Positions 1 through 64,000 of a stretch of DNA of 64,000 nt are shown here, in pieces; position 1 is the first letter of the stretch; every line of letters starts with the position of its first letter. The position numbers were made by a program, and so were the translations under genes. The stretch spans positions 1-64,000 of the forward strand of contig JAOUOS010000005.1 in NCBI GenBank assembly GCA_029880285.1, read 5' to 3'. The notes under the pieces are model-generated. The model was not told the origin of the DNA and did not search any database. It saw only the letters and a list, made by a program, of their open reading frames with translations. Origin of the DNA: Spirochaetia bacterium. GTDB lineage: Bacteria > Spirochaetota > Leptospiria > Turneriellales > JAOUOS01.

Positions 1-2520
1 TACGGCGAAACATCATGTACTGTATGCGATTCTACTTGTAGCTCAGTAGCTGGCGTTCTTACCGGATATTGCGGCGACAGCATAACAAACGGGCCGGAAG
101 GCTGTGATGACGGCAATACTATTACAGAGTCATGCCTTTACGGCGAAACATCATGTACTGTATGCGATTCTACTTGTAGCTCAGTAGCTGGCGTTCTTAC
201 CGGATATTGCGGCGACAGCATAACAAACGGGCCGGAAGGCTGTGATGACGGCAATACTATTACAGGCGACGGATGTGATTTATGTGTGGTTGAAACAGCT
301 ACACCTGTATGCGGCAATACTATAACTGAATCAGGTGAAACTTGTGATGACGGCAATACTATTACAGAGTCATGCCTTTACGGCGAAACATCATGTACTG
401 TATGTGATTCTACTTGTAATTCGGTGGCCGGTGCGGTTACCGGTTACTGCGGCGACGGCGCTATAAACGGCGGCGAAACATGCGATGACAGTAACACTGT
501 GACAGAATCCTGTGTTTACGGCGAAACATCATGTACGGTCTGCGATGCTACTTGTAATTCAGTGGCCGGTACTGTTACCGGTTACTGCGGCGACGGCGCT
601 ATAAACGGCGGCGAAACATGCGATGACAGTAACACTGTAACTGAATCTTGTGTTTACGGCGAAACCTCTTGTACCGTTTGTGACGCTACTTGTAATTCAG
701 TGGCCGGTGCGGTTACCGGTTTCTGCGGCGATGGTGCTATAAACGGCGGTGAAACATGCGATGACAGTAACACTGTAACAGAATCTTGCGTTTACGGCGA
801 AACATCATGTACCGTTTGTGACGCTACTTGTAGCTCAGTAGCTGGCGCTCTTACCGGATATTGCGGCGACAGCATAACAAACGGGCCGGAAGGCTGCGAT
901 GACGGCAATACTATTACAGGCGACGGATGTGATTTATGTGTGGTTGAAACAGCTACACCTGTATGTGGCAATAGTATAACTGAATCAGGTGAAACTTGTG
1001 ATGACGGCAATACTATTACAGAGTCATGCCTTTACGGCGAAACCTCTTGTACCGTTTGTGACGCTACTTGCAATTCAGTAGCTGGCGCTCTTACCGGATA
1101 TTGCGGCGATGGTGCTACAAATGGGTCAGAAGAATGTGACGACGCAAACGCATCCGATAATGACGCCTGCTTAAACAATTGTACAGCGGCAACATGCGGC
1201 GACGGATTTATACAAGCGGGTTTTGAAGAGTGCGATGATGCCGATCTTGATAATACTGATATTTGTTTGGATACTTGCCAACTGGCAACATGCGGCGATA
1301 GCTTTGTACAACTTGGCGTAGAGGCATGTGACGACGGCAATGCGCTTAATACCGATGCCTGCTTGAATACTTGCGAAGCGGCGTCATGCGGCGATGGATT
1401 TATAGAGAGCGGTGTGGAAACCTGCGACGATGCTAACACTGTAACAGAATCTTGTGTTTACGGCGAAACCTCTTGTACCGTTTGCGATTCTACTTGTAAT
1501 TCGGTGGCCGGCGCTGTTACCGGTTACTGCGGCGACGGCGCTATAAACGGCGGCGAAACATGCGATGACAGTAACACTGTAACAGAGTCCTGTGTTTACG
1601 GCGAAACCTCTTGTACCGTTTGTGATTCTACTTGTAATTCAGTGGCCGGCGCTGTTACCGGATATTGCGGCGACGGCGCTATAAACGGCGGCGAAACATG
1701 CGATGACAGCAACACTGTAACAGAGTCCTGTGTTTACGGCGAAACCTCTTGTACCGTTTGCGATGCTACTTGTAATTCAGTGGCCGGCGCTGTTACCGGT
1801 TACTGCGGCGACGGCGCTATAAACGGCGGCGAAACATGCGATGACAGTAACACTGTAACAGAGTCCTGTGTTTACGGCGAAACCTCTTGTACCGTTTGTG
1901 ACGCTACTTGCAATTCAGTAGCTGGCGCTCTTACCGGATATTGCGGCGATGGTGCTACAAATGGGCCAGAAGAATGTGACGACGCAAACGCATCCGATAA
2001 TGACGCCTGCTTAAACAATTGTACAGCGGCAACATGCGGCGACGGATTTATACAAGCGGGTGTTGAAGAGTGCGACGATGCCGATCTTGATAATACTGAC
2101 ATTTGTTTGGATACTTGCCAACTGGCAACATGCGGCGATAGCTTTGTACAACTTGGCGTAGAGGCATGTGACGACGGCAATGCGCTTAATACCGATGCCT
2201 GCTTGAATACTTGCGAAGCGGCGTCATGCGGCGATGGATTTATAGAGAGCGGTGTGGAAACCTGCGACGATGCTAACACTGTGACAGAATCCTGTGTTTA
2301 CGGCGAAACATCATGTACGGTCTGCGATGCTACTTGTAATTCAGTGGCCGGTGCTGTTACCGGTTACTGCGGCGACGGCGCTATAAACGGCGGCGAAACA
2401 TGCGATGACAGTAACACTGTAACTGAATCTTGCGCTTATGGTGAAACATCATGTACGGTTTGCGATGCGACATGTAATTCGGTAGCGGGCACTACTACTT
2501 ATTGTGGCGACAGCATAACT
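1..2520 (+). repeat. Nested 138-bp coding repeats with larger 654-bp and 840-bp duplications
   Basis: The 138-bp unit recurs with near-identical DNA, for example CGGCGAC cores at about 70 and 208 and many between 450 and 2460. On top of this, a block of about 410 bp at 1032-1439 reappears at 1872-2279 (offset 840 bp) with only a few substitutions. A block at 138-356 reappears at 792-1010 (offset 654 bp). DNA-level identity rather than just protein similarity points to recent recombination or slippage. Confidence 0.9.
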
Positions 2521-4650
2521 GACGGCGCAAATGGCGAAACCTGTGATGAAAACGCTGTGCAAAGCGGTACATGTGAGGCGAACTGTCAAAATCCAATATG
2601 TGGTGATGGTATTGTGAATGCATTTATAAGTGAAACTTGTGATGACGGCAATACTACCGCAGGAGATAAATGTTCATCAACATGTACAGTTGAACCAGAA
2701 GGATCTGTTGCTACGCCTATAACTTTAGTATATGGTGTAGACTTGCCACATTCAGCTCAAGTAAGCGGGTCATCCCCCAATAGTTATTATAAAATAACAG
2801 GTTTATCAGCAAGTATTGAATATATAGCTTTAAATACAGATGCAACGGGAGATAGCGATCTTTACGTATATTCAGACGCCGCTTTTCTAACTCAATTATG
2901 TTCAGATTTTGGAACCATCATCTCAGATAAAAATTGTTTATTCACTGCACCTGCAACAGGTATTGTATACATAAAAACAGATAGTGATTCTTTAGTTGAT
3001 TTATTTCATACTTTAAATGTAGTTGAGCATCTATGCGGAGATAACATGGTTTATGGAACTGAAGTTTGTGACGACGGCAATACTACTTCAGGAGACGGAT
3101 GTAACGCTACATGTTCGACTATTACAACTACTGAAGCAGATATATATGAAGTTGATGACACTCCGGCTGGTGCAAGCGCAATAACGCCTAACAGCACTCA
3201 ATTTCATACAATACATACTGCGGGCAATGTTGATTATATTAGTCTTAATATTACAGATACGACTAAAACATATCTGTTCAAAACATCAGACGGCGCGGGC
3301 TCATGTGATATGGATACGGTAATTTATCTTTATGACACTGACGGCACAACCCTGTTGACATTTGATGACCAATCAGGTATGGGGAACTGTTCAGCTTTCG
3401 CGTACCAGTTTACAAGTAGCGGTACTTATTTTATTAAAGTAGAAGATTATCTTAGCGGTACAGGTTCATATGTATTAGAAGCTTATGATTATGTACCAGA
3501 AAATCAAGCTCCAATAGCAGATACGTGGGATTCTGATACATCTGGGGTTGTTGGCAATCCTGTATTATTAGATGGCAATTGGTCACTTGATTCAGACTGG
3601 AGCAATTGCGGTAGCAGTGGCACCTTAAACTATTTATGGGAAATAGCTTCGGCTCCCGGCGGTTCTACAGCAACAATAGCTGGCAATACGCTAATGACAA
3701 CCAGCTTTACGCCAGATATGGCCGGAACTTATGAAATTCAATTGACAGTTACTGATGACAGCGGCTACTGTAGTGGCGGCAACAAAAGCGATACGGTAAG
3801 CCTTTTCATTGATGCTATAATATGGCCGCCAACAACTATTGGCACAATTATAGTTGATGGAGGCTATCAGACTGTAACAGTAAACTCAATAGTATATGTT
3901 GAGTTTTCGGTAGCTGCGGGCAATACTTACACAATAAATTGGGATGACGACTATGATGGCAGCGGCACATATTCGGGAGGCGGTGATATATATGCCAGCG
4001 CGTATAATCCGAATGGTTCGGCAATTTTTACCAATATAGACTCTGGTTATCCTAATGGCTTTGATGGTGAAGGTCAAACTTTTACGGCTACACAAGCAGG
4101 TACGGTTTATATTAAACTTAATCCAGCTTTTGCGATTGGTGATGTTGGCATTCAGGTGACAGATGTTACACCGCCCCCTTCTATTTATTCTGATAATTTC
4201 AACGACTTAGATATTACTGACTGGGCAGTCACTGATATAGCGGGCAATGGTGTTGTCTGGAATGTTGTTTCAGATTATTGGGGCGATACACTAAATGGTT
4301 CACCTTTTATATTCATTGACAGCGATGCAGGCGGAACTGTAAATGTCGACTCTACAGTTGAATCACCTGCTATAGATACTACGGCTGCGGCAACTCTTTT
4401 CTTAGAGTTTGATCAATATTTTGAAGCAGCTAGCGGAGCAGAAATCCTTGATGTTGATGTATGGGACGGAACGGCATGGCAAAATGTTTACACTTATACA
4501 GGAGTTAGCCTTGGGTTGTGGGGTTTTTCAGATCAGCAAAGTATCGATATATCTACGCACTCAAACGCCGGTTTAAAAGTCAGGTTCCATTATTACAATG
4601 CAAACTGGGATTTTTATTGGGCTGTTGATAATGTAGTGATACGCGAGTAA
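1..4650 (+). CDS. Giant cysteine-rich repeat secreted protein (DUF4215-type), 5' end outside window
   Basis: The frame is open from base 1, so 1549 residues are visible and the N-terminus is missing; an internal GTG at 286 is not the start. Residues 1-895 are tandem Cys-rich modules of the DUF4215/Myxococcus-type family, each with a CGD...CDDGN-like core. The commonest unit is 46 residues (138 bp), with 13 copies of a YGETSC motif. After them come a PPC-like beta domain (about 900-1010), one more Cys module (1011-1040), a second PPC-like domain (1047-1163), a PKD/REJ-like domain (1167-1270), another beta domain (1274-1390) and a C-terminal MAM/lectin-like domain (1394-1549). Cys pairs imply an oxidising, extracellular location. 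No sorting anchor is visible at the C-terminus. Probably a surface adhesin or structural protein; function is inference. A terminator follows 25 bp after the stop. Confidence 0.9.
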   Translation, partial: YGETSCTVCDSTCSSVAGVLTGYCGDSITNGPEGCDDGNTITESCLYGETSCTVCDSTCSSVAGVLTGYCGDSITNGPEGCDDGNTITGDGCDLCVVETATPVCGNTITESGETCDDGNTITESCLYGETSCTVCDSTCNSVAGAVTGYCGDGAINGGETCDDSNTVTESCVYGETSCTVCDATCNSVAGTVTGYCGDGAINGGETCDDSNTVTESCVYGETSCTVCDATCNSVAGAVTGFCGDGAINGGETCDDSNTVTESCVYGETSCTVCDATCSSVAGALTGYCGDSITNGPEGCDDGNTITGDGCDLCVVETATPVCGNSITESGETCDDGNTITESCLYGETSCTVCDATCNSVAGALTGYCGDGATNGSEECDDANASDNDACLNNCTAATCGDGFIQAGFEECDDADLDNTDICLDTCQLATCGDSFVQLGVEACDDGNALNTDACLNTCEAASCGDGFIESGVETCDDANTVTESCVYGETSCTVCDSTCNSVAGAVTGYCGDGAINGGETCDDSNTVTESCVYGETSCTVCDSTCNSVAGAVTGYCGDGAINGGETCDDSNTVTESCVYGETSCTVCDATCNSVAGAVTGYCGDGAINGGETCDDSNTVTESCVYGETSCTVCDATCNSVAGALTGYCGDGATNGPEECDDANASDNDACLNNCTAATCGDGFIQAGVEECDDADLDNTDICLDTCQLATCGDSFVQLGVEACDDGNALNTDACLNTCEAASCGDGFIESGVETCDDANTVTESCVYGETSCTVCDATCNSVAGAVTGYCGDGAINGGETCDDSNTVTESCAYGETSCTVCDATCNSVAGTTTYCGDSITDGANGETCDENAVQSGTCEANCQNPICGDGIVNAFISETCDDGNTTAGDKCSSTCTVEPEGSVATPITLVYGVDLPHSAQVSGSSPNSYYKITGLSASIEYIALNTDATGDSDLYVYSDAAFLTQLCSDFGTIISDKNCLFTAPATGIVYIKTDSDSLVDLFHTLNVVEHLCGDNMVYGTEVCDDGNTTSGDGCNATCSTITTTEADIYEVDDTPAGASAITPNSTQFHTIHTAGNVDYISLNITDTTKTYLFKTSDGAGSCDMDTVIYLYDTDGTTLLTFDDQSGMGNCSAFAYQFTSSGTYFIKVEDYLSGTGSYVLEAYDYVPENQAPIADTWDSDTSGVVGNPVLLDGNWSLDSDWSNCGSSGTLNYLWEIASAPGGSTATIAGNTLMTTSFTPDMAGTYEIQLTVTDDSGYCSGGNKSDTVSLFIDAIIWPPTTIGTIIVDGGYQTVTVNSIVYVEFSVAAGNTYTINWDDDYDGSGTYSGGGDIYASAYNPNGSAIFTNIDSGYPNGFDGEGQTFTATQAGTVYIKLNPAFAIGDVGIQVTDVTPPPSIYSDNFNDLDITDWAVTDIAGNGVVWNVVSDYWGDTLNGSPFIFIDSDAGGTVNVDSTVESPAIDTTAAATLFLEFDQYFEAASGAEILDVDVWDGTAWQNVYTYTGVSLGLWGFSDQQSIDISTHSNAGLKVRFHYYNANWDFYWAVDNVVIRE

Positions 4651-4674
4651 AAAATAAATATTAGTGCTCAATAT

Positions 4675-4703
4675 AAAAAAGGAGGCTTTAAGTCTCCTTT
4701 TTT
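4675..4703 (+). terminator. Intrinsic terminator after the repeat protein gene
   Basis: A perfect 10-bp stem (AAAAAAGGAG at 4675-4684 with CTCCTTTTTT at 4694-4703), extendable by a C-G and a G-T pair to a 5-nt loop, ends in a T-run. It lies 25 bp after the stop codon at 4650. One of only two intrinsic terminators I could find in the window. Confidence 0.85.
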
Positions 4704-4911
4704 ATTTGATCATTCATATATTAAAAAGAAGATTAGATATGAGAATTAATAAAGTCTATATAAAAATATCACTTTGAGTAAAACCCTACCGCCCAGTACG
4801 AAAATCTATAACTGAAAATATATTCATTTCTTAAAAATAAAATTTTGATTTTCTATTTTTTCTTGCGTATTTGAAGTTAAAAAATAAATATAGATTAAAT
4901 TAATAGAATTT

Positions 4912-7900
4912 ATGATAAATCTTTTGTTAAAATATTGGCTTATACTAACTTTATTTACCGGTCTTTCTCAATTTACTTATGCCGCAAACAGCGGCCTTAA
5001 AATTCTTGAAATAAACGATAAAATAGAAAAATATGACATTTCGCCTTACTTATCATTTTATGAAGATAAAACGAATCAAATTGCTATTCATGAATTTGTT
5101 AATAATTTTGAAAAATATAATTTTATTCAAAATAAAAAATCAAATCCAAATTTTGGCATAACAGAATCCTCAATATGGGGATATTTTTTGTTGAAAAAAA
5201 CTTCTGCAGCGAATAAACATTATATTTTATTAATTGATTATCCCGTACTAGCAAACGTAAATTTATATTTAGTTTGTGATAACAAAATTATCGAAAAAAA
5301 AAATGGGAACTTAAGATCGGCCAATGAAAAAGACATATTGTCGCGTAACATAGTTTTTAATTTAGATACATCTTGCGAAAATACAATACGTATTTTTTTT
5401 AAGATATCAACTTATTCAGCTGCGATTTTACCTGTATACATTTTTTCAAAAGACCATTATTCTAAAATAGCCAGAAAAGAAAATTTATATTATGGCACCT
5501 ATTTTGGCATATTGTTAATTATGATTTTTTATAATTTATTTATATTCTTTTCATTAAGAGAAAAAGTTTATTTATATTACGTTTTATTTGTTGTATTTCT
5601 TTTTATTTTTCAGTTGTTTACGACAGGTTATCAAAACGAAATATTTGACAATCCGAACCCAAACTGGATATTTTCAATAGCTTTGCCCGCGAATAATCTG
5701 GTGTTATTGTTTGCAATACTTTTTGCCAGAACTTTATTTTCAGTTTCTAAGGTATCAAAAATACTCTTAAATTTATCTAATCTTTATATTTTTATAGGTG
5801 TTTTTAATATAATGTTAATTATAATTTCGCCCCGGTTGTCGAATTTAATTACTTATTATATGGTTTTTTTATCATTTTTTCTTGGCTTTTCATTTGGTAT
5901 TTCAGGGTATAAAAGAATCAATATTAAAATTACCGCTTATTATTTTATAGCCGGATGGCTTAGTTTACTGATATGCGCCAGCGGTTATATTTTAAAGAAT
6001 ATGGGTATATTGCCATCAAATATGATTACTAAAAATATGCTTTTTTTAGGCTCAATTTTAGAGGTATCGCTTTTTTCTCTCGCTCTCGCGAACAGAATAA
6101 ATGAGTTAAAAGATGAAAAACTGAAAGCGCAAAAAGAAGCTATTCAAAATAGAGAGCTTGCCATTACAAACTTAAAAAAAGCTGATAGAATTAAAGACGA
6201 ATTTCTCGCCAATACTTCTCATGAATTTAGAACACCTTTGCATGGTATTATGGGCTTGTGCGAAATTATTTTAACTTCAAAAAGTAAGAAATTAGGTGTA
6301 AAAGATAAAAAAAATATTGAACTAATACATCAAAGTACAAAGAGACTGTATCATCTGGTAAACGATCTTCTTGACCACTCCCAAATAAAAGAAAAAGAAA
6401 TTAAACTAAATTTAAAACCCGTAAATTTATATTCTCTGGTAAATCTTATCATAAGTCTTCTTTCGCCCATAGCAAATCAAAATAATATTAAAATGAAAAA
6501 TAATGTTTCACAAAACTTCCCTACAGTAAATGCTGATATTGACAGGCTTGAGCAAATATTATTAAATCTTACGGGAAATTCAATAAAGCATACTCAAAAA
6601 GGCTCTATTAGTATTTCAGCTATTAATGAAAACAATTTAGCAAGAATACTTGTGACCGACACAGGCAGCGGAATACCAGAAGAGAAAAAAGCAAATCTTT
6701 TTAAAGTTTATGAGAATATAGGGCCCAAAAAGTCAGAAAAAAAAGATGATTTCATGAAGGGAAGCGGGCTTGGGCTTTTTATTGTTAAAAACCTTGTTGA
6801 ACTTCACGGCGGCAAAATATGGCTAAACGATGAACACAAGAAAGGCACGGAATTTATTTTTACGCTGCCGCTGGCAAAAGTCGAGACCTCTTCTGTAATT
6901 GTCAAAGAAAAAAGTTTTGAAATGGCAGGAAACGATTTATTAACTTCCAATGAAGAGTTTAGTTTTAAGTCAAAAAATGCAGTTTTATCCGCAACAAAAA
7001 ATGAAAACTCAAATAAAAACATTTTGCTTGTAGACGACAATCTTGTTAATATCGAGCTTGCAATGTCTTGTCTTCAGCAGCATGGATATGAAGTATTTCA
7101 GGCCGAAAATGGTAAAAGCGCTCTATCTGCTATAAAAGGGAAAAAGAGTTTTGATATATTAATCATTGATTTGATGATGCCCGATATGAACGGCTTTGAA
7201 GTTTGTAAAGAAGTGCGAAAAAAACATCCGGCTCATGAACTGCCAATATTGATTCTTACCGCAAGAAAAACTCAGGTTGATTTTTCTCAAAGTATAAACG
7301 CGGGAGCTAACGATTTTCTTACCAAACCTTATGAATCGTCAGAATTAATATTGCGCGTTAATAATCTTCTGATACAGTCTGAAAATGAGAAAGAAAAAAT
7401 TTCGATGTTTCAAAGAGAGAGAGAAAAAATTTTCAGCGATCTTCATAATCATATGGGAGGCAATCTATTAGATATTAAAATAATGCTTTCATCGCTTTTT
7501 AATAAAAATACAAAAAATAACAAAAAAATAAAAGAGATAATAGAAAAGTCAAATACGGTGTTAAATGTCTTAAAAGAACGTATACAGTTTCATGAAATTG
7601 TTCATCAGTTAGATAAAGATTTTTTTGGCAGCTTAAAAATTATCCTATTAAAAAGGTATTTGAGCATGCAAAGAATCTTAGATTTTCATTTTGATACTAA
7701 ATTAAATAAAAATATGAATTTATACTTTAAAAAAGAAATTCTTTATAATTTATTCTCAATGTTTTTAGAAATCTGTAACAATGATATAAAATATGGATAT
7801 GATGACAGCAACTGGATTTTTCGACGCGAAAAAAACATTATTATTTTTGCTTTTTTCTCTGGAACTAATTTTGAAATATTTAACAATAAAAAAGGCAGGG

Positions 7901-8034
7901 GTTCATCAGAGATTATCGCCACAGTGTCTAAATTAAACGGTAAAATAAAACAAAATTTAGAAAATAATAAATTTGAATTGCAGATAAAACTACCCGTTTC
8001 TAAATATGGGAAAAAATCTCAGAACGACGATTAA
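4912..8034 (+). CDS. 7TMR-DISM hybrid sensor histidine kinase with receiver and a second kinase-like module
   Basis: A 1040-residue membrane sensor kinase. Order: signal peptide (1-24, cleavage near TYA/AN), extracytoplasmic 7TMR-DISMED2-like domain (about 28-180), seven-helix 7TMR-DISM membrane region (about 190-400), short coiled coil, HisKA with H437 in SHEFRTPLHG, HATPase with N-box (LLNLTGNSIKH), DTGSGIP and GSGLGLFIV, then a receiver (about 704-820) with phospho-acceptor D753 and a KPYE lysine loop. After the receiver comes DLHNHMGG (H845), resembling the H-box of NarL-type HisKA_3 kinases, and a C-terminal CA-like fold with a poor N-box (CNNDIKYG) and a GRG remnant. The ligand is unknown. 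No response regulator gene is adjacent; it lies alone between a terminator and nrdJ. Confidence 0.92.
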   Translation: MINLLLKYWLILTLFTGLSQFTYAANSGLKILEINDKIEKYDISPYLSFYEDKTNQIAIHEFVNNFEKYNFIQNKKSNPNFGITESSIWGYFLLKKTSAANKHYILLIDYPVLANVNLYLVCDNKIIEKKNGNLRSANEKDILSRNIVFNLDTSCENTIRIFFKISTYSAAILPVYIFSKDHYSKIARKENLYYGTYFGILLIMIFYNLFIFFSLREKVYLYYVLFVVFLFIFQLFTTGYQNEIFDNPNPNWIFSIALPANNLVLLFAILFARTLFSVSKVSKILLNLSNLYIFIGVFNIMLIIISPRLSNLITYYMVFLSFFLGFSFGISGYKRINIKITAYYFIAGWLSLLICASGYILKNMGILPSNMITKNMLFLGSILEVSLFSLALANRINELKDEKLKAQKEAIQNRELAITNLKKADRIKDEFLANTSHEFRTPLHGIMGLCEIILTSKSKKLGVKDKKNIELIHQSTKRLYHLVNDLLDHSQIKEKEIKLNLKPVNLYSLVNLIISLLSPIANQNNIKMKNNVSQNFPTVNADIDRLEQILLNLTGNSIKHTQKGSISISAINENNLARILVTDTGSGIPEEKKANLFKVYENIGPKKSEKKDDFMKGSGLGLFIVKNLVELHGGKIWLNDEHKKGTEFIFTLPLAKVETSSVIVKEKSFEMAGNDLLTSNEEFSFKSKNAVLSATKNENSNKNILLVDDNLVNIELAMSCLQQHGYEVFQAENGKSALSAIKGKKSFDILIIDLMMPDMNGFEVCKEVRKKHPAHELPILILTARKTQVDFSQSINAGANDFLTKPYESSELILRVNNLLIQSENEKEKISMFQREREKIFSDLHNHMGGNLLDIKIMLSSLFNKNTKNNKKIKEIIEKSNTVLNVLKERIQFHEIVHQLDKDFFGSLKIILLKRYLSMQRILDFHFDTKLNKNMNLYFKKEILYNLFSMFLEICNNDIKYGYDDSNWIFRREKNIIIFAFFSGTNFEIFNNKKGRGSSEIIATVSKLNGKIKQNLENNKFELQIKLPVSKYGKKSQNDD

Positions 8035-8227
8035 ATTTTAAAAAAATTAAAAAAAATCTAAAATGTGACATAATTTTTCTTGTCATATTGATATATAAAA
8101 TTATAATATCCGACTCGTTAAATTTATTTTTTTACAATTTATAAGTATTAAAAATACTTTTTTGCTGCAAAACGGCGGGTGCTAACCTTTCTTTGGTTAT
8201 TAAAAATAAAAATTAATTGTGCTTTGT

Positions 8228-8260
8228 GCTTAAAAAGGCGGTATTATAGTTTTTTTAAGC
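8228..8260 (+). promoter_or_regulatory. Inverted repeat in the nrdJ leader
   Basis: GCTTAAAAA at 8228-8236 pairs perfectly with TTTTTAAGC at 8252-8260 across a 15-nt spacer, 20 nt before the nrdJ start. It could be a leader hairpin or an operator. I see no cobalamin riboswitch B12-box and no clear NrdR box nearby. The ribosome binding site GGGAGAG (8271-8277) lies outside the repeat. Confidence 0.3.
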
Positions 8261-8279
8261 AATTAAAAAAGGGAGAGAT

Positions 8280-11200
8280 ATGAAAATTAAAAGACATTTT
8301 ACAAAAAGCGATCAAGATATTTTTGAAGATATCCTTTTTGAAAAGAGAAAATCTCAAATTAAAAATATAGATAATTCTTTAATTTTTGAGGTTAGTGACG
8401 TAGAAGTACCGTCTTCATGGTCACAGGTGGCAACCGATATTTTAGCTCAAAAATATTTTCGAAAAGCGGGTATTCCAAAGTTTAGGCGTAAAGTAGCTGA
8501 AAAAAATATGCCTGAATGGCTTCAAAAAAGCGAACCCGATACTGAAGCTTTAAATAAACTCCCTGAAGAAGAAAGATACACAAGAGAAACAAGCGTTAAA
8601 CAAATAGTTCACCGCCTTGCCGGCACATGGACATACTGGGGATATAAACAGGATTATTTTGACACAGAAGAAGACGCGAAAGCTTTTTATGATGAACTTA
8701 GGTATATGTTAACCCATCAAATGGCGGCGCCTAACTCTCCCCAGTGGTTTAATACAGGTCTTAACTGGGCCTACGGTATTGACGGGCCTTCTCAAGGGCA
8801 TTATTATGTTGATCCTAAAACCAAAAAACTGGTAAAATCAACATCTGCTTATGAACATCCGCAGCCTCATGCATGCTTTATTCAATCTATTGATGACGAT
8901 CTGGTTAATAAAAACGGTATTATGGATTTATGGGTTCGTGAAGCCAGACTTTTCAAATACGGTTCTGGCACAGGTACGAATTTTTCTTCATTGAGAGGCA
9001 AAGACGAAGGTTTATCGGGCGGGGGTAAAAGTTCGGGCCTAATGAGTTTTCTTAAAATAGGAGATTCAGCGGCAGGGGCCATTAAATCGGGCGGCACAAC
9101 GCGAAGAGCGGCAAAAATGGTAACTCTCGATATAGACCATCCCGATATAGAAGATTTTATAAACTGGAAGGTGGTAGAAGAAGAAAAAGTCGCCAGCCTT
9201 GTAGCCGGTTCAAAACAAATAAAAAAAATTATGACCGAACTTATGCAGGCAGTATCGGGATGTAATGAAAAACCGGAACTTTTAGACGTTAAAAAAAATA
9301 TAAAATTAAAAGATATTTTAATTAAAGCGCGTGAGAGAGATATACCTAATTCATTCATACAAAGACTTTTAGAATTAGCAAAACAGGGTTTTACAGATAT
9401 CGCTTTTGATGATTATGACGTTAACTGGAACAGCGAAGCTTACCAAAGCGTAAGCGGTCAAAATTCAAATAATTCTGTTAGATTAAGCAACGCGTTCTTA
9501 AAAGCGGTAGAAGAAGACAGAACATGGGATCTTATTCGCCGAAAAGACGGCAAGGTAAGCAAAACATTAAGGGCAAGGGATCTCTTTAACCAAATATCTT
9601 ACGCGGCATGGGCCTGTGCCGATCCTGGGCTTCAGTTTGATACTACAATAAACGAATGGCATACATGCCCCGCTGAAGGTAAAATTAACGCTTCAAACCC
9701 ATGCAGCGAATATATGTTTTTAGATGATACCGCTTGTAATTTAGCGTCATTAAACTTTTTAAAGTTTTATGATAAAAAAACAAACGCTGTTGATATGAAA
9801 TCATACATTCACGCTATTCGCTTGTGGACAATTGTGCTTGAAATTTCAGTTATGATGGCGCAGTATCCTTCTGAAAAAATCGCAGAATTGTCATACAAAT
9901 ACAGAACGCTTGGTCTTGGTTTCGCGAATTTGGGTTCTCTTCTTATGGTTATGGGCATACCATATCACTCTGCGGCGGCAAACGCGATCACAGGCAGCCT
10001 TTCAGCTGTTATGACTGCCGTAAGTTATAAAACAAGCGCCGAGATGGCTAAAGAATTAAAGCCTTTTGAGGGATACAAAATAAATCAAAAAGATATGTTA
10101 AGAGTAATGCGAAATCATAGAAGAGCGGCTTATAACGCTCCTGCAAAAGATTATGAAGGTTTAAGTATTACTCCTTCGGGAATAAATTCAAAATACGCTC
10201 CCGAATATATGGTAGAACAGGCTAAAAAATCATGGGATGAAGCGGTAGAATTAGGTGAAAAATACGGATATAGAAACGCGCAGGTTACAGCAATTGCTCC
10301 CACAGGAACAATTGGCCTTTTAATGGACTGTGACACTACCGGCATTGAACCAGATTACGCTTTGGTAAAGTTTAAGTCTTTAGCAGGCGGCGGATATTTT
10401 AAGATCGTAAATAAATCGGTATCTTTAGCTTTAACTAATTTAGGCTACGCTAAAGAAGAAATAAATAAAATTCAAGAATACATGGTGGGCACTGGAACTT
10501 TTGAAAACGCTCCAGAAATTAATACTATCACATTAAAAGAAAAAGGTTTTACAGACAACATCATTGAAAATATGGAAAAATCTTTATCAACCGCTTTTGA
10601 TTTAAGCTATGTAGCAAACCGAAGCGTTATAGGTGATGAGTTTTTAGTTGAAACTTTAAAAGTTCCTGAAGAAAAACTTAATGATATAAACTTTAATTTA
10701 TTTAAATACTTAGGTTTTACTACTGAACAAATAAATAAAGCGGGTGAATATATATGCGGTACTATGATGATAGAAGGCGCCCCTTATTTAAAAGATGAAC
10801 ATCTTGCGGTTTTTGACTGCGCTCAAAAATGCGGTAAAAAGGGTGAAAGATATATACCTTATCAGGCGCATATACAAATTATGGCAGCTTCACAGCCATT
10901 TATTTCTGGCGCTATTTCAAAAACTATCAATATGCCTCATAATTCATCAGTTGAAGAGGTCAAAACCGCCTACCTATCATCATGGAAGTTAATGCTTAAA
11001 GCTAACGCTTTATATCGGGATGGTTCTAAACTTTCTCAGCCGTTATCGGCCCTGGGTGAAACTCTTTTCTCTACTATTGAAGAAGAAGAATTTTTATCTT
11101 CTTCGGCGATAGCAAAAGCAGAAAAAATTGCCGAAAAAGCCATACTACATATTGCCCAAAGAAGAAAACTTCCTCAAAGAAGAAAAGGTTATACCCAAAA

Positions 11201-11843
11201 AGCCGTTATCGGCGGACATAAAGTATATCTTAGAACGGGCGAATATGAAGATGGCGCTCTAGGCGAAGTGTTTTTAGATATGTATAAAGAAGGCGCGGCT
11301 TTTAGAAGCGTTATGAACGGTTTTGCCATCGCTATATCACTTGGCCTTCAATACGGTGTTCCTCTTGAAGAATTTGTTGAGGCTTTTATATTCACAAAGT
11401 TTGAACCAAACGGTATTGTCCAGGGTAATGAACGAATTAAAATGACAACTTCTATCATGGATTACATATTTAGAGAACTTGCTATCACATATTTAGGTAG
11501 AACAGATTTAGCTCATGTATTGCCTGAAGATTTAATTTCTGAATCTGCTAAAGATAATCTTAAAAAAGATGAATTTTCTAAAATTCCCTCACCTTCAGAT
11601 GCAGAAAAACCTGGTAATAAAACTTCTGAAAAAAAAAATATACCTGAAGGGATTCCTGTATTAAAAAAAGTGGTTCAAATTAAAACAAAACAGGCTGTTA
11701 AACAAGAAGCAGCTCAAATAAGAGAGGCCAGACTAAAAGGTTACGAAGGAGAAATGTGTCCCGAGTGCGGCCAAATGACTTTGGTAAGAAACGGCTCTTG
11801 TTTAAAATGTGAAACCTGCGGCGGCACCACCGGATGTTCTTGA
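8280..11843 (+). CDS. nrdJ: Adenosylcobalamin-dependent (class II) ribonucleotide reductase
   Basis: Reduces ribonucleotides to deoxyribonucleotides using coenzyme B12 to generate the radical, so it works with or without oxygen. 1187 residues, typical of the long NrdJ type. Recognisable signatures: [12 protein letters not shown] with a redox cysteine, [13 protein letters not shown], the NPCSE radical-cysteine motif (C475), [31 protein letters not shown], and a C-terminal Cys-rich tail (MCPECGQ, then CLKCETCGG, ending in a Cys) that resembles a zinc ribbon and probably shuttles reducing equivalents. A GGGAGAG ribosome site precedes the ATG. No second subunit, activase or class I or III gene is nearby, which fits a single-subunit class II enzyme. 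Confidence 0.95.
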
Positions 11844-11873
11844 CAGCAGACCTAAAAAAATTAAAAATAACAT

Positions 11874-13403
11874 GTGATAGAACAAAAACCCACCGCAGTT
11901 ATTATAGGTTGCGGAAGAACAGGTCAGCTTTTAATACAAAAATTAAAAGATTCATGGCAGCTGGTTATTATTGAAAAAGAATCAGCTGAAATAAAAAAAC
12001 TCAAGTCAAAATATTCAGATACAAATATTATTTTTCATGAAGGTGACGCTACAAGCTATATAGAGCTTAAAAAAGCAGGGGTCGCTAAAGCATACCAGAT
12101 TTTAGTCACTGTCGATAAAGACAGCGTATCAAATGAAATATTAAAAATTCTTATTAACCGCTTTAAAAAAACTAATATTGTCTGTCGAATAAGCGATTCT
12201 AATACGGCAAATCAACTGCGAAAGAAAGGCGTATTTGTGGTAACTCCTTATGAAACCATGGCAAATATGATCATAAATCAAATGAATTTAGGCGAAATTG
12301 TTGCCCTAAATATTGGCAAAGGAGAAGGTGAAATAATACAAATAGAACTTACAAAAAGTTCCCCCCTTGTGGGTAAGCCCTTAAGAGATTTACCGCCTAG
12401 ACCATGGCTTATAGGCGCTATATACAGACCTAAAAAGAAAATTTTATTTCAGGCAGAACTGCCGTATTTTCAAAAATTTCAAATATCAAAAGAAGATAAC
12501 CTAATAATTCCATCGGGAAGCAGTGTGCCAAAAGTAGGCGATAAACTTATTTTAATAGGAGACCCGCATATTTTAAGGTCAACCGCGCAATATTTAAAGG
12601 CAGGGGCTCCTGTTTTTCCTATAAGGCATGGCAGCTTAATTGTAAATATGTTTCTATCAAAACATATTAAAAAAGAAGTACTAAATGAATACTACTGGCT
12701 TTTAAATAAAATGGAACCGGCTAAAATGCGTTTTTTAACGACTTATAGTACAACAAAAGATGATATAAATGAACTTCAATTTCCTGCGCAATGGGATAAA
12801 AAAAATAATAAAGACCCTTTCATTGAAAAAAAATATTTAAGGAATATACCAAATTATTTTAGTAACTTGCTTTCTCAAAGAAGAATTGGCCTTGTCATAT
12901 ACGCAGAACCCGATAAATTTATTCAAAAGATAAAACATAAATATCTTCTTATACCTTCATTGCTTAAAATTTTCAGAGAAGCGCAAACTCCTTTATGGAT
13001 AATTAGAAATTATAAAGAAGTAAAGCAAGTAAGTTTAGTGGTATCTTCAGATGAAGGGGCTTTACCCGCGGCAGAACTCGCTGTAGACGCGGCTTTAAAG
13101 TTGAATATAAAATTAAGAATTGTTCAGGTTAATCCTCCCAGTTTAATTGCGGGTAATGTTCAACTTGAAAAAGCCAAAAAAATGATGCATTCTGTGCGCG
13201 AAATAGCGGCTTTATATGGCATAACCGTAACAGAAAATATATTAATAGGAAATCCGGTAAATGAAGTGTTGAAAGTTGTAGATAAAGAAGAGCTTTTAGT
13301 TGTATCATTACCTAAAAATAGTAAAGCGGGAGTTTTTATTCCTAATAGCGCGAAACTATTAATGAAAAAATTTCCCGGAAGCCTTTTAGTTCTATCTACA
13401 TGA
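11874..13403 (+). CDS. RCK (TrkA-N/TrkA-C) protein with C-terminal USP-like domain
   Basis: A cytoplasmic regulatory subunit for cation transport, 509 residues. The N-terminal Rossmann domain (1-140) has GCGRTG for nucleotide binding, followed by a TrkA-C domain (about 150-235). The last 130 or so residues (SLVVSSDEGALPAAELAV to SLLVLS) look like a universal-stress-protein alpha/beta fold. The start is GTG at 11874: an ATG two bases earlier runs directly into TGA. Its stop overlaps the next gene's ATG by 4 bp (ATGA), so the pair is translationally coupled and this protein probably gates the antiporter. The USP assignment is inference from pattern. Confidence 0.85.
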   Translation: MIEQKPTAVIIGCGRTGQLLIQKLKDSWQLVIIEKESAEIKKLKSKYSDTNIIFHEGDATSYIELKKAGVAKAYQILVTVDKDSVSNEILKILINRFKKTNIVCRISDSNTANQLRKKGVFVVTPYETMANMIINQMNLGEIVALNIGKGEGEIIQIELTKSSPLVGKPLRDLPPRPWLIGAIYRPKKKILFQAELPYFQKFQISKEDNLIIPSGSSVPKVGDKLILIGDPHILRSTAQYLKAGAPVFPIRHGSLIVNMFLSKHIKKEVLNEYYWLLNKMEPAKMRFLTTYSTTKDDINELQFPAQWDKKNNKDPFIEKKYLRNIPNYFSNLLSQRRIGLVIYAEPDKFIQKIKHKYLLIPSLLKIFREAQTPLWIIRNYKEVKQVSLVVSSDEGALPAAELAVDAALKLNIKLRIVQVNPPSLIAGNVQLEKAKKMMHSVREIAALYGITVTENILIGNPVNEVLKVVDKEELLVVSLPKNSKAGVFIPNSAKLLMKKFPGSLLVLST

Positions 13404-14593
13404 AAGATTTTGCATTTTATTTATTTATTTTTAGCATAGGCTCTTTTATTATTCCTATAATCAGCCGTTATATTCGTATTCCTGTTTTAGTTGGCGAAAT
13501 TTTGTACGGCATGTTATTAAGAGCCCTGTTGTATGAACAGGATATAGACCTAAGATTAATTAATTTTTTATCAGAAATGGGTTTTATATTTATTATGTTT
13601 TTAGCCGGCATTGAAATTGATTTTGACCGATTAAAAATCAAATTCTTAGGAACACCATCTGTTATGATTCTTGTAATTTATATAACATCGGTTTTAATAT
13701 ATAACTACATACTTATGCCAGAAATGTACTTCTTAGTCATTCTTTTAACCGCTTCATCCGTAGGTATAATTTTTATAGTTTTAAAATCTAATAAAGCTGA
13801 GCAGTCAGTTTTTGGACAAACATTAATATGGACAGGTACACTTGGCGAGTTATTAAGTATTACCTTTATACTAATTTTCGAAATGTATCATCTTCATAAT
13901 CATACTTTTAATATTCTTTTTTTTACAGATATTTCAAAACTTTTAATATTAATTGCAGCAGCATATTTTTTAATGAGATTGATTTTACTATATTTATGGT
14001 GGTTCCCTTCATCTACTGAAGCCATTGAAACTTCGGCTGATGTATCTGAACTTGGAGTAAGAATGTCATTTTTAATATTACTGACCATGGTCGCTCTTTC
14101 TGCTTATTTTCATCTAGAATACATTTTAGGAGCCTTTTTAGGAGGCATGATGATTTCTTTTGTTTTTAGAGATAAGAAAAAATTAGAAAGTAAATTATCT
14201 TCTATAGGTTACGGATTTTTTATTCCGTTCTTTTTTATGAAATTAGGATGGGATTTTGGCATAGAAGAAGCTAATATCTTAAATATAATAAAATTAGCTG
14301 TTCAATTTTATATTATAATTTTTCTAATTCGTTTAACTGCTTCATTTTTTATTCTTAATAAAATAAAACACAATAATATCTTAGCGTCTATTCGTACGAT
14401 TATCGCTTCGGCTTTTTTATTAGCGGCACCGCTTACTTTATTAGTTGCAGCCGCAAAAGTAGGATACCAAATTGAAGAAATTGATGAAATTACCTACAAA
14501 GCTTTTATTCTTTGCGCCATAATAGGAGGGCTTTTGGGCCCTATAGGGTTTTCTTTATTTTATCGCGGGAGAAAATCATCTGCGCTTAAATAA
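13400..14593 (+). CDS. Cation:proton antiporter (CPA2, KefB/Na+-H+ exchanger family)
   Basis: 397 residues with about 11-12 membrane helices and the Na+/H+ exchanger fold of CPA2 transporters: an early PVLVGEILYGMLL segment, FLAGIEIDFDRLK, and LGAFLGGMMISF later. KefB proteins usually carry a fused C-terminal RCK domain; here that domain is supplied by the separate upstream gene, with which it overlaps by 4 bp. Substrate (K+ or Na+) cannot be read from sequence. The 3' end overlaps a convergent small gene by 18 bp. Confidence 0.88.
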   Translation: MKDFAFYLFIFSIGSFIIPIISRYIRIPVLVGEILYGMLLRALLYEQDIDLRLINFLSEMGFIFIMFLAGIEIDFDRLKIKFLGTPSVMILVIYITSVLIYNYILMPEMYFLVILLTASSVGIIFIVLKSNKAEQSVFGQTLIWTGTLGELLSITFILIFEMYHLHNHTFNILFFTDISKLLILIAAAYFLMRLILLYLWWFPSSTEAIETSADVSELGVRMSFLILLTMVALSAYFHLEYILGAFLGGMMISFVFRDKKKLESKLSSIGYGFFIPFFFMKLGWDFGIEEANILNIIKLAVQFYIIIFLIRLTASFFILNKIKHNNILASIRTIIASAFLLAAPLTLLVAAAKVGYQIEEIDEITYKAFILCAIIGGLLGPIGFSLFYRGRKSSALK

Positions 14594-14867
14594 AATACGA
14601 AATAAATCTATAATTCTTTCATGATGCCGCAAAGCTCTGGGATCTAAATAAATTATTTTATTGCTATTTTCTTTTAACTGCAACGGCTTATTATTTTTAT
14701 TATCTGCAAAATTAACAATTTTTAATTTCTTTTTACTGTCGCCATCCTCTATTGCAGATTTATCAATGTCCATTTTTAATATTATCGGCTCGATACGGCC
14801 CTTAAATAAAATCAACTTTTTTTATTTGATATCTTTTATCCGCTGGTTTTATCTCATAGAAATACAT
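14576..14867 (-). pseudogene. Small hypothetical gene split by a +1 frameshift at an A7 run
   Basis: On the minus strand an ATG at 14867 opens 21 codons (MYFYEIKPADKRYQIKK...) that stop at TAA 14804-14802. A second frame from 14815 continues to 14576 (IEPIILKMDIDKSAIEDG ... RIIDLFRILFKRR). Removing one A from the seven-A run (14823-14817) joins them into a protein of about 96 residues. Both parts look coding, being rich in Lys, Glu, Asp and Ile. It could be a pseudogene, an assembly error, or a gene read through transcriptional slippage. I do not recognise the family. It is divergent from the gene at 14918 and overlaps the antiporter tail-to-tail by 18 bp. Confidence 0.4.
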
Positions 14868-14881
14868 CAATCTAAAAGTAG

Positions 14882-14911
14882 TTGACACTTTATTTATACT
14901 TGTCATTTATT
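14882..14911 (+). promoter_or_regulatory. Candidate promoter placing the start site at or next to the ATG at 14918
   Basis: TTGACA at 14882-14887, 18-nt spacer, then TTTATT at 14906-14911, followed by six A's and the ATG at 14918. Transcription would begin at about the start codon, giving a leaderless mRNA. Confidence 0.45.
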
Positions 14912-14917
14912 AAAAAA

Positions 14918-15187
14918 ATGAATGATTTATATTTTCTTGGATTTTTTCTCTTATTATTTGCCTTTATACTAAATATACCTTTTGGATATTTTCGCGGAAG
15001 AACAAAAAAATATTCTTTCTTATGGTTTTTATACATTCATTTTCCTATTCCCTTTGTGGCAGCCACTCGCATTTTCACGGGATTTTCTTATAAATTTATT
15101 CCTTTTCTTGTTGTAGCTGCTATTTTAGGTCAGTTTATAGGTTCAAAGTATATATTTAAGCTTATCTCAAATAAAAACAAAGATTGA
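14918..15187 (+). CDS. Small conserved-type integral membrane protein
   Basis: 89 residues from ATG 14918. A TTG at 14882 would add 12 residues but coincides with the -35 box, so the ATG is preferred. About three membrane helices: YFLGFFLLLFAFILNIPFGY, a central KKYSFLWFLYIHFPIPFV segment, and FLVVAAILGQFIGSKYIF. The pattern (NIPFGYxR ... WFLyIHxPIPFV ... R) is like small uncharacterised membrane proteins found in diverse bacteria. No function can be assigned. The next gene starts 12 nt after its stop and is probably co-transcribed. Confidence 0.7.
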   Translation: MNDLYFLGFFLLLFAFILNIPFGYFRGRTKKYSFLWFLYIHFPIPFVAATRIFTGFSYKFIPFLVVAAILGQFIGSKYIFKLISNKNKD

Positions 15188-15199
15188 TGTTTTCAATAA

Positions 15200-16207
15200 A
15201 TGAAAGTTCAAAAATCTTCAGGTTCCTTTAAGCAAATTGAAAAAGACATATATCAAATAACCCTTCCCCAGCCCTTTTATTTAGATAACCATATATATCT
15301 TATTTTAGATGAAAAACCCCTGCTAATTGACAGCGGTTATATCGAATCAGGTATTTATTTAGCAAAAGTACTTAAAGATATAGGCATCAGTTTAAATAAA
15401 ATTAAATATATATTTTATACACATCCTCACATTGATCATATTTCGGGAGGAATGCTTCTTAGAGGGTATGTTGATCATATAAAAACTTTAGGTCATTACC
15501 TTTTATCAACAGATATTCCAAACTACATGAATTATGTACATGACTGGTATAAAGAAACCGCTCGATTTTTAAAAATATCCTGTAAAACAAAATCAGAATC
15601 TGAAAAAAAAATAAACGATTTTAAAATGGATTGGAACTCTTATCTTACAAATCTACAAAAACAAAATCCGCGAAAACGCCCTGATGAAATTATTTATATA
15701 GATATTCCGTTAAAAGAAAATGATATAATAAGCACGGGAAAATATAATTTTAAAGTTATTGAAACACCGGGACACAGCAAGTGGCATCTTTCTTTGGCTG
15801 AAGAAAATTATAAATGGTTTTTTTCAGGTGATTTAATTATTGGCAATATCCCCGCAATTTACCATAACTGGGATGGTAATTTTAATTTATTTAGAAATAC
15901 ACTTGATAAAGTTTTACAATATTCAAATTATAATTTTTTCCCTGCACATGGTAATGCCATAAATAATCCCAAAAAAGAAATTCGTATTGTTCAAAAATCG
16001 CTTGCTATTATTGAAAAATCTATCTTACGCTCTCTCTCTATTAAACCAAAAAATTTAAGAGAAGTTTCAGAACTTCTGTTTTCAGGAAAACCAGAGAACA
16101 AAGAAGATAACTGGTTTATTGCTTTAGCTCTTATTGAATCTATATTAAAGAGTCTTACCGCAAAAAAACTCGCAAAAGAAATTAAAAACAAATATCAATT
16201 ATATTAA
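15200..16207 (+). CDS. MBL-fold metallo-hydrolase
   Basis: 335 residues with the full metallo-beta-lactamase-fold metal set: THPHIDHISGG (HxHxDH), TPGHSKWHLSL, FSGDLIIG and a late PAHGNAI histidine. A C-terminal helical extension follows, as in LACTB2-type or glyoxalase-II-like hydrolases. The substrate is probably a thioester or lactone but is not resolvable. It starts 12 nt after the small membrane protein gene. The MBL at 44496 belongs to a different subfamily, so the two are not duplicates. Confidence 0.85.
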   Translation: MKVQKSSGSFKQIEKDIYQITLPQPFYLDNHIYLILDEKPLLIDSGYIESGIYLAKVLKDIGISLNKIKYIFYTHPHIDHISGGMLLRGYVDHIKTLGHYLLSTDIPNYMNYVHDWYKETARFLKISCKTKSESEKKINDFKMDWNSYLTNLQKQNPRKRPDEIIYIDIPLKENDIISTGKYNFKVIETPGHSKWHLSLAEENYKWFFSGDLIIGNIPAIYHNWDGNFNLFRNTLDKVLQYSNYNFFPAHGNAINNPKKEIRIVQKSLAIIEKSILRSLSIKPKNLREVSELLFSGKPENKEDNWFIALALIESILKSLTAKKLAKEIKNKYQLY

Positions 16208-16313
16208 AAAAAATGTAAATCAAATTTAAAATCTATATCACAAAGAGGTTAATATAATTTTGTATATATATTTTATTAGCGTGTCACATTTAAACCTGAA
16301 TTCATTCTAAAGA

Positions 16314-16982
16314 CTATAAATTTGAATACTTCTTAAATAATAAAGATAAGTCATTTGAAACCTTACGGGCAGCAAAAGATTTTTCTTTTTCTAAAAATAA
16401 AATAAATTTTAACAAGTCTTTCGCGTTTTTTATTACTAACGGATTGTTTTTTTTATTGGAATTCAAGCTTCTTATAAATTTTTCAATATTTTCTTTTTTT
16501 TGAAAATCTTTATATGAAACAATTAAAAAATACGGATTTTTATAATCATCGATTACGTGATCATTTTGTTCATTATAAAATAATTTAATTATATCACTAG
16601 AAAGATACGAGACAGAAGAGTGAATCATAATAAATTTTTTATCTTTAACAAATATTTTATTAGCGATTTGTTCAAAAACATTTAAAAAAGAGCCGCTCAA
16701 ATTATTAAGAAAAATGGGTCTATATGATAAATTCCATGTTTTTATTTTTCTTTGAATTTCTTTTAGATCAGTTCCTTCTACAGTTTCCCAATAGGTGTAT
16801 ACATTTGCCTTATGATTATCTATAAATTCAGATAATGAGTTCCAATTATTTTTTAACAGCAACCAAAATAATTCTTCTGAAAATTTGTACCCTAAATCAG
16901 CGGCTAATAAATTTATTTTTTCATTTTCTAATGGATACTTTACGTATAACAAAAAAGCCGTTTTGTCCTGCGGGCCAATCAT
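16314..16982 (-). CDS. Hypothetical protein, divergent DUF2064-like (GT-A fold) candidate
   Basis: 222 residues, no signal peptide or membrane helix. The N-terminus (AFLLYVKYPLENEKINLLAADLG) aligns by eye with the DUF2064 opening (LLFxKxPxPGxVKTRLA). A middle IHSSVSYLSSDIIKLFY matches the GSDxPxL block, and HVIDDYKNPYFLIVSYK matches the DGGYYLIGL block. Key charged residues of that family are lost, so it would be a degenerate member. Its start lies 1 nt from the stop of the upstream plsC, so the two are one transcription unit. Function unknown. Confidence 0.7.
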   Translation of the reverse strand: MIGPQDKTAFLLYVKYPLENEKINLLAADLGYKFSEELFWLLLKNNWNSLSEFIDNHKANVYTYWETVEGTDLKEIQRKIKTWNLSYRPIFLNNLSGSFLNVFEQIANKIFVKDKKFIMIHSSVSYLSSDIIKLFYNEQNDHVIDDYKNPYFLIVSYKDFQKKENIEKFIRSLNSNKKNNPLVIKNAKDLLKFILFLEKEKSFAARKVSNDLSLLFKKYSNL

Positions 16983-16983
16983 T

Positions 16984-17760
16984 TTAAGAAAACTTTCTTA
17001 ATTTTAGATCATGATATGATCTTTGCATTAGTTCTCTTATTTTATCAGATTGTTCTTCTTCAGAGTAAGGCGAATTCGCATTGCTAGGATGAAGATCATC
17101 ATCTGGATAAATAGGTTTTAATACATCTATATATATTTTATGGGGCATAATATAAAATTTCTTCTTTGGAGGTTTTATCAGTTGGGTACCATGAATAACA
17201 ATAGGTGTTATGGGAATTTTAGCCTGCCTGGCAGCAATAAGACTGCCGTTTTTAAAAGGAAGCATATTAGACGCGTCTTCGCTTCTTGTTCCTTCTGGAT
17301 ATATTAAAATAGTTTTCTTTTGTTTAATTTTTCTAATAAGATTTAAAAGAGAAACAGCCGCTTTTTCTGGCTGATTTCTATCTACGCTTAAAAATTCAAC
17401 ATTTCTCATGGCCGTACCTATAAGCGGTATTTCAAAAACTTCTTTTTTTGAAAGAAATAAAAAATCCACGGGATAAAATCCACCCGCATAAATATCAAAA
17501 TCAGATTGGTGATTGCTAATTATTAAAGTTGGTTTGGGAATATCTTTTTTATAACCAACGACCTTTACAGGTGAAAACGCATAAAATATAGTTAGCCTGC
17601 CCCATAATCTATATATTTTTCTTAAAAATCTTGTTTTTCTATCGCTTTTATTAAACCATATAATGTTGAAAATAATTATAGCCATAGCGCATAAAAACGT
17701 AGTAGGTAGAAATGGTATAAACCAGATAATCCAAAATAATGCGCCGGCTAATCGCTTCAT
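16984..17760 (-). CDS. plsC: 1-acyl-sn-glycerol-3-phosphate acyltransferase
   Basis: Makes phosphatidic acid by acylating lysophosphatidate at the inner membrane. 258 residues: one or two N-terminal membrane helices (ALFWIIWFIPFLPTTFLCA), then the HX4D motif in SNHQSDFDIY, a FLSKKEVFEIPLIG block, and YPEGTRS, the third acyltransferase motif. C-terminal IPITPIVIHGT is also typical. First gene of a two-gene minus-strand unit; divergent from the CRP-like gene at 17960 across a 199-bp gap. Confidence 0.92.
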   Translation of the reverse strand: MKRLAGALFWIIWFIPFLPTTFLCAMAIIIFNIIWFNKSDRKTRFLRKIYRLWGRLTIFYAFSPVKVVGYKKDIPKPTLIISNHQSDFDIYAGGFYPVDFLFLSKKEVFEIPLIGTAMRNVEFLSVDRNQPEKAAVSLLNLIRKIKQKKTILIYPEGTRSEDASNMLPFKNGSLIAARQAKIPITPIVIHGTQLIKPPKKKFYIMPHKIYIDVLKPIYPDDDLHPSNANSPYSEEEQSDKIRELMQRSYHDLKLRKFS

Positions 17761-17959
17761 ATTTCAAGCAATTTATAAAGACTTAAAGGGTCAATTGTTT
17801 TTACGATTGATTACTAATTATTCAAAATCAAAAAATAAAAAATTAACTTCGTATTCATTAATCTCTATTTGAAAATAAAATTATCAAATACTTGACAAGA
17901 CATTATGAATTATATTTTTTGAGATCAAAATAGTATAGAATACTTTAAAATATATTACA

Positions 17960-18604
17960 ATGATAGATAGAAGATTAAAGAAATTTCAAGTAGAATATCC
18001 GAAAGGGCAGATAATATTTCACCAGGATGATAAGCCAGACGCAATGTATTTTATTGTTAAAGGTTCTGTAGAACTTTCAATGAACACAAAAAGTTCAAAG
18101 TATATTTTACATATTGCCAAAGAAAATGAATTTTTTGGTGAAATGGCACTTTTTAATAATAAAAGAAGGTCAGCTTCGGCAATTGCCTATGAAGACTGCG
18201 AAGTATTAAAATTAGAAAAAAACTCGTTAAGTATACTTTTTTCTGATAGAACATATGTAGAAAATTTTATTACTATAATGGCCAATCGTCTTTATGAGGC
18301 AGACCTTCAAATTGAAGAACTGGTATTTATTTCAAAAGAAGTGCGCTTTTTGCAGGCTTTAGCGATTTTTTGGAACGATTCAGGTAAAAAAGACGAAAAA
18401 ACAGGAAATCTTTTGGTCAATTTAAATGATTTTATACAATACATGAAACAATGGTACGGTTTACCTGAAAATGAAGTTAAAAAAAATATAGCATACCTGC
18501 AAAGTAAAGAAATATTAAAAATTAGAAAAACATCCGACGGCTCTTTATGGGTAGCATTTTCTCCCACAAGATTAAAATTTTTTGAGCTATTCTTTAGAAT
18601 GTAA
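17960..18604 (+). CDS. Crp/Fnr-type cyclic-nucleotide-binding regulator
   Basis: 214 residues. Residues 15-125 form a cNMP-binding barrel (GQIIFHQDDKPDAMYFIVKG, then FFGEMALFNNKRRSASAIA, the phosphate-binding cassette). A long dimerisation helix follows, then a C-terminal winged-helix-like part (YGLPENEVKKNIAYLQSKEI). The cassette has Glu and Arg-Ser close to those used for cAMP contact, so cyclic-nucleotide binding is plausible. No Fe-S cysteines of the Fnr type. A TAAAAT box at 17946-17951 lies only 8 nt before the ATG. Ends 7 nt from the convergent ubiE/menG stop. Confidence 0.85.
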   Translation: MIDRRLKKFQVEYPKGQIIFHQDDKPDAMYFIVKGSVELSMNTKSSKYILHIAKENEFFGEMALFNNKRRSASAIAYEDCEVLKLEKNSLSILFSDRTYVENFITIMANRLYEADLQIEELVFISKEVRFLQALAIFWNDSGKKDEKTGNLLVNLNDFIQYMKQWYGLPENEVKKNIAYLQSKEILKIRKTSDGSLWVAFSPTRLKFFELFFRM

Positions 18605-18611
18605 CTTTAAC

Positions 18612-19325
18612 TTAATTCTTTTTTACGATAATTAAAGTTGTAATACCGGTAAAAATAGGTAATATTAATTCTGTATTAAAACCGGCTTCTTCACATTCTT
18701 TAGCTAGTTTTTCCGGTGTAACAAAAGCCAAAACTGATTCAGGAAGATATTCATAAGCTCTTTTATTTCTGCTTATGAGACCTCCGAGTTTCGTTAAAAT
18801 ATATTTAAAATAAAAATTATATATACCTCTAAAAATAAATGATTTTGATTCTGAAAATTCTAGTATAGCGAATTTACCATTTTTTTTCATAACACGATAT
18901 ATTTCTTTGAATACCGCTGGTCTATTTGAAACATTTCTTATACCATAAGAAATCATGGCCCTATCAAAAAAGTTTTCTTTAATAGGTATGGCTTCGCCGA
19001 AAGCTTCTATGGCATAAAAATTATTTTTTATCTTTTTTTTGGTTCTTTTCAGCATTTCAAAAGCCGGATCAACACCTATTACTAAAAGGGGTTTTCTCTT
19101 TAAAGCTTCTTTCGCTAGATCTCCGGTACCAGTAGCTAAATCAAGAATTTTATGTTTTGAATCGATACCTAATTTTTTAATTGTTTTTTTTCGCCATAAT
19201 ACATCTGTACCCAAACTTAAAAAATGATTTAAAAAATCATAGGTAGAAGCTATACTGTTAAACATTTGGCGATTTATAGTTTTATGATCTGATTGTTTTT
19301 TTATGTTTTTATTTATATTTTTCAT
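18612..19325 (-). CDS. ubiE: Demethylmenaquinone/ubiquinone C-methyltransferase
   Basis: SAM-dependent methylation in quinone biosynthesis; in an organism of this type the product is most likely menaquinone (MenG activity). 237 residues with the family opening MFNSIASTYDFLNHFLSLG...WRK, SAM motif I (ILDLATGTGDLA), VIGVDPAFEML, the MISYGIRNV block, VMKKNGKFAILEFSE and a C-terminal GITTLIIVKKN. A TTGACG box lies 37 nt before the start. No other quinone genes are in the window. Confidence 0.92.
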   Translation of the reverse strand: MKNINKNIKKQSDHKTINRQMFNSIASTYDFLNHFLSLGTDVLWRKKTIKKLGIDSKHKILDLATGTGDLAKEALKRKPLLVIGVDPAFEMLKRTKKKIKNNFYAIEAFGEAIPIKENFFDRAMISYGIRNVSNRPAVFKEIYRVMKKNGKFAILEFSESKSFIFRGIYNFYFKYILTKLGGLISRNKRAYEYLPESVLAFVTPEKLAKECEEAGFNTELILPIFTGITTLIIVKKN

Positions 19326-19459
19326 TTTAATTTGTTGAAAGAAAAAGTTCTTTGATTGAACACGTCAAGATAAATCTCTGCTATGCTTAAAAAAGGTTAC
19401 AAAAAATTGCCGCGATATCTTACGATATAAATATGGTATAAACTTACTTAATAAATAAA

Positions 19460-20284
19460 ATGAATAATTATAAAAAAGAAATTGATATTATGGTTGAAAC
19501 CCTGAAAAAAGCCGGTGAAAATCTGATGCGTTTTTTTCATTCAGGCGATTATGAAATTTCAGAAAAAAGCCCCAATAACCCTGTTACTGAAGCTGATTTT
19601 ACCACCAACCAGATAATAATTGATTCACTTTATAAATACTTTCCCAATGACGCCATACTCTCTGAAGAAATTTCAAAAGATCTAAGCCATGAGATAATGG
19701 ATAAAAAAAGATTTGAAGCAAGCAGAGTATGGATTATTGATCCCTTGGATGGTACCAAAGAATTTGTGAATGGAATTAAAGAATTTTCTATTTCAGTGGG
19801 TTTGGTAGAAAACAATAAAGCTCTTTTGGGTTTTATTTATAATCCGGCATTAGAATATTTTATTTATGGCGGATGTTATGACGGTTTATTTAAAAATGGA
19901 AAACCATTTTCTTTAAATGTAGAAAATATCAATTCCATTGAAGATATTAAAATCTGTGTTTCAAGAACAGAAAAAAATAAAGGTCTTTATAATTTTATAA
20001 AAAATGAAACTGTGGAACAAAACATGAAAGAAATTGGCTCTGTCGCTTATAAGCTTGCTTTAGTAGCGGGGGGAGAATATAACTTAACTGTTTCGGTTAA
20101 ACCAAAAAATGAATGGGATATCGCTGCAGGTGTTGCTTTATTAGAAGCTTCTGGTTTAGTACTGCTTGATAAAGATTATGAAAAGATCAAATTAAACAAA
20201 AAAGATGTAAAATCTTCGGGATTAATAGGTGGTTCAGCAAAAGCCATTGAAGTGTTCAAATCTGAATATAAAAATTTTATTTAA
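19460..20284 (+). CDS. cysQ: 3'(2'),5'-bisphosphate nucleotidase / inositol-monophosphatase family
   Basis: Removes PAP formed during sulfate assimilation, or acts on inositol phosphates. 274 residues with the Li-sensitive phosphatase metal motifs: ILSEE, WIIDPLDGTKEFVNG (DPLDGT with the EF of CysQ), and late NEWDIAAGVALLEASG. The TKEF extension after DPLDG favours CysQ over SuhB. No Shine-Dalgarno is visible before the ATG. Its stop is 1 nt from the convergent stop of the cation antiporter gene. Confidence 0.88.
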   Translation: MNNYKKEIDIMVETLKKAGENLMRFFHSGDYEISEKSPNNPVTEADFTTNQIIIDSLYKYFPNDAILSEEISKDLSHEIMDKKRFEASRVWIIDPLDGTKEFVNGIKEFSISVGLVENNKALLGFIYNPALEYFIYGGCYDGLFKNGKPFSLNVENINSIEDIKICVSRTEKNKGLYNFIKNETVEQNMKEIGSVAYKLALVAGGEYNLTVSVKPKNEWDIAAGVALLEASGLVLLDKDYEKIKLNKKDVKSSGLIGGSAKAIEVFKSEYKNFI

Positions 20285-20285
20285 T

Positions 20286-21239
20286 CTATCTCATACCTAA
20301 AAGGTATAATGCATAAACCACGTAAATAAACAAAAATAAAATTCCGTGCCATTTGCGTAAAATATGCTCTTTCATAAAATACAAAAGTATAAAAAGAATA
20401 AAAGATGAAAACAGCGCCATTAAAATATCTGGATTATTATTTTCTGCAACAGGCAACGGTCTTATAATGGCAGAAATTCCAAATACCCAAAATATGTTAA
20501 ATACATTGGAACCTATAACATTACCTATGGCGATATCTGATTTCTTTTTTAATGAAGCCGCAGCCGAGGCAGCAAGCTCGGGTAAAGATGTACCAATGGC
20601 AACAATAGTAAGACCAATAATATCTTCAGATAATCCTGAAATTTTTGCAATTTGAACGGCCCCATTTACAATCCAATTGCCGCCGTAAAACAAACCCAAA
20701 CAGCCAAATATGACAAGCCCAATAGATTTTAAAATATTACTTTGCTTTTTTTCACTTTCATCCGGCTTTTGACTTTTTGCAAGAGTAAAAACATAGTACA
20801 AAAAAATAGAAAAAAAACAAATAAGAATAAATCCGTCAACCCGGCTAATTTGATTTTGACTTAAATTATCTATACTTATGTCATTTGCGATAAAATATAA
20901 AACTAAAACAGCCAGCATTGAAAATGGAATTTCACGATATACTGTACTTTTTTGAACCCTAATGGGATAAATTACCGATGCTACACCCAAAATAAGAAGA
21001 GTGTTGGCAATATTACTGCCCACAATATTACCAAAAGCCACGCCAGCGTTACCTTCAATACTAGCTATAACATTTACTGCTAATTCAGGCGCCGATGTAC
21101 CAAATGCGACAATTGTTAACCCTACAACGAGATCTGAGACATGAAGTCTTTTTGCTATATCAGAAGCGCCTTCAACAAGAATATCGGCACCTTTAACTAA
21201 AAATAAAAAACCGACAAAAAATAAAAAATAAATGAGCAT
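20286..21239 (-). CDS. Calcium/sodium antiporter (CaCA family, YrbG-like)
   Basis: 317 residues, about 10 helices in two inverted halves. Each half has the alpha-repeat: GLTIVAFGTSAPELAVNV followed by GNIVGSNIANTLLILG, and GLTIVAIGTSLPELAASA followed by GNVIGSNVFNIFWVFG. These motifs bind Ca2+ and Na+ in the family. The start is 4 nt after the secF stop, so it is the distal gene of the yajC-secDF transcript. The functional link to secretion, if any, is unknown. Confidence 0.92.
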   Translation of the reverse strand: MLIYFLFFVGFLFLVKGADILVEGASDIAKRLHVSDLVVGLTIVAFGTSAPELAVNVIASIEGNAGVAFGNIVGSNIANTLLILGVASVIYPIRVQKSTVYREIPFSMLAVLVLYFIANDISIDNLSQNQISRVDGFILICFFSIFLYYVFTLAKSQKPDESEKKQSNILKSIGLVIFGCLGLFYGGNWIVNGAVQIAKISGLSEDIIGLTIVAIGTSLPELAASAAASLKKKSDIAIGNVIGSNVFNIFWVFGISAIIRPLPVAENNNPDILMALFSSFILFILLYFMKEHILRKWHGILFLFIYVVYALYLLGMR

Positions 21240-21243
21240 TAAA

Positions 21244-22188
21244 TCAGGTTTTTTTCGCGAACTTATCCCAAATTAAAACCACTGGACTGGCGATAAATGG
21301 TGAAGAATATGTACCAATAATTATGCCAAAAATTAATACAAGCGCCATATCTTTTAACATATCATCGGTTAAAAAATAAATTGCTGCCACAGCAACCAGC
21401 GTGGTAACTGACGTAATAATAGTTCTGGAAAGTGACTCATTTATACTTTGATTTATAGCTTTACCCATATCAATATTATCATGACCGCTTACATTTTCTC
21501 TAATTCTATCATATATTACAATCGTATCATTTATAGAATAGCCTAATATTGTCAGAAGGGCGGCTATAACAGGAATAGACAACGGAATTTCAAGAAAACC
21601 TATGATGCCTAATGTCATAAACAAATCATGCAAAAGAGCGATTAAGGCTCCCACCGCAAATTGAAATCGAAATCTAAATGTAACATATAGGGTGATTAGA
21701 ACAAGCGTTACCAAAAGAAGCTTAATAGCCGAGTCTTTTAAATAATCACCTACTGTGGGCCCTACATGATCAACACCGACAAATTCTATCTTTTGAGAAT
21801 CTCCAGAGACGATATCTGCTAACATTAAATACTTTATATAATCTACCGAATTTATAGAATAGTTCGCTTTATCTAATGCTTCTTTTTCTTTTTCTGCCTG
21901 CTCTTCTAATCTTTTTTCTTCCTGGCCGCCTATTTCTATTTTTGCCATATTGGCGCTGCCTTTATCTGTTTTTTGAACAACGGCGTTTATACTTCTATTT
22001 GAAAAAAAATCTCTTAGCGACTCAATAGTTACCTTATCATTTAATGAAATTTCAAGCTTTATACCACCCGCAAAGTCTATGCCTTTGCTAAACCCATTAA
22101 AAACATAAAAAGTTTTATAATACGCGCCAACTATTATAAATATAGACAAACTTATCGCGGCCCATTTAAACTTAACAAATGGTATCAT
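21244..22188 (-). CDS. secF: Protein translocase subunit SecF
   Basis: Accessory proton-driven component of Sec translocation. 314 residues, six helices. N-terminal FSKGIDFAGGIKLEIS, a periplasmic region with an unusual Glu/Lys/Ala-rich stretch (about residues 85-110), then the RND-like core with ALLTILGYSINDTIVIYDRIRE and INESLSRTIITSVTTL. Starts with ATG overlapping the secD stop by 4 bp; GGAGG precedes it. Confidence 0.95.
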   Translation of the reverse strand: MIPFVKFKWAAISLSIFIIVGAYYKTFYVFNGFSKGIDFAGGIKLEISLNDKVTIESLRDFFSNRSINAVVQKTDKGSANMAKIEIGGQEEKRLEEQAEKEKEALDKANYSINSVDYIKYLMLADIVSGDSQKIEFVGVDHVGPTVGDYLKDSAIKLLLVTLVLITLYVTFRFRFQFAVGALIALLHDLFMTLGIIGFLEIPLSIPVIAALLTILGYSINDTIVIYDRIRENVSGHDNIDMGKAINQSINESLSRTIITSVTTLVAVAAIYFLTDDMLKDMALVLIFGIIIGTYSSPFIASPVVLIWDKFAKKT

Positions 22189-24077
22189 TCTACTGCCTCC
22201 TTCACTTGAGTTCTATTTTTTTCGCTTTGTGACTTTTGATGTTTACCAAAACCCAAATGTAAAGTTTTTACGTTCATATCATATACCATCAAATAAAAAA
22301 GTGTTTTAGAAACAAATAATGAAGTAAAAAGAGAAGAAAGTATACCTATAAAAAGAGTAACCGCGAAACCCTTAATTGGTCCTACACCAAACTGCGAAAG
22401 TACAATGGCGGCGAGCATCGTGGTAAGGTTACTGTCTAATATTGTCCATGTCGCCCTGTCAAACCCCTGCGTTACAGCAAGCTTTAAGTTTTTACCCCTA
22501 TTAATTTCTTCTTTGATACGTTCATAAATAATAACATTCGCGTCAACTACCATACCAAGAGTTAATACAACACCTGCCAACCCCGGCAGAGTAATAGTAA
22601 AATCCATAAGTGCTAAAATTGCCGACATAAATAGTAAATTTAACACAAGGGCTATAACCGCAATAATACCTGCTGTATGATAATAAACTAACATAAAAAC
22701 CGTAACAGCCAAAAGCCCTAATAAAATAGCCTCTAGACCATTTTTTGTAGATTCTTTACCAAGCGAAGGTCCTACTGATCGTTCTTCTACTATTTTCATA
22801 GGAACAGGTAAAGCGCCCTCTTTTATAATTAAGGCGAGATCTTTTGCTTCCTGCGCCGTAAAAGAACCGTTAATAACAGCGCTGCCTCCTGTTATTGGTT
22901 CATTTATAGTAGGCGCTGAACGAATTTTTTCATCAATGATAATTGCCATCTCACGCCCTTTGTTCTTAGTTGTTATATCGGCAAAGACTTTACTGCCTTC
23001 AGGCGTAAGAATAAAGCTGACTTCATTTTCAAGTCTGTCTTGATTAAAGCTGACATAAGCGTTAGCTATGGCGTCACCGTCAAGAGCAACCTGCCTTTCT
23101 AAAACCATAAAATGAGAAGGAGTAAGCACGCTTTGGGCCTCAACCACTCTTTTTTTCCAATAGATAGAAATTTCAAAATTTTCAGGCAAGCCGGTTTCTA
23201 TTTTAATTTTTTTCAATAGATCTGCTTTTGCCGCTTCACTTTCAAGTTTTACATATTCATCAAAATAATCCATTGCTTTTCGCGTATATTCACCAACACC
23301 GCCGCCTGCTCTTGGTTCGGCAAGGCGGTATTCTACTCTTGCTGTTGAAGCTATTATCTTTTTAGCATGTTCAGGAGAGCTCACACCCGGCAGTGACACT
23401 TCAATTTTATCAACTCCCTGAATTCTAATTAAAGGTTCAGATACGCCTGTTTTATCAATTCTTGATCTTATTTTCTCAAGAGCCTGTGATACTCTCTCTT
23501 TTTTCTTTTGAGGCGATAAGTTTTTTTCATCTTCAATAAATTGAAGCTCAGATTCAAACTTTGACTTTTCATTTTTATTTTTAGCTTTTTCTATATTTTC
23601 TTTTAGATTTTTTATATAATCTGCTGAATATCTGCTTTCAATTTGATTTTGCAGTTTTTTAAAATCTGCTTCTAAAACCAAATTCATACCACCCTGTAAA
23701 TCAAGTCCAAGTTTAAACGGCTTTGCCATAAAAGATTTTTCAATCCACATTTTTTCTAAAATTACTCTTTCAGAATCAACACCATTTAAACGTGAAATTT
23801 CATTTAAAAATGCCGCTTGAACAAATGAACCTTTTATTTCAAGATAAGTTTCATCTTTATCTTCTTTTGATTTTGATGTCTTTTTTTCACTTTTATAATC
23901 TGGATAATGTTCAGTTAAATATTTTTTTACCACACCAAGATTTTCTTGAAGTTCAACATCAGATAGACCCGGTAAAAAATATACCTTTACAATTCTCTCT
24001 CCAAAATTTGGCCATACCAATAAAACCGAAAGAAATAAAATTAAACTAATTGTAATTAATCGTGACCGCGTATTCAA
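22185..24077 (-). CDS. secD: Protein translocase subunit SecD
   Basis: 630 residues. Contains LGLDLQGGMNLVLEAD, IRSRIDKTGVSEPLIRIQG, IEVSLPGV, and the membrane core LAGVVLTLGMVVDANVIIYE with FDRATWTILDSNLTTM. Forms the SecDF complex that uses the proton gradient to pull exported proteins. The start is TTG at 24077, supported by AGGAGG 8 nt upstream; no ATG lies nearby in frame. A charged Lys/Glu linker (about residues 130-170) makes the first periplasmic domain longer than usual. Confidence 0.95.
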   Translation of the reverse strand: MNTRSRLITISLILFLSVLLVWPNFGERIVKVYFLPGLSDVELQENLGVVKKYLTEHYPDYKSEKKTSKSKEDKDETYLEIKGSFVQAAFLNEISRLNGVDSERVILEKMWIEKSFMAKPFKLGLDLQGGMNLVLEADFKKLQNQIESRYSADYIKNLKENIEKAKNKNEKSKFESELQFIEDEKNLSPQKKKERVSQALEKIRSRIDKTGVSEPLIRIQGVDKIEVSLPGVSSPEHAKKIIASTARVEYRLAEPRAGGGVGEYTRKAMDYFDEYVKLESEAAKADLLKKIKIETGLPENFEISIYWKKRVVEAQSVLTPSHFMVLERQVALDGDAIANAYVSFNQDRLENEVSFILTPEGSKVFADITTKNKGREMAIIIDEKIRSAPTINEPITGGSAVINGSFTAQEAKDLALIIKEGALPVPMKIVEERSVGPSLGKESTKNGLEAILLGLLAVTVFMLVYYHTAGIIAVIALVLNLLFMSAILALMDFTITLPGLAGVVLTLGMVVDANVIIYERIKEEINRGKNLKLAVTQGFDRATWTILDSNLTTMLAAIVLSQFGVGPIKGFAVTLFIGILSSLFTSLFVSKTLFYLMVYDMNVKTLHLGFGKHQKSQSEKNRTQVKEAVE

Positions 24078-24096
24078 TGATAATGCCTCCTGTAAT

Positions 24097-24786
24097 TTAT
24101 TTTAAACCTCTTGTATAATCGCCTCTTTTTATTTTTTTCACTCTTATTCGATATAAAATAAAAACAATCAATATACCAATTACAATTAAAATTTGCGTAA
24201 AACTTGGCAACTTAATTTTTAAATTTATTTCATTATTGCCATCTTCTGTTTCATGTTCCTCTTCATTCTTTTCTACTGCTGCTAATCTTTCAATAATAAT
24301 TGATTTTTCTACCTTCGGGGATAAAAATTCGCTGGTATCTTCTATCTCAGGAATATATCTCGTCTCATATAAAAAAGACGGGTTTTCTGGAGCGTTATTT
24401 AACTGTTCTGTAATAACAGAAGGAATAACTCTCTGGTATTTTTTTTTTATTGGGATCACATTTATCTCATCTTGTTGAGTTATTTTCTCTTCTGCTGACT
24501 CGGGTGCTTCTATGGTTTCTATGGTTTCTATTTGCCTGGCAGATTCATCTGACTCATTTTCCCTATCAACTGAGGGAGTTTCATCTTGAATAATATCATA
24601 ATCTAAAATTTTTTTTTCATTTTCTACACTAGCTTCTGCTTTGTTTGCTTCTTCGGTAATATCTTCAGACAATGGAACTTTTTCTTGACTAAAAGAATTC
24701 TTAGAAATTAGGAATACTAGAAAATAAAAGCTGAATATTAGCGGCAGCTTTCTTTGTATTTTCAGGAGTTTTAATAAGGCCGCCAT
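24097..24786 (-). CDS. Single-pass membrane protein of unknown function in the yajC-secD operon
   Basis: 229 residues: N-terminal signal or anchor (PLIFSFYFLVFLISKNSFS), then about 130 residues rich in Glu, Asp and Ser with low complexity, then a C-terminal helix (ILIVIGILIVFILYRIRV) and a basic tail. The acidic middle would lie outside the cytoplasm with a short KK/R tail inside. Positioned between yajC (7-nt gap) and secD (19-nt gap), so it is made with the Sec accessory complex. I do not recognise a family; a role with SecDF is inference from position only. Confidence 0.75.
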   Translation of the reverse strand: MAALLKLLKIQRKLPLIFSFYFLVFLISKNSFSQEKVPLSEDITEEANKAEASVENEKKILDYDIIQDETPSVDRENESDESARQIETIETIEAPESAEEKITQQDEINVIPIKKKYQRVIPSVITEQLNNAPENPSFLYETRYIPEIEDTSEFLSPKVEKSIIIERLAAVEKNEEEHETEDGNNEINLKIKLPSFTQILIVIGILIVFILYRIRVKKIKRGDYTRGLK

Positions 24787-24793
24787 AAAACGG

Positions 24794-25207
24794 TTATTTT
24801 TTCTTGCTTTTTACTTCAGGCTTTTTATCAATACTTCCCGGAGGTTTGGGATTAATAGCTTCTATCGCGTTAATACTGGCTTCTACTTTTACATTATCAG
24901 CAATTTTAATAACTGCGATTCCTTCTTCATCTTTAATGCCAACGATTACCCCCCAAATACCGCCTTTTGTAATAACTTTATCACCTTTAACAATTTTTTT
25001 AAGCTGTTCGCGGCGTTCTTTTTCTTTTTTTTGCTGCGGTCTAATAAGTAAAAAATAAAAAACTCCTAATAAAAGCAACGGGAAAAGCAATGTTAGGCTG
25101 CTGCCTCCCGGAGGGGCGCTAGGCATTTGGCCGGGAGCAGAAGGTGCTTGAGCCGGAGAATCACCTGATGAGACAACTTGTGCTATAATAAGTTCATGAT
25201 TTTTCAT
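24794..25207 (-). CDS. yajC: Preprotein translocase subunit YajC
   Basis: 137 residues. One membrane helix (LTLLFPLLLLGVFYFLLIRPQQKKEKERREQ) with the family RPQQKK signature, followed by a small beta domain (GDKVITKGGIWGVIVGI). Unusual are a Pro/Ala/Ser-rich stretch of about 25 residues before the helix and a KKPEVKSKKK tail. First gene of the leftward sec operon. Confidence 0.93.
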   Translation of the reverse strand: MKNHELIIAQVVSSGDSPAQAPSAPGQMPSAPPGGSSLTLLFPLLLLGVFYFLLIRPQQKKEKERREQLKKIVKGDKVITKGGIWGVIVGIKDEEGIAVIKIADNVKVEASINAIEAINPKPPGSIDKKPEVKSKKK

Positions 25208-25237
25208 ATTTTGTCAAAAAATATATATGATATATAG

Positions 25238-25243
25238 CGTCAA
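25238..25243 (-). promoter_or_regulatory. -35-like TTGACG box 30 nt before yajC
   Basis: TTGACG on the minus strand at 25243-25238 with exactly 30 nt before the yajC ATG (25207). The same distance is seen for ccmE and the gene at 14918. The -10 is AT-rich and cannot be fixed uniquely. Confidence 0.35.
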
Positions 25244-25283
25244 TCTCAATTAAAACCAGAATTTTGCAAATAATATGAACTAT

Positions 25284-25718
25284 TTAAATCAATTTTATTT
25301 CAATTTGACCATTCAAATTAATAATGATAACACAGCTTGAACCCGGATATTCTTCAAAAGTTTCATCCGTAACATAAATAAAATCATCATTTTCAGGAAT
25401 GCCAACAATAATTAACGTAGATTTATCACTGCTTACAGTATAAAATTCTTCTTTAAATTCTCCAACAGCTAATTTCAATACATCTAAATTTGTTTCTGTG
25501 TATAGTTTTTGTAGATTATCTCCTAATACTTCTCCCTCATGAAAGTCAAGATTGCTTCCTGACCATAATTCTACAACTATTTCATGACCATAATCATTTT
25601 GAATTTGAATTATAATATCTTTGGGCGCACTTGACTCATTATCATCAGTATCATTATTAATATTTTCACATTGTAAAAACACAGTAAAGACAAAAATAAA
25701 ATATAGTATTTTTTTCAT
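25284..25718 (-). CDS. Small lipoprotein of unknown function
   Basis: 144 residues from the ATG at 25718. An ATG at 25730 overlaps the upstream stop (ATGA), but GAGG just before 25718 and the clean signal peptide MKKILYFIFVFTVFLQC favour the inner start. Lipobox FLQC with Cys17. The mature part begins with a flexible NNDTDDNESS linker and ends with beta-rich segments (IIIQIQNDYGHEIVVELW, CVIIINLNGQIEIKLI). No family recognised. Last gene of a three-gene envelope unit. Confidence 0.7.
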   Translation of the reverse strand: MKKILYFIFVFTVFLQCENINNDTDDNESSAPKDIIIQIQNDYGHEIVVELWSGSNLDFHEGEVLGDNLQKLYTETNLDVLKLAVGEFKEEFYTVSSDKSTLIIVGIPENDDFIYVTDETFEEYPGSSCVIIINLNGQIEIKLI

Positions 25719-25726
25719 AATAAACC

Positions 25727-26269
25727 TCATTGATAATTAAATAACAACGCCGGGCTTGAATGCGTTAAAGCGAAACTATCATCATAGCCTAAAACAATCC
25801 AATAGTAGCTGCCGCCTTCAAGATAAACTTTCTCTGTTTTACTTAATATTTCTAATGTATTATCCGGTAGGCATTTATATAAATTAGAAAGCTGAACGGT
25901 TCTTCCATCCCAGTCATGAGAAGCAATATTGCTTACGCCGGCGATACAGCTTTCATCAATTATGCCTTTTTCTAAGTTTTCAGCAGAAGGGAGTTTATTA
26001 AAAATTAAAAGAGCCCCATAAGTTACACTGCTGGCTTCAAAGGTAAACGTACTTTTAGAACTTATAGTCTGACCCGGAAAAGGATTTAGCTGGTTAATTC
26101 TTTCTGTATTTTTAAAAAATATGTCTTTTGGTTGAATAGCAGATATGTTTACATCACGGGTATCTTCGGTATCATTTTCAACTTTTGTACAATGAATATT
26201 CAAAAAAACAGAAACAACAATTAATATATTTAGAATTTCTTTTCTTCTAAAAACAACATTTATTTTCAT
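25727..26269 (-). CDS. Putative lipoprotein of unknown function
   Basis: 180 residues; signal peptide with lipobox LNIHC at Cys27, then a NDTEDTRD linker very like that of the next gene. The mature part looks like a beta-sandwich (FPGQTISSKSTFTFEASS, GGSYYWIVLGYDDSFAL), the pattern of a ligand-binding or Ig-like domain on the envelope. It follows the CsgG-PEGA gene by 11 nt and its stop overlaps the following frame. Function unknown. Confidence 0.7.
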   Translation of the reverse strand: MKINVVFRRKEILNILIVVSVFLNIHCTKVENDTEDTRDVNISAIQPKDIFFKNTERINQLNPFPGQTISSKSTFTFEASSVTYGALLIFNKLPSAENLEKGIIDESCIAGVSNIASHDWDGRTVQLSNLYKCLPDNTLEILSKTEKVYLEGGSYYWIVLGYDDSFALTHSSPALLFNYQ

Positions 26270-26280
26270 AACTTTTTTAC

Positions 26281-27582
26281 TTATATTGAAAATCTAAAAC
26301 CAAAACCAACATTAACAGCCTGATAGTTATACTTTAACTCATTAATCTCAGTTCCTCCGAAAAAATTAACCTTATTTACCGTCTCTCTTGTACTTTTTAA
26401 CGGAGCATATATATATCTAGCCTCAATATACAATCCAAAAGACGAATAGGGCAATATATTTATACCTAAAACAGGGCCTAGGGTAAAAATTGTGTCTTTA
26501 TTAAGTTTACGGTTGAAAAATTCTTCTTTATACCCTTCCTCTTTAATCCAATTCATTCCTAAAAATAATCCCGTGTAAACATTTAAATATCTGGTTATAT
26601 CAAAAGGAGAATACTGAATAACCGTATTTAATATATAAAAATTAATATTTCTTTTTTCTGATTTTTCTGTATAAGGCACTTCATAATTATATTCATAGAA
26701 AAACTCATTATAATTCATAGCAAATTCTAATAAAAAATTAAAACGATTATAAGTATGGCTGACCGCGAATAAATAAATAAATTCTTCATTATCATATAAA
26801 TTTTTTAATGGTATAAAATAATGCGCAGCCGCCGAAATATTTGAGGTGTTTTTAATAATTCTTTCATACAAAAAAGCCTGCACCATGGCCTCTTTTTCTT
26901 TTTCAACTTGAATTTCAGTTTCATAGTCTTCGTATCCTTTCAGTAAGATTTCTACCTCAAAGCTGCCTGTTAAAGTTTTATGACCAATAATGGGAGTTTT
27001 TCCTATTAAGTTACCATTTAAATATACATCTGCGCCTTCTGGTATAGATTTTATAGATATGCTGCCTGTATCTTTGCCCGATAAAATAGCGGCCATTATT
27101 TTAGATTCATTTTCAATTTCAGGTAAAATATTATCAATAGAACCAGTAATACTTTTAGAAGTAAATACTTTAGCGCTTGAAACTTCTACGGCTTTTATAT
27201 TTACAATTAAATTTGAAGATGAACCGCTGTAAGAGCCAAAAACTAAAAAATCAGCGTTTAACTTGCTGCCCTCTTTTATGAGTTTTTGTTCATTAAAAAG
27301 GCCTGTTTGTTGAAGTTCTATTTCTTTTAATATTTTATTAAAGTCAACTCTTTCAATTACTGAAATAGAATTTTCTTTAATCATTCCGTTAGTTACCGAT
27401 TCATATATATTTCTCGCTAAAAAATCTAGCCCCTTGTTTTGTGTGCTATTTTCAAATTTTAAAACCGCTATCGTTTTTTTTTCTTCACCATAAATACTTA
27501 AAGCGGCTAACATGTAAAATATAGCGATAAAAAATATTAATTTTTTACCAAATAAAAATTGAATATGAGTTTTATTTCTCAT
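26281..27582 (-). CDS. CsgG-like / PEGA / outer-membrane beta-barrel fusion protein
   Basis: 433 residues. Signal peptide or anchor (1-32), then a CsgG/FlgO-like alpha/beta domain (about 35-165: TIAVLKFENSTQNKGLDFLA, VIERVDFNKILKEIELQQTG, LNADFLVFGSY), a PEGA carbohydrate-type beta domain (about 172-235: IKSIPEGADVYLNGNLIGKT), and a C-terminal part of about 190 residues of alternating amphipathic strands ending in aromatic FGFRFSI, as in outer-membrane barrels. The set suggests an outer-membrane anchored sensor or assembly factor. First of three leftward genes encoding envelope proteins. Confidence 0.8.
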   Translation of the reverse strand: MRNKTHIQFLFGKKLIFFIAIFYMLAALSIYGEEKKTIAVLKFENSTQNKGLDFLARNIYESVTNGMIKENSISVIERVDFNKILKEIELQQTGLFNEQKLIKEGSKLNADFLVFGSYSGSSSNLIVNIKAVEVSSAKVFTSKSITGSIDNILPEIENESKIMAAILSGKDTGSISIKSIPEGADVYLNGNLIGKTPIIGHKTLTGSFEVEILLKGYEDYETEIQVEKEKEAMVQAFLYERIIKNTSNISAAAHYFIPLKNLYDNEEFIYLFAVSHTYNRFNFLLEFAMNYNEFFYEYNYEVPYTEKSEKRNINFYILNTVIQYSPFDITRYLNVYTGLFLGMNWIKEEGYKEEFFNRKLNKDTIFTLGPVLGINILPYSSFGLYIEARYIYAPLKSTRETVNKVNFFGGTEINELKYNYQAVNVGFGFRFSI

Positions 27583-27648
27583 TAGCTATGTACATACGTC
27601 TCTTTATATTTCATAAATTAAATTCAAGCGGTATCTGTAAATTATTTT

Positions 27649-28698
27649 TTACTTATTATTTTCTTTTTCACCATTTTCTTTTTTATCTTCAGGTTTTTCA
27701 AGCCAATATTCCTCTAAAGTCTGCGGCATACCTTTTAATTTTTCTCTAGGCTGACGATAAGAAAAAGATAGAGAAAGATATGTTTTATCACCCATAAGGT
27801 TCGCGGGTAAATATGCCCCCGATAAATCAATACCTACCCTGCTTATTTTATACTCCATACCCATTCCTATAGCAAAAGAGCTATCTGAAATAGTATCAAA
27901 CATATAACTGCTTCTTAAAAAGAAAGAAATACTTTTTAAATGATACGATGTTTCTATGCCGATGCCGTAATTTATAGTTTCATCTATTTTATACTTAAAT
28001 TGTGGACCTATTGAAATATCAAATCCTTTTTCCATAATATTTTTATATTCAAAATTAACCGCAGTTCTTACCGCCATAGGCAGGGGAGAGCCTTCGCTTA
28101 TAAAAACTGTATCTGGACCCATGTTTTCAACATCTAAAGCCAGCCAAAGAGCGTATTTTCCCCAGAAAAAAGCTTTTTTGCTGGCAATATCAAAGGCAAA
28201 ATTATTGGCCGTATATTCGGCAATTTTTTGCCTGAAAAATTTCGCATTTGTCCCGACTGTTATATGCGAAGGCAAAATAATAGAATAATTTAAAAAAACC
28301 GCGGTATCAAAACTGCCTAGTTGACCTATATTATTGCCTCTTTCATCAATATTTTCAAATTTACCATAATCTAAATATAAAACACCCAATCCCAGACTGC
28401 CCCACCTTTGGGGTAACGTATAACTCACAGCTAAATTAGCGTATTTGATTGTTTCAAAAAAAGTATAATACCCCATACTGCTCTGCCATGCAGGCGGCGT
28501 TTCATCAAAAAAAGCTAGCGTAGCGGCAGCGTCTGAAAATATATTTTCAATACCTTTTATATTAGCCGGCTTGCCATATGAATGCTCTTTTGCGTTATGC
28601 GGCAGTTCAAGAAAAGACGCTCCTGTAGCTGTTTGAGCGTGCATTGAAAAAGCCCAAATAAAAAAAAAACAAAAATAATAGTAAATATTTATCCGCAT
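27649..28698 (-). CDS. PorV/UPF0164-like outer-membrane beta-barrel protein
   Basis: 349 residues with signal peptide (MRINIYYYFCFFFIWAFSMHAQ). The mature start TGASFLELPHNAKEHSYGKP followed by SDAAATLAFFDETPPAWQSS matches the PorV/PorQ and UPF0164 pattern (GAxFLxL...RxxxxGxA ... NPAxL). The rest is alternating beta strands. The C-terminus has a charged extension (EKPEDKKENGEKENNK) not expected in a barrel terminus. UPF0164 proteins are common in spirochaetes and PorV belongs to type IX secretion in Bacteroidetes; no other type IX gene is visible here. Confidence 0.8.
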   Translation of the reverse strand: MRINIYYYFCFFFIWAFSMHAQTATGASFLELPHNAKEHSYGKPANIKGIENIFSDAAATLAFFDETPPAWQSSMGYYTFFETIKYANLAVSYTLPQRWGSLGLGVLYLDYGKFENIDERGNNIGQLGSFDTAVFLNYSIILPSHITVGTNAKFFRQKIAEYTANNFAFDIASKKAFFWGKYALWLALDVENMGPDTVFISEGSPLPMAVRTAVNFEYKNIMEKGFDISIGPQFKYKIDETINYGIGIETSYHLKSISFFLRSSYMFDTISDSSFAIGMGMEYKISRVGIDLSGAYLPANLMGDKTYLSLSFSYRQPREKLKGMPQTLEEYWLEKPEDKKENGEKENNK

Positions 28699-28811
28699 TT
28701 CTTATATATTAGACGAAAAAAAATCGTATATTTTAAACTTTTTTCTGTTATATCCTTTATATAGTAAAATTAACGGAAAACAAGCAAGAAAACTATAAAT
28801 ATTAATTATAA

Positions 28812-28928
28812 CTTTTTGAGAAAAAGCATGATAAACAATTTATAGTTGTTTTTGACGCGATTAAAGAACTACAAAACCCGCTAGAGAAGAAGAAAAGAAA
28901 AATAGGCTTTGACCGGAAAAAAGAATAA
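28812..28928 (+). pseudogene. Remnant of an ORF6N-domain (phage-type DNA-binding) protein, C-terminal end
   Basis: A 38-codon open stretch between stops encodes KKHDKQFIVVFDAIKEL, then QNPLEKKKRKIGF and a short basic end. This is the usual C-terminal signature of ORF6N-domain proteins (KxxDxQFxxVFDAIxxLM...KKIGF), which are phage- or defence-associated. The upstream domain is not readable in any frame within the 285-bp gap, so only the tail survives. No start codon or ribosome site. A further short open stretch (EAAIAQMPES, to 28986) follows but is too short to judge. Confidence 0.45.
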
Positions 28929-28983
28929 GACTTATAAAAAAATAAAAAATTTTCGAAGCCGCAATCGCACAGATGCCAGAGTC

Positions 28984-30393
28984 TTAATCTCCCAACCCGC
29001 TTAACACTTTCTCTGCTTTTTTAAGCTGGTTTATAAATTCTTTTTCTGAGGTAGAACCTGTTCCCTGTTTATTATTGATACATTCTTTTAAGTTTAATAT
29101 TTTTAATGATAAGGTATACTTTTCTCCCCAAACTGCTGTTAAGTCGGTTTCTTTAATTTGGCTTAGAGTTATTTTTTTAGATTCACAATATTTTACCAGT
29201 TTTCCGGTTAATTCATGAGCTTCTCTAAAAGGTAAATTATAAGTAGTTACCAGATAATCGGCAATATCTGTCGCCTGAGCAAAACCTTTTTCAAGATTCT
29301 GTTCCACTTTTTGCGGATGAAAAACTGTATTTTTTAAAATTTCGATAAGACCTTCTAAGCCTAGGCTTATCTGTTTTACCGTATCGAATAAATATATTTT
29401 ATCTTCCTGCAAGTCGCGGTTATAGGTAAGCGGCAGACTTTTTAAATTCATTAATAAAGCGTTTAAGCTACCCGCTACTCTGCCGGTTTTTCCACGCAAA
29501 ATTTCTGCGATATCAGGATTTTTTTTCTGCGGCATAATAGATGAACCTGTTGTTACTTTATCTGTCATTGTCACATATTGAAACTCGGCTGAATTATACC
29601 AAATTAACTCTTCGCATATGCGAGAAATATGTATAAATAAACGAACAGCAAAAAAATGATAACTAAGCTGGTAATCTCTGGTAGAAACCGCGTCCATACT
29701 GTTTTCATAAACAGACGAAAACCCGAGTTTTTTTGCCGTAAATTCTCTATCAATATCATAGTTTGCGCCGGCAAGAGCAGCCCCGCCAAGAGGCGATACA
29801 TCGGCTTCTTTAAAGGCAAATTCAAGTAGCAACAAATCTCTTTGAAACTTCCAAAAATAGGCCATTAAATAATGTCCCAATAAAACAGGCTGAGCAATTT
29901 GCGTATGTGTGTATCCGGCCCAGATATCGTTTTTATGTTCTTTGGCTTTTTCGTAAAAAGTTTTAAGAAGATTAATTAAAAGTTTTTTTTGTTTTAGAAT
30001 ATTATCTTTTAGAAATAAATGAGTATCAACGGCAACCTGATCGTTTCGTGAGCGGCCCGTATGAAGTCTTTTGCCCTCTTCGCCTATAATTTCGGTAAGC
30101 CGGTTTTCAATATGCATGTGGATATCTTCAAGCTCAAAAGAAAATTCCATTTTATTTTCTTCAATTTCTTTTTGAATTTGCAAAAGCCCTGCTTTTATTT
30201 TTTCAAATTGTTCTTTTGTTATAATTTTCTGCTTACTCAACATTTGAGCGTGAGCCAGCGAAGCTTCTATGTCATATTTATATAAAGCCTTGTCAAAACT
30301 AATTGATTCTGATATTTCTTGACTTATTTTTGAAATTTTGCTCTCAAAGCGCCCACCCCAGAGATTTTTTTTATTTTCTGACATATGCTCCAT
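28984..30393 (-). CDS. argH: Argininosuccinate lyase
   Basis: Last step of arginine synthesis, splitting argininosuccinate to arginine and fumarate. 469 residues with LWGGRFESKISK, GRSRNDQVAVDTHLFLKD, the GYTHTQIAQPVLLGH catalytic-histidine block, SPLGGAALAGANYDIDRE, and the GSSIMPQKKNPDIAE signature loop with the catalytic serine. Start MEHMSE at 30393; a second ATG at 30384 is possible. No other arginine genes adjoin. Separated from the upstream symporter gene by 35 bp with a TTGACT box in the gap. Confidence 0.96.
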   Translation of the reverse strand: MEHMSENKKNLWGGRFESKISKISQEISESISFDKALYKYDIEASLAHAQMLSKQKIITKEQFEKIKAGLLQIQKEIEENKMEFSFELEDIHMHIENRLTEIIGEEGKRLHTGRSRNDQVAVDTHLFLKDNILKQKKLLINLLKTFYEKAKEHKNDIWAGYTHTQIAQPVLLGHYLMAYFWKFQRDLLLLEFAFKEADVSPLGGAALAGANYDIDREFTAKKLGFSSVYENSMDAVSTRDYQLSYHFFAVRLFIHISRICEELIWYNSAEFQYVTMTDKVTTGSSIMPQKKNPDIAEILRGKTGRVAGSLNALLMNLKSLPLTYNRDLQEDKIYLFDTVKQISLGLEGLIEILKNTVFHPQKVEQNLEKGFAQATDIADYLVTTYNLPFREAHELTGKLVKYCESKKITLSQIKETDLTAVWGEKYTLSLKILNLKECINNKQGTGSTSEKEFINQLKKAEKVLSGLGD

Positions 30394-30428
30394 GACAAAT
30401 GGATGTATTGAAACAAGCAGTCAAGATT

Positions 30429-31640
30429 TTATGTTTTGTTTTTTGACCCCATATTAAACTTTGATAAAACAGCTGCCCCTACCGCATCACCCCATACGTT
30501 TACTGATGTGCGCCATCTGTCAAGAAACCAATCGACACTTAAAAGTAGTCCTATACCTTCTAATGGTAAATTAACAGAACGAAGCACAATAACCATGGTA
30601 ACGAGTCCCGCTTCGGGAATTCCGGCGGCCCCTATAGCCGCTAAGTTTGCTGTTAAAAAAATCATTATCTGCTGAGAAAAAGAAAGATCAATGCCGTAAA
30701 CCTGCGCTATAAAAATAGCGGCTACTGCTTCATATAGAGCGGTTCCATCCATATTGATAGTGGCGCCCAAAGGCAAGACAAAGCTTGATACCTGCTCGGA
30801 TATATCTTTATTTTCAGATACGCTTTCAATAGTAACAGGCAAAGTAGCTGAACTTGAAGCTGTGGCAAAAGCAGTGCTTAAAGCAGGCAGTATTTGTTTA
30901 AAATATTCAACTGGATTTATTTTTGCCAAAAAGCGTAATATCATAGGCATAATAATAACGGCATGAAAAATTAAGGCTAAAATTACGGTTAGGGAATATT
31001 TACCAACCTTTATGAGTTCGGCGTAAAAAGCCTCTCCGCCTCCGGCTTTGCCAAGTCTGGCCGCTACAACAGCAAATATACCTAAAGGAGCAATCCATAA
31101 AAACCAGTGTAAAATTTTCATGGTTAATTCATGAAAATAATTTATTGCCATAATTACTTTTTGGGCTTTTTTATTGATGATAGACAAAACAATGCCGCAG
31201 ATAAGAGAAAATATAATTAAGATCATAAATAAGTTCGCGCTGAAAATTCCGGCAATTACGTCTATTAAAGAATATTCTGTTTTTTGCTGAACTTTTTCGG
31301 GTATTGTATCTAAAGCAATTGCCTCAAATCCCATGCCGGGCTTTATTATATTAACAAAAACGAGCCCGATAAAAACAGCAATACCGGTTGTAACAAGATA
31401 ATAAGAAACGGTACTGGCTCCCAAAGAGCCCAGTTTTCTAATATCTTTTAATGAAGCAATGCCCGATATCATAGAAAATACAATTAAAGGAATGGCCAAA
31501 GCCTTAAGCAATTCAAGAAAAATATCACCTGCAAAAGAAAAAGCAAGCATATCTTCACCAAAAATCCATCCCGATATTACGCCTGCCGTTGCCGCTACAA
31601 TTATAGCAATCATTAAAATAAGATGGAATTTTTTAGACAT
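30429..31640 (-). CDS. Glutamate/dicarboxylate:cation symporter (DAACS family)
   Basis: 403 residues, eight helices plus two re-entrant loops. Family motifs are clear: the serine-rich TAFATASSSATLPVT loop, the LPLGATINMDGTALYEAV NMDGT motif, a second hairpin (AAIGAAGIPEAG), and the final WFLDRWRTSVNVWGDAVGA helix whose Asp and Arg bind acidic amino acids or C4-dicarboxylates in GltPh-type carriers. Probably imports glutamate, aspartate or succinate with Na+ or H+. A TTGACG box sits 27 nt before the start. Confidence 0.93.
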   Translation of the reverse strand: MSKKFHLILMIAIIVAATAGVISGWIFGEDMLAFSFAGDIFLELLKALAIPLIVFSMISGIASLKDIRKLGSLGASTVSYYLVTTGIAVFIGLVFVNIIKPGMGFEAIALDTIPEKVQQKTEYSLIDVIAGIFSANLFMILIIFSLICGIVLSIINKKAQKVIMAINYFHELTMKILHWFLWIAPLGIFAVVAARLGKAGGGEAFYAELIKVGKYSLTVILALIFHAVIIMPMILRFLAKINPVEYFKQILPALSTAFATASSSATLPVTIESVSENKDISEQVSSFVLPLGATINMDGTALYEAVAAIFIAQVYGIDLSFSQQIMIFLTANLAAIGAAGIPEAGLVTMVIVLRSVNLPLEGIGLLLSVDWFLDRWRTSVNVWGDAVGAAVLSKFNMGSKNKT

Positions 31641-31721
31641 TTATTATTTTTAATGATTTAATGAGAGCGTCAAGATAAAAAGAAAAATACTAATAATTGC
31701 CTGTTTATTAAACCCTTCTAA

Positions 31722-31805
31722 GGGGCTGTGTAATAAGCCTTATTTCGTATCGCAAGCGAACCTTGCCAAAGGCAGATAAGACTAACCGACTTATTACACA
31801 GCCCC
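31722..31805. mobile_element. MITE-like element with 16-bp perfect terminal inverted repeats and CTAA target duplication
   Basis: GGGGCTGTGTAATAAG at 31722-31737 is the exact reverse complement of 31790-31805. Directly outside are CTAA (31718-31721) and CTAA (31806-31809), a 4-bp target duplication of the YTAR type used by some IS5-family elements. The 52-bp interior has no transposase and contains small hairpins (TGCC-AAA-GGCA at 31764-31774, and TCGC/GCGA at 31750-31759). Only one copy is visible in the window, and no parental IS. Confidence 0.75.
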
Positions 31806-31824
31806 CTAAAATCATACCCATTAT

Positions 31825-31884
31825 TCAAGCAACCGGTACAAATCCCAAGGCCATACCGGTATACCAAAAACTTTCTAAATTCAT
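31825..31884 (-). CDS. Possible 19-residue micro-protein
   Basis: ATG at 31884 has a good AGGAG (31890-31894) five nt upstream and reads 19 codons to TGA at 31825, giving a hydrophobic peptide (FWYTGMALGFVPVA). The 538-bp gap 31641-32178 contains little else except the MITE and the tetR control region. It could be a real small membrane peptide or the start of a gene truncated near the MITE. A TTGACA box lies at 31923-31918. Weak evidence. Confidence 0.3.
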   Translation of the reverse strand: MNLESFWYTGMALGFVPVA

Positions 31885-32097
31885 ATATTCTCCTCACGAT
31901 AAGCTTACATAGTTCTGTGTCAAAGTATAATCTTTTCAAATAGTATTTACACAGATTCCCATTTAATCTTTTATAAATATATTTTATGTTATACATTTGT
32001 CTCTATAATATTAATTAATTATAACTGTAATGCCTATTATTTTAATGATTTTTTTACAAAAAATGCTCTATTTTTTTATAAAATATTACAAATTTAT

Positions 32098-32126
32098 TTG
32101 ACAGTGCAGGAGTTTCTTATTATGAT
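32098..32126 (+). promoter_or_regulatory. Near-consensus sigma-70 promoter of the tetR-efflux operon
   Basis: TTGACA at 32098-32103, a 17-nt spacer and TATGAT at 32121-32126. This is the best match to the bacterial consensus in the window. The predicted start, about 32133, falls at the edge of the operator. Confidence 0.8.
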
Positions 32127-32132
32127 TAAAAA

Positions 32133-32165
32133 GTTAACCATGCGGTTAAATCATATGGTTAAACC
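32133..32165 (+). promoter_or_regulatory. Compound palindromic operator, probable TetR binding site
   Basis: TTAACCAT (32134-32141) and ATGGTTAA (32155-32162) form an 8-bp perfect inverted repeat with a 13-nt spacer. TTAACC (32134-32139) also pairs with GGTTAA (32144-32149) across 4 nt, so three half-sites overlap. Position straight after the promoter suits autorepression by the TetR protein encoded just downstream. Confidence 0.7.
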
Positions 32166-32184
32166 AAAAGGCTAAATATTGCAG

Positions 32185-32901
32185 ATGAAAGAAGAATTTG
32201 ACGTTAAAGAAAAAATACTGGCTGCGGCAAAAACAGAATTTGCCGAAAAAGGCTACGCCGGCGCCAGAATGAACGCGATAGCCGAAAAAGCCGCCGTCAA
32301 TAAAGCCATGCTTCATTATTACTTTAACAGCAAAGAAAACTTATACTCATTTATGCTTCAAACATTATTTAAGACAGATACAAAAATAAAAGAAAACGAA
32401 TTTTTAAGCAATATTAAAGAAAAACTTTCAGAATGGGAAAAGTTATATATTGCCGTCTTTTTCATGATAAATGTTTATATGGAAGTCATAGATCCAGAAC
32501 TTCATCGTATAATGGCATGGGAAATGGCCGAAGGCCGCAAAAGATTTTCAAAATTCGCTAAAAACTTTTTAATTCCCCGGCTTGAAGTTATGGAAAGCTG
32601 CATTCAAAGGGGAGTAAAAAACGGAGAATTTAAAACTTCGAATTCTATATTAGTGGTTATTGATATTATATCTCTTATACTATTTTATACCATGAATAAA
32701 CCTCTTTATGAAAACACAAAATTATACAATAAATTATACGGCAAAGATTCCAAAACTACGTTATTAAACTTTATAACAGATCATTTTGGTAAAGCCTTAT
32801 CTATCAAAGAAAATAGCAGCTTTAGTATTTCTAAAGACCTTTTGCATAGTCTGCAAGACGTTCTTAAACAAATACAAAAAAAGGGGGATGAAGCAAAATG
32901 A
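32185..32901 (+). CDS. TetR-family transcriptional regulator of the efflux operon
   Basis: 238 residues from ATG 32185 (a TTG at 32179 would add two). N-terminal helix-turn-helix (KEKILAAAKTEFAEKGYAGARMNAIAEKAAVNKAMLHYYFNSKENLYS) is a textbook TetR DNA-binding domain. The C-terminal ligand domain is divergent, with a long C-terminal tail. The stop overlaps the next gene's ATG by 4 bp, so repressor and outer-membrane factor are co-translated, and a compound palindrome lies immediately upstream. Expected to repress its own operon until a pump substrate binds. Confidence 0.92.
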   Translation: MKEEFDVKEKILAAAKTEFAEKGYAGARMNAIAEKAAVNKAMLHYYFNSKENLYSFMLQTLFKTDTKIKENEFLSNIKEKLSEWEKLYIAVFFMINVYMEVIDPELHRIMAWEMAEGRKRFSKFAKNFLIPRLEVMESCIQRGVKNGEFKTSNSILVVIDIISLILFYTMNKPLYENTKLYNKLYGKDSKTTLLNFITDHFGKALSIKENSSFSISKDLLHSLQDVLKQIQKKGDEAK

Positions 32902-34448
32902 AAGCTATAAAAATTTTTCTTTACTTTTCCTGTATTTTTTATTTTACTCTTAGCGCTCAAGAATTTTCAACATCTTCTAAAAATGAAGAAACTATAACCG
33001 TCGCCGGATATAAACTAAATTTAAAAGAAGCTTTAAACTTAGTACTAAAGAATAATTTAACCTTAAGATCCGCTAAATATGACGTTATTATGAGTGATAC
33101 CGCTCATGAAGTTTTTCAAAAAAAATATACACCCACAGTAAACGCAGAAACAAGTTACCAATCACAAAAATTACCTGTTTCAGGCAGTACAACATTTTCT
33201 GGTGATGAATTTTATCAATGGCAGGTATCGGCCTCTATTGCGAAATTATTTTCAACGGGTACAATGGTTTCTGCCGGTATTAAAGAAGTTCTTGCCGATT
33301 CAAACGATCCCGAATTTGGTATGCCCGGCACCGGGTTTTATAAACCAGCTGACCCTGCTTTACATAAACCGTCTCTTTTTATAACTGTTCAGCAGGAACT
33401 TTTAAAAAATTCTTTTGGTTATTCTGATCAAAAAATGGCTGAAATTTTATATAACCGCTCAAAAATTCAAAGGGAAGCTTTAATTAATCAGCTATCTGCT
33501 TTGGTAGTAAGCGCTCTAATTGACTATTGGCAGGTTTCTATTCAAAAATCGGCGCTTGAAAATGCTGAAAATCAATACAACTCTACAAAAAACATACGTG
33601 ATATAATTGCTAAAAATATAAAACTTGGCCTTGCTGAAAAGTTTGATTTAAACCAATATAATTCATTAACCGCCTCTTCTGAAAGCAGGGTTTTTTTAGC
33701 GCGTCAACAGCTAAAAGAAGCAGAAAGAAAACTTTTAAGAACAATCAATCTGCCGCCTGAAACAAAAATATCGGGCGTTACAAATTTAACAGATGAATTG
33801 CCCCAAAATCTTGATTCAGAAGATACTCTTAAAAAAGCCTTTGAAAAAAGAGTCGATTTTAAAAATTCTCTTTCAACAATTGAAACATCAAAACTTGAAT
33901 TGTCAATGTATGAAAATAACGCCTTGCCTTCTTTAAACGCTTCTTTTTCAGCAACAACGAATGGACAAAATGAAAGTTTCAATACCGCCTTTGGAGATGC
34001 GGCCGCGGCCGAATATCCCGCGTGGCAGGCATCGGTAAAACTTTCGTATCCTATATGGGATAAAGAAATAAAGACTAATTTAAGAAACGCTGAATTAAAA
34101 TTAAAACAAAGTTTAATTAAACATGAAGATCTTCAAAAAGAAATAAGAGACGAAGTACTAAACCGCCTTGAACGTGTAATTTTGCAGCATAAAATTTTAA
34201 TGAAAATAAGAAAAGTAAGAGAAGAAAGTGAAATATACTATACGATTATGGCAAACAGAGCAAAAAGAGGAAGATTTAATTCTGTGGCAGTTAAAAACGC
34301 GTTAGATAGTATCTCTAACGCCAAACAACAGGAACTTGAAACTCTGGTTCAATATAATATCGCTCTTTTACAGTTTGATTTGGCTAGAAATGAAATATTT
34401 GAAAGATATGAAATTAATATTGAGGAACTTCTTGAACAGGTAGAGTAA
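32898..34448 (+). CDS. TolC-family outer-membrane efflux protein
   Basis: 516 residues with signal peptide (MKAIKIFLYFSCIFYFTLSAQ). Two structural repeats of the OEP fold: LNLKEALNLVLKNNLTLRSAKYDV near the N-terminus, then strands and long helical segments, and again ETIETSKLELSMYENNALPSL and NAELKLKQSLIKHEDLQKEIRDEV. Forms the exit duct of a tripartite pump. ATG overlaps the tetR stop by 4 bp; the RND gene follows after 9 nt. Normally an adaptor (membrane fusion) gene is in such an operon; none is here. Confidence 0.9.
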   Translation: MKAIKIFLYFSCIFYFTLSAQEFSTSSKNEETITVAGYKLNLKEALNLVLKNNLTLRSAKYDVIMSDTAHEVFQKKYTPTVNAETSYQSQKLPVSGSTTFSGDEFYQWQVSASIAKLFSTGTMVSAGIKEVLADSNDPEFGMPGTGFYKPADPALHKPSLFITVQQELLKNSFGYSDQKMAEILYNRSKIQREALINQLSALVVSALIDYWQVSIQKSALENAENQYNSTKNIRDIIAKNIKLGLAEKFDLNQYNSLTASSESRVFLARQQLKEAERKLLRTINLPPETKISGVTNLTDELPQNLDSEDTLKKAFEKRVDFKNSLSTIETSKLELSMYENNALPSLNASFSATTNGQNESFNTAFGDAAAAEYPAWQASVKLSYPIWDKEIKTNLRNAELKLKQSLIKHEDLQKEIRDEVLNRLERVILQHKILMKIRKVREESEIYYTIMANRAKRGRFNSVAVKNALDSISNAKQQELETLVQYNIALLQFDLARNEIFERYEINIEELLEQVE

Positions 34449-34457
34449 CAAAGCAAT

Positions 34458-37400
34458 ATGAAAAAACTAATTGAACTTTTTATACATAAAAATGTTTTCG
34501 GCAACATTTTAACCGCGGCTGTTATAGTAATTGGCGTTATTTCTGCTTTTATGATGCAAAGAGAATCTTTTCCCAGAGCCGATTTTGACGTTGTTGTGGT
34601 ACAAACCGCATTTTTAGGCGCCTCTCCTCAAGAGGTAGAAAAGCTGGTAACTATACCTATTGAAAGAGAATTAAAAAGTATAGACGGCGTAAAAGAAACA
34701 GGTTCAACCTCTCTTGACAACAGAAGCGCCATTGTTTTACAGCTTGAACAAAACCTGGAAGATAAAATGAGGGTTATTCAAGACATTAAAGACGGCGTAG
34801 ATAGGGCCAAAAGAGAGTTTTCTGACAATATCTCAGAGCCATTAGTTCTTGAAATATCTTCAAGAAGATTTCCTATTATTGAAATTGTTTTAAACACAAA
34901 ACCAGATTCAAATGAAAATATAACCGAGTTAAAATTAAGACAACTGGCCGACGGATTAATTGATAAAATAGAACAAATAGATGATGTTGCTACTGTAGAT
35001 AAAAGAGGATACCGCGAAAGGGAAATTCAGGTTGAGGTTTTTCCCGATAAACTTTTTGAATATAATGTTTCAGTTGAAGAAATAACACAGGCGCTTTCTT
35101 CCCGAAATTTAAACATGCCCGGCGGCAACGTAATTGAAAAAGGAAAAGAGTACGCCATACGAACTGTAATGGAGTTTAACAGTGTTGAAGAAATTCAAAA
35201 CCAAATAATTCGATTAAACGATTACGGTGGAGCGCTTCGTCTTAAAGATATCGCGACAGTTAAAGATGATTTTGAAAAGAAAAAATATATTGAGAAAGCA
35301 AACGCCAAAGAAGCCATAATACTAACGGTACTAAAAAATGAAAACGGCGACGCTATTGATTTGGTAGATTCCGTTTTTGAAAAAATTGAAGAATTTAAAA
35401 AAGAAGGCCCTCAAAATCTTGAAATTTCTACCATGAACGATATGTCTTTTTTTATAAAAAGACGGCTTACCGTTCTTCAAGGGAACATACTTCTTGGTAT
35501 TATAATGGTTTTAATTTCTCTTTTTTTCTTTTTAGGCTGGCGGGTTTCAATCATGGTAGCTATAGGTATACCTTTCTCTTTTGCGGCAACATTAATGGTG
35601 ATGAACTACTTGGGCATAAGCATTAACTTAATAAGTATGTTTGGTCTAATTATTGTATCTGGTATGATTGTAGATGACGCTATAGTCGTAGGAGAAAACG
35701 TATACAGGCATATCGAGAGAGGTGAAAAACCGTTAAAAGCGGCTATTATCGGATCTTCAGAAATGGTAGCTCCCGTAACGGCTGCCATAGCAACTACCAT
35801 AATAGCGTTTATGCCCATGATGTTTATGGGCGGCATGATGGGTAAATTTGTATGGGTATTACCCGCAGCAATTATTATAGCTCTTTTAGCTTCTTTGTTT
35901 GAAAGTTTTTTTATTCTTCCCTCTCATATTGTAGATATAACTAAAAATTCTCCGAAAGATAAAATTCTAAAAGATAAAGATTCCTTTGAATATAAATTTT
36001 TCAAAAAACTTCAAAACAAATATCGAAAAACCCTAGAATGGTCATTAAACTATCGTTATCTTGTAGTGATAAGTATTTTCTTTATTTTTTTGGGTTCTGT
36101 TTTGCTTGTAAAAGAAACAGGTTTTATTTTATTCCCCAAGGGCGGTGTTGAAGCATTTCATTTAAAAGTAGAGGGCCCGCAGGGAATAAGTCTAGATGAA
36201 ATGAACAAAAGAATAGCCCCTATTGAAAAAGCCGTCTTAGATTTACCCGCGACAAAACCTGATAACGAACTTGAAAATATGGCGCTAAGAGTGGGCATTC
36301 ATCAAGAAAGGCCAAATGACCCTTTTACTAAAAGAGGTAATAACTACGCCCAGATCAATGTTTATTTAACGCCTGAAACTGAAAGAAGAAGAAAAGCCGC
36401 TGAGATTATAGCCTACCTTAAAGGCAAAATAGACTATGAAGTACCCATTTTATATACAGGAAAAACATCAGACAATAAAATTCTTGAATTAACCAACAGG
36501 CCAGAAGCAAAATTATTTTCAGCAGAAAATCTTTCAAAGCCTGAAAATATAATACCTATCAACAATGATTTTTTAATAGGCGGCGGTCTATTAGATGATA
36601 AAAATACTTTAATTGTCTATACCGGCAAAAATGATCTTATAACTATCGATTTAAACAAGTCAAAAATTACTGATAATAAAATTATTGAACTTAAAAGATA
36701 TGATTCTCCGGTAAAGTTTGTTTTCGATTCAAAAACAAACAACGGAATTCTTGTTACCGAACTGGGTTTTTTATACCAGATAAATGTTAAATCGGGAACA
36801 TACAAAGAAATTGAAAAATATAAAACCAATATTACTTCTATAAACCTTTTGCCTGAGAACCGGGGATTTTTTTTAACAACGGATAACGGATACCTTGAAA
36901 TATTTAAATTTGAAAATGGCTACAAAAAAGAAACAAGCATACATGAATCTCCCGCAATAAAAGGCAAAGGTGAAAGTATGAATATCGACTTTACCAGTAA
37001 AATGTCTCTTAGCAGAATTGAATACGCCGCATTATCAAACGATCAAAATCATATTTACATCTGCGGGTTTGACGGATTTATTTATAAATACAATTTAAAT
37101 AGTAATAAAATAATCGAAGTTTATGCTATAAATTCAAATTCTATTTTTTGGGTAAAACAAGACCCCCAAAACTTAGATATTTTATGGATAAGTCAAAATA
37201 AAAAATTCTTTTCTTATAACACAAAAGAAAAGAAAATTAAAAAAGAATTTGAAATTGAAGGTAATATTCAAACATATATAAGTTCAGATAACGCAACTGA
37301 CTGGTACGCTTTGGGCAGCCGTAAATCTATTGTAAAAATAAAAAGCGGCTTAAAAGAATCTGTTTCAATTATACAAAAAGGCGAAACATATCTTGAAAAA

Positions 37401-38597
37401 ATAGAATTCAAACAGGCACATGGCGGTCCGCCTGTTGGTCTTCCTGTTTCTATTGAAATAAGAGGCGATGAATTTGATACATTAAGAGAAATCTCTCAAA
37501 TAGTTAAAGAAAAACTTAGAGCAATAGACGGTGTTTACGACATCAGAGACAACTGGGAAGAAGGTAAAGAAGAATTTCATGTACAAATTAATGAAGAAAT
37601 TGCCGCTCTAGCCGGTGTTTCTGTAATGCAAATTGCCTCAACCGTACAAGCGGCTTTTGAAGGCAGGGTGGCAACCTCTATAAAAAGAGCTGAAGAAGAA
37701 ATAGATATTAGAGTTATGTTTTCTGAAGATCTTCGGGAAAAACTTTCATCTTTACGAGACGTAAAAATTAGAAACCGGATGGGCAATCTGGTACCAATAA
37801 CAGAGCTTGCTTCATTTAAAAAATATCCGGGTGTTTCTTTAATTACTCATGTAGATAACAAAAGAACTATTTACGTAAAGGCCAATATTGACGAAAGAAG
37901 AAATGAATCGGTAAAGGTAAATACCGATTTAATGGACATGATGACTCCTGTAATGATAAAATATCCGGGATACAATTTAGTAACAGGCGGCGAAATGATG
38001 GATACCAAAGAATCAATGGAAAATTTGGGCAGGGCCGCGATTTTTGCCATTGCGGGTATTGGCATTATATTGGTTCTTCTTTTTGGCAACTTAAGACATT
38101 TTCGTGTTATCATGAGCGCTATTCCGCTTGGATTCATTGGTGTATCAGTTGCTTTCTTTTTACATAAAAAACTACATATAATGCCCGATCTGGTTTTTGG
38201 ATTTATTGCCACAATGGGAATAGTGGGACTAACCGGTGTTGTGGTTAACGATTCTATTGTTTTTGTAGACTTTATTAATAAACTAAGAAAAGCCGGACTA
38301 AACCGGCACGATGCCATAGTAGGCGCGGGACTTCACCGTCTTAGACCTGTTATATTAACAACAGTTACAACAGTTGTGGGCCTTTTGCCTACGGCCTATG
38401 GCTTAGGCGGTGACGATCCGTTTTTAAAACCAATGGCTTTAGCCATGGCATGGGGATTATTTTTCGCGACAATAATAACTCTTATAATTGTACCATCTTT
38501 ATACGCTATATGGGAAGACAGAGGTTTTATATTTCATAACGCCGTACTGGGTTCTATAAAGAAAAAAAGAAAAGGAAAAAAAGATGCCATCCGCTAA
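34458..38597 (+). CDS. RND efflux permease with a ~310-residue propeller-like insertion
   Basis: 1379 residues versus about 1030-1060 for AcrB-type pumps. The N-terminal half is normal: TM1, periplasmic porter/docking region, TM2-6 with GMIVDDAIVVGENVYRHIE, the TM4 proton-relay Asp pair, and the second half resumes with GGPPVGLPVSIEIRGDEFD (from residue 989) and VVNDSIVFVDFINKL in TM10. Between about residues 665 and 975 lies extra sequence with about six blade-like repeats (for example GFLYQINVKSG, NGYLEIFKFENG, DGFIYKYNLNSNK, KKFFSYNTKEKK), resembling a WD40/YVTN-type beta-propeller. The insertion point corresponds to the PC1/PC2 region, close to the substrate entry cleft in AcrB. Shares a transcript with tetR, the TolC-like gene and an RDD gene. 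Confidence 0.93.
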   Translation: MKKLIELFIHKNVFGNILTAAVIVIGVISAFMMQRESFPRADFDVVVVQTAFLGASPQEVEKLVTIPIERELKSIDGVKETGSTSLDNRSAIVLQLEQNLEDKMRVIQDIKDGVDRAKREFSDNISEPLVLEISSRRFPIIEIVLNTKPDSNENITELKLRQLADGLIDKIEQIDDVATVDKRGYREREIQVEVFPDKLFEYNVSVEEITQALSSRNLNMPGGNVIEKGKEYAIRTVMEFNSVEEIQNQIIRLNDYGGALRLKDIATVKDDFEKKKYIEKANAKEAIILTVLKNENGDAIDLVDSVFEKIEEFKKEGPQNLEISTMNDMSFFIKRRLTVLQGNILLGIIMVLISLFFFLGWRVSIMVAIGIPFSFAATLMVMNYLGISINLISMFGLIIVSGMIVDDAIVVGENVYRHIERGEKPLKAAIIGSSEMVAPVTAAIATTIIAFMPMMFMGGMMGKFVWVLPAAIIIALLASLFESFFILPSHIVDITKNSPKDKILKDKDSFEYKFFKKLQNKYRKTLEWSLNYRYLVVISIFFIFLGSVLLVKETGFILFPKGGVEAFHLKVEGPQGISLDEMNKRIAPIEKAVLDLPATKPDNELENMALRVGIHQERPNDPFTKRGNNYAQINVYLTPETERRRKAAEIIAYLKGKIDYEVPILYTGKTSDNKILELTNRPEAKLFSAENLSKPENIIPINNDFLIGGGLLDDKNTLIVYTGKNDLITIDLNKSKITDNKIIELKRYDSPVKFVFDSKTNNGILVTELGFLYQINVKSGTYKEIEKYKTNITSINLLPENRGFFLTTDNGYLEIFKFENGYKKETSIHESPAIKGKGESMNIDFTSKMSLSRIEYAALSNDQNHIYICGFDGFIYKYNLNSNKIIEVYAINSNSIFWVKQDPQNLDILWISQNKKFFSYNTKEKKIKKEFEIEGNIQTYISSDNATDWYALGSRKSIVKIKSGLKESVSIIQKGETYLEKIEFKQAHGGPPVGLPVSIEIRGDEFDTLREISQIVKEKLRAIDGVYDIRDNWEEGKEEFHVQINEEIAALAGVSVMQIASTVQAAFEGRVATSIKRAEEEIDIRVMFSEDLREKLSSLRDVKIRNRMGNLVPITELASFKKYPGVSLITHVDNKRTIYVKANIDERRNESVKVNTDLMDMMTPVMIKYPGYNLVTGGEMMDTKESMENLGRAAIFAIAGIGIILVLLFGNLRHFRVIMSAIPLGFIGVSVAFFLHKKLHIMPDLVFGFIATMGIVGLTGVVVNDSIVFVDFINKLRKAGLNRHDAIVGAGLHRLRPVILTTVTTVVGLLPTAYGLGGDDPFLKPMALAMAWGLFFATIITLIIVPSLYAIWEDRGFIFHNAVLGSIKKKRKGKKDAIR

Positions 38598-39306
38598 GCC
38601 TTCTAAAAAAAATAAAAAAGAAAATCTTCCTAAAGAACTTTCTACTGAAGAAATAATGAAAGAAGCCGAAGAGGCCGAAGAACATTTTCAAGCTGAACAT
38701 CTTCAAAATCTTGATAAAGACGAATTAAAAGAGATTTTATTTATGCTCGAAAATACAGATAAAGAAAAAGAATATGAAATTGTTAAAAATTTTTATGATA
38801 AGAAAAAATCTCCCGCTATCGAAAAAGCAAAACTAGGACACAGAGTATGGAGCTATTACTATGACAACTGGATATTTCGGTCTATATTTTTTTTAACTGC
38901 TCCCGCTATTTTTTTTACCGTAAAAAAATTAACACCAGATATCACAACTAAAAATACAGTTATAGCGATAGCAGGTTATTACGTTTTACTAAAACTAATT
39001 TGGCGTCTTATTTTAGCCGTTAAAGAGTCATCTTTGAGCAAAAAATCGGCAGGCTCTACGTTTATTAGAAAAAAAACAGGAATTGTTGTATTAAATAAAA
39101 ACGGCAAACCGGTAAATACCCTTATATCATTTTTACGAGGTTTGTTTAGAGCATTCCCTTTCAATCTTGTCTGCTTAATTTTTATGGAAATTTCTAAAAA
39201 TGACCGAGGACTTCATGATAGAATATTTGGTACCTATGTTTTAAGATTAAACGAAGAAGTAACCGAAGAAGAAGCCGCTTCATTTATAAAAAGTAATTAT
39301 AAGTAA
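38584..39306 (+). CDS. RDD-family membrane protein
   Basis: 240 residues. Begins inside the RND gene (14-bp overlap). N-terminal 75 residues are highly charged (Lys/Glu) and helical; then an RDD domain with AKLGHRVWSYYYDNW, two or three membrane helices, KTGIVVLNKNGKPVNTLISFLRG and a final RGLHDRIFGTYVLRL, matching the RxxHDxxxGTxVV close of RDD proteins. Some RDD proteins have been tied to cation antiport; here the operon suggests an accessory role to the pump. Role is inference. Confidence 0.85.
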   Translation: MPSAKPSKKNKKENLPKELSTEEIMKEAEEAEEHFQAEHLQNLDKDELKEILFMLENTDKEKEYEIVKNFYDKKKSPAIEKAKLGHRVWSYYYDNWIFRSIFFLTAPAIFFTVKKLTPDITTKNTVIAIAGYYVLLKLIWRLILAVKESSLSKKSAGSTFIRKKTGIVVLNKNGKPVNTLISFLRGLFRAFPFNLVCLIFMEISKNDRGLHDRIFGTYVLRLNEEVTEEEAASFIKSNYK

Positions 39307-39313
39307 ATTTGCC

Positions 39314-39344
39314 TTGACTTCATATCTTTTCAAAAAGATGTTAT
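39314..39344 (+). promoter_or_regulatory. Candidate promoter for the small secreted protein gene
   Basis: TTGACT (39314-39319) and TGTTAT (39339-39344), spacer 19 nt, then seven nt to the ATG. No Shine-Dalgarno, so the transcript may be leaderless. Confidence 0.4.
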
Positions 39345-39351
39345 TCTTAAC

Positions 39352-39609
39352 ATGAAGTTTAAAATATTCTTCGCTTTTCTTTTTTTATTTTCTTTTAGTC
39401 TTTTTAATATAAGTATAATTATCGCAGATGATAAAAATAACTCCAATGAAAAACCGGGACTATCAAAAGAAAATGAAGAAAATATTAAAAAGAACTTAGA
39501 AGAAGGTAAAAAATCTTTTATTAACCTGTTTGATAACATAGATAAAAAAATTAAAAAAGAAACAAATAAAAAAGAAAAATCAGACAATAATAAAAAAGAA
39601 AAAAATTAA
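39352..39609 (+). CDS. Small secreted Lys/Glu-rich protein
   Basis: 85 residues. Signal peptide (FKIFFAFLFLFSFSLFNISIIIA) followed by a mature part that is almost all Lys, Glu, Asn and Asp with helical periodicity (ENIKKNLEEGKKSFINLFDN). No cysteine, so not a lipoprotein. It has its own TTGACT-type promoter and stands 15 nt before trpB2, with which it may be co-transcribed. The reverse-strand frame over it is a shadow: it has no signal and no ribosome site. Function unknown. Confidence 0.7.
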   Translation: MKFKIFFAFLFLFSFSLFNISIIIADDKNNSNEKPGLSKENEENIKKNLEEGKKSFINLFDNIDKKIKKETNKKEKSDNNKKEKN

Positions 39610-39624
39610 ATTAAGAGGTTATTT

Positions 39625-40974
39625 ATGCAGACTAAATATATATTAGATGAAAAAGATATTCCCAAAAAATGGTACAATATTTTATCAGAGATGCCCAACA
39701 AACCGCATCCGCCTCTTCATCCCGGAACTATAAAACCAATAGGCCCTGAAGATTTAGCTCCTCTTTTTCCTATGGCATTAATTGAGCAAGAAGTCTCACT
39801 TGAAAAATATATAGACATACCTGAAGAAGTATTAAATATTCTTACCATGTGGCGTCCTACGCCTCTTTACAGGGCACACCGTCTTGAAAAAGCAATAGGA
39901 ACAAAATCAAAAATTTATTATAAATATGAAGGAACATCGCCCGCCGGCAGTCATAAACCAAACACAGCCGTTGCGCAGGCATATTATAATAAAAAAGAAG
40001 GCGTAAAAAAGCTAAGTACCGAAACAGGCGCCGGCCAATGGGGTTCTTCTCTTGCCTTGGCCGGAAGTCTTTTTGGTCTTGAAGTAAAAGTTTACATGGT
40101 AAAAGTATCATACGAACAAAAACCATACCGCAGAGCTCTAATGGAAGCATGGGGAGCCAATGTTGTTCCTTCACCCACTACTGAAACACAAGCAGGAAGA
40201 TCTATTCTTGAGAAAGATCCTAATTCTCAAGGCTCTCTTGGTATCGCGATATCAGAAGCCGTTGAGGTAGCCGCTCAAAATGCCGATACAAAATATTCTT
40301 TGGGTTCTGTATTAAATCATGTTCTACATCACCAAACAATTATTGGTGAAGAATGCATAAAACAAATGCAAATGACAGGAGACTATCCTGATGTTGTTAT
40401 TGCTTCTGCCGGCGGCGGCAGTAACTTTGCGGGCATTGCTTTTCCTTTTTTACGTGAAAAAATAGCGGGCAAAAATATTAAAATAGTTGCAGTAGAACCT
40501 ACTGCCTGCCCTACTTTAACAAAAGGTGAATTTTCTTATGATTTTGGCGATACGGTAGGTTTAACACCGCTTGTAAAAATGTATACATTGGGCCATGACT
40601 TTATGCCGCCGGGAATTCACGCGGGCGGCTTAAGATATCATGGCATGGCGCCAATTGTTTCTCAGCTTTATCATGATTCATTAATAGAAGCTTTATCATT
40701 AGAACAGGCAAAAATTTTTGAAGGGGCAAGTATATTCGCGAAAAACGAAGGAATAATTCCAGCGCCTGAATCGGCACATGCAGTTCAAGGGGCCATAGAA
40801 GAAGCTAAAAAAGCTGACGAAGAAGGTAAAACAAAAACAATACTTTTTAATTTATCGGGCCATGGTCATTTTGACATGTCGGCTTATACGCAATATTTTA
40901 GCGGTAAACTGGAAGACAGCACGTTAAGCGAAATTAAATTAAAAGAATCATTATCTTCATTGCCTGTTGTTTAA
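39625..40974 (+). CDS. trpB: Tryptophan synthase beta chain, TrpB2 type
   Basis: PLP enzyme that joins indole and serine to form tryptophan. 449 residues; the opening of about 90 residues with the RPTPLYRAHRLEKAIG motif, KYEGTSPAGSHKPNTA (PLP lysine in SHKPN), TETGAGQWGSSLALAGSLFG and ASAGGGSNFAG mark the TrpB2 subgroup rather than canonical TrpB. TrpB2 often acts without TrpA; no trpA is present here. AGAGG is the ribosome site. Ends 1 nt from the convergent stop of the next gene. Confidence 0.93.
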   Translation: MQTKYILDEKDIPKKWYNILSEMPNKPHPPLHPGTIKPIGPEDLAPLFPMALIEQEVSLEKYIDIPEEVLNILTMWRPTPLYRAHRLEKAIGTKSKIYYKYEGTSPAGSHKPNTAVAQAYYNKKEGVKKLSTETGAGQWGSSLALAGSLFGLEVKVYMVKVSYEQKPYRRALMEAWGANVVPSPTTETQAGRSILEKDPNSQGSLGIAISEAVEVAAQNADTKYSLGSVLNHVLHHQTIIGEECIKQMQMTGDYPDVVIASAGGGSNFAGIAFPFLREKIAGKNIKIVAVEPTACPTLTKGEFSYDFGDTVGLTPLVKMYTLGHDFMPPGIHAGGLRYHGMAPIVSQLYHDSLIEALSLEQAKIFEGASIFAKNEGIIPAPESAHAVQGAIEEAKKADEEGKTKTILFNLSGHGHFDMSAYTQYFSGKLEDSTLSEIKLKESLSSLPVV

Positions 40975-40975
40975 T

Positions 40976-43900
40976 TTATAAAACAGCTGATGATAAATTT
41001 GTAGAGATACTTTTTATAAGTGTTAGAAAGTCTTCTTCATTTAAAGGGCGGGAAAAAAGGTAACCCTGAATATAATCGCATTTTAAAGACTTTAAGACCT
41101 CTAATTGCTCGCTAGTTTCAACGCCTTCGGCGGTAACTTTTAAATTCATGGCTTTAGCCATACTTATTACAGCCGAAACAATCATTTGATTTTCTTTGTT
41201 TGTCGTAATATTATCAATAAATGATTTATCTATTTTTAAATTATTTACCGGCATATTACTTAAGTTGTTTAAAGATGAATAACCGGTACCAAAATCATCA
41301 ACTGATAATCCAATTTTCATGTTTGAAAATTTACGCAGTATCTCTATATTTTTTATAGAATCTGACATTAAAGAGGTCTCAGTTATTTCAAGATTCATAT
41401 TTTCGGGCCATGCTTTAGTTTGTTCGATAATTGTTTTAAATAATGAAATCAGTTTAAGATTATTTAACTGCCTGGTAGATAAATTTACGCTAACATAAAT
41501 ATCATCTGTATTTTTTATTTCTTGTAATTTTCTTTGTACTTTACACCCTTCTTCAAACGCCCAGTTACCTATTTCTAAAATAGAGTCAGATTTCTCTGCT
41601 ATAGGAATAAAGACAGCCGGGCTTATAAACTCGCCATCTTTTATCCAGCGGGCCAAAAGCTCTACACCAATTACTTTATCTCCATTAATATTAAAAATTG
41701 GTTGAAATCTAGCCTGAAATTCATTATTAATTAAAGCGGTTTTTAAATTATTGGTAATAAATAATTCCTGTTTTGAGGCTTCTTCAAGATCACTGCTAAA
41801 AATACGCCAAATATCTCTTCCTTTCGTTTTAGCTTCATACATGGCCACATCGGCGTTTCTAATTAGCTCATTCGCAAAAATTTTACCGCCTAAGCCAAAC
41901 GCGATTCCCACACTGCCGCTTATATAATGTTCAATATCATTAATTAAAATAGGCTCGTGCAAATTCTTTACAATTCTGGCGGCAATATCAAAAGCTTCCT
42001 GCTTATTATTTATATTCTCGCATAAAATAACGTATTCATCCCCGCCAAATCTTGATACCGTATCACCCGGCCTTACTGTTTTAAGAAGTAATTCCGCCGT
42101 CTTTATTAAAAGTTCATCACCGCTGTCATGACCATAAGAGTCGTTAATTAGCTTAAAGTTATCGAGATCAACAAATAAAACAGCGATTTCTTTTTGACTT
42201 CTTTTTGATCTTTCAAGCGCGTTTGATATTCTATCTTGAATTAAAGCTCTGTTTGGCAAACCAGTAAGAGGATCGTGTGTGGCCTTCCATGTTAATTTTT
42301 CTTCTATTTTTTTCTGTTCGGTTAAATCTTTTATTGACGCAATCATAAGCGTTCCGCTTTCCGTTTTAATTTTTGAGATGCCGGCAATAGCGGGAAACTC
42401 AGAACCGTCTTTTTTGTAACCGGCTATTTCACCCCGAACACTCATTCTTTTTTGTTTTTCTTTTGAATAAAAAAACTCTTTTATCTGCATAGTATGTCTT
42501 TCTCTATATCGGGGCGGTATTAGCATATTTAATGAATGACCAAGAAGTTCTTCTTCAAAATAGCCAAATAAGTCACATGTAAAATCGTTTACATACGCGA
42601 TTCTTCCCATTTCATTTATTCCTATTATAGCTATATCGGTTAATGACAATATCTTTTGAGCCGTAACGCCAGCCTTATTTTCTTCTATAGAAGAACTCTC
42701 AACAATAAAAAAATATTCCCGCTTGTTATTTATATCAACAATATTTTCAAGGCTGCACTGGTATTTATTTTTAGTATAAAATGATTCACAAATAAATTTT
42801 CGCGGATTTTTATCTACTGGTAATTTTTCAAGTATAACTTCATCAACACTAAAAAAATCAGTTATTTTATTGCGATTTATATTAAAAGAATCGTCATAAA
42901 AAATAATATTCTTAGCGCTTTCATTCATGTTAATAATCTTAAAATTACCATCTAAAATAAATAAGGCGGGTATAATATTTTCAGGCTTTTTATTTATATC
43001 TATATGATATATTTTGTTATTTATTTTATGGGTATTGTCTTTAACTATTTCTGAATTTGTTTTTATAGATCTATATCTATCTGGAATTACAGGCTCAATT
43101 AATCCAAAATTTTCAATGATAGTAAAAGAACCATTGTCTTCACATCGCGATAAATATGAATTTACAAAAGCATGGTGTGTTTTGGCGTCCATCATTACCT
43201 TGCCCTGAGGTCCCAAAACCTCTACTTCTTCTAATTCTTTTATGAGATGTTCTGCCTTGGTTGAATTCGCTTTTTTAACGGCTTCTGCAAATGCTTTTAC
43301 GCAAATATACGTTCCCTCGCCAAAATTAGTAAGAACTCCATTGCCTTTTGGCCAAATACCTGATACCCCCTCATATTTTTTTAAACGGGACATCAGCTTT
43401 TTATTTTCTTTTGTTTGTACATTCATAAAATATGTATTACTGGAATACAATCCGCTTCTAATTTTTGCTGATAACGAACCTACCATCGCTTCATCATAAT
43501 GCCCCATAACTACGGCCATTTTTTCTTTTAAACCTTTTTCAACAAATTTTGTTAATAAGTTTACCTGATCTATACCCGCAAAATAAGGCACAAATACGTC
43601 CGCTCCTGATTTTAAAAGATCATCTAATAAAATATCAATTTTATCGCTGCCAATAGGAAGGTATTCTTCGCCAACAACCTCGCCGCCTATTTTTATAAGA
43701 CTTTTTTTAGCCGCGTCTATAGAACCTTTGGGCCACTCATAATTTGAGCCGGCGAAAAAAAATTTTAAACCAAATTTTTCGGCCATGTAAGGAATCATCT
43801 TATCTATCTGCTGGTTTGGCAAAGCCGCAAAATGAAAAAAGTACTTATTTGAAATACTGCCTTCATAAAAAGAAAAATTAAGCAGGGGTATTTTTTTAGG

Positions 43901-44185
43901 TTTAGCAACCTGATTAGCCACCGCTATCCGTGAATTAGAAAGCAAATTACCTATAATAGATACGCACTTTTCTTTTTCAATTAGATTTTTAGCCGCGGGT
44001 ACCGCTGTTTCTGGTAAACTGCCGTCATCATATATTATAAGTTCTAATTTTTTACCGAGCAGTCCGCCTGATTCATTTACCTCGCTTACGGCAATTTGAG
44101 CCGCCCTTGAAATTTCTTCACCATATAAAGAAACCAAACCGGTAAGAGGCGACAGCAGCCCTAAGCGTATTGTATCATTTTTCAT
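40976..44185 (-). CDS. Cytoplasmic ligand-binding / PAS / GGDEF / EAL signalling protein
   Basis: 1069 residues with no signal peptide or membrane helix; an in-frame stop upstream excludes a missed signal. Residues 5-370 are a type I periplasmic-binding fold of the amide/branched-chain amino-acid class (RLGLLSPLTGLVSLYGEEI, VEVLGPQGKVMMDAKTHHA), similar to cytosolic AmiC. Two PAS-like regions follow (about 400-490 and 510-630), then a GGDEF domain with a GGDEY site near residue 713, then an EAL domain (ELL in place of EAL near 840) that keeps DDFGTGYSSL, LKIDKSFI and TAEGVET. Both activities could be live, so a small molecule may set cyclic-di-GMP in the cytosol. Isolated gene. Confidence 0.92.
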   Translation of the reverse strand: MKNDTIRLGLLSPLTGLVSLYGEEISRAAQIAVSEVNESGGLLGKKLELIIYDDGSLPETAVPAAKNLIEKEKCVSIIGNLLSNSRIAVANQVAKPKKIPLLNFSFYEGSISNKYFFHFAALPNQQIDKMIPYMAEKFGLKFFFAGSNYEWPKGSIDAAKKSLIKIGGEVVGEEYLPIGSDKIDILLDDLLKSGADVFVPYFAGIDQVNLLTKFVEKGLKEKMAVVMGHYDEAMVGSLSAKIRSGLYSSNTYFMNVQTKENKKLMSRLKKYEGVSGIWPKGNGVLTNFGEGTYICVKAFAEAVKKANSTKAEHLIKELEEVEVLGPQGKVMMDAKTHHAFVNSYLSRCEDNGSFTIIENFGLIEPVIPDRYRSIKTNSEIVKDNTHKINNKIYHIDINKKPENIIPALFILDGNFKIINMNESAKNIIFYDDSFNINRNKITDFFSVDEVILEKLPVDKNPRKFICESFYTKNKYQCSLENIVDINNKREYFFIVESSSIEENKAGVTAQKILSLTDIAIIGINEMGRIAYVNDFTCDLFGYFEEELLGHSLNMLIPPRYRERHTMQIKEFFYSKEKQKRMSVRGEIAGYKKDGSEFPAIAGISKIKTESGTLMIASIKDLTEQKKIEEKLTWKATHDPLTGLPNRALIQDRISNALERSKRSQKEIAVLFVDLDNFKLINDSYGHDSGDELLIKTAELLLKTVRPGDTVSRFGGDEYVILCENINNKQEAFDIAARIVKNLHEPILINDIEHYISGSVGIAFGLGGKIFANELIRNADVAMYEAKTKGRDIWRIFSSDLEEASKQELFITNNLKTALINNEFQARFQPIFNINGDKVIGVELLARWIKDGEFISPAVFIPIAEKSDSILEIGNWAFEEGCKVQRKLQEIKNTDDIYVSVNLSTRQLNNLKLISLFKTIIEQTKAWPENMNLEITETSLMSDSIKNIEILRKFSNMKIGLSVDDFGTGYSSLNNLSNMPVNNLKIDKSFIDNITTNKENQMIVSAVISMAKAMNLKVTAEGVETSEQLEVLKSLKCDYIQGYLFSRPLNEEDFLTLIKSISTNLSSAVL

Positions 44186-44366
44186 TAATTTTTAATATAC
44201 ATTGCACTTATTATTGCGGCAATTTTTGGTTGCTTTATTTGATATTTTTTAAAGTGCTTCTATTCTCAATTTAATATAGAATAAAAATAGAAGACAATTC
44301 GAATCATTTAATTTCATAACTAAAATCTTTTATTCGAAAATATCGTTTAATCTGTATAATATTTAA

Positions 44367-44447
44367 TATTATAAGAATAAAGAGGCGGCCAAATTAGTGG
44401 AAACAATTTATTCTGATACTGCACAAAAAATAGAAATATCTTTATAA
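44367..44447 (+). other. Short open fragment, possible gene relic in a 310-bp gap
   Basis: Within the 44186-44495 gap, a 26-codon stretch between stops reads KEAAKLVETIYSDTAQKIEI. It looks coding and faintly resembles the helix of ParE/RelE toxins, but it has no start or ribosome site and is too short for a firm call. The rest of the gap is AT-rich with nothing I can name. Confidence 0.15.
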
Positions 44448-44495
44448 AATTTTTTTTATTATATTTATCCTATCTGTTTTTTATAAATTATCCAT

Positions 44496-45620
44496 ATGTT
44501 AAAAAAACGAAATCTAATTCTTATCATTTTCTTTTTAATCACCGTTATTTTCTCATACACCTCAATCATATTCTGCTCAAATAAATACACGAAAGAAGAA
44601 AACAATAAGGTCATAAAAAACCATACAATAAAAACGCATTCATGGTATAACACGGGCCATCACAATCTAGATGGAGGATTTATAAATCCATGGGAAAAAG
44701 AATTTGAAAGCCCGGGCTTTAAAGGTTTTATGTGGGTTATGGGCAAACTATTTAAATTTATTGATTATCCTAAAACACCTTCTGTTGAAATAAATAAAAA
44801 AATTCTTTTTTCTAAAAATCCTGAGTTTAAAATTTTCTGGATAGGCCACGCGACAACTTTGATTAAGCTTGGCGATTTATATATTATTACCGATCCTGTT
44901 TTTAGCTTAACCGCGGGACCCACCAGCTTTACGGGAACATCTCGAAAAACACCGCCAGCAATTGAAATTTCTAATCTCCCTGATATTGATATTGTATTAA
45001 TTTCACATAATCACTACGATCATCTTGACAAAAGCAGTATTCTTGAAATAAAAGAAAAATTTAATCCTCTTTTTATGGTTCCTTTAAATGTAAAAGAAAC
45101 TCTTTTAGACTGGGATATAACAAATGTTATAGAATTAGACTGGTATCAATATATAGAATATAATAATCTACAAATTAATTGTACACCCGCTAAACATTTT
45201 TCTCAAAGAAGCATTGCCGATAGAGATGAAACGCTTTGGGCGTCATGGTATGTTAAATCTATAAATTCAAAATATTCGTTTTTTTTCGCGGGCGATACCG
45301 CCTACAGCCCTCATTTTAAAGAAATTGGTGAAAAGCTGGGAGCTCCCACGGCCGCTCTTATGCCTATTGGCGCTTACAAACCCCGCTGGTTTATGAGCCG
45401 GGTACATGTAAATCCACAAGAGGCTTTACAGGGATTTCTTGATATGAAGGCCGAAAATTTTATAGCTATTCACTGGGGAACTTTTGCCCTTGCTGATGAA
45501 CCGTTTCATGAACCCATGAAAGAAACTACAAAAATCGCGAAAGAAATGCAAATTTCTGCCGAAAAAATACATATACTCCCTATTGGGGGGTATTTTTCGG
45601 TGGATGGAAAAAATGAATGA
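44496..45620 (+). CDS. NAPE-PLD/UlaG-like MBL-fold hydrolase, probable lipoprotein
   Basis: 374 residues with an N-terminal hydrophobic segment and a lipobox-like SIIFC. Metal motifs of the NAPE-PLD-type beta-lactamase fold: FWIGHATTLIKLG, SHNHYDHLD (HxHxDH), CTPAKHFSQRS, FFAGDTAYSPHF and AIHWGTFAL. Relatives act on N-acyl phospholipids or similar esters. The acidic HNHYDH set is intact, so catalysis is likely. It overlaps the DNA methyltransferase gene by 8 bp. Confidence 0.85.
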   Translation: MLKKRNLILIIFFLITVIFSYTSIIFCSNKYTKEENNKVIKNHTIKTHSWYNTGHHNLDGGFINPWEKEFESPGFKGFMWVMGKLFKFIDYPKTPSVEINKKILFSKNPEFKIFWIGHATTLIKLGDLYIITDPVFSLTAGPTSFTGTSRKTPPAIEISNLPDIDIVLISHNHYDHLDKSSILEIKEKFNPLFMVPLNVKETLLDWDITNVIELDWYQYIEYNNLQINCTPAKHFSQRSIADRDETLWASWYVKSINSKYSFFFAGDTAYSPHFKEIGEKLGAPTAALMPIGAYKPRWFMSRVHVNPQEALQGFLDMKAENFIAIHWGTFALADEPFHEPMKETTKIAKEMQISAEKIHILPIGGYFSVDGKNE

Positions 45621-46422
45621 AATAAATAGTTTTCTTAATAAAATATTCGTAGAAGATACTTTTGAATTAATGACGCGCGTGCCTGAAAACAGTGTCAATT
45701 TAATTATAGCTGACGGTCCTTATGCCGTTACCACACATAAATGGGACAAGGTTAGTTCTATACAGGAATATAATTTAAACTTAATAAAAAACTTTAGCCG
45801 CATATTAAAACCCGGCGGCAGCGCCTATCTTTTTGGTAAGAACGATTGTATAGACTTTATTGACTACCGACCTTATCTTAACTTAAACAGCCGTATTATC
45901 TGGTACCAGCCCAGCCGTTTAGCGCAAGGACGAAGAAATTATACCAGTAATTATGATATCATCTGCTTTTTCTCAAAAGGACAAACCAAAACCTTTAACC
46001 TTGACGATATTCGAATACCCCAGCTGGTAGAATTAACCCAAAGATTAAGATGTGAAAACGTACCTTCAGTAAAAAAAGGACGTTTTAATAAAACCAAGTT
46101 TAATCCTAAAGGTAAAAATCCTGGGGACGTATGGGGAGATATAAAGCAGCTTACCTATCGTTCTAAAGAATTAATAAGCCGTGAAATGTTAAACACAATT
46201 CAAAAACCCGAAAAACTTTTAGAACGGCTTATAAAAGCAAGTTCTTATAAAGGTGATATTGTTTTTGACGCCTTTGCCGGAACAGGTACGGCTCTTAAAA
46301 TAGCGAAAAATTTGGGCAGAAAAGTTTTTGCCGCTGAAACTGATTATAAATTGGCCCAAATATCATCTTTGCGCGCTAGCGGCATGCTAATTGAAAATGA
46401 TATTAATTATGCATATGCTTAA
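45613..46422 (+). CDS. Orphan DNA methyltransferase (beta-class, N6-adenine/N4-cytosine type)
   Basis: 269 residues from ATG 45613; upstream TTG (45583) and ATG (45604) starts are possible and would lengthen the overlap with the hydrolase gene. Motif IV is IIADGPYAVTTHKWD, where the usual DPPY or DLPY has Gly in position two; motif I (FDAFAGTGTALKIA) lies near the C-terminus, the beta-class order. No restriction endonuclease or specificity subunit adjoins. Possibly an epigenetic or phage-derived enzyme. Its end overlaps the convergent DUF115 gene by 4 bp. Confidence 0.85.
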   Translation: MNEINSFLNKIFVEDTFELMTRVPENSVNLIIADGPYAVTTHKWDKVSSIQEYNLNLIKNFSRILKPGGSAYLFGKNDCIDFIDYRPYLNLNSRIIWYQPSRLAQGRRNYTSNYDIICFFSKGQTKTFNLDDIRIPQLVELTQRLRCENVPSVKKGRFNKTKFNPKGKNPGDVWGDIKQLTYRSKELISREMLNTIQKPEKLLERLIKASSYKGDIVFDAFAGTGTALKIAKNLGRKVFAAETDYKLAQISSLRASGMLIENDINYAYA

Positions 46423-47510
46423 TACCTAAAACTCAATCTTAGAAAAGAAGTCTCTATAGATAAAAACCTATTTTGTCTAAAATAAAACCGGCGGTGATAA
46501 GCCGAGCCTTGTAAATGGGTTACTTTTTTTACGGCTTTCTGGTCATGCCCGATAATGCCAGGCTTTTTTTCATTTGGATAGATTTTTTCAAACACCGCTT
46601 TCATTAATCCGTATACGTCATTAGTTTCATTAAAAAGAATATCAAATTTATTTTCACACTCTTGCACAAGCGGGTGCGAGCTCGCGTAAGAATATGTTTT
46701 ACCTGCATTTATATCAAATAAAAGAGGAAACGATAAAGCGTCTAACACAAGAAATGAATTAAATTTATATTCCTTTTCATTTAATAAAAAAGCAAAGTGC
46801 TCATAAGAACCGTATCCCGAATCTACTGAAAAAACAACATCAGGAATAATATTATAGGCGTGCAAACTTCCTAAAGCGGTATCGGCACACCAGATTATTT
46901 GGTCAGCTTTACTATTTTTATATTTCCATAAATACTCATCAACAGAGGGACCGCCAAGAATAAATACATTTGGCTTTTTTAATTCTTTTGATATTTTTTT
47001 CGCACTCATCCATTTTTGTTTATTTCTTTTAAAATTATATTCCCAAACTGCTTTAAAATGAGAAATTGTTTTTAACCTTACAGCCGCCTTTTTTATGCCT
47101 TTTTCAATAAAGTTTTTAATGATAGAAAAAGAATTTAAGTTAACTAATGATGGATGAAAGAGAATTTCAAATTTATCATTTGCCGAAATATCACGTATAA
47201 AAACTTCCCAGCTTTTTTGATTATTTAAAAGCACAAAATTTTTTTGATAGCCGATTTTTGAAAAATCACACATAGAGAACCAAATTAAATTCTTTTCGAA
47301 ATTTTTTAATTGATTACCTATTTTTTCATGATATGGGGCGGCATACAAAAGTTTCTTGTTTTCTTTTTTAAAATGGGCGAGCTTTTTTTTTAAAACTTCT
47401 GCCTCTCTAAGAAACGAACGATTTGAATAAACCGCTATTTTTTTTTCTGCCACAAGAAAATATTTATCTTCTGCTGCTTCTTTATTGAATAAATTAAATA
47501 CATCCGCCAT
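46419..47510 (-). CDS. DUF115 family protein (MAF_flag10/MptE-like)
   Basis: 363 residues, soluble. The central block PNVFILGGPSVDEYL with WCADTALGSLHAYNIIPDVVFSVDS is the DUF115/6-hydroxymethylpterin-pyrophosphokinase-like signature (GxGPSL ... D.al..L...gI.PD..vs.D). Relatives include flagellin glycosylation factors and lipid-linked glycan proteins; they are frequent in spirochaetes. The C-terminal HLQGSAYHRRFYFRQNRF segment fits the family. Its start lies 1 nt after the stop of the lipoprotein gene at 47512, so it is the last gene of a minus-strand unit. Confidence 0.82.
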   Translation of the reverse strand: MADVFNLFNKEAAEDKYFLVAEKKIAVYSNRSFLREAEVLKKKLAHFKKENKKLLYAAPYHEKIGNQLKNFEKNLIWFSMCDFSKIGYQKNFVLLNNQKSWEVFIRDISANDKFEILFHPSLVNLNSFSIIKNFIEKGIKKAAVRLKTISHFKAVWEYNFKRNKQKWMSAKKISKELKKPNVFILGGPSVDEYLWKYKNSKADQIIWCADTALGSLHAYNIIPDVVFSVDSGYGSYEHFAFLLNEKEYKFNSFLVLDALSFPLLFDINAGKTYSYASSHPLVQECENKFDILFNETNDVYGLMKAVFEKIYPNEKKPGIIGHDQKAVKKVTHLQGSAYHRRFYFRQNRFLSIETSFLRLSFRY

Positions 47511-47511
47511 T

Positions 47512-48069
47512 TTAATGGATAATTGTACGGTTTATTTTAAGCTGTAAAGCAATGCTTCTTTTTACAATTATTTTTTCATCTATATTTAATTCAAGTTGAA
47601 CATTAATTCTTGAAGGAATTTTAAATTTATCTTCTAAAAAGTTTTTATATTTTTCTTTATAAATCGAAAAGAGAGGCAAAGAGGCCGACACAATACCAGG
47701 CAGAATATTTATTTGATTTATTTGAATTTTTTCTGTTTCGCGGGCTATTATTAAGTATGCTTTTAGGTTTTTCTGCCAGTTTGCAAAAACAGTTTCACTT
47801 AGCGCGGGAGAAATTTTTAACTGAAAAGACAGCGCTTCTTTTGATTGAAATAAAGAATTAATAAAATCTTCCATTGTTCCTGTAGTTTGTGGATTTTCAA
47901 GCACATAAACCGCTTCTTTGGCAAGAAGAGGAGGCAGACATTCATATTCTGACAATTCTTTACAAAAAGAAAATTCTTTTTTAGAAACTTTGGCTTTACC
48001 ATCGCAAAAAAATACAGCAAAGATAACAAAAAAAAAATAAAAGTATATTTTTAATTTACATAAATTCAT
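47512..48069 (-). CDS. Putative lipoprotein
   Basis: 185 residues. Signal peptide with lipobox VFFC at Cys22. The mature region has a Cys pair (SFCKELSEYECLPP) and a long helical/beta domain with no family I recognise. Overlaps the upstream CopD-like gene by 14 bp and is followed directly by the DUF115 gene, so the three are one unit. Confidence 0.65.
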   Translation of the reverse strand: MNLCKLKIYFYFFFVIFAVFFCDGKAKVSKKEFSFCKELSEYECLPPLLAKEAVYVLENPQTTGTMEDFINSLFQSKEALSFQLKISPALSETVFANWQKNLKAYLIIARETEKIQINQINILPGIVSASLPLFSIYKEKYKNFLEDKFKIPSRINVQLELNIDEKIIVKRSIALQLKINRTIIH

Positions 48070-48544
48070 AAAAATATTTTCTAAGAAAAATACTTATATA
48101 AACTAACGCCGTAATTAAAATTAAAAACGCAATAGAACGATAGTTAAAGACTTTCTCTTTAGATATACTATTATTTAAATTGGTAATTAAATCGTTTTCT
48201 TTTTCGCCGCGGTTGCCTATTTTTAAATAAGGATATATTAAGAAAAAAGAAATCAAAAGTAAAAACATCTTAACCATAAAAAATAAGATATATTTAACTT
48301 CTAATATATTTTTCTTAAATACGAATATTAGAAAAGTTCCCGAAACAATAGATGTAAATAAAGAAATATTTAAAAATCTTATGTATTTTTGTGTTAATTC
48401 TTCACGATAATTTTGAAAATAGAGGTAATCTCTGTATTTATTAAAAATTGGATTTATTACCAATGCCAATATTGCAGAACCACCTCCCCAAAAAATACTG
48501 CTAACTACATGTACCGTTAATAGCGCTGTGCCAAAAATTTCCAT
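48056..48544 (-). CDS. CopD-like four-helix integral membrane protein
   Basis: 162 residues, four predicted helices. The opening LTVHVVSSIFWGGGSAILAL matches the CopD-family start (LHxxxxxxWxGG) and a conserved His is kept. Members handle copper or haem-linked redox in membranes, but the function here is unproven. Starts 20 nt after the VOC gene stop and overlaps the lipoprotein gene by 14 bp. Confidence 0.65.
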   Translation of the reverse strand: MEIFGTALLTVHVVSSIFWGGGSAILALVINPIFNKYRDYLYFQNYREELTQKYIRFLNISLFTSIVSGTFLIFVFKKNILEVKYILFFMVKMFLLLISFFLIYPYLKIGNRGEKENDLITNLNNSISKEKVFNYRSIAFLILITALVYISIFLRKYFYEFM

Positions 48545-48564
48545 CCTTTTATAAAAAGGAGTTT

Positions 48565-48924
48565 TTACTCTTCGTAGTATAGCTCAAGCAGATTTCCGCC
48601 GGGATCTTTTAATATAATATTTTCGCCCTTAGAAGTTTCAGAGGGACCGGCCACAATAGGTATCGCGTTTTCTTCAATATCTTGCAGGGCTTCAGTAAAA
48701 TCATCTACATCCATAATAAAAGATAAAAGCGGAACCTTATTCTCATTTTCTTCTGATTTTTCTACTTGCTGTAGTTTTAAAGTAAGATTATCAAATGACA
48801 CAATGGCGCTGTTTTCTTCTTTTAACGTAAGTTCAAAATCAAAAAACATAGTATAAAACTCAATGGATTTATCAATATCGACAGCAGGCACATTAACATG
48901 CTGAAAAGACTCTATTATAATCAT
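48565..48924 (-). CDS. VOC (glyoxalase/bleomycin resistance) superfamily protein
   Basis: 119 residues forming one VOC module: FQHVNVPAVDIDKSIEFYTMFF (first beta-alpha), SFIMDVDDFTEAL, and LKDPGGNLLELYYEE, including the conserved His near the start and Glu near the end that hold a metal. The substrate cannot be assigned. TTGACA lies upstream (48953-48948) with an AAAGG ribosome site. Confidence 0.82.
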   Translation of the reverse strand: MIIIESFQHVNVPAVDIDKSIEFYTMFFDFELTLKEENSAIVSFDNLTLKLQQVEKSEENENKVPLLSFIMDVDDFTEALQDIEENAIPIVAGPSETSKGENIILKDPGGNLLELYYEE

Positions 48925-49053
48925 ATTTTTCCTTTCTTTTTAGTTTTTGTCAAACCATTATTTAAATATGCGTTTTCAAGCGTTTTTTATTCTTATTAAA
49001 TTTTTTTGAATGGCCTCATATTTTCCTATATACGTATATATTATATAAAGTGC

Positions 49054-49082
49054 TTGCCGTGATATAGGATATTTAATAAAAT
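49054..49082 (+). promoter_or_regulatory. ccmE promoter, predicted leaderless
   Basis: TTGCCG (49054-49059), 17-nt spacer, TAAAAT (49077-49082), then seven nt to the ATG at 49090. Transcription should begin at or next to the start codon; no Shine-Dalgarno is present. Confidence 0.6.
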
Positions 49083-49089
49083 ACATATT

Positions 49090-49500
49090 ATGAAAATGAA
49101 ACTAGCAGCAGTAATTATTTTTCTGGTCGCCGGAGCAGCCTTTTTGGTTATCTCGTCAAGCGGCGATGCAGGACATCCGCATTATCAGTTAAAAGAATTT
49201 CATGATGTATTAAAAACAAACCCTCAAAAACTGCAAAACCGTTATATGACCGTTTATGGTAATGTTAAAGAAGGTACTATCGAAAGAAAAGGTATAAAAG
49301 CAAATTTTGTTATTGAAAAAGATGGTAAAGAGTTACCCATTTTTTTTACCGGGAAAACACTTCTTCCCGATACCTTTAAAGAAGGCAGTGAAGCCACTAT
49401 AGACGGTAAGTATGACATGCAAAAAAATATTTTTATAGCTGATAAAGTAATGGCAAAATGTGCCTCTAAGTATAAGTCTATTGCTGAAGACGAATCATAA
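49090..49500 (+). CDS. ccmE: Cytochrome c haem chaperone CcmE, CxxxY variant
   Basis: Carries haem covalently in the periplasm before transfer to apocytochrome c. 136 residues: N-terminal anchor (LAAVIIFLVAGAAFLVI), then an OB-fold (TVYGNVKEGTIERKG, FVIEKDGKELPIFFTG, TIDGKYDMQKNIFIADKV). In E. coli the haem-binding residue is His in HxxxY; here C124 sits in the same place with Y128, so the motif is CxxxY, a minority form seen in some sulfate-reducers and archaea. Followed by ccmF after 31 nt. No ccmABCDGH lies in the window. Confidence 0.93.
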   Translation: MKMKLAAVIIFLVAGAAFLVISSSGDAGHPHYQLKEFHDVLKTNPQKLQNRYMTVYGNVKEGTIERKGIKANFVIEKDGKELPIFFTGKTLLPDTFKEGSEATIDGKYDMQKNIFIADKVMAKCASKYKSIAEDES

Positions 49501-49531
49501 ACCAGTTAATAGTTGAAAAGAAAAATTATCT

Positions 49532-51634
49532 ATGGTAGAAACCGCGTCAGTTCTATTTACATTTTCTATAGCAACTTCTTTATTTTCTATTCTCGCAGGC
49601 ATAATAGGTATAAATAAAAAAGACGACAAGTACTTATTTTTTTCACGCCAGAGCGCCATTTTACATTTTTATATACTGCTAGCCTGCACAATTATATTAA
49701 TATACCTTTTAGTTCTTCCTGATATGTCGGTTTTATATGTTAATAATCAGATAAACCATGCTTTACCTTTATTTTATAAAATAACCGCTATATGGGCAGG
49801 TCAGGCAGGCTCATTACTTACATGGAATTTTCTTCTTGTTTTGTTTTCGGTAATTGCCATAAAAGACGTAGAAAGAAGAGAACCTGCTTTAGTACCCTAT
49901 ATGATAATTATACTAATGAGTATCAGTTTTTTCTTTTGCGCTCTGGGCAACTTTTCAGCAGATTCTGATCCTTTTAGATATTTAGTTTCAGATGGCAAGC
50001 CCTATACCATGCCAGACGGCAGGGGGCTAAATCCGCTTCTTCAGCATTGGGCAATGGTAATTCATCCCCCTACTTTGTATTTTGGATATGTGGCATTTTC
50101 AATACCTTACGCAATTGCTATGGCTGCCCTAATGGTAAAAAAGATGAATTTAAATTGGACAAGATTAATTCGGCGTTGGACACTTTTTGCATGGTTTTTT
50201 CTTGGTGTTGGTATGCTGCTTGGCGGTAAATGGGCCTACGAAGAATTAGGCTGGGGTGGATACTGGGCATGGGATCCGGTTGAAAACGCATCGCTTTTCC
50301 CATGGCTTACGGGAACAGCTTTTTTACATTCTATTTTAGTGCAAGAAAAACGGGGTATGTTAAAAGTATGGAACATGAGCCTTATTTCTATTTCGTTTTT
50401 AATGTGTATTTTTGGAACTTTTTTAACCAGATCGGGCGTTGTAAGCTCTGTTCATGCTTTTGGCGGTTCAAATTTAGGCGGATTCTTTGTTGTTTTTATG
50501 CTGATTATCATTTTTGGTAGCGCTTACGTAATTTTAACGCGTCTTTATCTTTTAAAATCAGATAACGCTTTTAATTCATTTTTAAGCCGTGAAGCAGGAT
50601 TTTTATTTAATAATGTAATATTATTAATCGCACTTTTTACCACGGTATGGGGGACCATGTATCCCACCCTTACTGAAATGTTTACAGGCGATCGAATATC
50701 TCTTACAGGAATATGGTTTAATAAATGGATGGCTCCTATTGGTCTTCTGGTTCTTTTTTTAACGGGAGCCGGTCCCTTGTTAGCATGGAGAAAGACTGCG
50801 AAAACTACATTAATTCGAAATTTTAGACTTCCTTTTACATTTTTACTTTTAACATTAACTATGTATTTTATCGCGAGATATTTAATGTATAAAACTCTTA
50901 CTCTTGAGGCATTAAAACCGATGGCCGGTATATCTTTCGCGCTTTCGGCTTTTGTGATTAGCGGAGTATTGGAAGAATTTTATAAAGCGACAAAAACAAG
51001 AATTAATTATACAAAAGAAAACTTCTTACTAGGGTTCATGCTGGTTCTTTTTCAAAACAAAAGACGTTATTTAGGATACATGGTTCATATAGGATTCGCT
51101 ATTATTATGATAGGTTTTACAGGCACAGCTTTTACTAAAGAAGCAAAAATTTCTTTAAGAAAAGGTGAAGCTGAACATTTTGCTGGTTATACAATTGAAA
51201 TTGCTAATTATGAAAAAACTTCTTATGCTTCGTCTCAAAAAAGGCAGCTGCCTCTTTATTTTACCGATAAAGTAACGGTAAATGTTTATAAAGATAATAA
51301 ATACTGGCAAAGCGATGTAACTGAAATTAGAAAATATCCCATGTTCAATATGCAAACGGGAGAATATGACGATTCTCAGCCTACGTCTGAACCCGCTATA
51401 ATGCCTTCTATTATAGAAGATGTTTATGTTCAATACGGAGGTCAGGAAGAAGACGGCAGACTTGTTCTTCAGGTTTGGGTAAATCCTCTTGTTTTTTGGG
51501 TTTGGTTTGGATTTATTTTCTTTACTATCTCGGGCATAATGCTTCTTTTACCTATAGGTGAAAAAAGATTTATTAAAATAGGTTCTTTTACCGCCAGTGT
51601 AGCTCCTGTGGCGGCCTCAACGGCAAAAAGTTGA
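49532..51634 (+). CDS. ccmF: Cytochrome c-type biogenesis protein CcmF (haem lyase)
   Basis: 700 residues and about 15 helices. The WWD domain is present (WGGYWAWDPVENASLFPWL), as are haem-ligand type histidines in HPPTLYFGYV and the C-terminal cytoplasmic or periplasmic extension with FWVWFGFIFFTISGIMLLLP. It attaches haem from CcmE to CXXCH apocytochromes. The stop codon (TGA at 51632-51634) lies inside the next gene's -35 box. Confidence 0.95.
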   Translation: MVETASVLFTFSIATSLFSILAGIIGINKKDDKYLFFSRQSAILHFYILLACTIILIYLLVLPDMSVLYVNNQINHALPLFYKITAIWAGQAGSLLTWNFLLVLFSVIAIKDVERREPALVPYMIIILMSISFFFCALGNFSADSDPFRYLVSDGKPYTMPDGRGLNPLLQHWAMVIHPPTLYFGYVAFSIPYAIAMAALMVKKMNLNWTRLIRRWTLFAWFFLGVGMLLGGKWAYEELGWGGYWAWDPVENASLFPWLTGTAFLHSILVQEKRGMLKVWNMSLISISFLMCIFGTFLTRSGVVSSVHAFGGSNLGGFFVVFMLIIIFGSAYVILTRLYLLKSDNAFNSFLSREAGFLFNNVILLIALFTTVWGTMYPTLTEMFTGDRISLTGIWFNKWMAPIGLLVLFLTGAGPLLAWRKTAKTTLIRNFRLPFTFLLLTLTMYFIARYLMYKTLTLEALKPMAGISFALSAFVISGVLEEFYKATKTRINYTKENFLLGFMLVLFQNKRRYLGYMVHIGFAIIMIGFTGTAFTKEAKISLRKGEAEHFAGYTIEIANYEKTSYASSQKRQLPLYFTDKVTVNVYKDNKYWQSDVTEIRKYPMFNMQTGEYDDSQPTSEPAIMPSIIEDVYVQYGGQEEDGRLVLQVWVNPLVFWVWFGFIFFTISGIMLLLPIGEKRFIKIGSFTASVAPVAASTAKS

Positions 51635-51659
51635 CAAATTTGTTTTTTTTTATTAAATA
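51631..51659 (+). promoter_or_regulatory. Promoter overlapping the ccmF stop codon
   Basis: TTGACA (51631-51636), 17-nt spacer, TAAATA (51654-51659), six nt, ATG at 51666. The TGA of ccmF is part of the -35. Another probable leaderless start. Confidence 0.5.
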
Positions 51660-51665
51660 AAAATT

Positions 51666-51893
51666 ATGAGAGGATATAAACACTGCCCTTACTGTGGAAA
51701 AGAAAAAAAATTTGACTGTAGATGTGAATATGGTCAGGTCATGAAAATAAAAATGGATCCTAATGAAAAACAAAAAGGACTTTTTCATAAAAAATACTGT
51801 CCCAAATGCGGTAAAAACTGTACTGTTACTACCTGCTCTTCATGTAATATCTCATTTTCAAATGAAGATTTTTGGATTTCCCGTTTATGGTAA
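51666..51893 (+). CDS. Small zinc-ribbon protein
   Basis: 75 residues with CPYCGKEKKFDCRC and CPKCGKNC...CSSC, two likely zinc-binding knuckles, and a basic centre. Such proteins are often DNA- or RNA-binding or assembly factors. It follows ccmF but has its own promoter, and its own terminator at 51898. Function unknown. Confidence 0.75.
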   Translation: MRGYKHCPYCGKEKKFDCRCEYGQVMKIKMDPNEKQKGLFHKKYCPKCGKNCTVTTCSSCNISFSNEDFWISRLW

Positions 51894-51897
51894 AATG

Positions 51898-51927
51898 AAG
51901 CGCGGCTGTTGAGGCCGCGCTTTTTTC
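51898..51927 (+). terminator. Intrinsic terminator after the zinc-ribbon gene
   Basis: AGCGCGGC (51899-51906) pairs perfectly with GCCGCGCT (51914-51921) around a 7-nt loop and is followed by a T-run. Located 5 nt after the stop codon. Confidence 0.9.
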
Positions 51928-52000
51928 ATATTGGAGAGATCTTTCTCTACTTATCAAGTGACAGGATAATTACATAACCCATCGCTTAAGAAAAAGATGC

Positions 52001-52033
52001 AGTAACAAATTATAGGGAGTACAATTTGTTACT
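52001..52033. repeat. 11-bp perfect inverted repeat in a 316-bp gap
   Basis: AGTAACAAATT (52001-52011) and AATTTGTTACT (52023-52033) flank an 11-nt loop. There is no T-run on either side, so it is not a terminator. It may be an operator for ccoI, 177 bp downstream, or a hairpin of a decayed element (an ORF6N-like relic follows). Confidence 0.6.
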
Positions 52034-52093
52034 ATATTTTCGACAAACTTAAAACATAAACTTGATTAAATAAATTTAAAACTTGAAAAATAA

Positions 52094-52183
52094 CTTGTTT
52101 ATTATAGCTTCACTAAAAAGCTAACATATATCAAAGTTGTTTTTGACATGATTAAGTGTTTTAAAAACGTGGATTTATATTAA
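52094..52183 (+). pseudogene. Possible second ORF6N-like C-terminal relic
   Basis: Between TAA codons, a 29-codon stretch contains KKLTYIKVVFDMIKCFKNV. It matches the relic at 28812 in KK...VVFDxIK and in the DNA GTTGTTTTTGAC plus ATTAA. No start codon or ribosome site. Weaker than the first relic. Confidence 0.3.
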
Positions 52184-52209
52184 CTACATTACTTGATATT
52201 AAACACAAA

Positions 52210-54684
52210 ATGACAAATAAATTAAAAGAAAAAGAAGTTATCAAGGAAGAAAGCCGGTGTTTTCACTGTGGCGATAAAATTCCCCAGCAAAAAAAATATT
52301 TCTTTAAAGAAAATAATCAATCCTTAAATGAAAAAATATCTATTCATTTTTGCTGTAAAGGATGCCTTCAGGTTTATGTGCTGATTAATGAATCTGGCAA
52401 TAAAAATTATTATGAATACCGTGAAGAATTTTCTCCGCGGCCAGATAAAGAAAAAACTAACAAGCTACCTTATGAGATATGGGACGAAGAAATTAAACCA
52501 GATGAAAAAGGCATTAAAGAAGCTTCTTTTGTAATTCAGGGAATACACTGCGCTTCATGCGTTTGGCTTAATGAAAAGATGCTAAAAAAAACAAAAGGTA
52601 TTATTGAAGCAGAGGTACAGCTAGCCACTAACAGGGCCAAAATCAAATGGAATTCTAAAATAATTTCTCTTCGCCAAATATCGAAAATTGTTGCCGCAAT
52701 AGGATATACTGCCTTGCCGGTAAAAAAAACTGAAGAACAGGAAGCAAAATCTTTTTCAAATAAAATGTTAAAGCGGATGGTAACAGCCGGATTTTTTACG
52801 GGAAACACCATGCTTATAAGCGCCGCTTTATATGCTGGATACTTTAGTTTTATGGAAAAAGACATAAAAAACTTTTTTCATTACGTTAGCTGGTTTTTAG
52901 CTACACCCGTACTTTTATATTCAGCAAAACCTTTTTTTCAAACAGCATATTATTCTTTAAAACAAAAAATATTAAGTATGGATTTACTGACAGTTTCTGG
53001 TATTTCTTTGGCTTATTTTTACAGCATTTATAGTACTGTAACTGAAAAGGGTGAAGTTTATTTTGATTCCGTTTGTTTTGTTACCTTTGCGATTCTAATA
53101 GGCAGATATATTGAAGCCATTTTTAAAGAACGCAGCCTTTTTTATATTGAAAATCTTGGCAAAAGCCTGCCTAAAACAGCTAGAATTTTACAAAACAAAA
53201 ACCTAAAAAAACCTTTAGAACTTCCTATTGAAAAAATAAAAATAGATGATATTGTTTTAGTTTATCCCGAAGAAATAGTACCATTTGACGGTTTTCTAGT
53301 AAATCCATCCGCTGAAGTGGAAGAATCTATGCTAACAGGTGAATTTAAAGCCATTCATAAAAAAACAAACGATTTAATACTGGCAGGATCTAAATGCGTA
53401 GGAGAATCTATAAGAATAAAAGTAGCTAAAAAGCTTGAAGACTGCGCGATTCACAATATTTCTAAACTGGCAGAAGAAAGCTTAAACAGAATGCCCGTTA
53501 TTCAAAAATTAGCCGAAAAAGTCAGCCGGTATTTTATAGCTTTTGTGTTTATAGGCGCTTCGGCAACTTTTCTTTTTTGGAAGTTTATTAAAACAGGCAG
53601 TATAGATGAAACAATTTTACATACAATATCTCTTCTTATTGCGGCATGCCCCTGTGCTTTAAATTTATCCATTCCTACCGCCTATATTGTTGCTTCTCAA
53701 AAAGCTTACACACATGGTATATTAATGCATGGCGGCCGCGTTTTAGAAAACATTGCTAAATGCGATATTGTAGCATTTGATAAAACAGGAACTCTTACCG
53801 AAGGGAATATGAAAATTACTAAAACTCATGTATTTTCAAATACTGTCTCTCAAAAAAAAGTACTTGAAATTGCCTACGGTCTACAGAAAGAAACTCAAGT
53901 AAAACATCCTGTATCTAAAGCTTTTTTACAAAAGAATATAAAAACATATCTTAAGTTTAATAAAACAAAATACACCGCTGGCCGAGGCATACGCGCTTTT
54001 CAGGGTAAAACACAATATTTTTTAGGTTCTCAAACATATATGAAAACGCTTAAGATATCCATACCACAAGTTAAACATTCGTCTACAGAAAGTTTGGTAT
54101 ATTTGGCAAAACAAGAAAACCAGAATAAAAAAATATTAGCTGTTTTTTTTCTTTCTGATTCTTTAAGAGAAAATTCTTATGAAATTTTAAATGAAATTAG
54201 CAAAAAGAAAGAATTGATTCTTCTTACCGGCGATCAAAAAAAACCCGCTGAACAAATCGCGAAAAAAACAGGAATAAAAACTATTTTCGCAGAAGTAAAT
54301 CCGCACGAAAAAAAAGAAATTATTGAATCGTTTCAAAAAAAAGAAAAAATAATTACAATGGTTGGCGATGGCATTAACGATGCTATTGCTCTGGCAAAAG
54401 CAGATACCGGCATTAGTTTTGCCAATGCCGCTGAGATCTCAATTTATTCCAGCGATATTCTTTTAATGGGCAACAACTTAAATCAGCTTTCTTTTCTATT
54501 TCGACTCGCCTTACAAACCAGAAAAAAAGTACTTCAAAATTTATCTTTTTCTTTTTTATATAACAGCGCCTTACTACCCTTGGCGTTCGCTGGTTATTTA
54601 ATTCCTCTTATCGCGGCCTTGGCGATGTCTGCCAGCTCTATTATTGTCGTACTTAACTCTTTAAGATTATACAGGGTAAAATAA
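52210..54684 (+). CDS. ccoI: Copper P1B-type ATPase of the CcoI/FixI type
   Basis: 824 residues. N-terminal CFHCGDKI ... HFCCKGC Cys cluster (20-60) typical of FixI/CcoI, then an HMA domain with GIHCASC, eight helices with the CPC site (LIAACPCALNLSIPTA), actuator LTGEFKA, phosphorylation DKTGTLTEGN, HP motif (VKHPVSKAF) and hinge GDGINDAIAL. Members deliver copper to cbb3 oxidase; no oxidase gene is here, so the substrate role is from family knowledge. Alone in a gap between relic DNA and the SH3 gene. Confidence 0.92.
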   Translation: MTNKLKEKEVIKEESRCFHCGDKIPQQKKYFFKENNQSLNEKISIHFCCKGCLQVYVLINESGNKNYYEYREEFSPRPDKEKTNKLPYEIWDEEIKPDEKGIKEASFVIQGIHCASCVWLNEKMLKKTKGIIEAEVQLATNRAKIKWNSKIISLRQISKIVAAIGYTALPVKKTEEQEAKSFSNKMLKRMVTAGFFTGNTMLISAALYAGYFSFMEKDIKNFFHYVSWFLATPVLLYSAKPFFQTAYYSLKQKILSMDLLTVSGISLAYFYSIYSTVTEKGEVYFDSVCFVTFAILIGRYIEAIFKERSLFYIENLGKSLPKTARILQNKNLKKPLELPIEKIKIDDIVLVYPEEIVPFDGFLVNPSAEVEESMLTGEFKAIHKKTNDLILAGSKCVGESIRIKVAKKLEDCAIHNISKLAEESLNRMPVIQKLAEKVSRYFIAFVFIGASATFLFWKFIKTGSIDETILHTISLLIAACPCALNLSIPTAYIVASQKAYTHGILMHGGRVLENIAKCDIVAFDKTGTLTEGNMKITKTHVFSNTVSQKKVLEIAYGLQKETQVKHPVSKAFLQKNIKTYLKFNKTKYTAGRGIRAFQGKTQYFLGSQTYMKTLKISIPQVKHSSTESLVYLAKQENQNKKILAVFFLSDSLRENSYEILNEISKKKELILLTGDQKKPAEQIAKKTGIKTIFAEVNPHEKKEIIESFQKKEKIITMVGDGINDAIALAKADTGISFANAAEISIYSSDILLMGNNLNQLSFLFRLALQTRKKVLQNLSFSFLYNSALLPLAFAGYLIPLIAALAMSASSIIVVLNSLRLYRVK

Positions 54685-54772
54685 GATATAAATTAAAATA
54701 ATAAAATTTATTTACAAATCACATGAAAAAAATAAACTAACTCTTAGAGTTTTTCTGCCCCATTTAAATCTC

Positions 54773-55522
54773 ATGAGTATAGAATCAAAAGATAAATATT
54801 TAAGTAATATTATATTATTTTTGCTCTTTTTTTTGTTTATTTTTTTTGTGTGTAAAAAAAAACCAGATGAGCAAAGTACATTGGGCAATGATATCATAAT
54901 AGAAAAAAAATTCGCTAAATACAGGGCTAAAGTATTTGCAGATAAAAGCCTGAAAAATTCTCTTACTGTTTTAGAAAAAGCCGAAGAGGTGGGCCTGCTT
55001 GAAGAATTAGAAACCTCAAAGAAAGAAGAATCAATCGCCCGAATACGCCTTGCTGATGGCAAAGAAGCATATGTAGAATTTAAACATCTGGCCAATATGC
55101 CTGTTGTATTTATTGAAAATACTAAAGCTTTTAACAGACCCACAATAAGCAGTAAAATTGTAGAAACTATACCCAAAGGTACTTTAGGATTTATTCTTGA
55201 ACAAAATGGCGGATGGTCAAAAATTTATATAGGAAAAATAAACGAAAACTGGATTACCAGACACTGGGTAGAAACAATTTACTATAAAACGGACAATAAT
55301 CTGGTTTTTGAAATTAGAGAATATGAAAACGCGTTAAATTTATTAGTTGAGAATAAAATTGACGAAGCAAAAGAAAAACTAGAAGACTTATCAAACAGTG
55401 AAACTGAATTTGTTTCTCAAATAGCAAAACAAAAACTTCAGAATTTAAAAGTAAGCGACGTAGACTCTCAAGAACAAAACATCCCATCTGAAAACACAGA
55501 AAATAACGAGCAAATAAAATAA
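54773..55522 (+). CDS. SH3-like domain lipoprotein
   Basis: 249 residues. Signal peptide with lipobox FFVC. Two SH3-like modules: about residues 40-105 (RAKVFADKSLKNSLTVLEKA, RIRLADGKEAYVEFKHL) and about 110-170 (TKAFNRPTISSKIVETIPKG, WSKIYIG...WITRHWV). A helical repeat and an acidic Gln/Glu/Asn tail follow. SH3 domains in surface lipoproteins often bind peptidoglycan or peptides. Function inferred. Confidence 0.75.
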   Translation: MSIESKDKYLSNIILFLLFFLFIFFVCKKKPDEQSTLGNDIIIEKKFAKYRAKVFADKSLKNSLTVLEKAEEVGLLEELETSKKEESIARIRLADGKEAYVEFKHLANMPVVFIENTKAFNRPTISSKIVETIPKGTLGFILEQNGGWSKIYIGKINENWITRHWVETIYYKTDNNLVFEIREYENALNLLVENKIDEAKEKLEDLSNSETEFVSQIAKQKLQNLKVSDVDSQEQNIPSENTENNEQIK

Positions 55523-55540
55523 TAAAATTTGTAATTTTAA

Positions 55541-55569
55541 TTGACAAAGAAGAATAATAACTATCTTAA
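55541..55569 (+). promoter_or_regulatory. Promoter of the lpoB-like operon
   Basis: TTGACA (55541-55546) followed by a 15-17-nt spacer to TATCTT/TCTTAA (55562-55569). Unlike several first genes here, a proper AAGGAG ribosome site (55587-55592) then precedes the ATG at 55599. Confidence 0.45.
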
Positions 55570-55598
55570 GTTATCAGAAAAATAAAAAGGAGCCTACA

Positions 55599-56168
55599 AT
55601 GAAAAAAATAGTAATTTTTAGTATTATTTCTGTCGCTTTATTTTTTACAAATTGTGCTACAACAAAATATATGAGCGCAAAAGACGCTGAAGGCTCACGC
55701 CAATGGGGCCCTCTTGAAATTAAAACAACAACTAACGCCATGGTAAATTCTCTTTACAATTATTTAAAACAATCAAATAATCCGGCTTATTTAGATGTTT
55801 CAAAAATTAGAAATAGAACATCTGAACATATAGACACAAATATGCTGGCAAATGAAATCACAACAAATTTATTACAAAAACAAATAAAATTTATAGATAG
55901 AACCATGCGTGAAGAAACCATTAAAGAAATTGAGGCTGGCCAAACCGGTCTTATAGATTCTGAAAGCGCAATTCCCGTGGGTGAGTTAAAATCACCAAAC
56001 TTTTTGCTGATGGGTGATATCATAGACAATGTACGCTTTGTTGACGGTAACCGTATTCAATATCTGGTTGTGACATTAAAACTTATTGAAACGGCCACAT
56101 CTGAAGTAAAATGGCAAAATCAACAGGAGTTTTTAAAGGCCTCAGCAGAAGAAAAAATGTCCTGGTAA
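55599..56168 (+). CDS. lpoB: LpoB-like lipoprotein, penicillin-binding protein activator
   Basis: 189 residues. Signal peptide MKKIVIFSIISVALFFTNC. The mature part shows the LpoB/CsgG-like fold: VSKIRNRTSEHIDTNMLANEITTNLLQK, FIDRTMREETIKEIEAGQTGL, FLLMGDIIDNVRF. In E. coli LpoB activates PBP1b. Followed by two further envelope genes at 12 nt and 1 nt, a familiar LpoB/COG3014 arrangement. Confidence 0.9.
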   Translation: MKKIVIFSIISVALFFTNCATTKYMSAKDAEGSRQWGPLEIKTTTNAMVNSLYNYLKQSNNPAYLDVSKIRNRTSEHIDTNMLANEITTNLLQKQIKFIDRTMREETIKEIEAGQTGLIDSESAIPVGELKSPNFLLMGDIIDNVRFVDGNRIQYLVVTLKLIETATSEVKWQNQQEFLKASAEEKMSW

Positions 56169-56180
56169 AAAATTAAAAAG

Positions 56181-57587
56181 ATGAAAAAGAAATATATATT
56201 TTTATTTTTTCTTTTTTCTAATATTTTTTGTTCACAAAAATCTGGTTACAATAATTTAATTAGAGATTCTGAAAATCTTTTTTATAAAGAAAAACTACCC
56301 TACTCTGCTTCTAAAAATCTTATTGAACACGTAAATGAAGAAAACGAAGAACAGCTTTTATTTATGATGGAAGCCGCCTTTCTTCTTCATTCCGCTGAAA
56401 AATTTGATATAAGCAATAAGATACTTTTAAATGCCGATAAAAAAGCCGAAGAATTAGCCGTAAGCATTACAGAAGAAATGTTTTCTCTTCTTTCAAGCGA
56501 AACCACCAAAGATTATAAACCTGAAGATTATGAAAGGGTTTTATTAAACATGACCCTGGGTCTTAATTTTTTACTGCAGGAAGAATACGATTCGGCTTTG
56601 GTAGAGTTTAAAAAAGTAAATTATAAACTTGATATGATAAGGCAAAAGACGGGCCGTATATATAAAATAAACTTAATGGCAAAATACCTCGCTTCAATTT
56701 CTGCCGCTGCGGCAGACGACTTAGATTACGCTTATATCGAGCTTAAGCAAATAGAAAAAATAAAGCCCGGTATTCCCCATGTGGTAAGAGATATGATGAA
56801 ACTTTGCTATAAGCTTAACTATATGGATGACTATGCCGTTCTTGCTAAAAAATATCCACGGTATAAATATACGCATGATGAAAATTTATCTGAAGTAGTT
56901 ATTGTTTATGAAGAAGGTCTTTCGCCTATAAAAGTTTCAAGGGGTCCTCTTCTTCAATATAGGGGTATGAGAGAACTTCTAAAAGCATCAATTCAAGTTA
57001 CATTAATCACTCAATCTGTAACCGGTGTTACGATATCGGCCGCTATGGCTATGCTTGGTTCAGTGGAGCATCCCATACCAACCTATCAAAAAAGACCGTA
57101 TGATATAAATAAAATACAAATATCTCTTGAAGACGAAAAAGGAAAAAAATACAATATAGATCCCATTTTAATGAATGATGTTGAAGAAACCATGATTGGC
57201 AATTTTGAAGACAGCTACGCGAAGATGGAACAAAAAATGGTTTTAAAAATAGCAACAAAACTTATAGCTGCGATAGTTGCGCAAAAAGCAGCTGAAGCTA
57301 CCGCTAAAAAGTTTAAACAAACAAAAGGAATAGCTGGTCTAATAGGAGTCGTAGCCGGCGTTGCCACGGGCGCCATTTTATTCAGCCTTGAAGAACCAGA
57401 TGTAAGATGCTGGCATACGATTCCCGCCGCCTTTCAATCTGGCAGTCTTCTTTTGCCAGCGGGAAAATATAAAATGAATATTTCTTTTTTTAGCAAAAAC
57501 GGTAATTTAGCGTGGGAAAGAGACGCCGGTGAAGTTGAACTAAAATCGAATAAGCCCAATATCTTTTTATATAGAACAGTTGATTAA
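56181..57587 (+). CDS. COG3014-like lipoprotein
   Basis: 468 residues, lipobox IFC at Cys18. First half is helical, TPR-like (YERVLLNMTLGLNFLLQEEYDSALVEFKK). The second half has VVIVYEEGLSPIKVSRG, a Gly/Ala-rich hydrophobic stretch (IAGLIGVVAGVATGAILFS) and a beta end (AGKYKMNISFFSKNGNL). The layout matches the uncharacterised COG3014 proteins usually encoded beside LpoB. Confidence 0.8.
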   Translation: MKKKYIFLFFLFSNIFCSQKSGYNNLIRDSENLFYKEKLPYSASKNLIEHVNEENEEQLLFMMEAAFLLHSAEKFDISNKILLNADKKAEELAVSITEEMFSLLSSETTKDYKPEDYERVLLNMTLGLNFLLQEEYDSALVEFKKVNYKLDMIRQKTGRIYKINLMAKYLASISAAAADDLDYAYIELKQIEKIKPGIPHVVRDMMKLCYKLNYMDDYAVLAKKYPRYKYTHDENLSEVVIVYEEGLSPIKVSRGPLLQYRGMRELLKASIQVTLITQSVTGVTISAAMAMLGSVEHPIPTYQKRPYDINKIQISLEDEKGKKYNIDPILMNDVEETMIGNFEDSYAKMEQKMVLKIATKLIAAIVAQKAAEATAKKFKQTKGIAGLIGVVAGVATGAILFSLEEPDVRCWHTIPAAFQSGSLLLPAGKYKMNISFFSKNGNLAWERDAGEVELKSNKPNIFLYRTVD

Positions 57588-57588
57588 A

Positions 57589-57819
57589 ATGAAAAAAATA
57601 TTATCTTTCATACTATTAATACTTTTAAGTTATGGCTTATCTTATGCCTCAAAAGAAGGCGCTAGAATAGGCATTATAGAAGCCCCTAAAGAGAAAGTAT
57701 CAAAAGAAATCATCTTACAAAATAAAAATAAAGAAAACAAAACAAATACTTATGTAGATGACGGAAAAACAAAAATAATCCCTGCTACAAAAACAAAAGA
57801 TAAGAAAACTAATAATTAA
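57589..57819 (+). CDS. Small secreted protein, third gene of the lpoB operon
   Basis: 76 residues from ATG 57589, 1 nt after the previous stop; a TTG at 57580 would add three residues. Signal peptide MKKILSFILLILLSYGLSYA, then a short Lys/Asn-rich mature peptide. No family recognised. Its stop is 8 nt from the convergent rhomboid-like gene. Confidence 0.65.
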   Translation: MKKILSFILLILLSYGLSYASKEGARIGIIEAPKEKVSKEIILQNKNKENKTNTYVDDGKTKIIPATKTKDKKTNN

Positions 57820-57827
57820 TTTACTTA

Positions 57828-58484
57828 TTAGCCGCGATTTTGAAATTTCTTTCTTCGATATGTCTGTTTAATTTTATGAATAAATGCAGGGCCAAAAAAT
57901 ATAAAATAATTGGTAAAAACAAGAATAAGATAAACTTTATCTAAAAATTCCCCGGTTAAAAATACATAACCAATATATGCCGCTGTTAAAAACCCCATCC
58001 ACTTCATTTTTACCGGAAAAAATAACATAAGTATTTCATACTCAGGAAACATGGTAGCTACCGCTAAAAACAAAGTTGATTCAATAAATGAAAATGAAGT
58101 AATAGGCATATGAAAAAGAAAAGAAAAAGCTATTGTTAAAGCCACAGAAATAAAAAGATAAAAAGTTGTGTAAAACTCACCCCACTCTTTTTCAAGGGTA
58201 TTAATTACAAAATATAGGAATAAAATAACAAAAATCATCCAAAACCCGCTAGAAAGGGGCACGGCCATAAATGTAAAAAGCCGCCAAAATTCGCCTTGTA
58301 AAACAAGTTCGGGTATTAAGAAAAGATTAAAAATAGCGTCTTGTCTTAACTGCAAAGTTAAAAAACCAAAAATTTGAAGAACAATAATATATAAAGCTAA
58401 ATTAGGCAAAGAAAACCAGCCTATTTTTCTTTGCAGTTTTTTTAACCAGTTGGGAATATCACCGTATAACAATTTATTCTCCAA
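57828..58484 (-). CDS. Rhomboid-superfamily membrane protein, probably catalytically dead
   Basis: 218 residues with about six helices. LVLQGEFWRLFTFMAVPLSSG is the rhomboid/Derlin loop-1 type WR motif. The catalytic GxSG is replaced by FSFIES and no paired histidine is seen, so this is a pseudoprotease (DER1-like). Such proteins handle membrane proteins without cleaving them. Confidence 0.75.
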   Translation of the reverse strand: MENKLLYGDIPNWLKKLQRKIGWFSLPNLALYIIVLQIFGFLTLQLRQDAIFNLFLIPELVLQGEFWRLFTFMAVPLSSGFWMIFVILFLYFVINTLEKEWGEFYTTFYLFISVALTIAFSFLFHMPITSFSFIESTLFLAVATMFPEYEILMLFFPVKMKWMGFLTAAYIGYVFLTGEFLDKVYLILVFTNYFIFFGPAFIHKIKQTYRRKKFQNRG

Positions 58485-58755
58485 TTAATTTTTGATAAAT
58501 ATTGTTTTTCTTGTTTTTTAAAATATCAAAAAATTGTTTGGGAGCGAGGCCTTTTCTAAAAGAAATATTAGTCAATATTTCGCGGTTTGAAGGAATTTCT
58601 TTTTGATATAAATTTAAATTTATTCTTAATGTAGTAAATTCTTCTAAAACATCTTCAATATGCTCGTCAGTAATATTTTCGGTTATAGACGGGCCCAGGC
58701 AGTGAAAGTTTATACATATAAAACACAATAGTATTAAGAATCTATATTTTTTCAT
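58474..58755 (-). CDS. Small lipoprotein
   Basis: 93 residues; signal peptide MKKYRFLILLCFICINFHC with lipobox NFHC at Cys19. Helical mature part. Overlaps the rhomboid-like gene by 11 bp, so translation is coupled. No family recognised. Confidence 0.6.
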   Translation of the reverse strand: MKKYRFLILLCFICINFHCLGPSITENITDEHIEDVLEEFTTLRINLNLYQKEIPSNREILTNISFRKGLAPKQFFDILKNKKNNIYQKLIGE

Positions 58756-58904
58756 ATAATTATATAAACCAAACTAATTTAAAAACACTGGGCTTCAAGT
58801 AAATTCAAAGCAAAAACTCCTTTTTGATGGTTTTTCTTTTTATTGACAATACATCTATTAATCTTTTTGCTTTTGCAAATATTCTAAATTACAAGAATAA
58901 ATTC

Positions 58905-60878
58905 ATGAAAAATATTTTTAATAAAAAATACCGAACAGGTAAATTCCCCAGTTTAACAGTTTTTCAACTAAAATTTACTTTTAAACTTTTCTTAAGTTAC
59001 CTTTTTTTATTTTCATTTTTCAGAATACTTTTTACTTTAATTTTTTATTCATCTGAAGACAATATAAACTTCTCACAATTTGTAAAAGCGTATATTACGG
59101 GCTTTCAGTTTGATATCGCCACAATTTTCTTAACTGCCGGTATTCCCGCTTTATTTCTTTTTGTTCCGGTAAAAAATAAAAAATATTATATCGCAATCTC
59201 TTATATTTTTTATACTCTTTTTTTTATTTCTTTTGGGGTTTTAATAAGTGATTTAGTTTATTACGCAGAGGCCGGTAAAAAAGTAGGTTTTGAAATTCTT
59301 ATATTTTTTCAAAATATTTCTGTGGTTTTAAATATGGCTCTTACTACTTTCTGGTATTCTTTAATTTTTTTAGCAGCGGGGTTTATATTATTTTCTCTTC
59401 TTTGGAAGAAACTTTATGTTAATAACTTTCCTGAGTTAAAATATCTTAAATTTAAATTAACTACTTTTATCTTTTCTTTTTTAGGGTTTGTTTTTATTTT
59501 AGCCATTGGCATAAGAGGCATACACTCAACCCCCTTAAAACCAAACATGGCTTTTCAAAATGAAAATATGTTTTTAGGATATATAGCCTTAAATGGTCTT
59601 TATAATTCTTATTTGGCACTTTATGAAAAAGACCATGTTCCTTATCAAAACTATAATCAGGAAAACTCGAATACACATATAAAAGAATTAATCTATGCCG
59701 AAAACGAAACAGCCCTAGATAAAGATTATAATTTTTACAGAAAAATAAATACGAAAAAAAAAGAAATGAATTACAACGTTTTAATAATTATTATGGAAAG
59801 CTGGGGCTCAAAAGATTTAGGCATAAATGGGAACAGGCTAAATCCATCACCTTTTTTTGATTCTTTGACATCGCAAGGTTTATATTTTACGCACCATTAT
59901 TCTACCGGTCAAAGAACAACTCCTGTATTTTCATCTATAGTAAGTTCTATACCCTCTCTTTTTGGAAGATCATATACCACAGCCTCATACAATAAGAATA
60001 ATCAAAGAGGTTTTGCCAAAATTTTTAAAGAAAAAGGGTACAAGACGCTTTTACTTTATTCTTCAAAAAAAGGCTCTATGGGAATTTCAGATTACGCGCC
60101 TATAGCGGGTTTTGAAAAAATTATAACAAAAGAAAATTTTGATCTATCAAAAGTTAAAACAGACGGTGTATGGGGGGTTTATGATGAATATGGATTTCAA
60201 AGACTTCATGAAGAACTTGAAAATATGGGAACAAACTTTGCGGCTTTAATAAAAACTATACATCCTCATCCTCCTTTTACTATGCCGCATGATACACCTT
60301 ATTATACCGAAAAAACTAAAATGACACCTTTTTATAACAGTATGCGCTATACAGATGAATGCTTAAAAAAATTTTTTACTCTCGCGAAAAATTCTTCATA
60401 TTATAATAACACACTTTTTATAATTATGGGAGATCACGCATACGGTGACAAAAAAGGTATTGAAAAATTTCACACCCCTCTTCTTTTTTTCGCTCCCGGT
60501 TTTATAAAACCCGAAACATCGAATATGCTTGTTTCACAGCTTGACATTTTACCTTCTATTTTACATCTTTTAAATATAGAAACTGTTCATTCTTCTTTTG
60601 GTCAATCTTTTATAAACAATAATAAATATAAACCATGGGCAATCATTGATTTTGAAAGCTTCGAAGGCTTTATGACAGAAAATTACACCGCTCTTTTTAC
60701 AGTCGATTCGCTTCACGGTATTTATAACCATAATAAAGATCCTCATCTTACAGAAAATTTATTTAACGAATTAAACAAAACAAACCCAGAAATTATAAAA
60801 ACAATGCGTGAAGACTGGCAAATACTTTTTTCATCCATGGCTTACGCGGTAATGAACAATAAAATAGCGGCAAAATAA
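58905..60878 (+). CDS. LTA synthase-family sulfatase/phosphoglycerol transferase
   Basis: 657 residues from ATG 58905. A longer frame from 58824 would add 27 residues but crosses a TTGACA-like box and gives a poor start. Five N-terminal helices, then an extracytoplasmic alkaline-phosphatase-fold domain: ESWGSKDLG, catalytic Thr in TGQRTTPVFSSI, FHTPLLFFAPG and MGDHAYGD. Transfers phosphoglycerol or phosphoethanolamine to envelope glycans in this family; the acceptor is unknown. Confidence 0.9.
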   Translation: MKNIFNKKYRTGKFPSLTVFQLKFTFKLFLSYLFLFSFFRILFTLIFYSSEDNINFSQFVKAYITGFQFDIATIFLTAGIPALFLFVPVKNKKYYIAISYIFYTLFFISFGVLISDLVYYAEAGKKVGFEILIFFQNISVVLNMALTTFWYSLIFLAAGFILFSLLWKKLYVNNFPELKYLKFKLTTFIFSFLGFVFILAIGIRGIHSTPLKPNMAFQNENMFLGYIALNGLYNSYLALYEKDHVPYQNYNQENSNTHIKELIYAENETALDKDYNFYRKINTKKKEMNYNVLIIIMESWGSKDLGINGNRLNPSPFFDSLTSQGLYFTHHYSTGQRTTPVFSSIVSSIPSLFGRSYTTASYNKNNQRGFAKIFKEKGYKTLLLYSSKKGSMGISDYAPIAGFEKIITKENFDLSKVKTDGVWGVYDEYGFQRLHEELENMGTNFAALIKTIHPHPPFTMPHDTPYYTEKTKMTPFYNSMRYTDECLKKFFTLAKNSSYYNNTLFIIMGDHAYGDKKGIEKFHTPLLFFAPGFIKPETSNMLVSQLDILPSILHLLNIETVHSSFGQSFINNNKYKPWAIIDFESFEGFMTENYTALFTVDSLHGIYNHNKDPHLTENLFNELNKTNPEIIKTMREDWQILFSSMAYAVMNNKIAAK

Positions 60879-60925
60879 CTATCGAATAGTTGACGCCGCC
60901 TGTCTAATTTTTAGTTTTGTTTATA

Positions 60926-61855
60926 ATGAGTCAGTATGAAGAAAAACCATGTTTTTTAAACGGAAAATATCTGCCTTTAAAAGACGCTAATATAAATATT
61001 CGCACCCATGCGTTACAGTATGGTACCGCGTGTTTTGGCGGTATACGCGCATATTACAATAAAAATAAAGATAATTTATATATTTTTCGCTTAAAAGAAC
61101 ATTACAATAGACTCTTAAATTCATCAAAAATACTACAAATGACAATGTCTTATTCTTATGAAGAATTTGAAAACATTCTTATCACCTGTCTTAAAAAAGG
61201 TGAATGGAAAGAAAACGCATACATAAGACCCATATTGTATAAATCTGACCTTGAATTATCGCCCAGATTACATAATGTGAAAGATTCGTTTTCTGTTTAT
61301 ATTATTCCCTTAAATGATTATCTTGATATTGAAAAGGGTTTAAATACATGCGTTTCATCATGGGTTCGTATTGAAGATAATCAAATTCCTACCAGGGCCA
61401 AAGCCACAGGAGGATACATTAACTCTGCTTTGGCAAAATCAGAGGCTTTGCAAAACGGTTTTGACGAAGCTATTTTTTTAGACAGCGGCAAATTTGTTTC
61501 TGAAGGTTCGGCATCTAATTTATTTTTAGTTAAAAATAATGAACTTATAACGCCAGATTTACCAAGCTCTATTCTTGAAGGTATTACGAGACGAACTGTT
61601 TTAACGCTTGCTGAAGAAAACAATATAAAGTTTAAAGAAAGAAGAGTGGGTAGAACTGAATTATACACCGCTGATGAACTTTTTTTCGCCGGTACAGGCG
61701 TTCAAATCGCATGGATAAAAACTGTTGATAAAAGAACTATTGGCGAGGGCAAAATGGGCCCTATCACAAAAAAACTGCATGACCAATATTTTGATATTGT
61801 TACGGGAAAATTAGAAAAATATTCGAACTGGCTTACTGCTGTATATGATAAATAA
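60926..61855 (+). CDS. ilvE: Branched-chain amino-acid aminotransferase
   Basis: 309 residues from ATG 60926. A TTG at 60917 adds three residues and is less likely; TTGACG lies 30 nt before the ATG. PLP-class IV: HALQYGTACFGGIRAYY, PLP lysine in RAKATGGYINSALAKSEA, GFDEAIFLD, VSEGSASNLFLVKN and FAGTGVQIAWI. Last step of Leu/Ile/Val synthesis; a leuA-family gene is 2 kb away. Confidence 0.93.
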   Translation: MSQYEEKPCFLNGKYLPLKDANINIRTHALQYGTACFGGIRAYYNKNKDNLYIFRLKEHYNRLLNSSKILQMTMSYSYEEFENILITCLKKGEWKENAYIRPILYKSDLELSPRLHNVKDSFSVYIIPLNDYLDIEKGLNTCVSSWVRIEDNQIPTRAKATGGYINSALAKSEALQNGFDEAIFLDSGKFVSEGSASNLFLVKNNELITPDLPSSILEGITRRTVLTLAEENNIKFKERRVGRTELYTADELFFAGTGVQIAWIKTVDKRTIGEGKMGPITKKLHDQYFDIVTGKLEKYSNWLTAVYDK

Positions 61856-61861
61856 TTCATA

Positions 61862-62866
61862 ATGTTTGAAAATTTTACTGATATATCGCCTCAAAGCAAA
61901 AAACTGGCATATCAATATTCAGTACGCGGGTGGCCGAACACTGTTCTTTTTTCTGGTGATTTAACTTCTGCGAAATCAAATTTTATTATTAATATTATTT
62001 CGAATGAGATAGAAAAAAACAGTACAGATAAAAATCCTGATAAAAATATTATTCGAAAAATGATACACGAGAATGAACATCCCGATTTTTATTTTTTTAA
62101 AGACGACACGATAAAAATAGGCGATCCTAAAAAACCCCAACAGGGCACCATAAGACACTTATTAAATCATATTCTGCCTTATTCTCCCAGACGATCAAAA
62201 AAAAGATATGTTTATTTTCAAAACGCGGGACTTATTAATGACGAAGCCGAATCTGCCTTATTAAAATCTTTAGAAGAACCGCCAAAACACACATATTTTT
62301 TTCTTTCTGCTTCAGATAAAGATTTTCTTAAAGAAACAATTGTTTCAAGATCAGCGGTTTTACCAATAGAAACTATTATAGATCCCCAAAAAGTTCAAAG
62401 CGATGCATGGGAAAAATTTTGGTATTTAAGCGGATTAAAAGACGATATAAATTATCAACTTTTAAAAGAATCTAAGTTTGCTGAAATTATACGCGATAAA
62501 TATGATAATCTCTCATTTTCAGCGGCAGATTTTTTAATATTTGAAGATTTAGGATGGATCGAATTAAGAAAAAGATTTAAGAAAGAGAGTATCAATACGC
62601 AAACTTTTCTTTTAAGCGCCGCGTTTCTTCCTATTTTATATTCTATACGCGATAATTTAACTGAAAATTCCGTACCGGCTGTAAGTCCTATCGCGCTGCC
62701 TTTTAAATCAAAAGCTAAGAATATCGCCATAGCAAAAAAAATTAATCAGTTTTTTAACCGGTTAACTATTCGTTATTTTGGAACGCGTCCGCCTAACTTG
62801 AATATTATTTTCTTTTCTTTTTTAAATGATTTAATAAAACTTTGGACAGCGCCTGAACCTAATTAA
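61862..62866 (+). CDS. holB: DNA polymerase III delta'-like clamp-loader subunit
   Basis: 334 residues. AAA-type domain with a weak Walker A (SGDLTSAKS), sensor-type LINDEAESALLKSLEEPP and VSRSAVLP in place of SRC. The canonical zinc-binding Cys set is absent. Delta' subunits do not hydrolyse ATP, so these changes fit. Starts 6 nt after ilvE. The end overlaps the convergent nadK gene by 8 bp. Confidence 0.8.
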   Translation: MFENFTDISPQSKKLAYQYSVRGWPNTVLFSGDLTSAKSNFIINIISNEIEKNSTDKNPDKNIIRKMIHENEHPDFYFFKDDTIKIGDPKKPQQGTIRHLLNHILPYSPRRSKKRYVYFQNAGLINDEAESALLKSLEEPPKHTYFFLSASDKDFLKETIVSRSAVLPIETIIDPQKVQSDAWEKFWYLSGLKDDINYQLLKESKFAEIIRDKYDNLSFSAADFLIFEDLGWIELRKRFKKESINTQTFLLSAAFLPILYSIRDNLTENSVPAVSPIALPFKSKAKNIAIAKKINQFFNRLTIRYFGTRPPNLNIIFFSFLNDLIKLWTAPEPN

Positions 62867-63734
62867 AAACCAATAACGGATTCTTTGAGAATTTTACTGT
62901 TAATTCATCCCCGAATATAAACGAAAAAAACCGGTGCGAACCGTCTAAAAATATTTTTCCGCGAGCCATGCCAGAAATTACTTTGAACTTGTCATTTTCA
63001 TTAACCATACCGTTTCTTATAGAATCTTTTTTGGGCCCGTATAACTCTCTAACTTGAAAAGCAAACTGTCTTTGTTTTTTTTTGTTAAAAGCTTCAAAAA
63101 CTTTACCTCCGGCAGAATAATAAGCTGCCGAAGAACCGGTAGCGGTAGTAATCCAAATGCCTGAAGATTTTTGGGACTGTGATTTTTGATTATATTTTAT
63201 TATATATCTGCTCGTAGTACAGGGACTGCTTTCGCTTACTAAAACATCGTTTATAACAGGCACTCCGCAGAATTTATTATTTATAAAGAAATCAAGCCTT
63301 TGAATTTGTCTTGGCTTTTCTCTGCCTGATAATATTTTATCAAATAATCTTTCAAGCTTTTGGGTTTCACCGGCATAAATAGCATGACAGTAATGACCTA
63401 TACTGGTTTGAGGTGCTGAGTTTAACCCTAAAATATGATTTTTTTTGCAATGATGCGAAGTAAAAATAAATGTACCATCACCGCCTAATGAAACAGCTAA
63501 ATCATTTTCTTTTATTACCGGCATTCTTCCGCTGCCTCGCGCATAAATTACTGTTTTTATACCGATTTTTTCTAAAATATTTAAAACATTTTCAATTGAC
63601 TTCTCATGATTATAATGTGATTTCTTTATTTGATTAAATAGTGCATATCTTTTTTCTTCAAAAACACTTTCAAAAGCTTTTTCTTTAAATATATCAATTA
63701 AAGTTTTTTTATAAACAAGAACTATTCTATTCAT
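62859..63734 (-). CDS. nadK: NAD kinase
   Basis: 291 residues. Phosphate-binding LAVSLGGDGTFI, GLNSAPQTSIGH, VINDVLVSES and GIWITTATGSSAAYYSAGG. The NDVLVSESSPCTTSRY segment is closer to the mitochondrial NADK2-like branch than to the classical bacterial type, by eye. Converts NAD to NADP. 9 nt after the leuA-like gene. Confidence 0.88.
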   Translation of the reverse strand: MNRIVLVYKKTLIDIFKEKAFESVFEEKRYALFNQIKKSHYNHEKSIENVLNILEKIGIKTVIYARGSGRMPVIKENDLAVSLGGDGTFIFTSHHCKKNHILGLNSAPQTSIGHYCHAIYAGETQKLERLFDKILSGREKPRQIQRLDFFINNKFCGVPVINDVLVSESSPCTTSRYIIKYNQKSQSQKSSGIWITTATGSSAAYYSAGGKVFEAFNKKKQRQFAFQVRELYGPKKDSIRNGMVNENDKFKVISGMARGKIFLDGSHRFFSFIFGDELTVKFSKNPLLVFN

Positions 63735-63743
63735 TATTATAAC

Positions 63744-64000
63744 TTAATCTAATATAATATTTAATACTTTTTCTGTCGCGTTTACGGCGGCCAATACCTG
63801 ATCAGAATCTACGCCAAGAGTTGTAATTGTGTTTTCAGGTTTTTTTTCATCGGGCAGCCATGTTATTTTACATTCAACCAAGGCTGAAGTACTGCCGCCG
63901 GGAGGAATTCTTACTTCATAATCTACCAGCTTAGGCAGTTTAATTTTTTTCTCTTTGGCCCAGTTTGAAAGCGCATTCATAAACGCATCATAACCGCCGT
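63744..64000 (-). CDS. C-terminal end of a LeuA-family synthase, 5' part outside window
   Basis: 85 codons are visible; the frame runs through ATG 63980 to the window edge (GGYDAFMNALSNW), so the true start is outside. The sequence matches the LeuA dimer/allosteric domain: LVDYEVRIPPGGSTSALVEC, TLGVDSDQVLAAVNATEKVLN. Could be 2-isopropylmalate, citramalate or homocitrate synthase. Co-directional with nadK. Confidence 0.7.
   Translation of the reverse strand, partial: GGYDAFMNALSNWAKEKKIKLPKLVDYEVRIPPGGSTSALVECKITWLPDEKKPENTITTLGVDSDQVLAAVNATEKVLNIILD

Follow-up and report, generated by a model that had tools for sequence, protein, structure and literature searches.

An RND efflux permease with a predicted seven-bladed beta-propeller inserted in its PC1 subdomain, from one order of the Leptospirae

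Few transporters have been studied as much as the RND pumps, and the locus analyzed here raises the question of what one of them has acquired, and to what end, in the form of roughly 310 additional residues in its periplasmic part. The window, a 64,000-nucleotide stretch of contig JAOUOS010000005.1 from a Spirochaetia bacterium (GCA_029880285.1), carries at 34458-38597 of the forward strand an open reading frame of 1379 codons that starts with ATG and contains no internal stop. A sequence-only reading had described the product as an AcrB-type protein, normal except for a beta-propeller at residues 665-975, and the intact frame together with a complete Pfam ACR_tran match (5.3e-186) bears out the length and the family. 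That match falls into two pieces, residues 5-657 aligning with model positions 2-643 and nucleotides 37353-38510 with positions 641-1019; since the two abutting pieces cover all positions of the model, the RND permease is complete and ~310 residues are extra to it. Homology spans both halves of the pump (TM1-6 with PN, TM7-12 with PC). By alignment to AcrB, the proton-relay aspartates of TM4 are present as D406-D407 (35673-35678, forward strand; AcrB D407/D408) and are unchanged in 12 relatives, and in the TM10-TM11 relay region (38247-38360, forward) the counterparts of R971 and T978 are retained as R1294 and T1301 but the TM10 lysine K940 is replaced by N1264. On sequence grounds, and with the K940 difference noted, the product belongs with the proton-driven HAE-1-type RND permeases.

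The extra segment interrupts PC1. Between the anchors A647 and G990, which are common to all relatives, the alignment contains 344 residues in the window protein versus 29 in proteobacterial relatives, and comparison with insert-free relatives places the splice between '..IIAYLKGKI' and 'LEKIEFKQAHGGPPVG'; the coordinates and size first read from the sequence are thus right by both the relatives' alignment and the split of the ACR_tran match. An AF2 model of residues 1-1195 (pTM 0.51, from which secondary structure alone was taken) has the order alpha2 (647-658), propeller (664-973) and beta4 (981-989), so that the splice corresponds to the alpha2-beta4 turn of PC1, and in the same model the linkers flanking the propeller are ~5 and ~7 residues long. 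On the forward strand, the first part of PC1 (AF2 secondary structure: beta1 563-573, alpha1 579-594, beta2 605-615, beta3 628-637, alpha2 647-658) lies at 36144-36431. It is followed at 36444-37382 by the predicted propeller, residues ~663-975, delimited by the AF2 model, by Foldseek and by the empty site of insert-free orthologues, and at 37392-37439 by residues 979-994, where strand beta4 resumes and the GGPPVG block stands (model strand 981-989 and conservation in the clade; E980, K981, E983 and Q986 are invariant across the propeller clade). A review of insertion points (PMC8277102) describes few such points, names SecDF as the sole case of a domain after alpha2, and treats both PN1 and PC1 of HAE-1 and HME pumps as continuous folds; PC1 of the present pump is interrupted, unlike the uninterrupted PC1 of HAE-1 permeases described there. 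Given the ferredoxin-type topology of PC1, with beta1 starting directly after TM7, the alpha2-beta4 turn should lie at the membrane-distal end of the subdomain, toward the funnel and the adaptor belt and not squarely at the mouth of the cleft. The earlier placement of the propeller by the PC1/PC2 cleft therefore stands in part: the insert does sit in PC1, which lines the cleft, but topology would put the turn in question at the membrane-distal end of PC1.

Evidence for the fold comes from modelling and from profile matches. An AF2 model of residues 655-992, prepared from three sequences (the window protein and two homologues), has a mean pLDDT of 74.9, a pTM of 0.75 and 28 strands, corresponding to seven blades of four, with blades 4 and 5 joined by a long flexible loop (residues 825-856; 36930-37025, forward strand) that has pLDDT 30-44 over most of its length. 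Foldseek comparison with the PDB returned seven-bladed WD40 propellers at E ~1e-13 and TM 0.6-0.67, mostly protein-binding WD40s. In the Pfam scan the insert stays below the curated cut-off of every propeller and WD40 model: several WD40-type models match at such sub-threshold scores, and the best single-sequence match is Beta-prop_ACSF4 (7.8e-6; 25.9 bits, cut-off 133). A profile of seven inserts, searched alone, matches propeller sensors and WD40 proteins weakly and over part of their length. Internal repetition is weak by sequence, the best autocorrelation (at shift 41) being equalled by 5% of shuffles, and was rejected as proof of a propeller by itself; for this reason the identification rests on the fold prediction and the distant profile matches, from which the insert is predicted to be a complete seven-bladed WD40-like beta-propeller. 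The fold proposed from the letters is thereby upheld, and its estimate of about six repeats gives way to seven blades. Conservation is uneven among the loops (BC 0.39 and DA 0.29 versus 0.09-0.10 for AB and CD). BC and DA lie on the face that bears both linkers; the BC turn, a 'DG' turn, may be conserved for structural reasons alone. Neither a catalytic nor a ligand signature was seen in the propeller.

The insert occurs at the identical point in eight genomes of one order (that of the window and G001, G002, G003, G005, G009, G011 and G014) and also in publicly deposited contigs from separate projects (L015, L016), so that an assembly artefact or chimera, which the sequence-only reading had allowed for, was rejected. 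Where complete, the relatives' pumps are 1352-1375 residues long (the pump of G002 is split across two contigs), with ~330-344 residues at the insertion site and the propeller present as a full-length unit in every orthologue of the clade. Among 296 Spirochaetota genomes the insert profile matches near full length in the same eight only; other spirochaetes give partial, weak matches in frames of 401-744 residues. A separate search of the order gave no match in the seven g7 genomes, all of one genus, or in three further genomes. Copying from another propeller of the same genome was also considered and rejected, as the genome contains no second match. At a strict threshold, RND relatives are found in 63 of the 296 Spirochaetota genomes and in 69 of 398 from Pseudomonadota. 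Outside the propeller clade the RND frames among the matches listed are mostly ~1030-1190 residues long; two candidates for further propeller pumps were discarded, namely frames of 1429-1436 residues, which are RND-TolC fusions, and a proteobacterial frame of 1304 residues, which contains a normal 1028-residue pump. The number of residues between the anchors is 29-30 in the other Spirochaetota and Pseudomonadota examined and ~31-138 in orthologues from the Leptospira/Leptonema side.

When only the RND part is used for a maximum-likelihood tree, the propeller pumps form one clade (100/100) that is sister to the Leptospira/Leptonema orthologues (97/100), the tree being unreliable at a fragment (L035) and at the long branches of AcrB and G040C9, all three of which were kept in. 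Because the pumps form a single clade and the insert is near full length nowhere else in the Spirochaetota set, a single gain of the propeller, on the stem of one order within class Leptospirae, is most likely. Its later history differs from that of the surrounding protein: the window protein and its G001 counterpart are 39% identical in the insert versus 74% in the rest, and dN/dS for the closest pair (G003/G009) is 0.127 in the insert versus 0.075 in the rest. These comparisons indicate that the insert evolves faster than the rest of the protein, yet under purifying selection. The insert is also AT-rich (GC content 28% versus 36%).

The pump gene is the third of a compact forward-strand cluster whose neighbours overlap or lie no more than 10 bases apart. 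A TetR-family regulator (240 aa; 32179-32901; Pfam TetR_N 4.9e-14) comes first, followed by a TolC-family outer-membrane channel (516 aa; 32898-34448; Pfam OEP 8.5e-29) whose gene overlaps that of the regulator by 4 bases, then by the permease, and finally by an RDD-family membrane protein, a candidate partner (240 aa; 38584-39306; Pfam RDD 4.8e-08), whose gene has a 14-base overlap with the RND gene. This order is kept in G001, G003 and G009, and across two contigs in G002; G014 has no adjacent TolC gene, G005 has neither upstream gene, and the G011 contig begins at the RND gene. TetR homologues occupy the equivalent place in G001, G003, G014 and G002, and TolC-family homologues, 47-69% identical, do so in G001, G003, G009 and G002. 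An RDD homologue lies directly downstream of the pump in all eight propeller genomes and was detected in none of 12 others, ten of them with an insert-free orthologue, in a search with one query sequence that remote RDD proteins elsewhere could escape. The association is suggestive, and on this gene distribution it would represent one or a few phylogenetic events, maybe a single co-gain, and not many independent observations. The RDD protein SppI is a membrane partner and inhibitor of SppA, a membrane protease (PMC7568657), and another RDD protein is reported to be a Na+/H+ antiporter (PMC5996927).

No adaptor (MFP) gene is present in the window cluster or in the clusters of the propeller relatives, and the idea that the TolC gene or another part of the cluster conceals one was rejected, as Pfam gives OEP only. 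The source genome, 92% complete, has a single TIGR01730 adaptor, which adjoins another RND gene on a different contig, presumably of CusA/CzcA type from its sequence context; G005 (99% complete) and G009 (98%) have no adaptor above the curated cut-off. An adaptor gene is likewise missing from (TetR-)TolC-RND operons that contain insert-free orthologues in Gammaproteobacteria, Zetaproteobacteria and the spirochaete G158, and among the neighbours of Leptospira-side orthologues BLAST with a few query sequences found no TolC, RDD or adaptor homologue. Because insert-free relatives share the adaptor-less operon, the absence of the adaptor is, as gene neighbourhoods indicate, a property of the wider clade and older than the propeller. 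The propeller as the cause of adaptor loss was rejected on the same evidence, and the earlier suggestion that it acts in place of an adaptor is weakened by it and by the orthologues that stand alone.

As to function, the preferred answer, held tentatively and at somewhat less than an even chance, is that the propeller serves as a fixed platform on PC1 to which a partner or cargo binds, pumping itself being RND-like. In AcrB, PC1 is static through the cycle and, with DC, is contacted by the membrane-proximal domain of AcrA (PMC13095208), and it is for this reason, together with the rigid attachment expected here, that a fixed platform is proposed. The short linkers would hold the propeller rigidly on PC1, and three propellers in a trimer would provide a fixed platform along the periphery, at the edge of the porter and funnel. 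The platform might bind a protein, with the RDD protein, or a protein brought by it, as first candidate and TolC or a periplasmic cargo carrier as other possible partners; alternatively, it might bind cargo beside the cleft. The propeller would thereby do, in the same chain, part of the job of the adaptor's membrane-proximal domain; close to the CH2 entry, a residue of AcrA is known to affect substrate access and the handling of channel 1 and channel 2 substrates (PMC8934357). Observations counted for the platform include the position of the most conserved loops (BC and DA) on the linker-bearing face and the distribution of the RDD homologue (8/8 vs 0/12), and those counted against it include the fast divergence of the insert (39% vs 74% identity, window/G001), which is unlike a strictly conserved interface, and the propeller pumps of G005 and G014 with no TolC next door. 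A bolder version, in which a collar of PC1 propellers and the RDD protein would take over both docking and substrate vetting from the adaptor in an adaptor-free RND machine, is unlikely.

A propeller that overhangs the PC1/PC2 cleft and there either captures a peptide, lipid or glycan substrate from the periplasm or acts as a gate to the entrance, along the lines of the sequence-only reading, is possible but doubtful. It is favoured by the location of the insert directly before PC1 beta4, the AcrB counterpart of which bears by alignment the access-pocket residues, which we take to be F664/F666/L668, and by the flexible 32-residue loop on the linker-bearing face; moreover PMC8277102 places after alpha2 the P1 head with which SecDF, a relative of RND pumps, engages its substrate. 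However, topology would put the alpha2-beta4 turn outside the cleft mouth, the AB and CD loops are poorly conserved in a propeller with no catalytic or ligand signature seen, and the PDB propellers that it resembles mostly bind proteins. It is improbable that the propeller is a tolerated, largely or wholly functionless decoration acquired by a permissive turn that expands repeatedly: the sister clade does have extensions that vary at this turn (~31-138 residues between anchors), and the insert is AT-rich and diverges fast, but its dN/dS of 0.127, its full-length presence in every orthologue of the clade with conserved BC and DA loops, and its linkage to the RDD gene all speak against it. Direct coupling of the pump to TolC by the propeller, as a replacement for the adaptor, appears decidedly improbable. 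The cluster lacks an adaptor gene, the only TIGR01730 adaptor of the source genome adjoins a different RND, G005 and G009 have none above the cut-off, and PC1/DC and the funnel are where an adaptor normally docks (PMC13095208); but the propeller is not what permits adaptor-less TolC-RND operons, which occur without it, G005 and G014 retain it with no adjacent TolC gene, and it has no helical hairpin with which to reach TolC. That the segment is a chimera or does not fold as a propeller can scarcely be credited, for although its Pfam matches are far below curated cut-offs and the fold model was built on three sequences, it recurs in eight genomes and, from separate projects, in the public contigs L015 and L016, and the 28-strand model finds propellers at E ~1e-13.

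Comparison with known systems shows which parts are familiar. The pump resembles HAE-1 permeases such as AcrB, MexK and MdtB (MexK and MdtB being its closest solved chains) in its full-length ACR_tran match bar the insert and in its TM4 aspartate pair, and differs from them in the propeller that interrupts PC1, in N1264 for AcrB K940 and in the lack of an adjacent adaptor gene. In SecDF a porter-type module likewise carries a large spliced-in periplasmic head, which figure 25 of PMC8277102 shows after alpha2, but head and module are different there, and the window protein, a full-length HAE-1 permease, scores 36.3 bits with the SecDF/SecD/SecF NCBIfam models against a cut-off of 721; the analogy is itself uncertain, as the main text of that review puts the SecDF head between beta2 and beta3 and the figure puts it after alpha2. 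WD40 propellers (WDR5, RACK1, Gbeta and the bacterial 5yzv) share the predicted seven-blade fold (TM 0.6-0.67) at ~10% identity, whereas the present domain is inside the periplasmic loop of a transporter. Insert-free orthologues, 32-35% identical over the full length in Pseudomonadota and 40-53% by segment in spirochaetes, are often also in TolC-RND operons without an adaptor, but have a short site (29-30 or ~31-138 residues) and no detected homologue of the RDD gene. The RND-TolC fusions (ACR_tran plus OEP, ~1430 aa), found in the same order, are of similarly unusual length, but their extra part is a C-terminal TolC-type domain and not a PC1 propeller.

The literature searched contained nothing relevant on an RND pump with a propeller, and none is mentioned in the passages of PMC8277102 consulted, in agreement with the initial impression that no such pump had been described. 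The parts are thus known and the combination is new: the architecture of an RND pump with a PC1 propeller is well supported, and the mechanism is what we infer from it. With a selectively maintained PC1 propeller, one more insertion point and one more domain type join the few that RND porter modules are considered to accept. The occupancy of PC1 can be compared directly, as a natural experiment, among orthologues that have 29-30, ~31-138 and ~340 residues at one turn, and the wider clade of adaptor-less TolC-RND operons, which includes members that have the propeller and members that lack it, offers a test of whether a classical adaptor is needed for an RND pump to work.

The alpha2-beta4 turn of PC1 that receives the propeller in the window permease holds ~110 extra residues in the 1332-aa orthologue of genome G040 (L059:6493-10491; G040:C18), whose N-terminal half likewise carries extra sequence. 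RND-TolC fusions occur in the same order as the propeller pumps, as ~1430-aa RND permeases with an OEP (TolC) domain at the C-terminus; the Pfam search behind this C-terminal OEP assignment covered two of them, from G003 (L095:5356-9666; G003:C26) and G014 (L096:4364-8653; G014:C151), and a further putative copy lies on G009:C295.

In the window itself, a 1069-aa protein (40976-44185, minus strand) has Peripla_BP_6, a periplasmic-binding-protein domain, at its extreme N-terminus (residues 5-352) with no obvious signal peptide ahead of it; PAS, GGDEF and EAL domains come after it.

The other, ordinary HAE-1 RND permease of the window genome G000 (L092:6902-10003; G000:C56:140925) is a solitary gene, with no adaptor or TolC gene apparent beside it on ORF inspection of the neighbours. 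A wider RND permease clade of Pseudomonadota and Spirochaetota is encoded in TolC-RND or TetR-TolC-RND operons that lack an adaptor gene (L019, L021, L022, L023, L025, L098 and L104), and these permeases may rely on a shared adaptor or on none at all.
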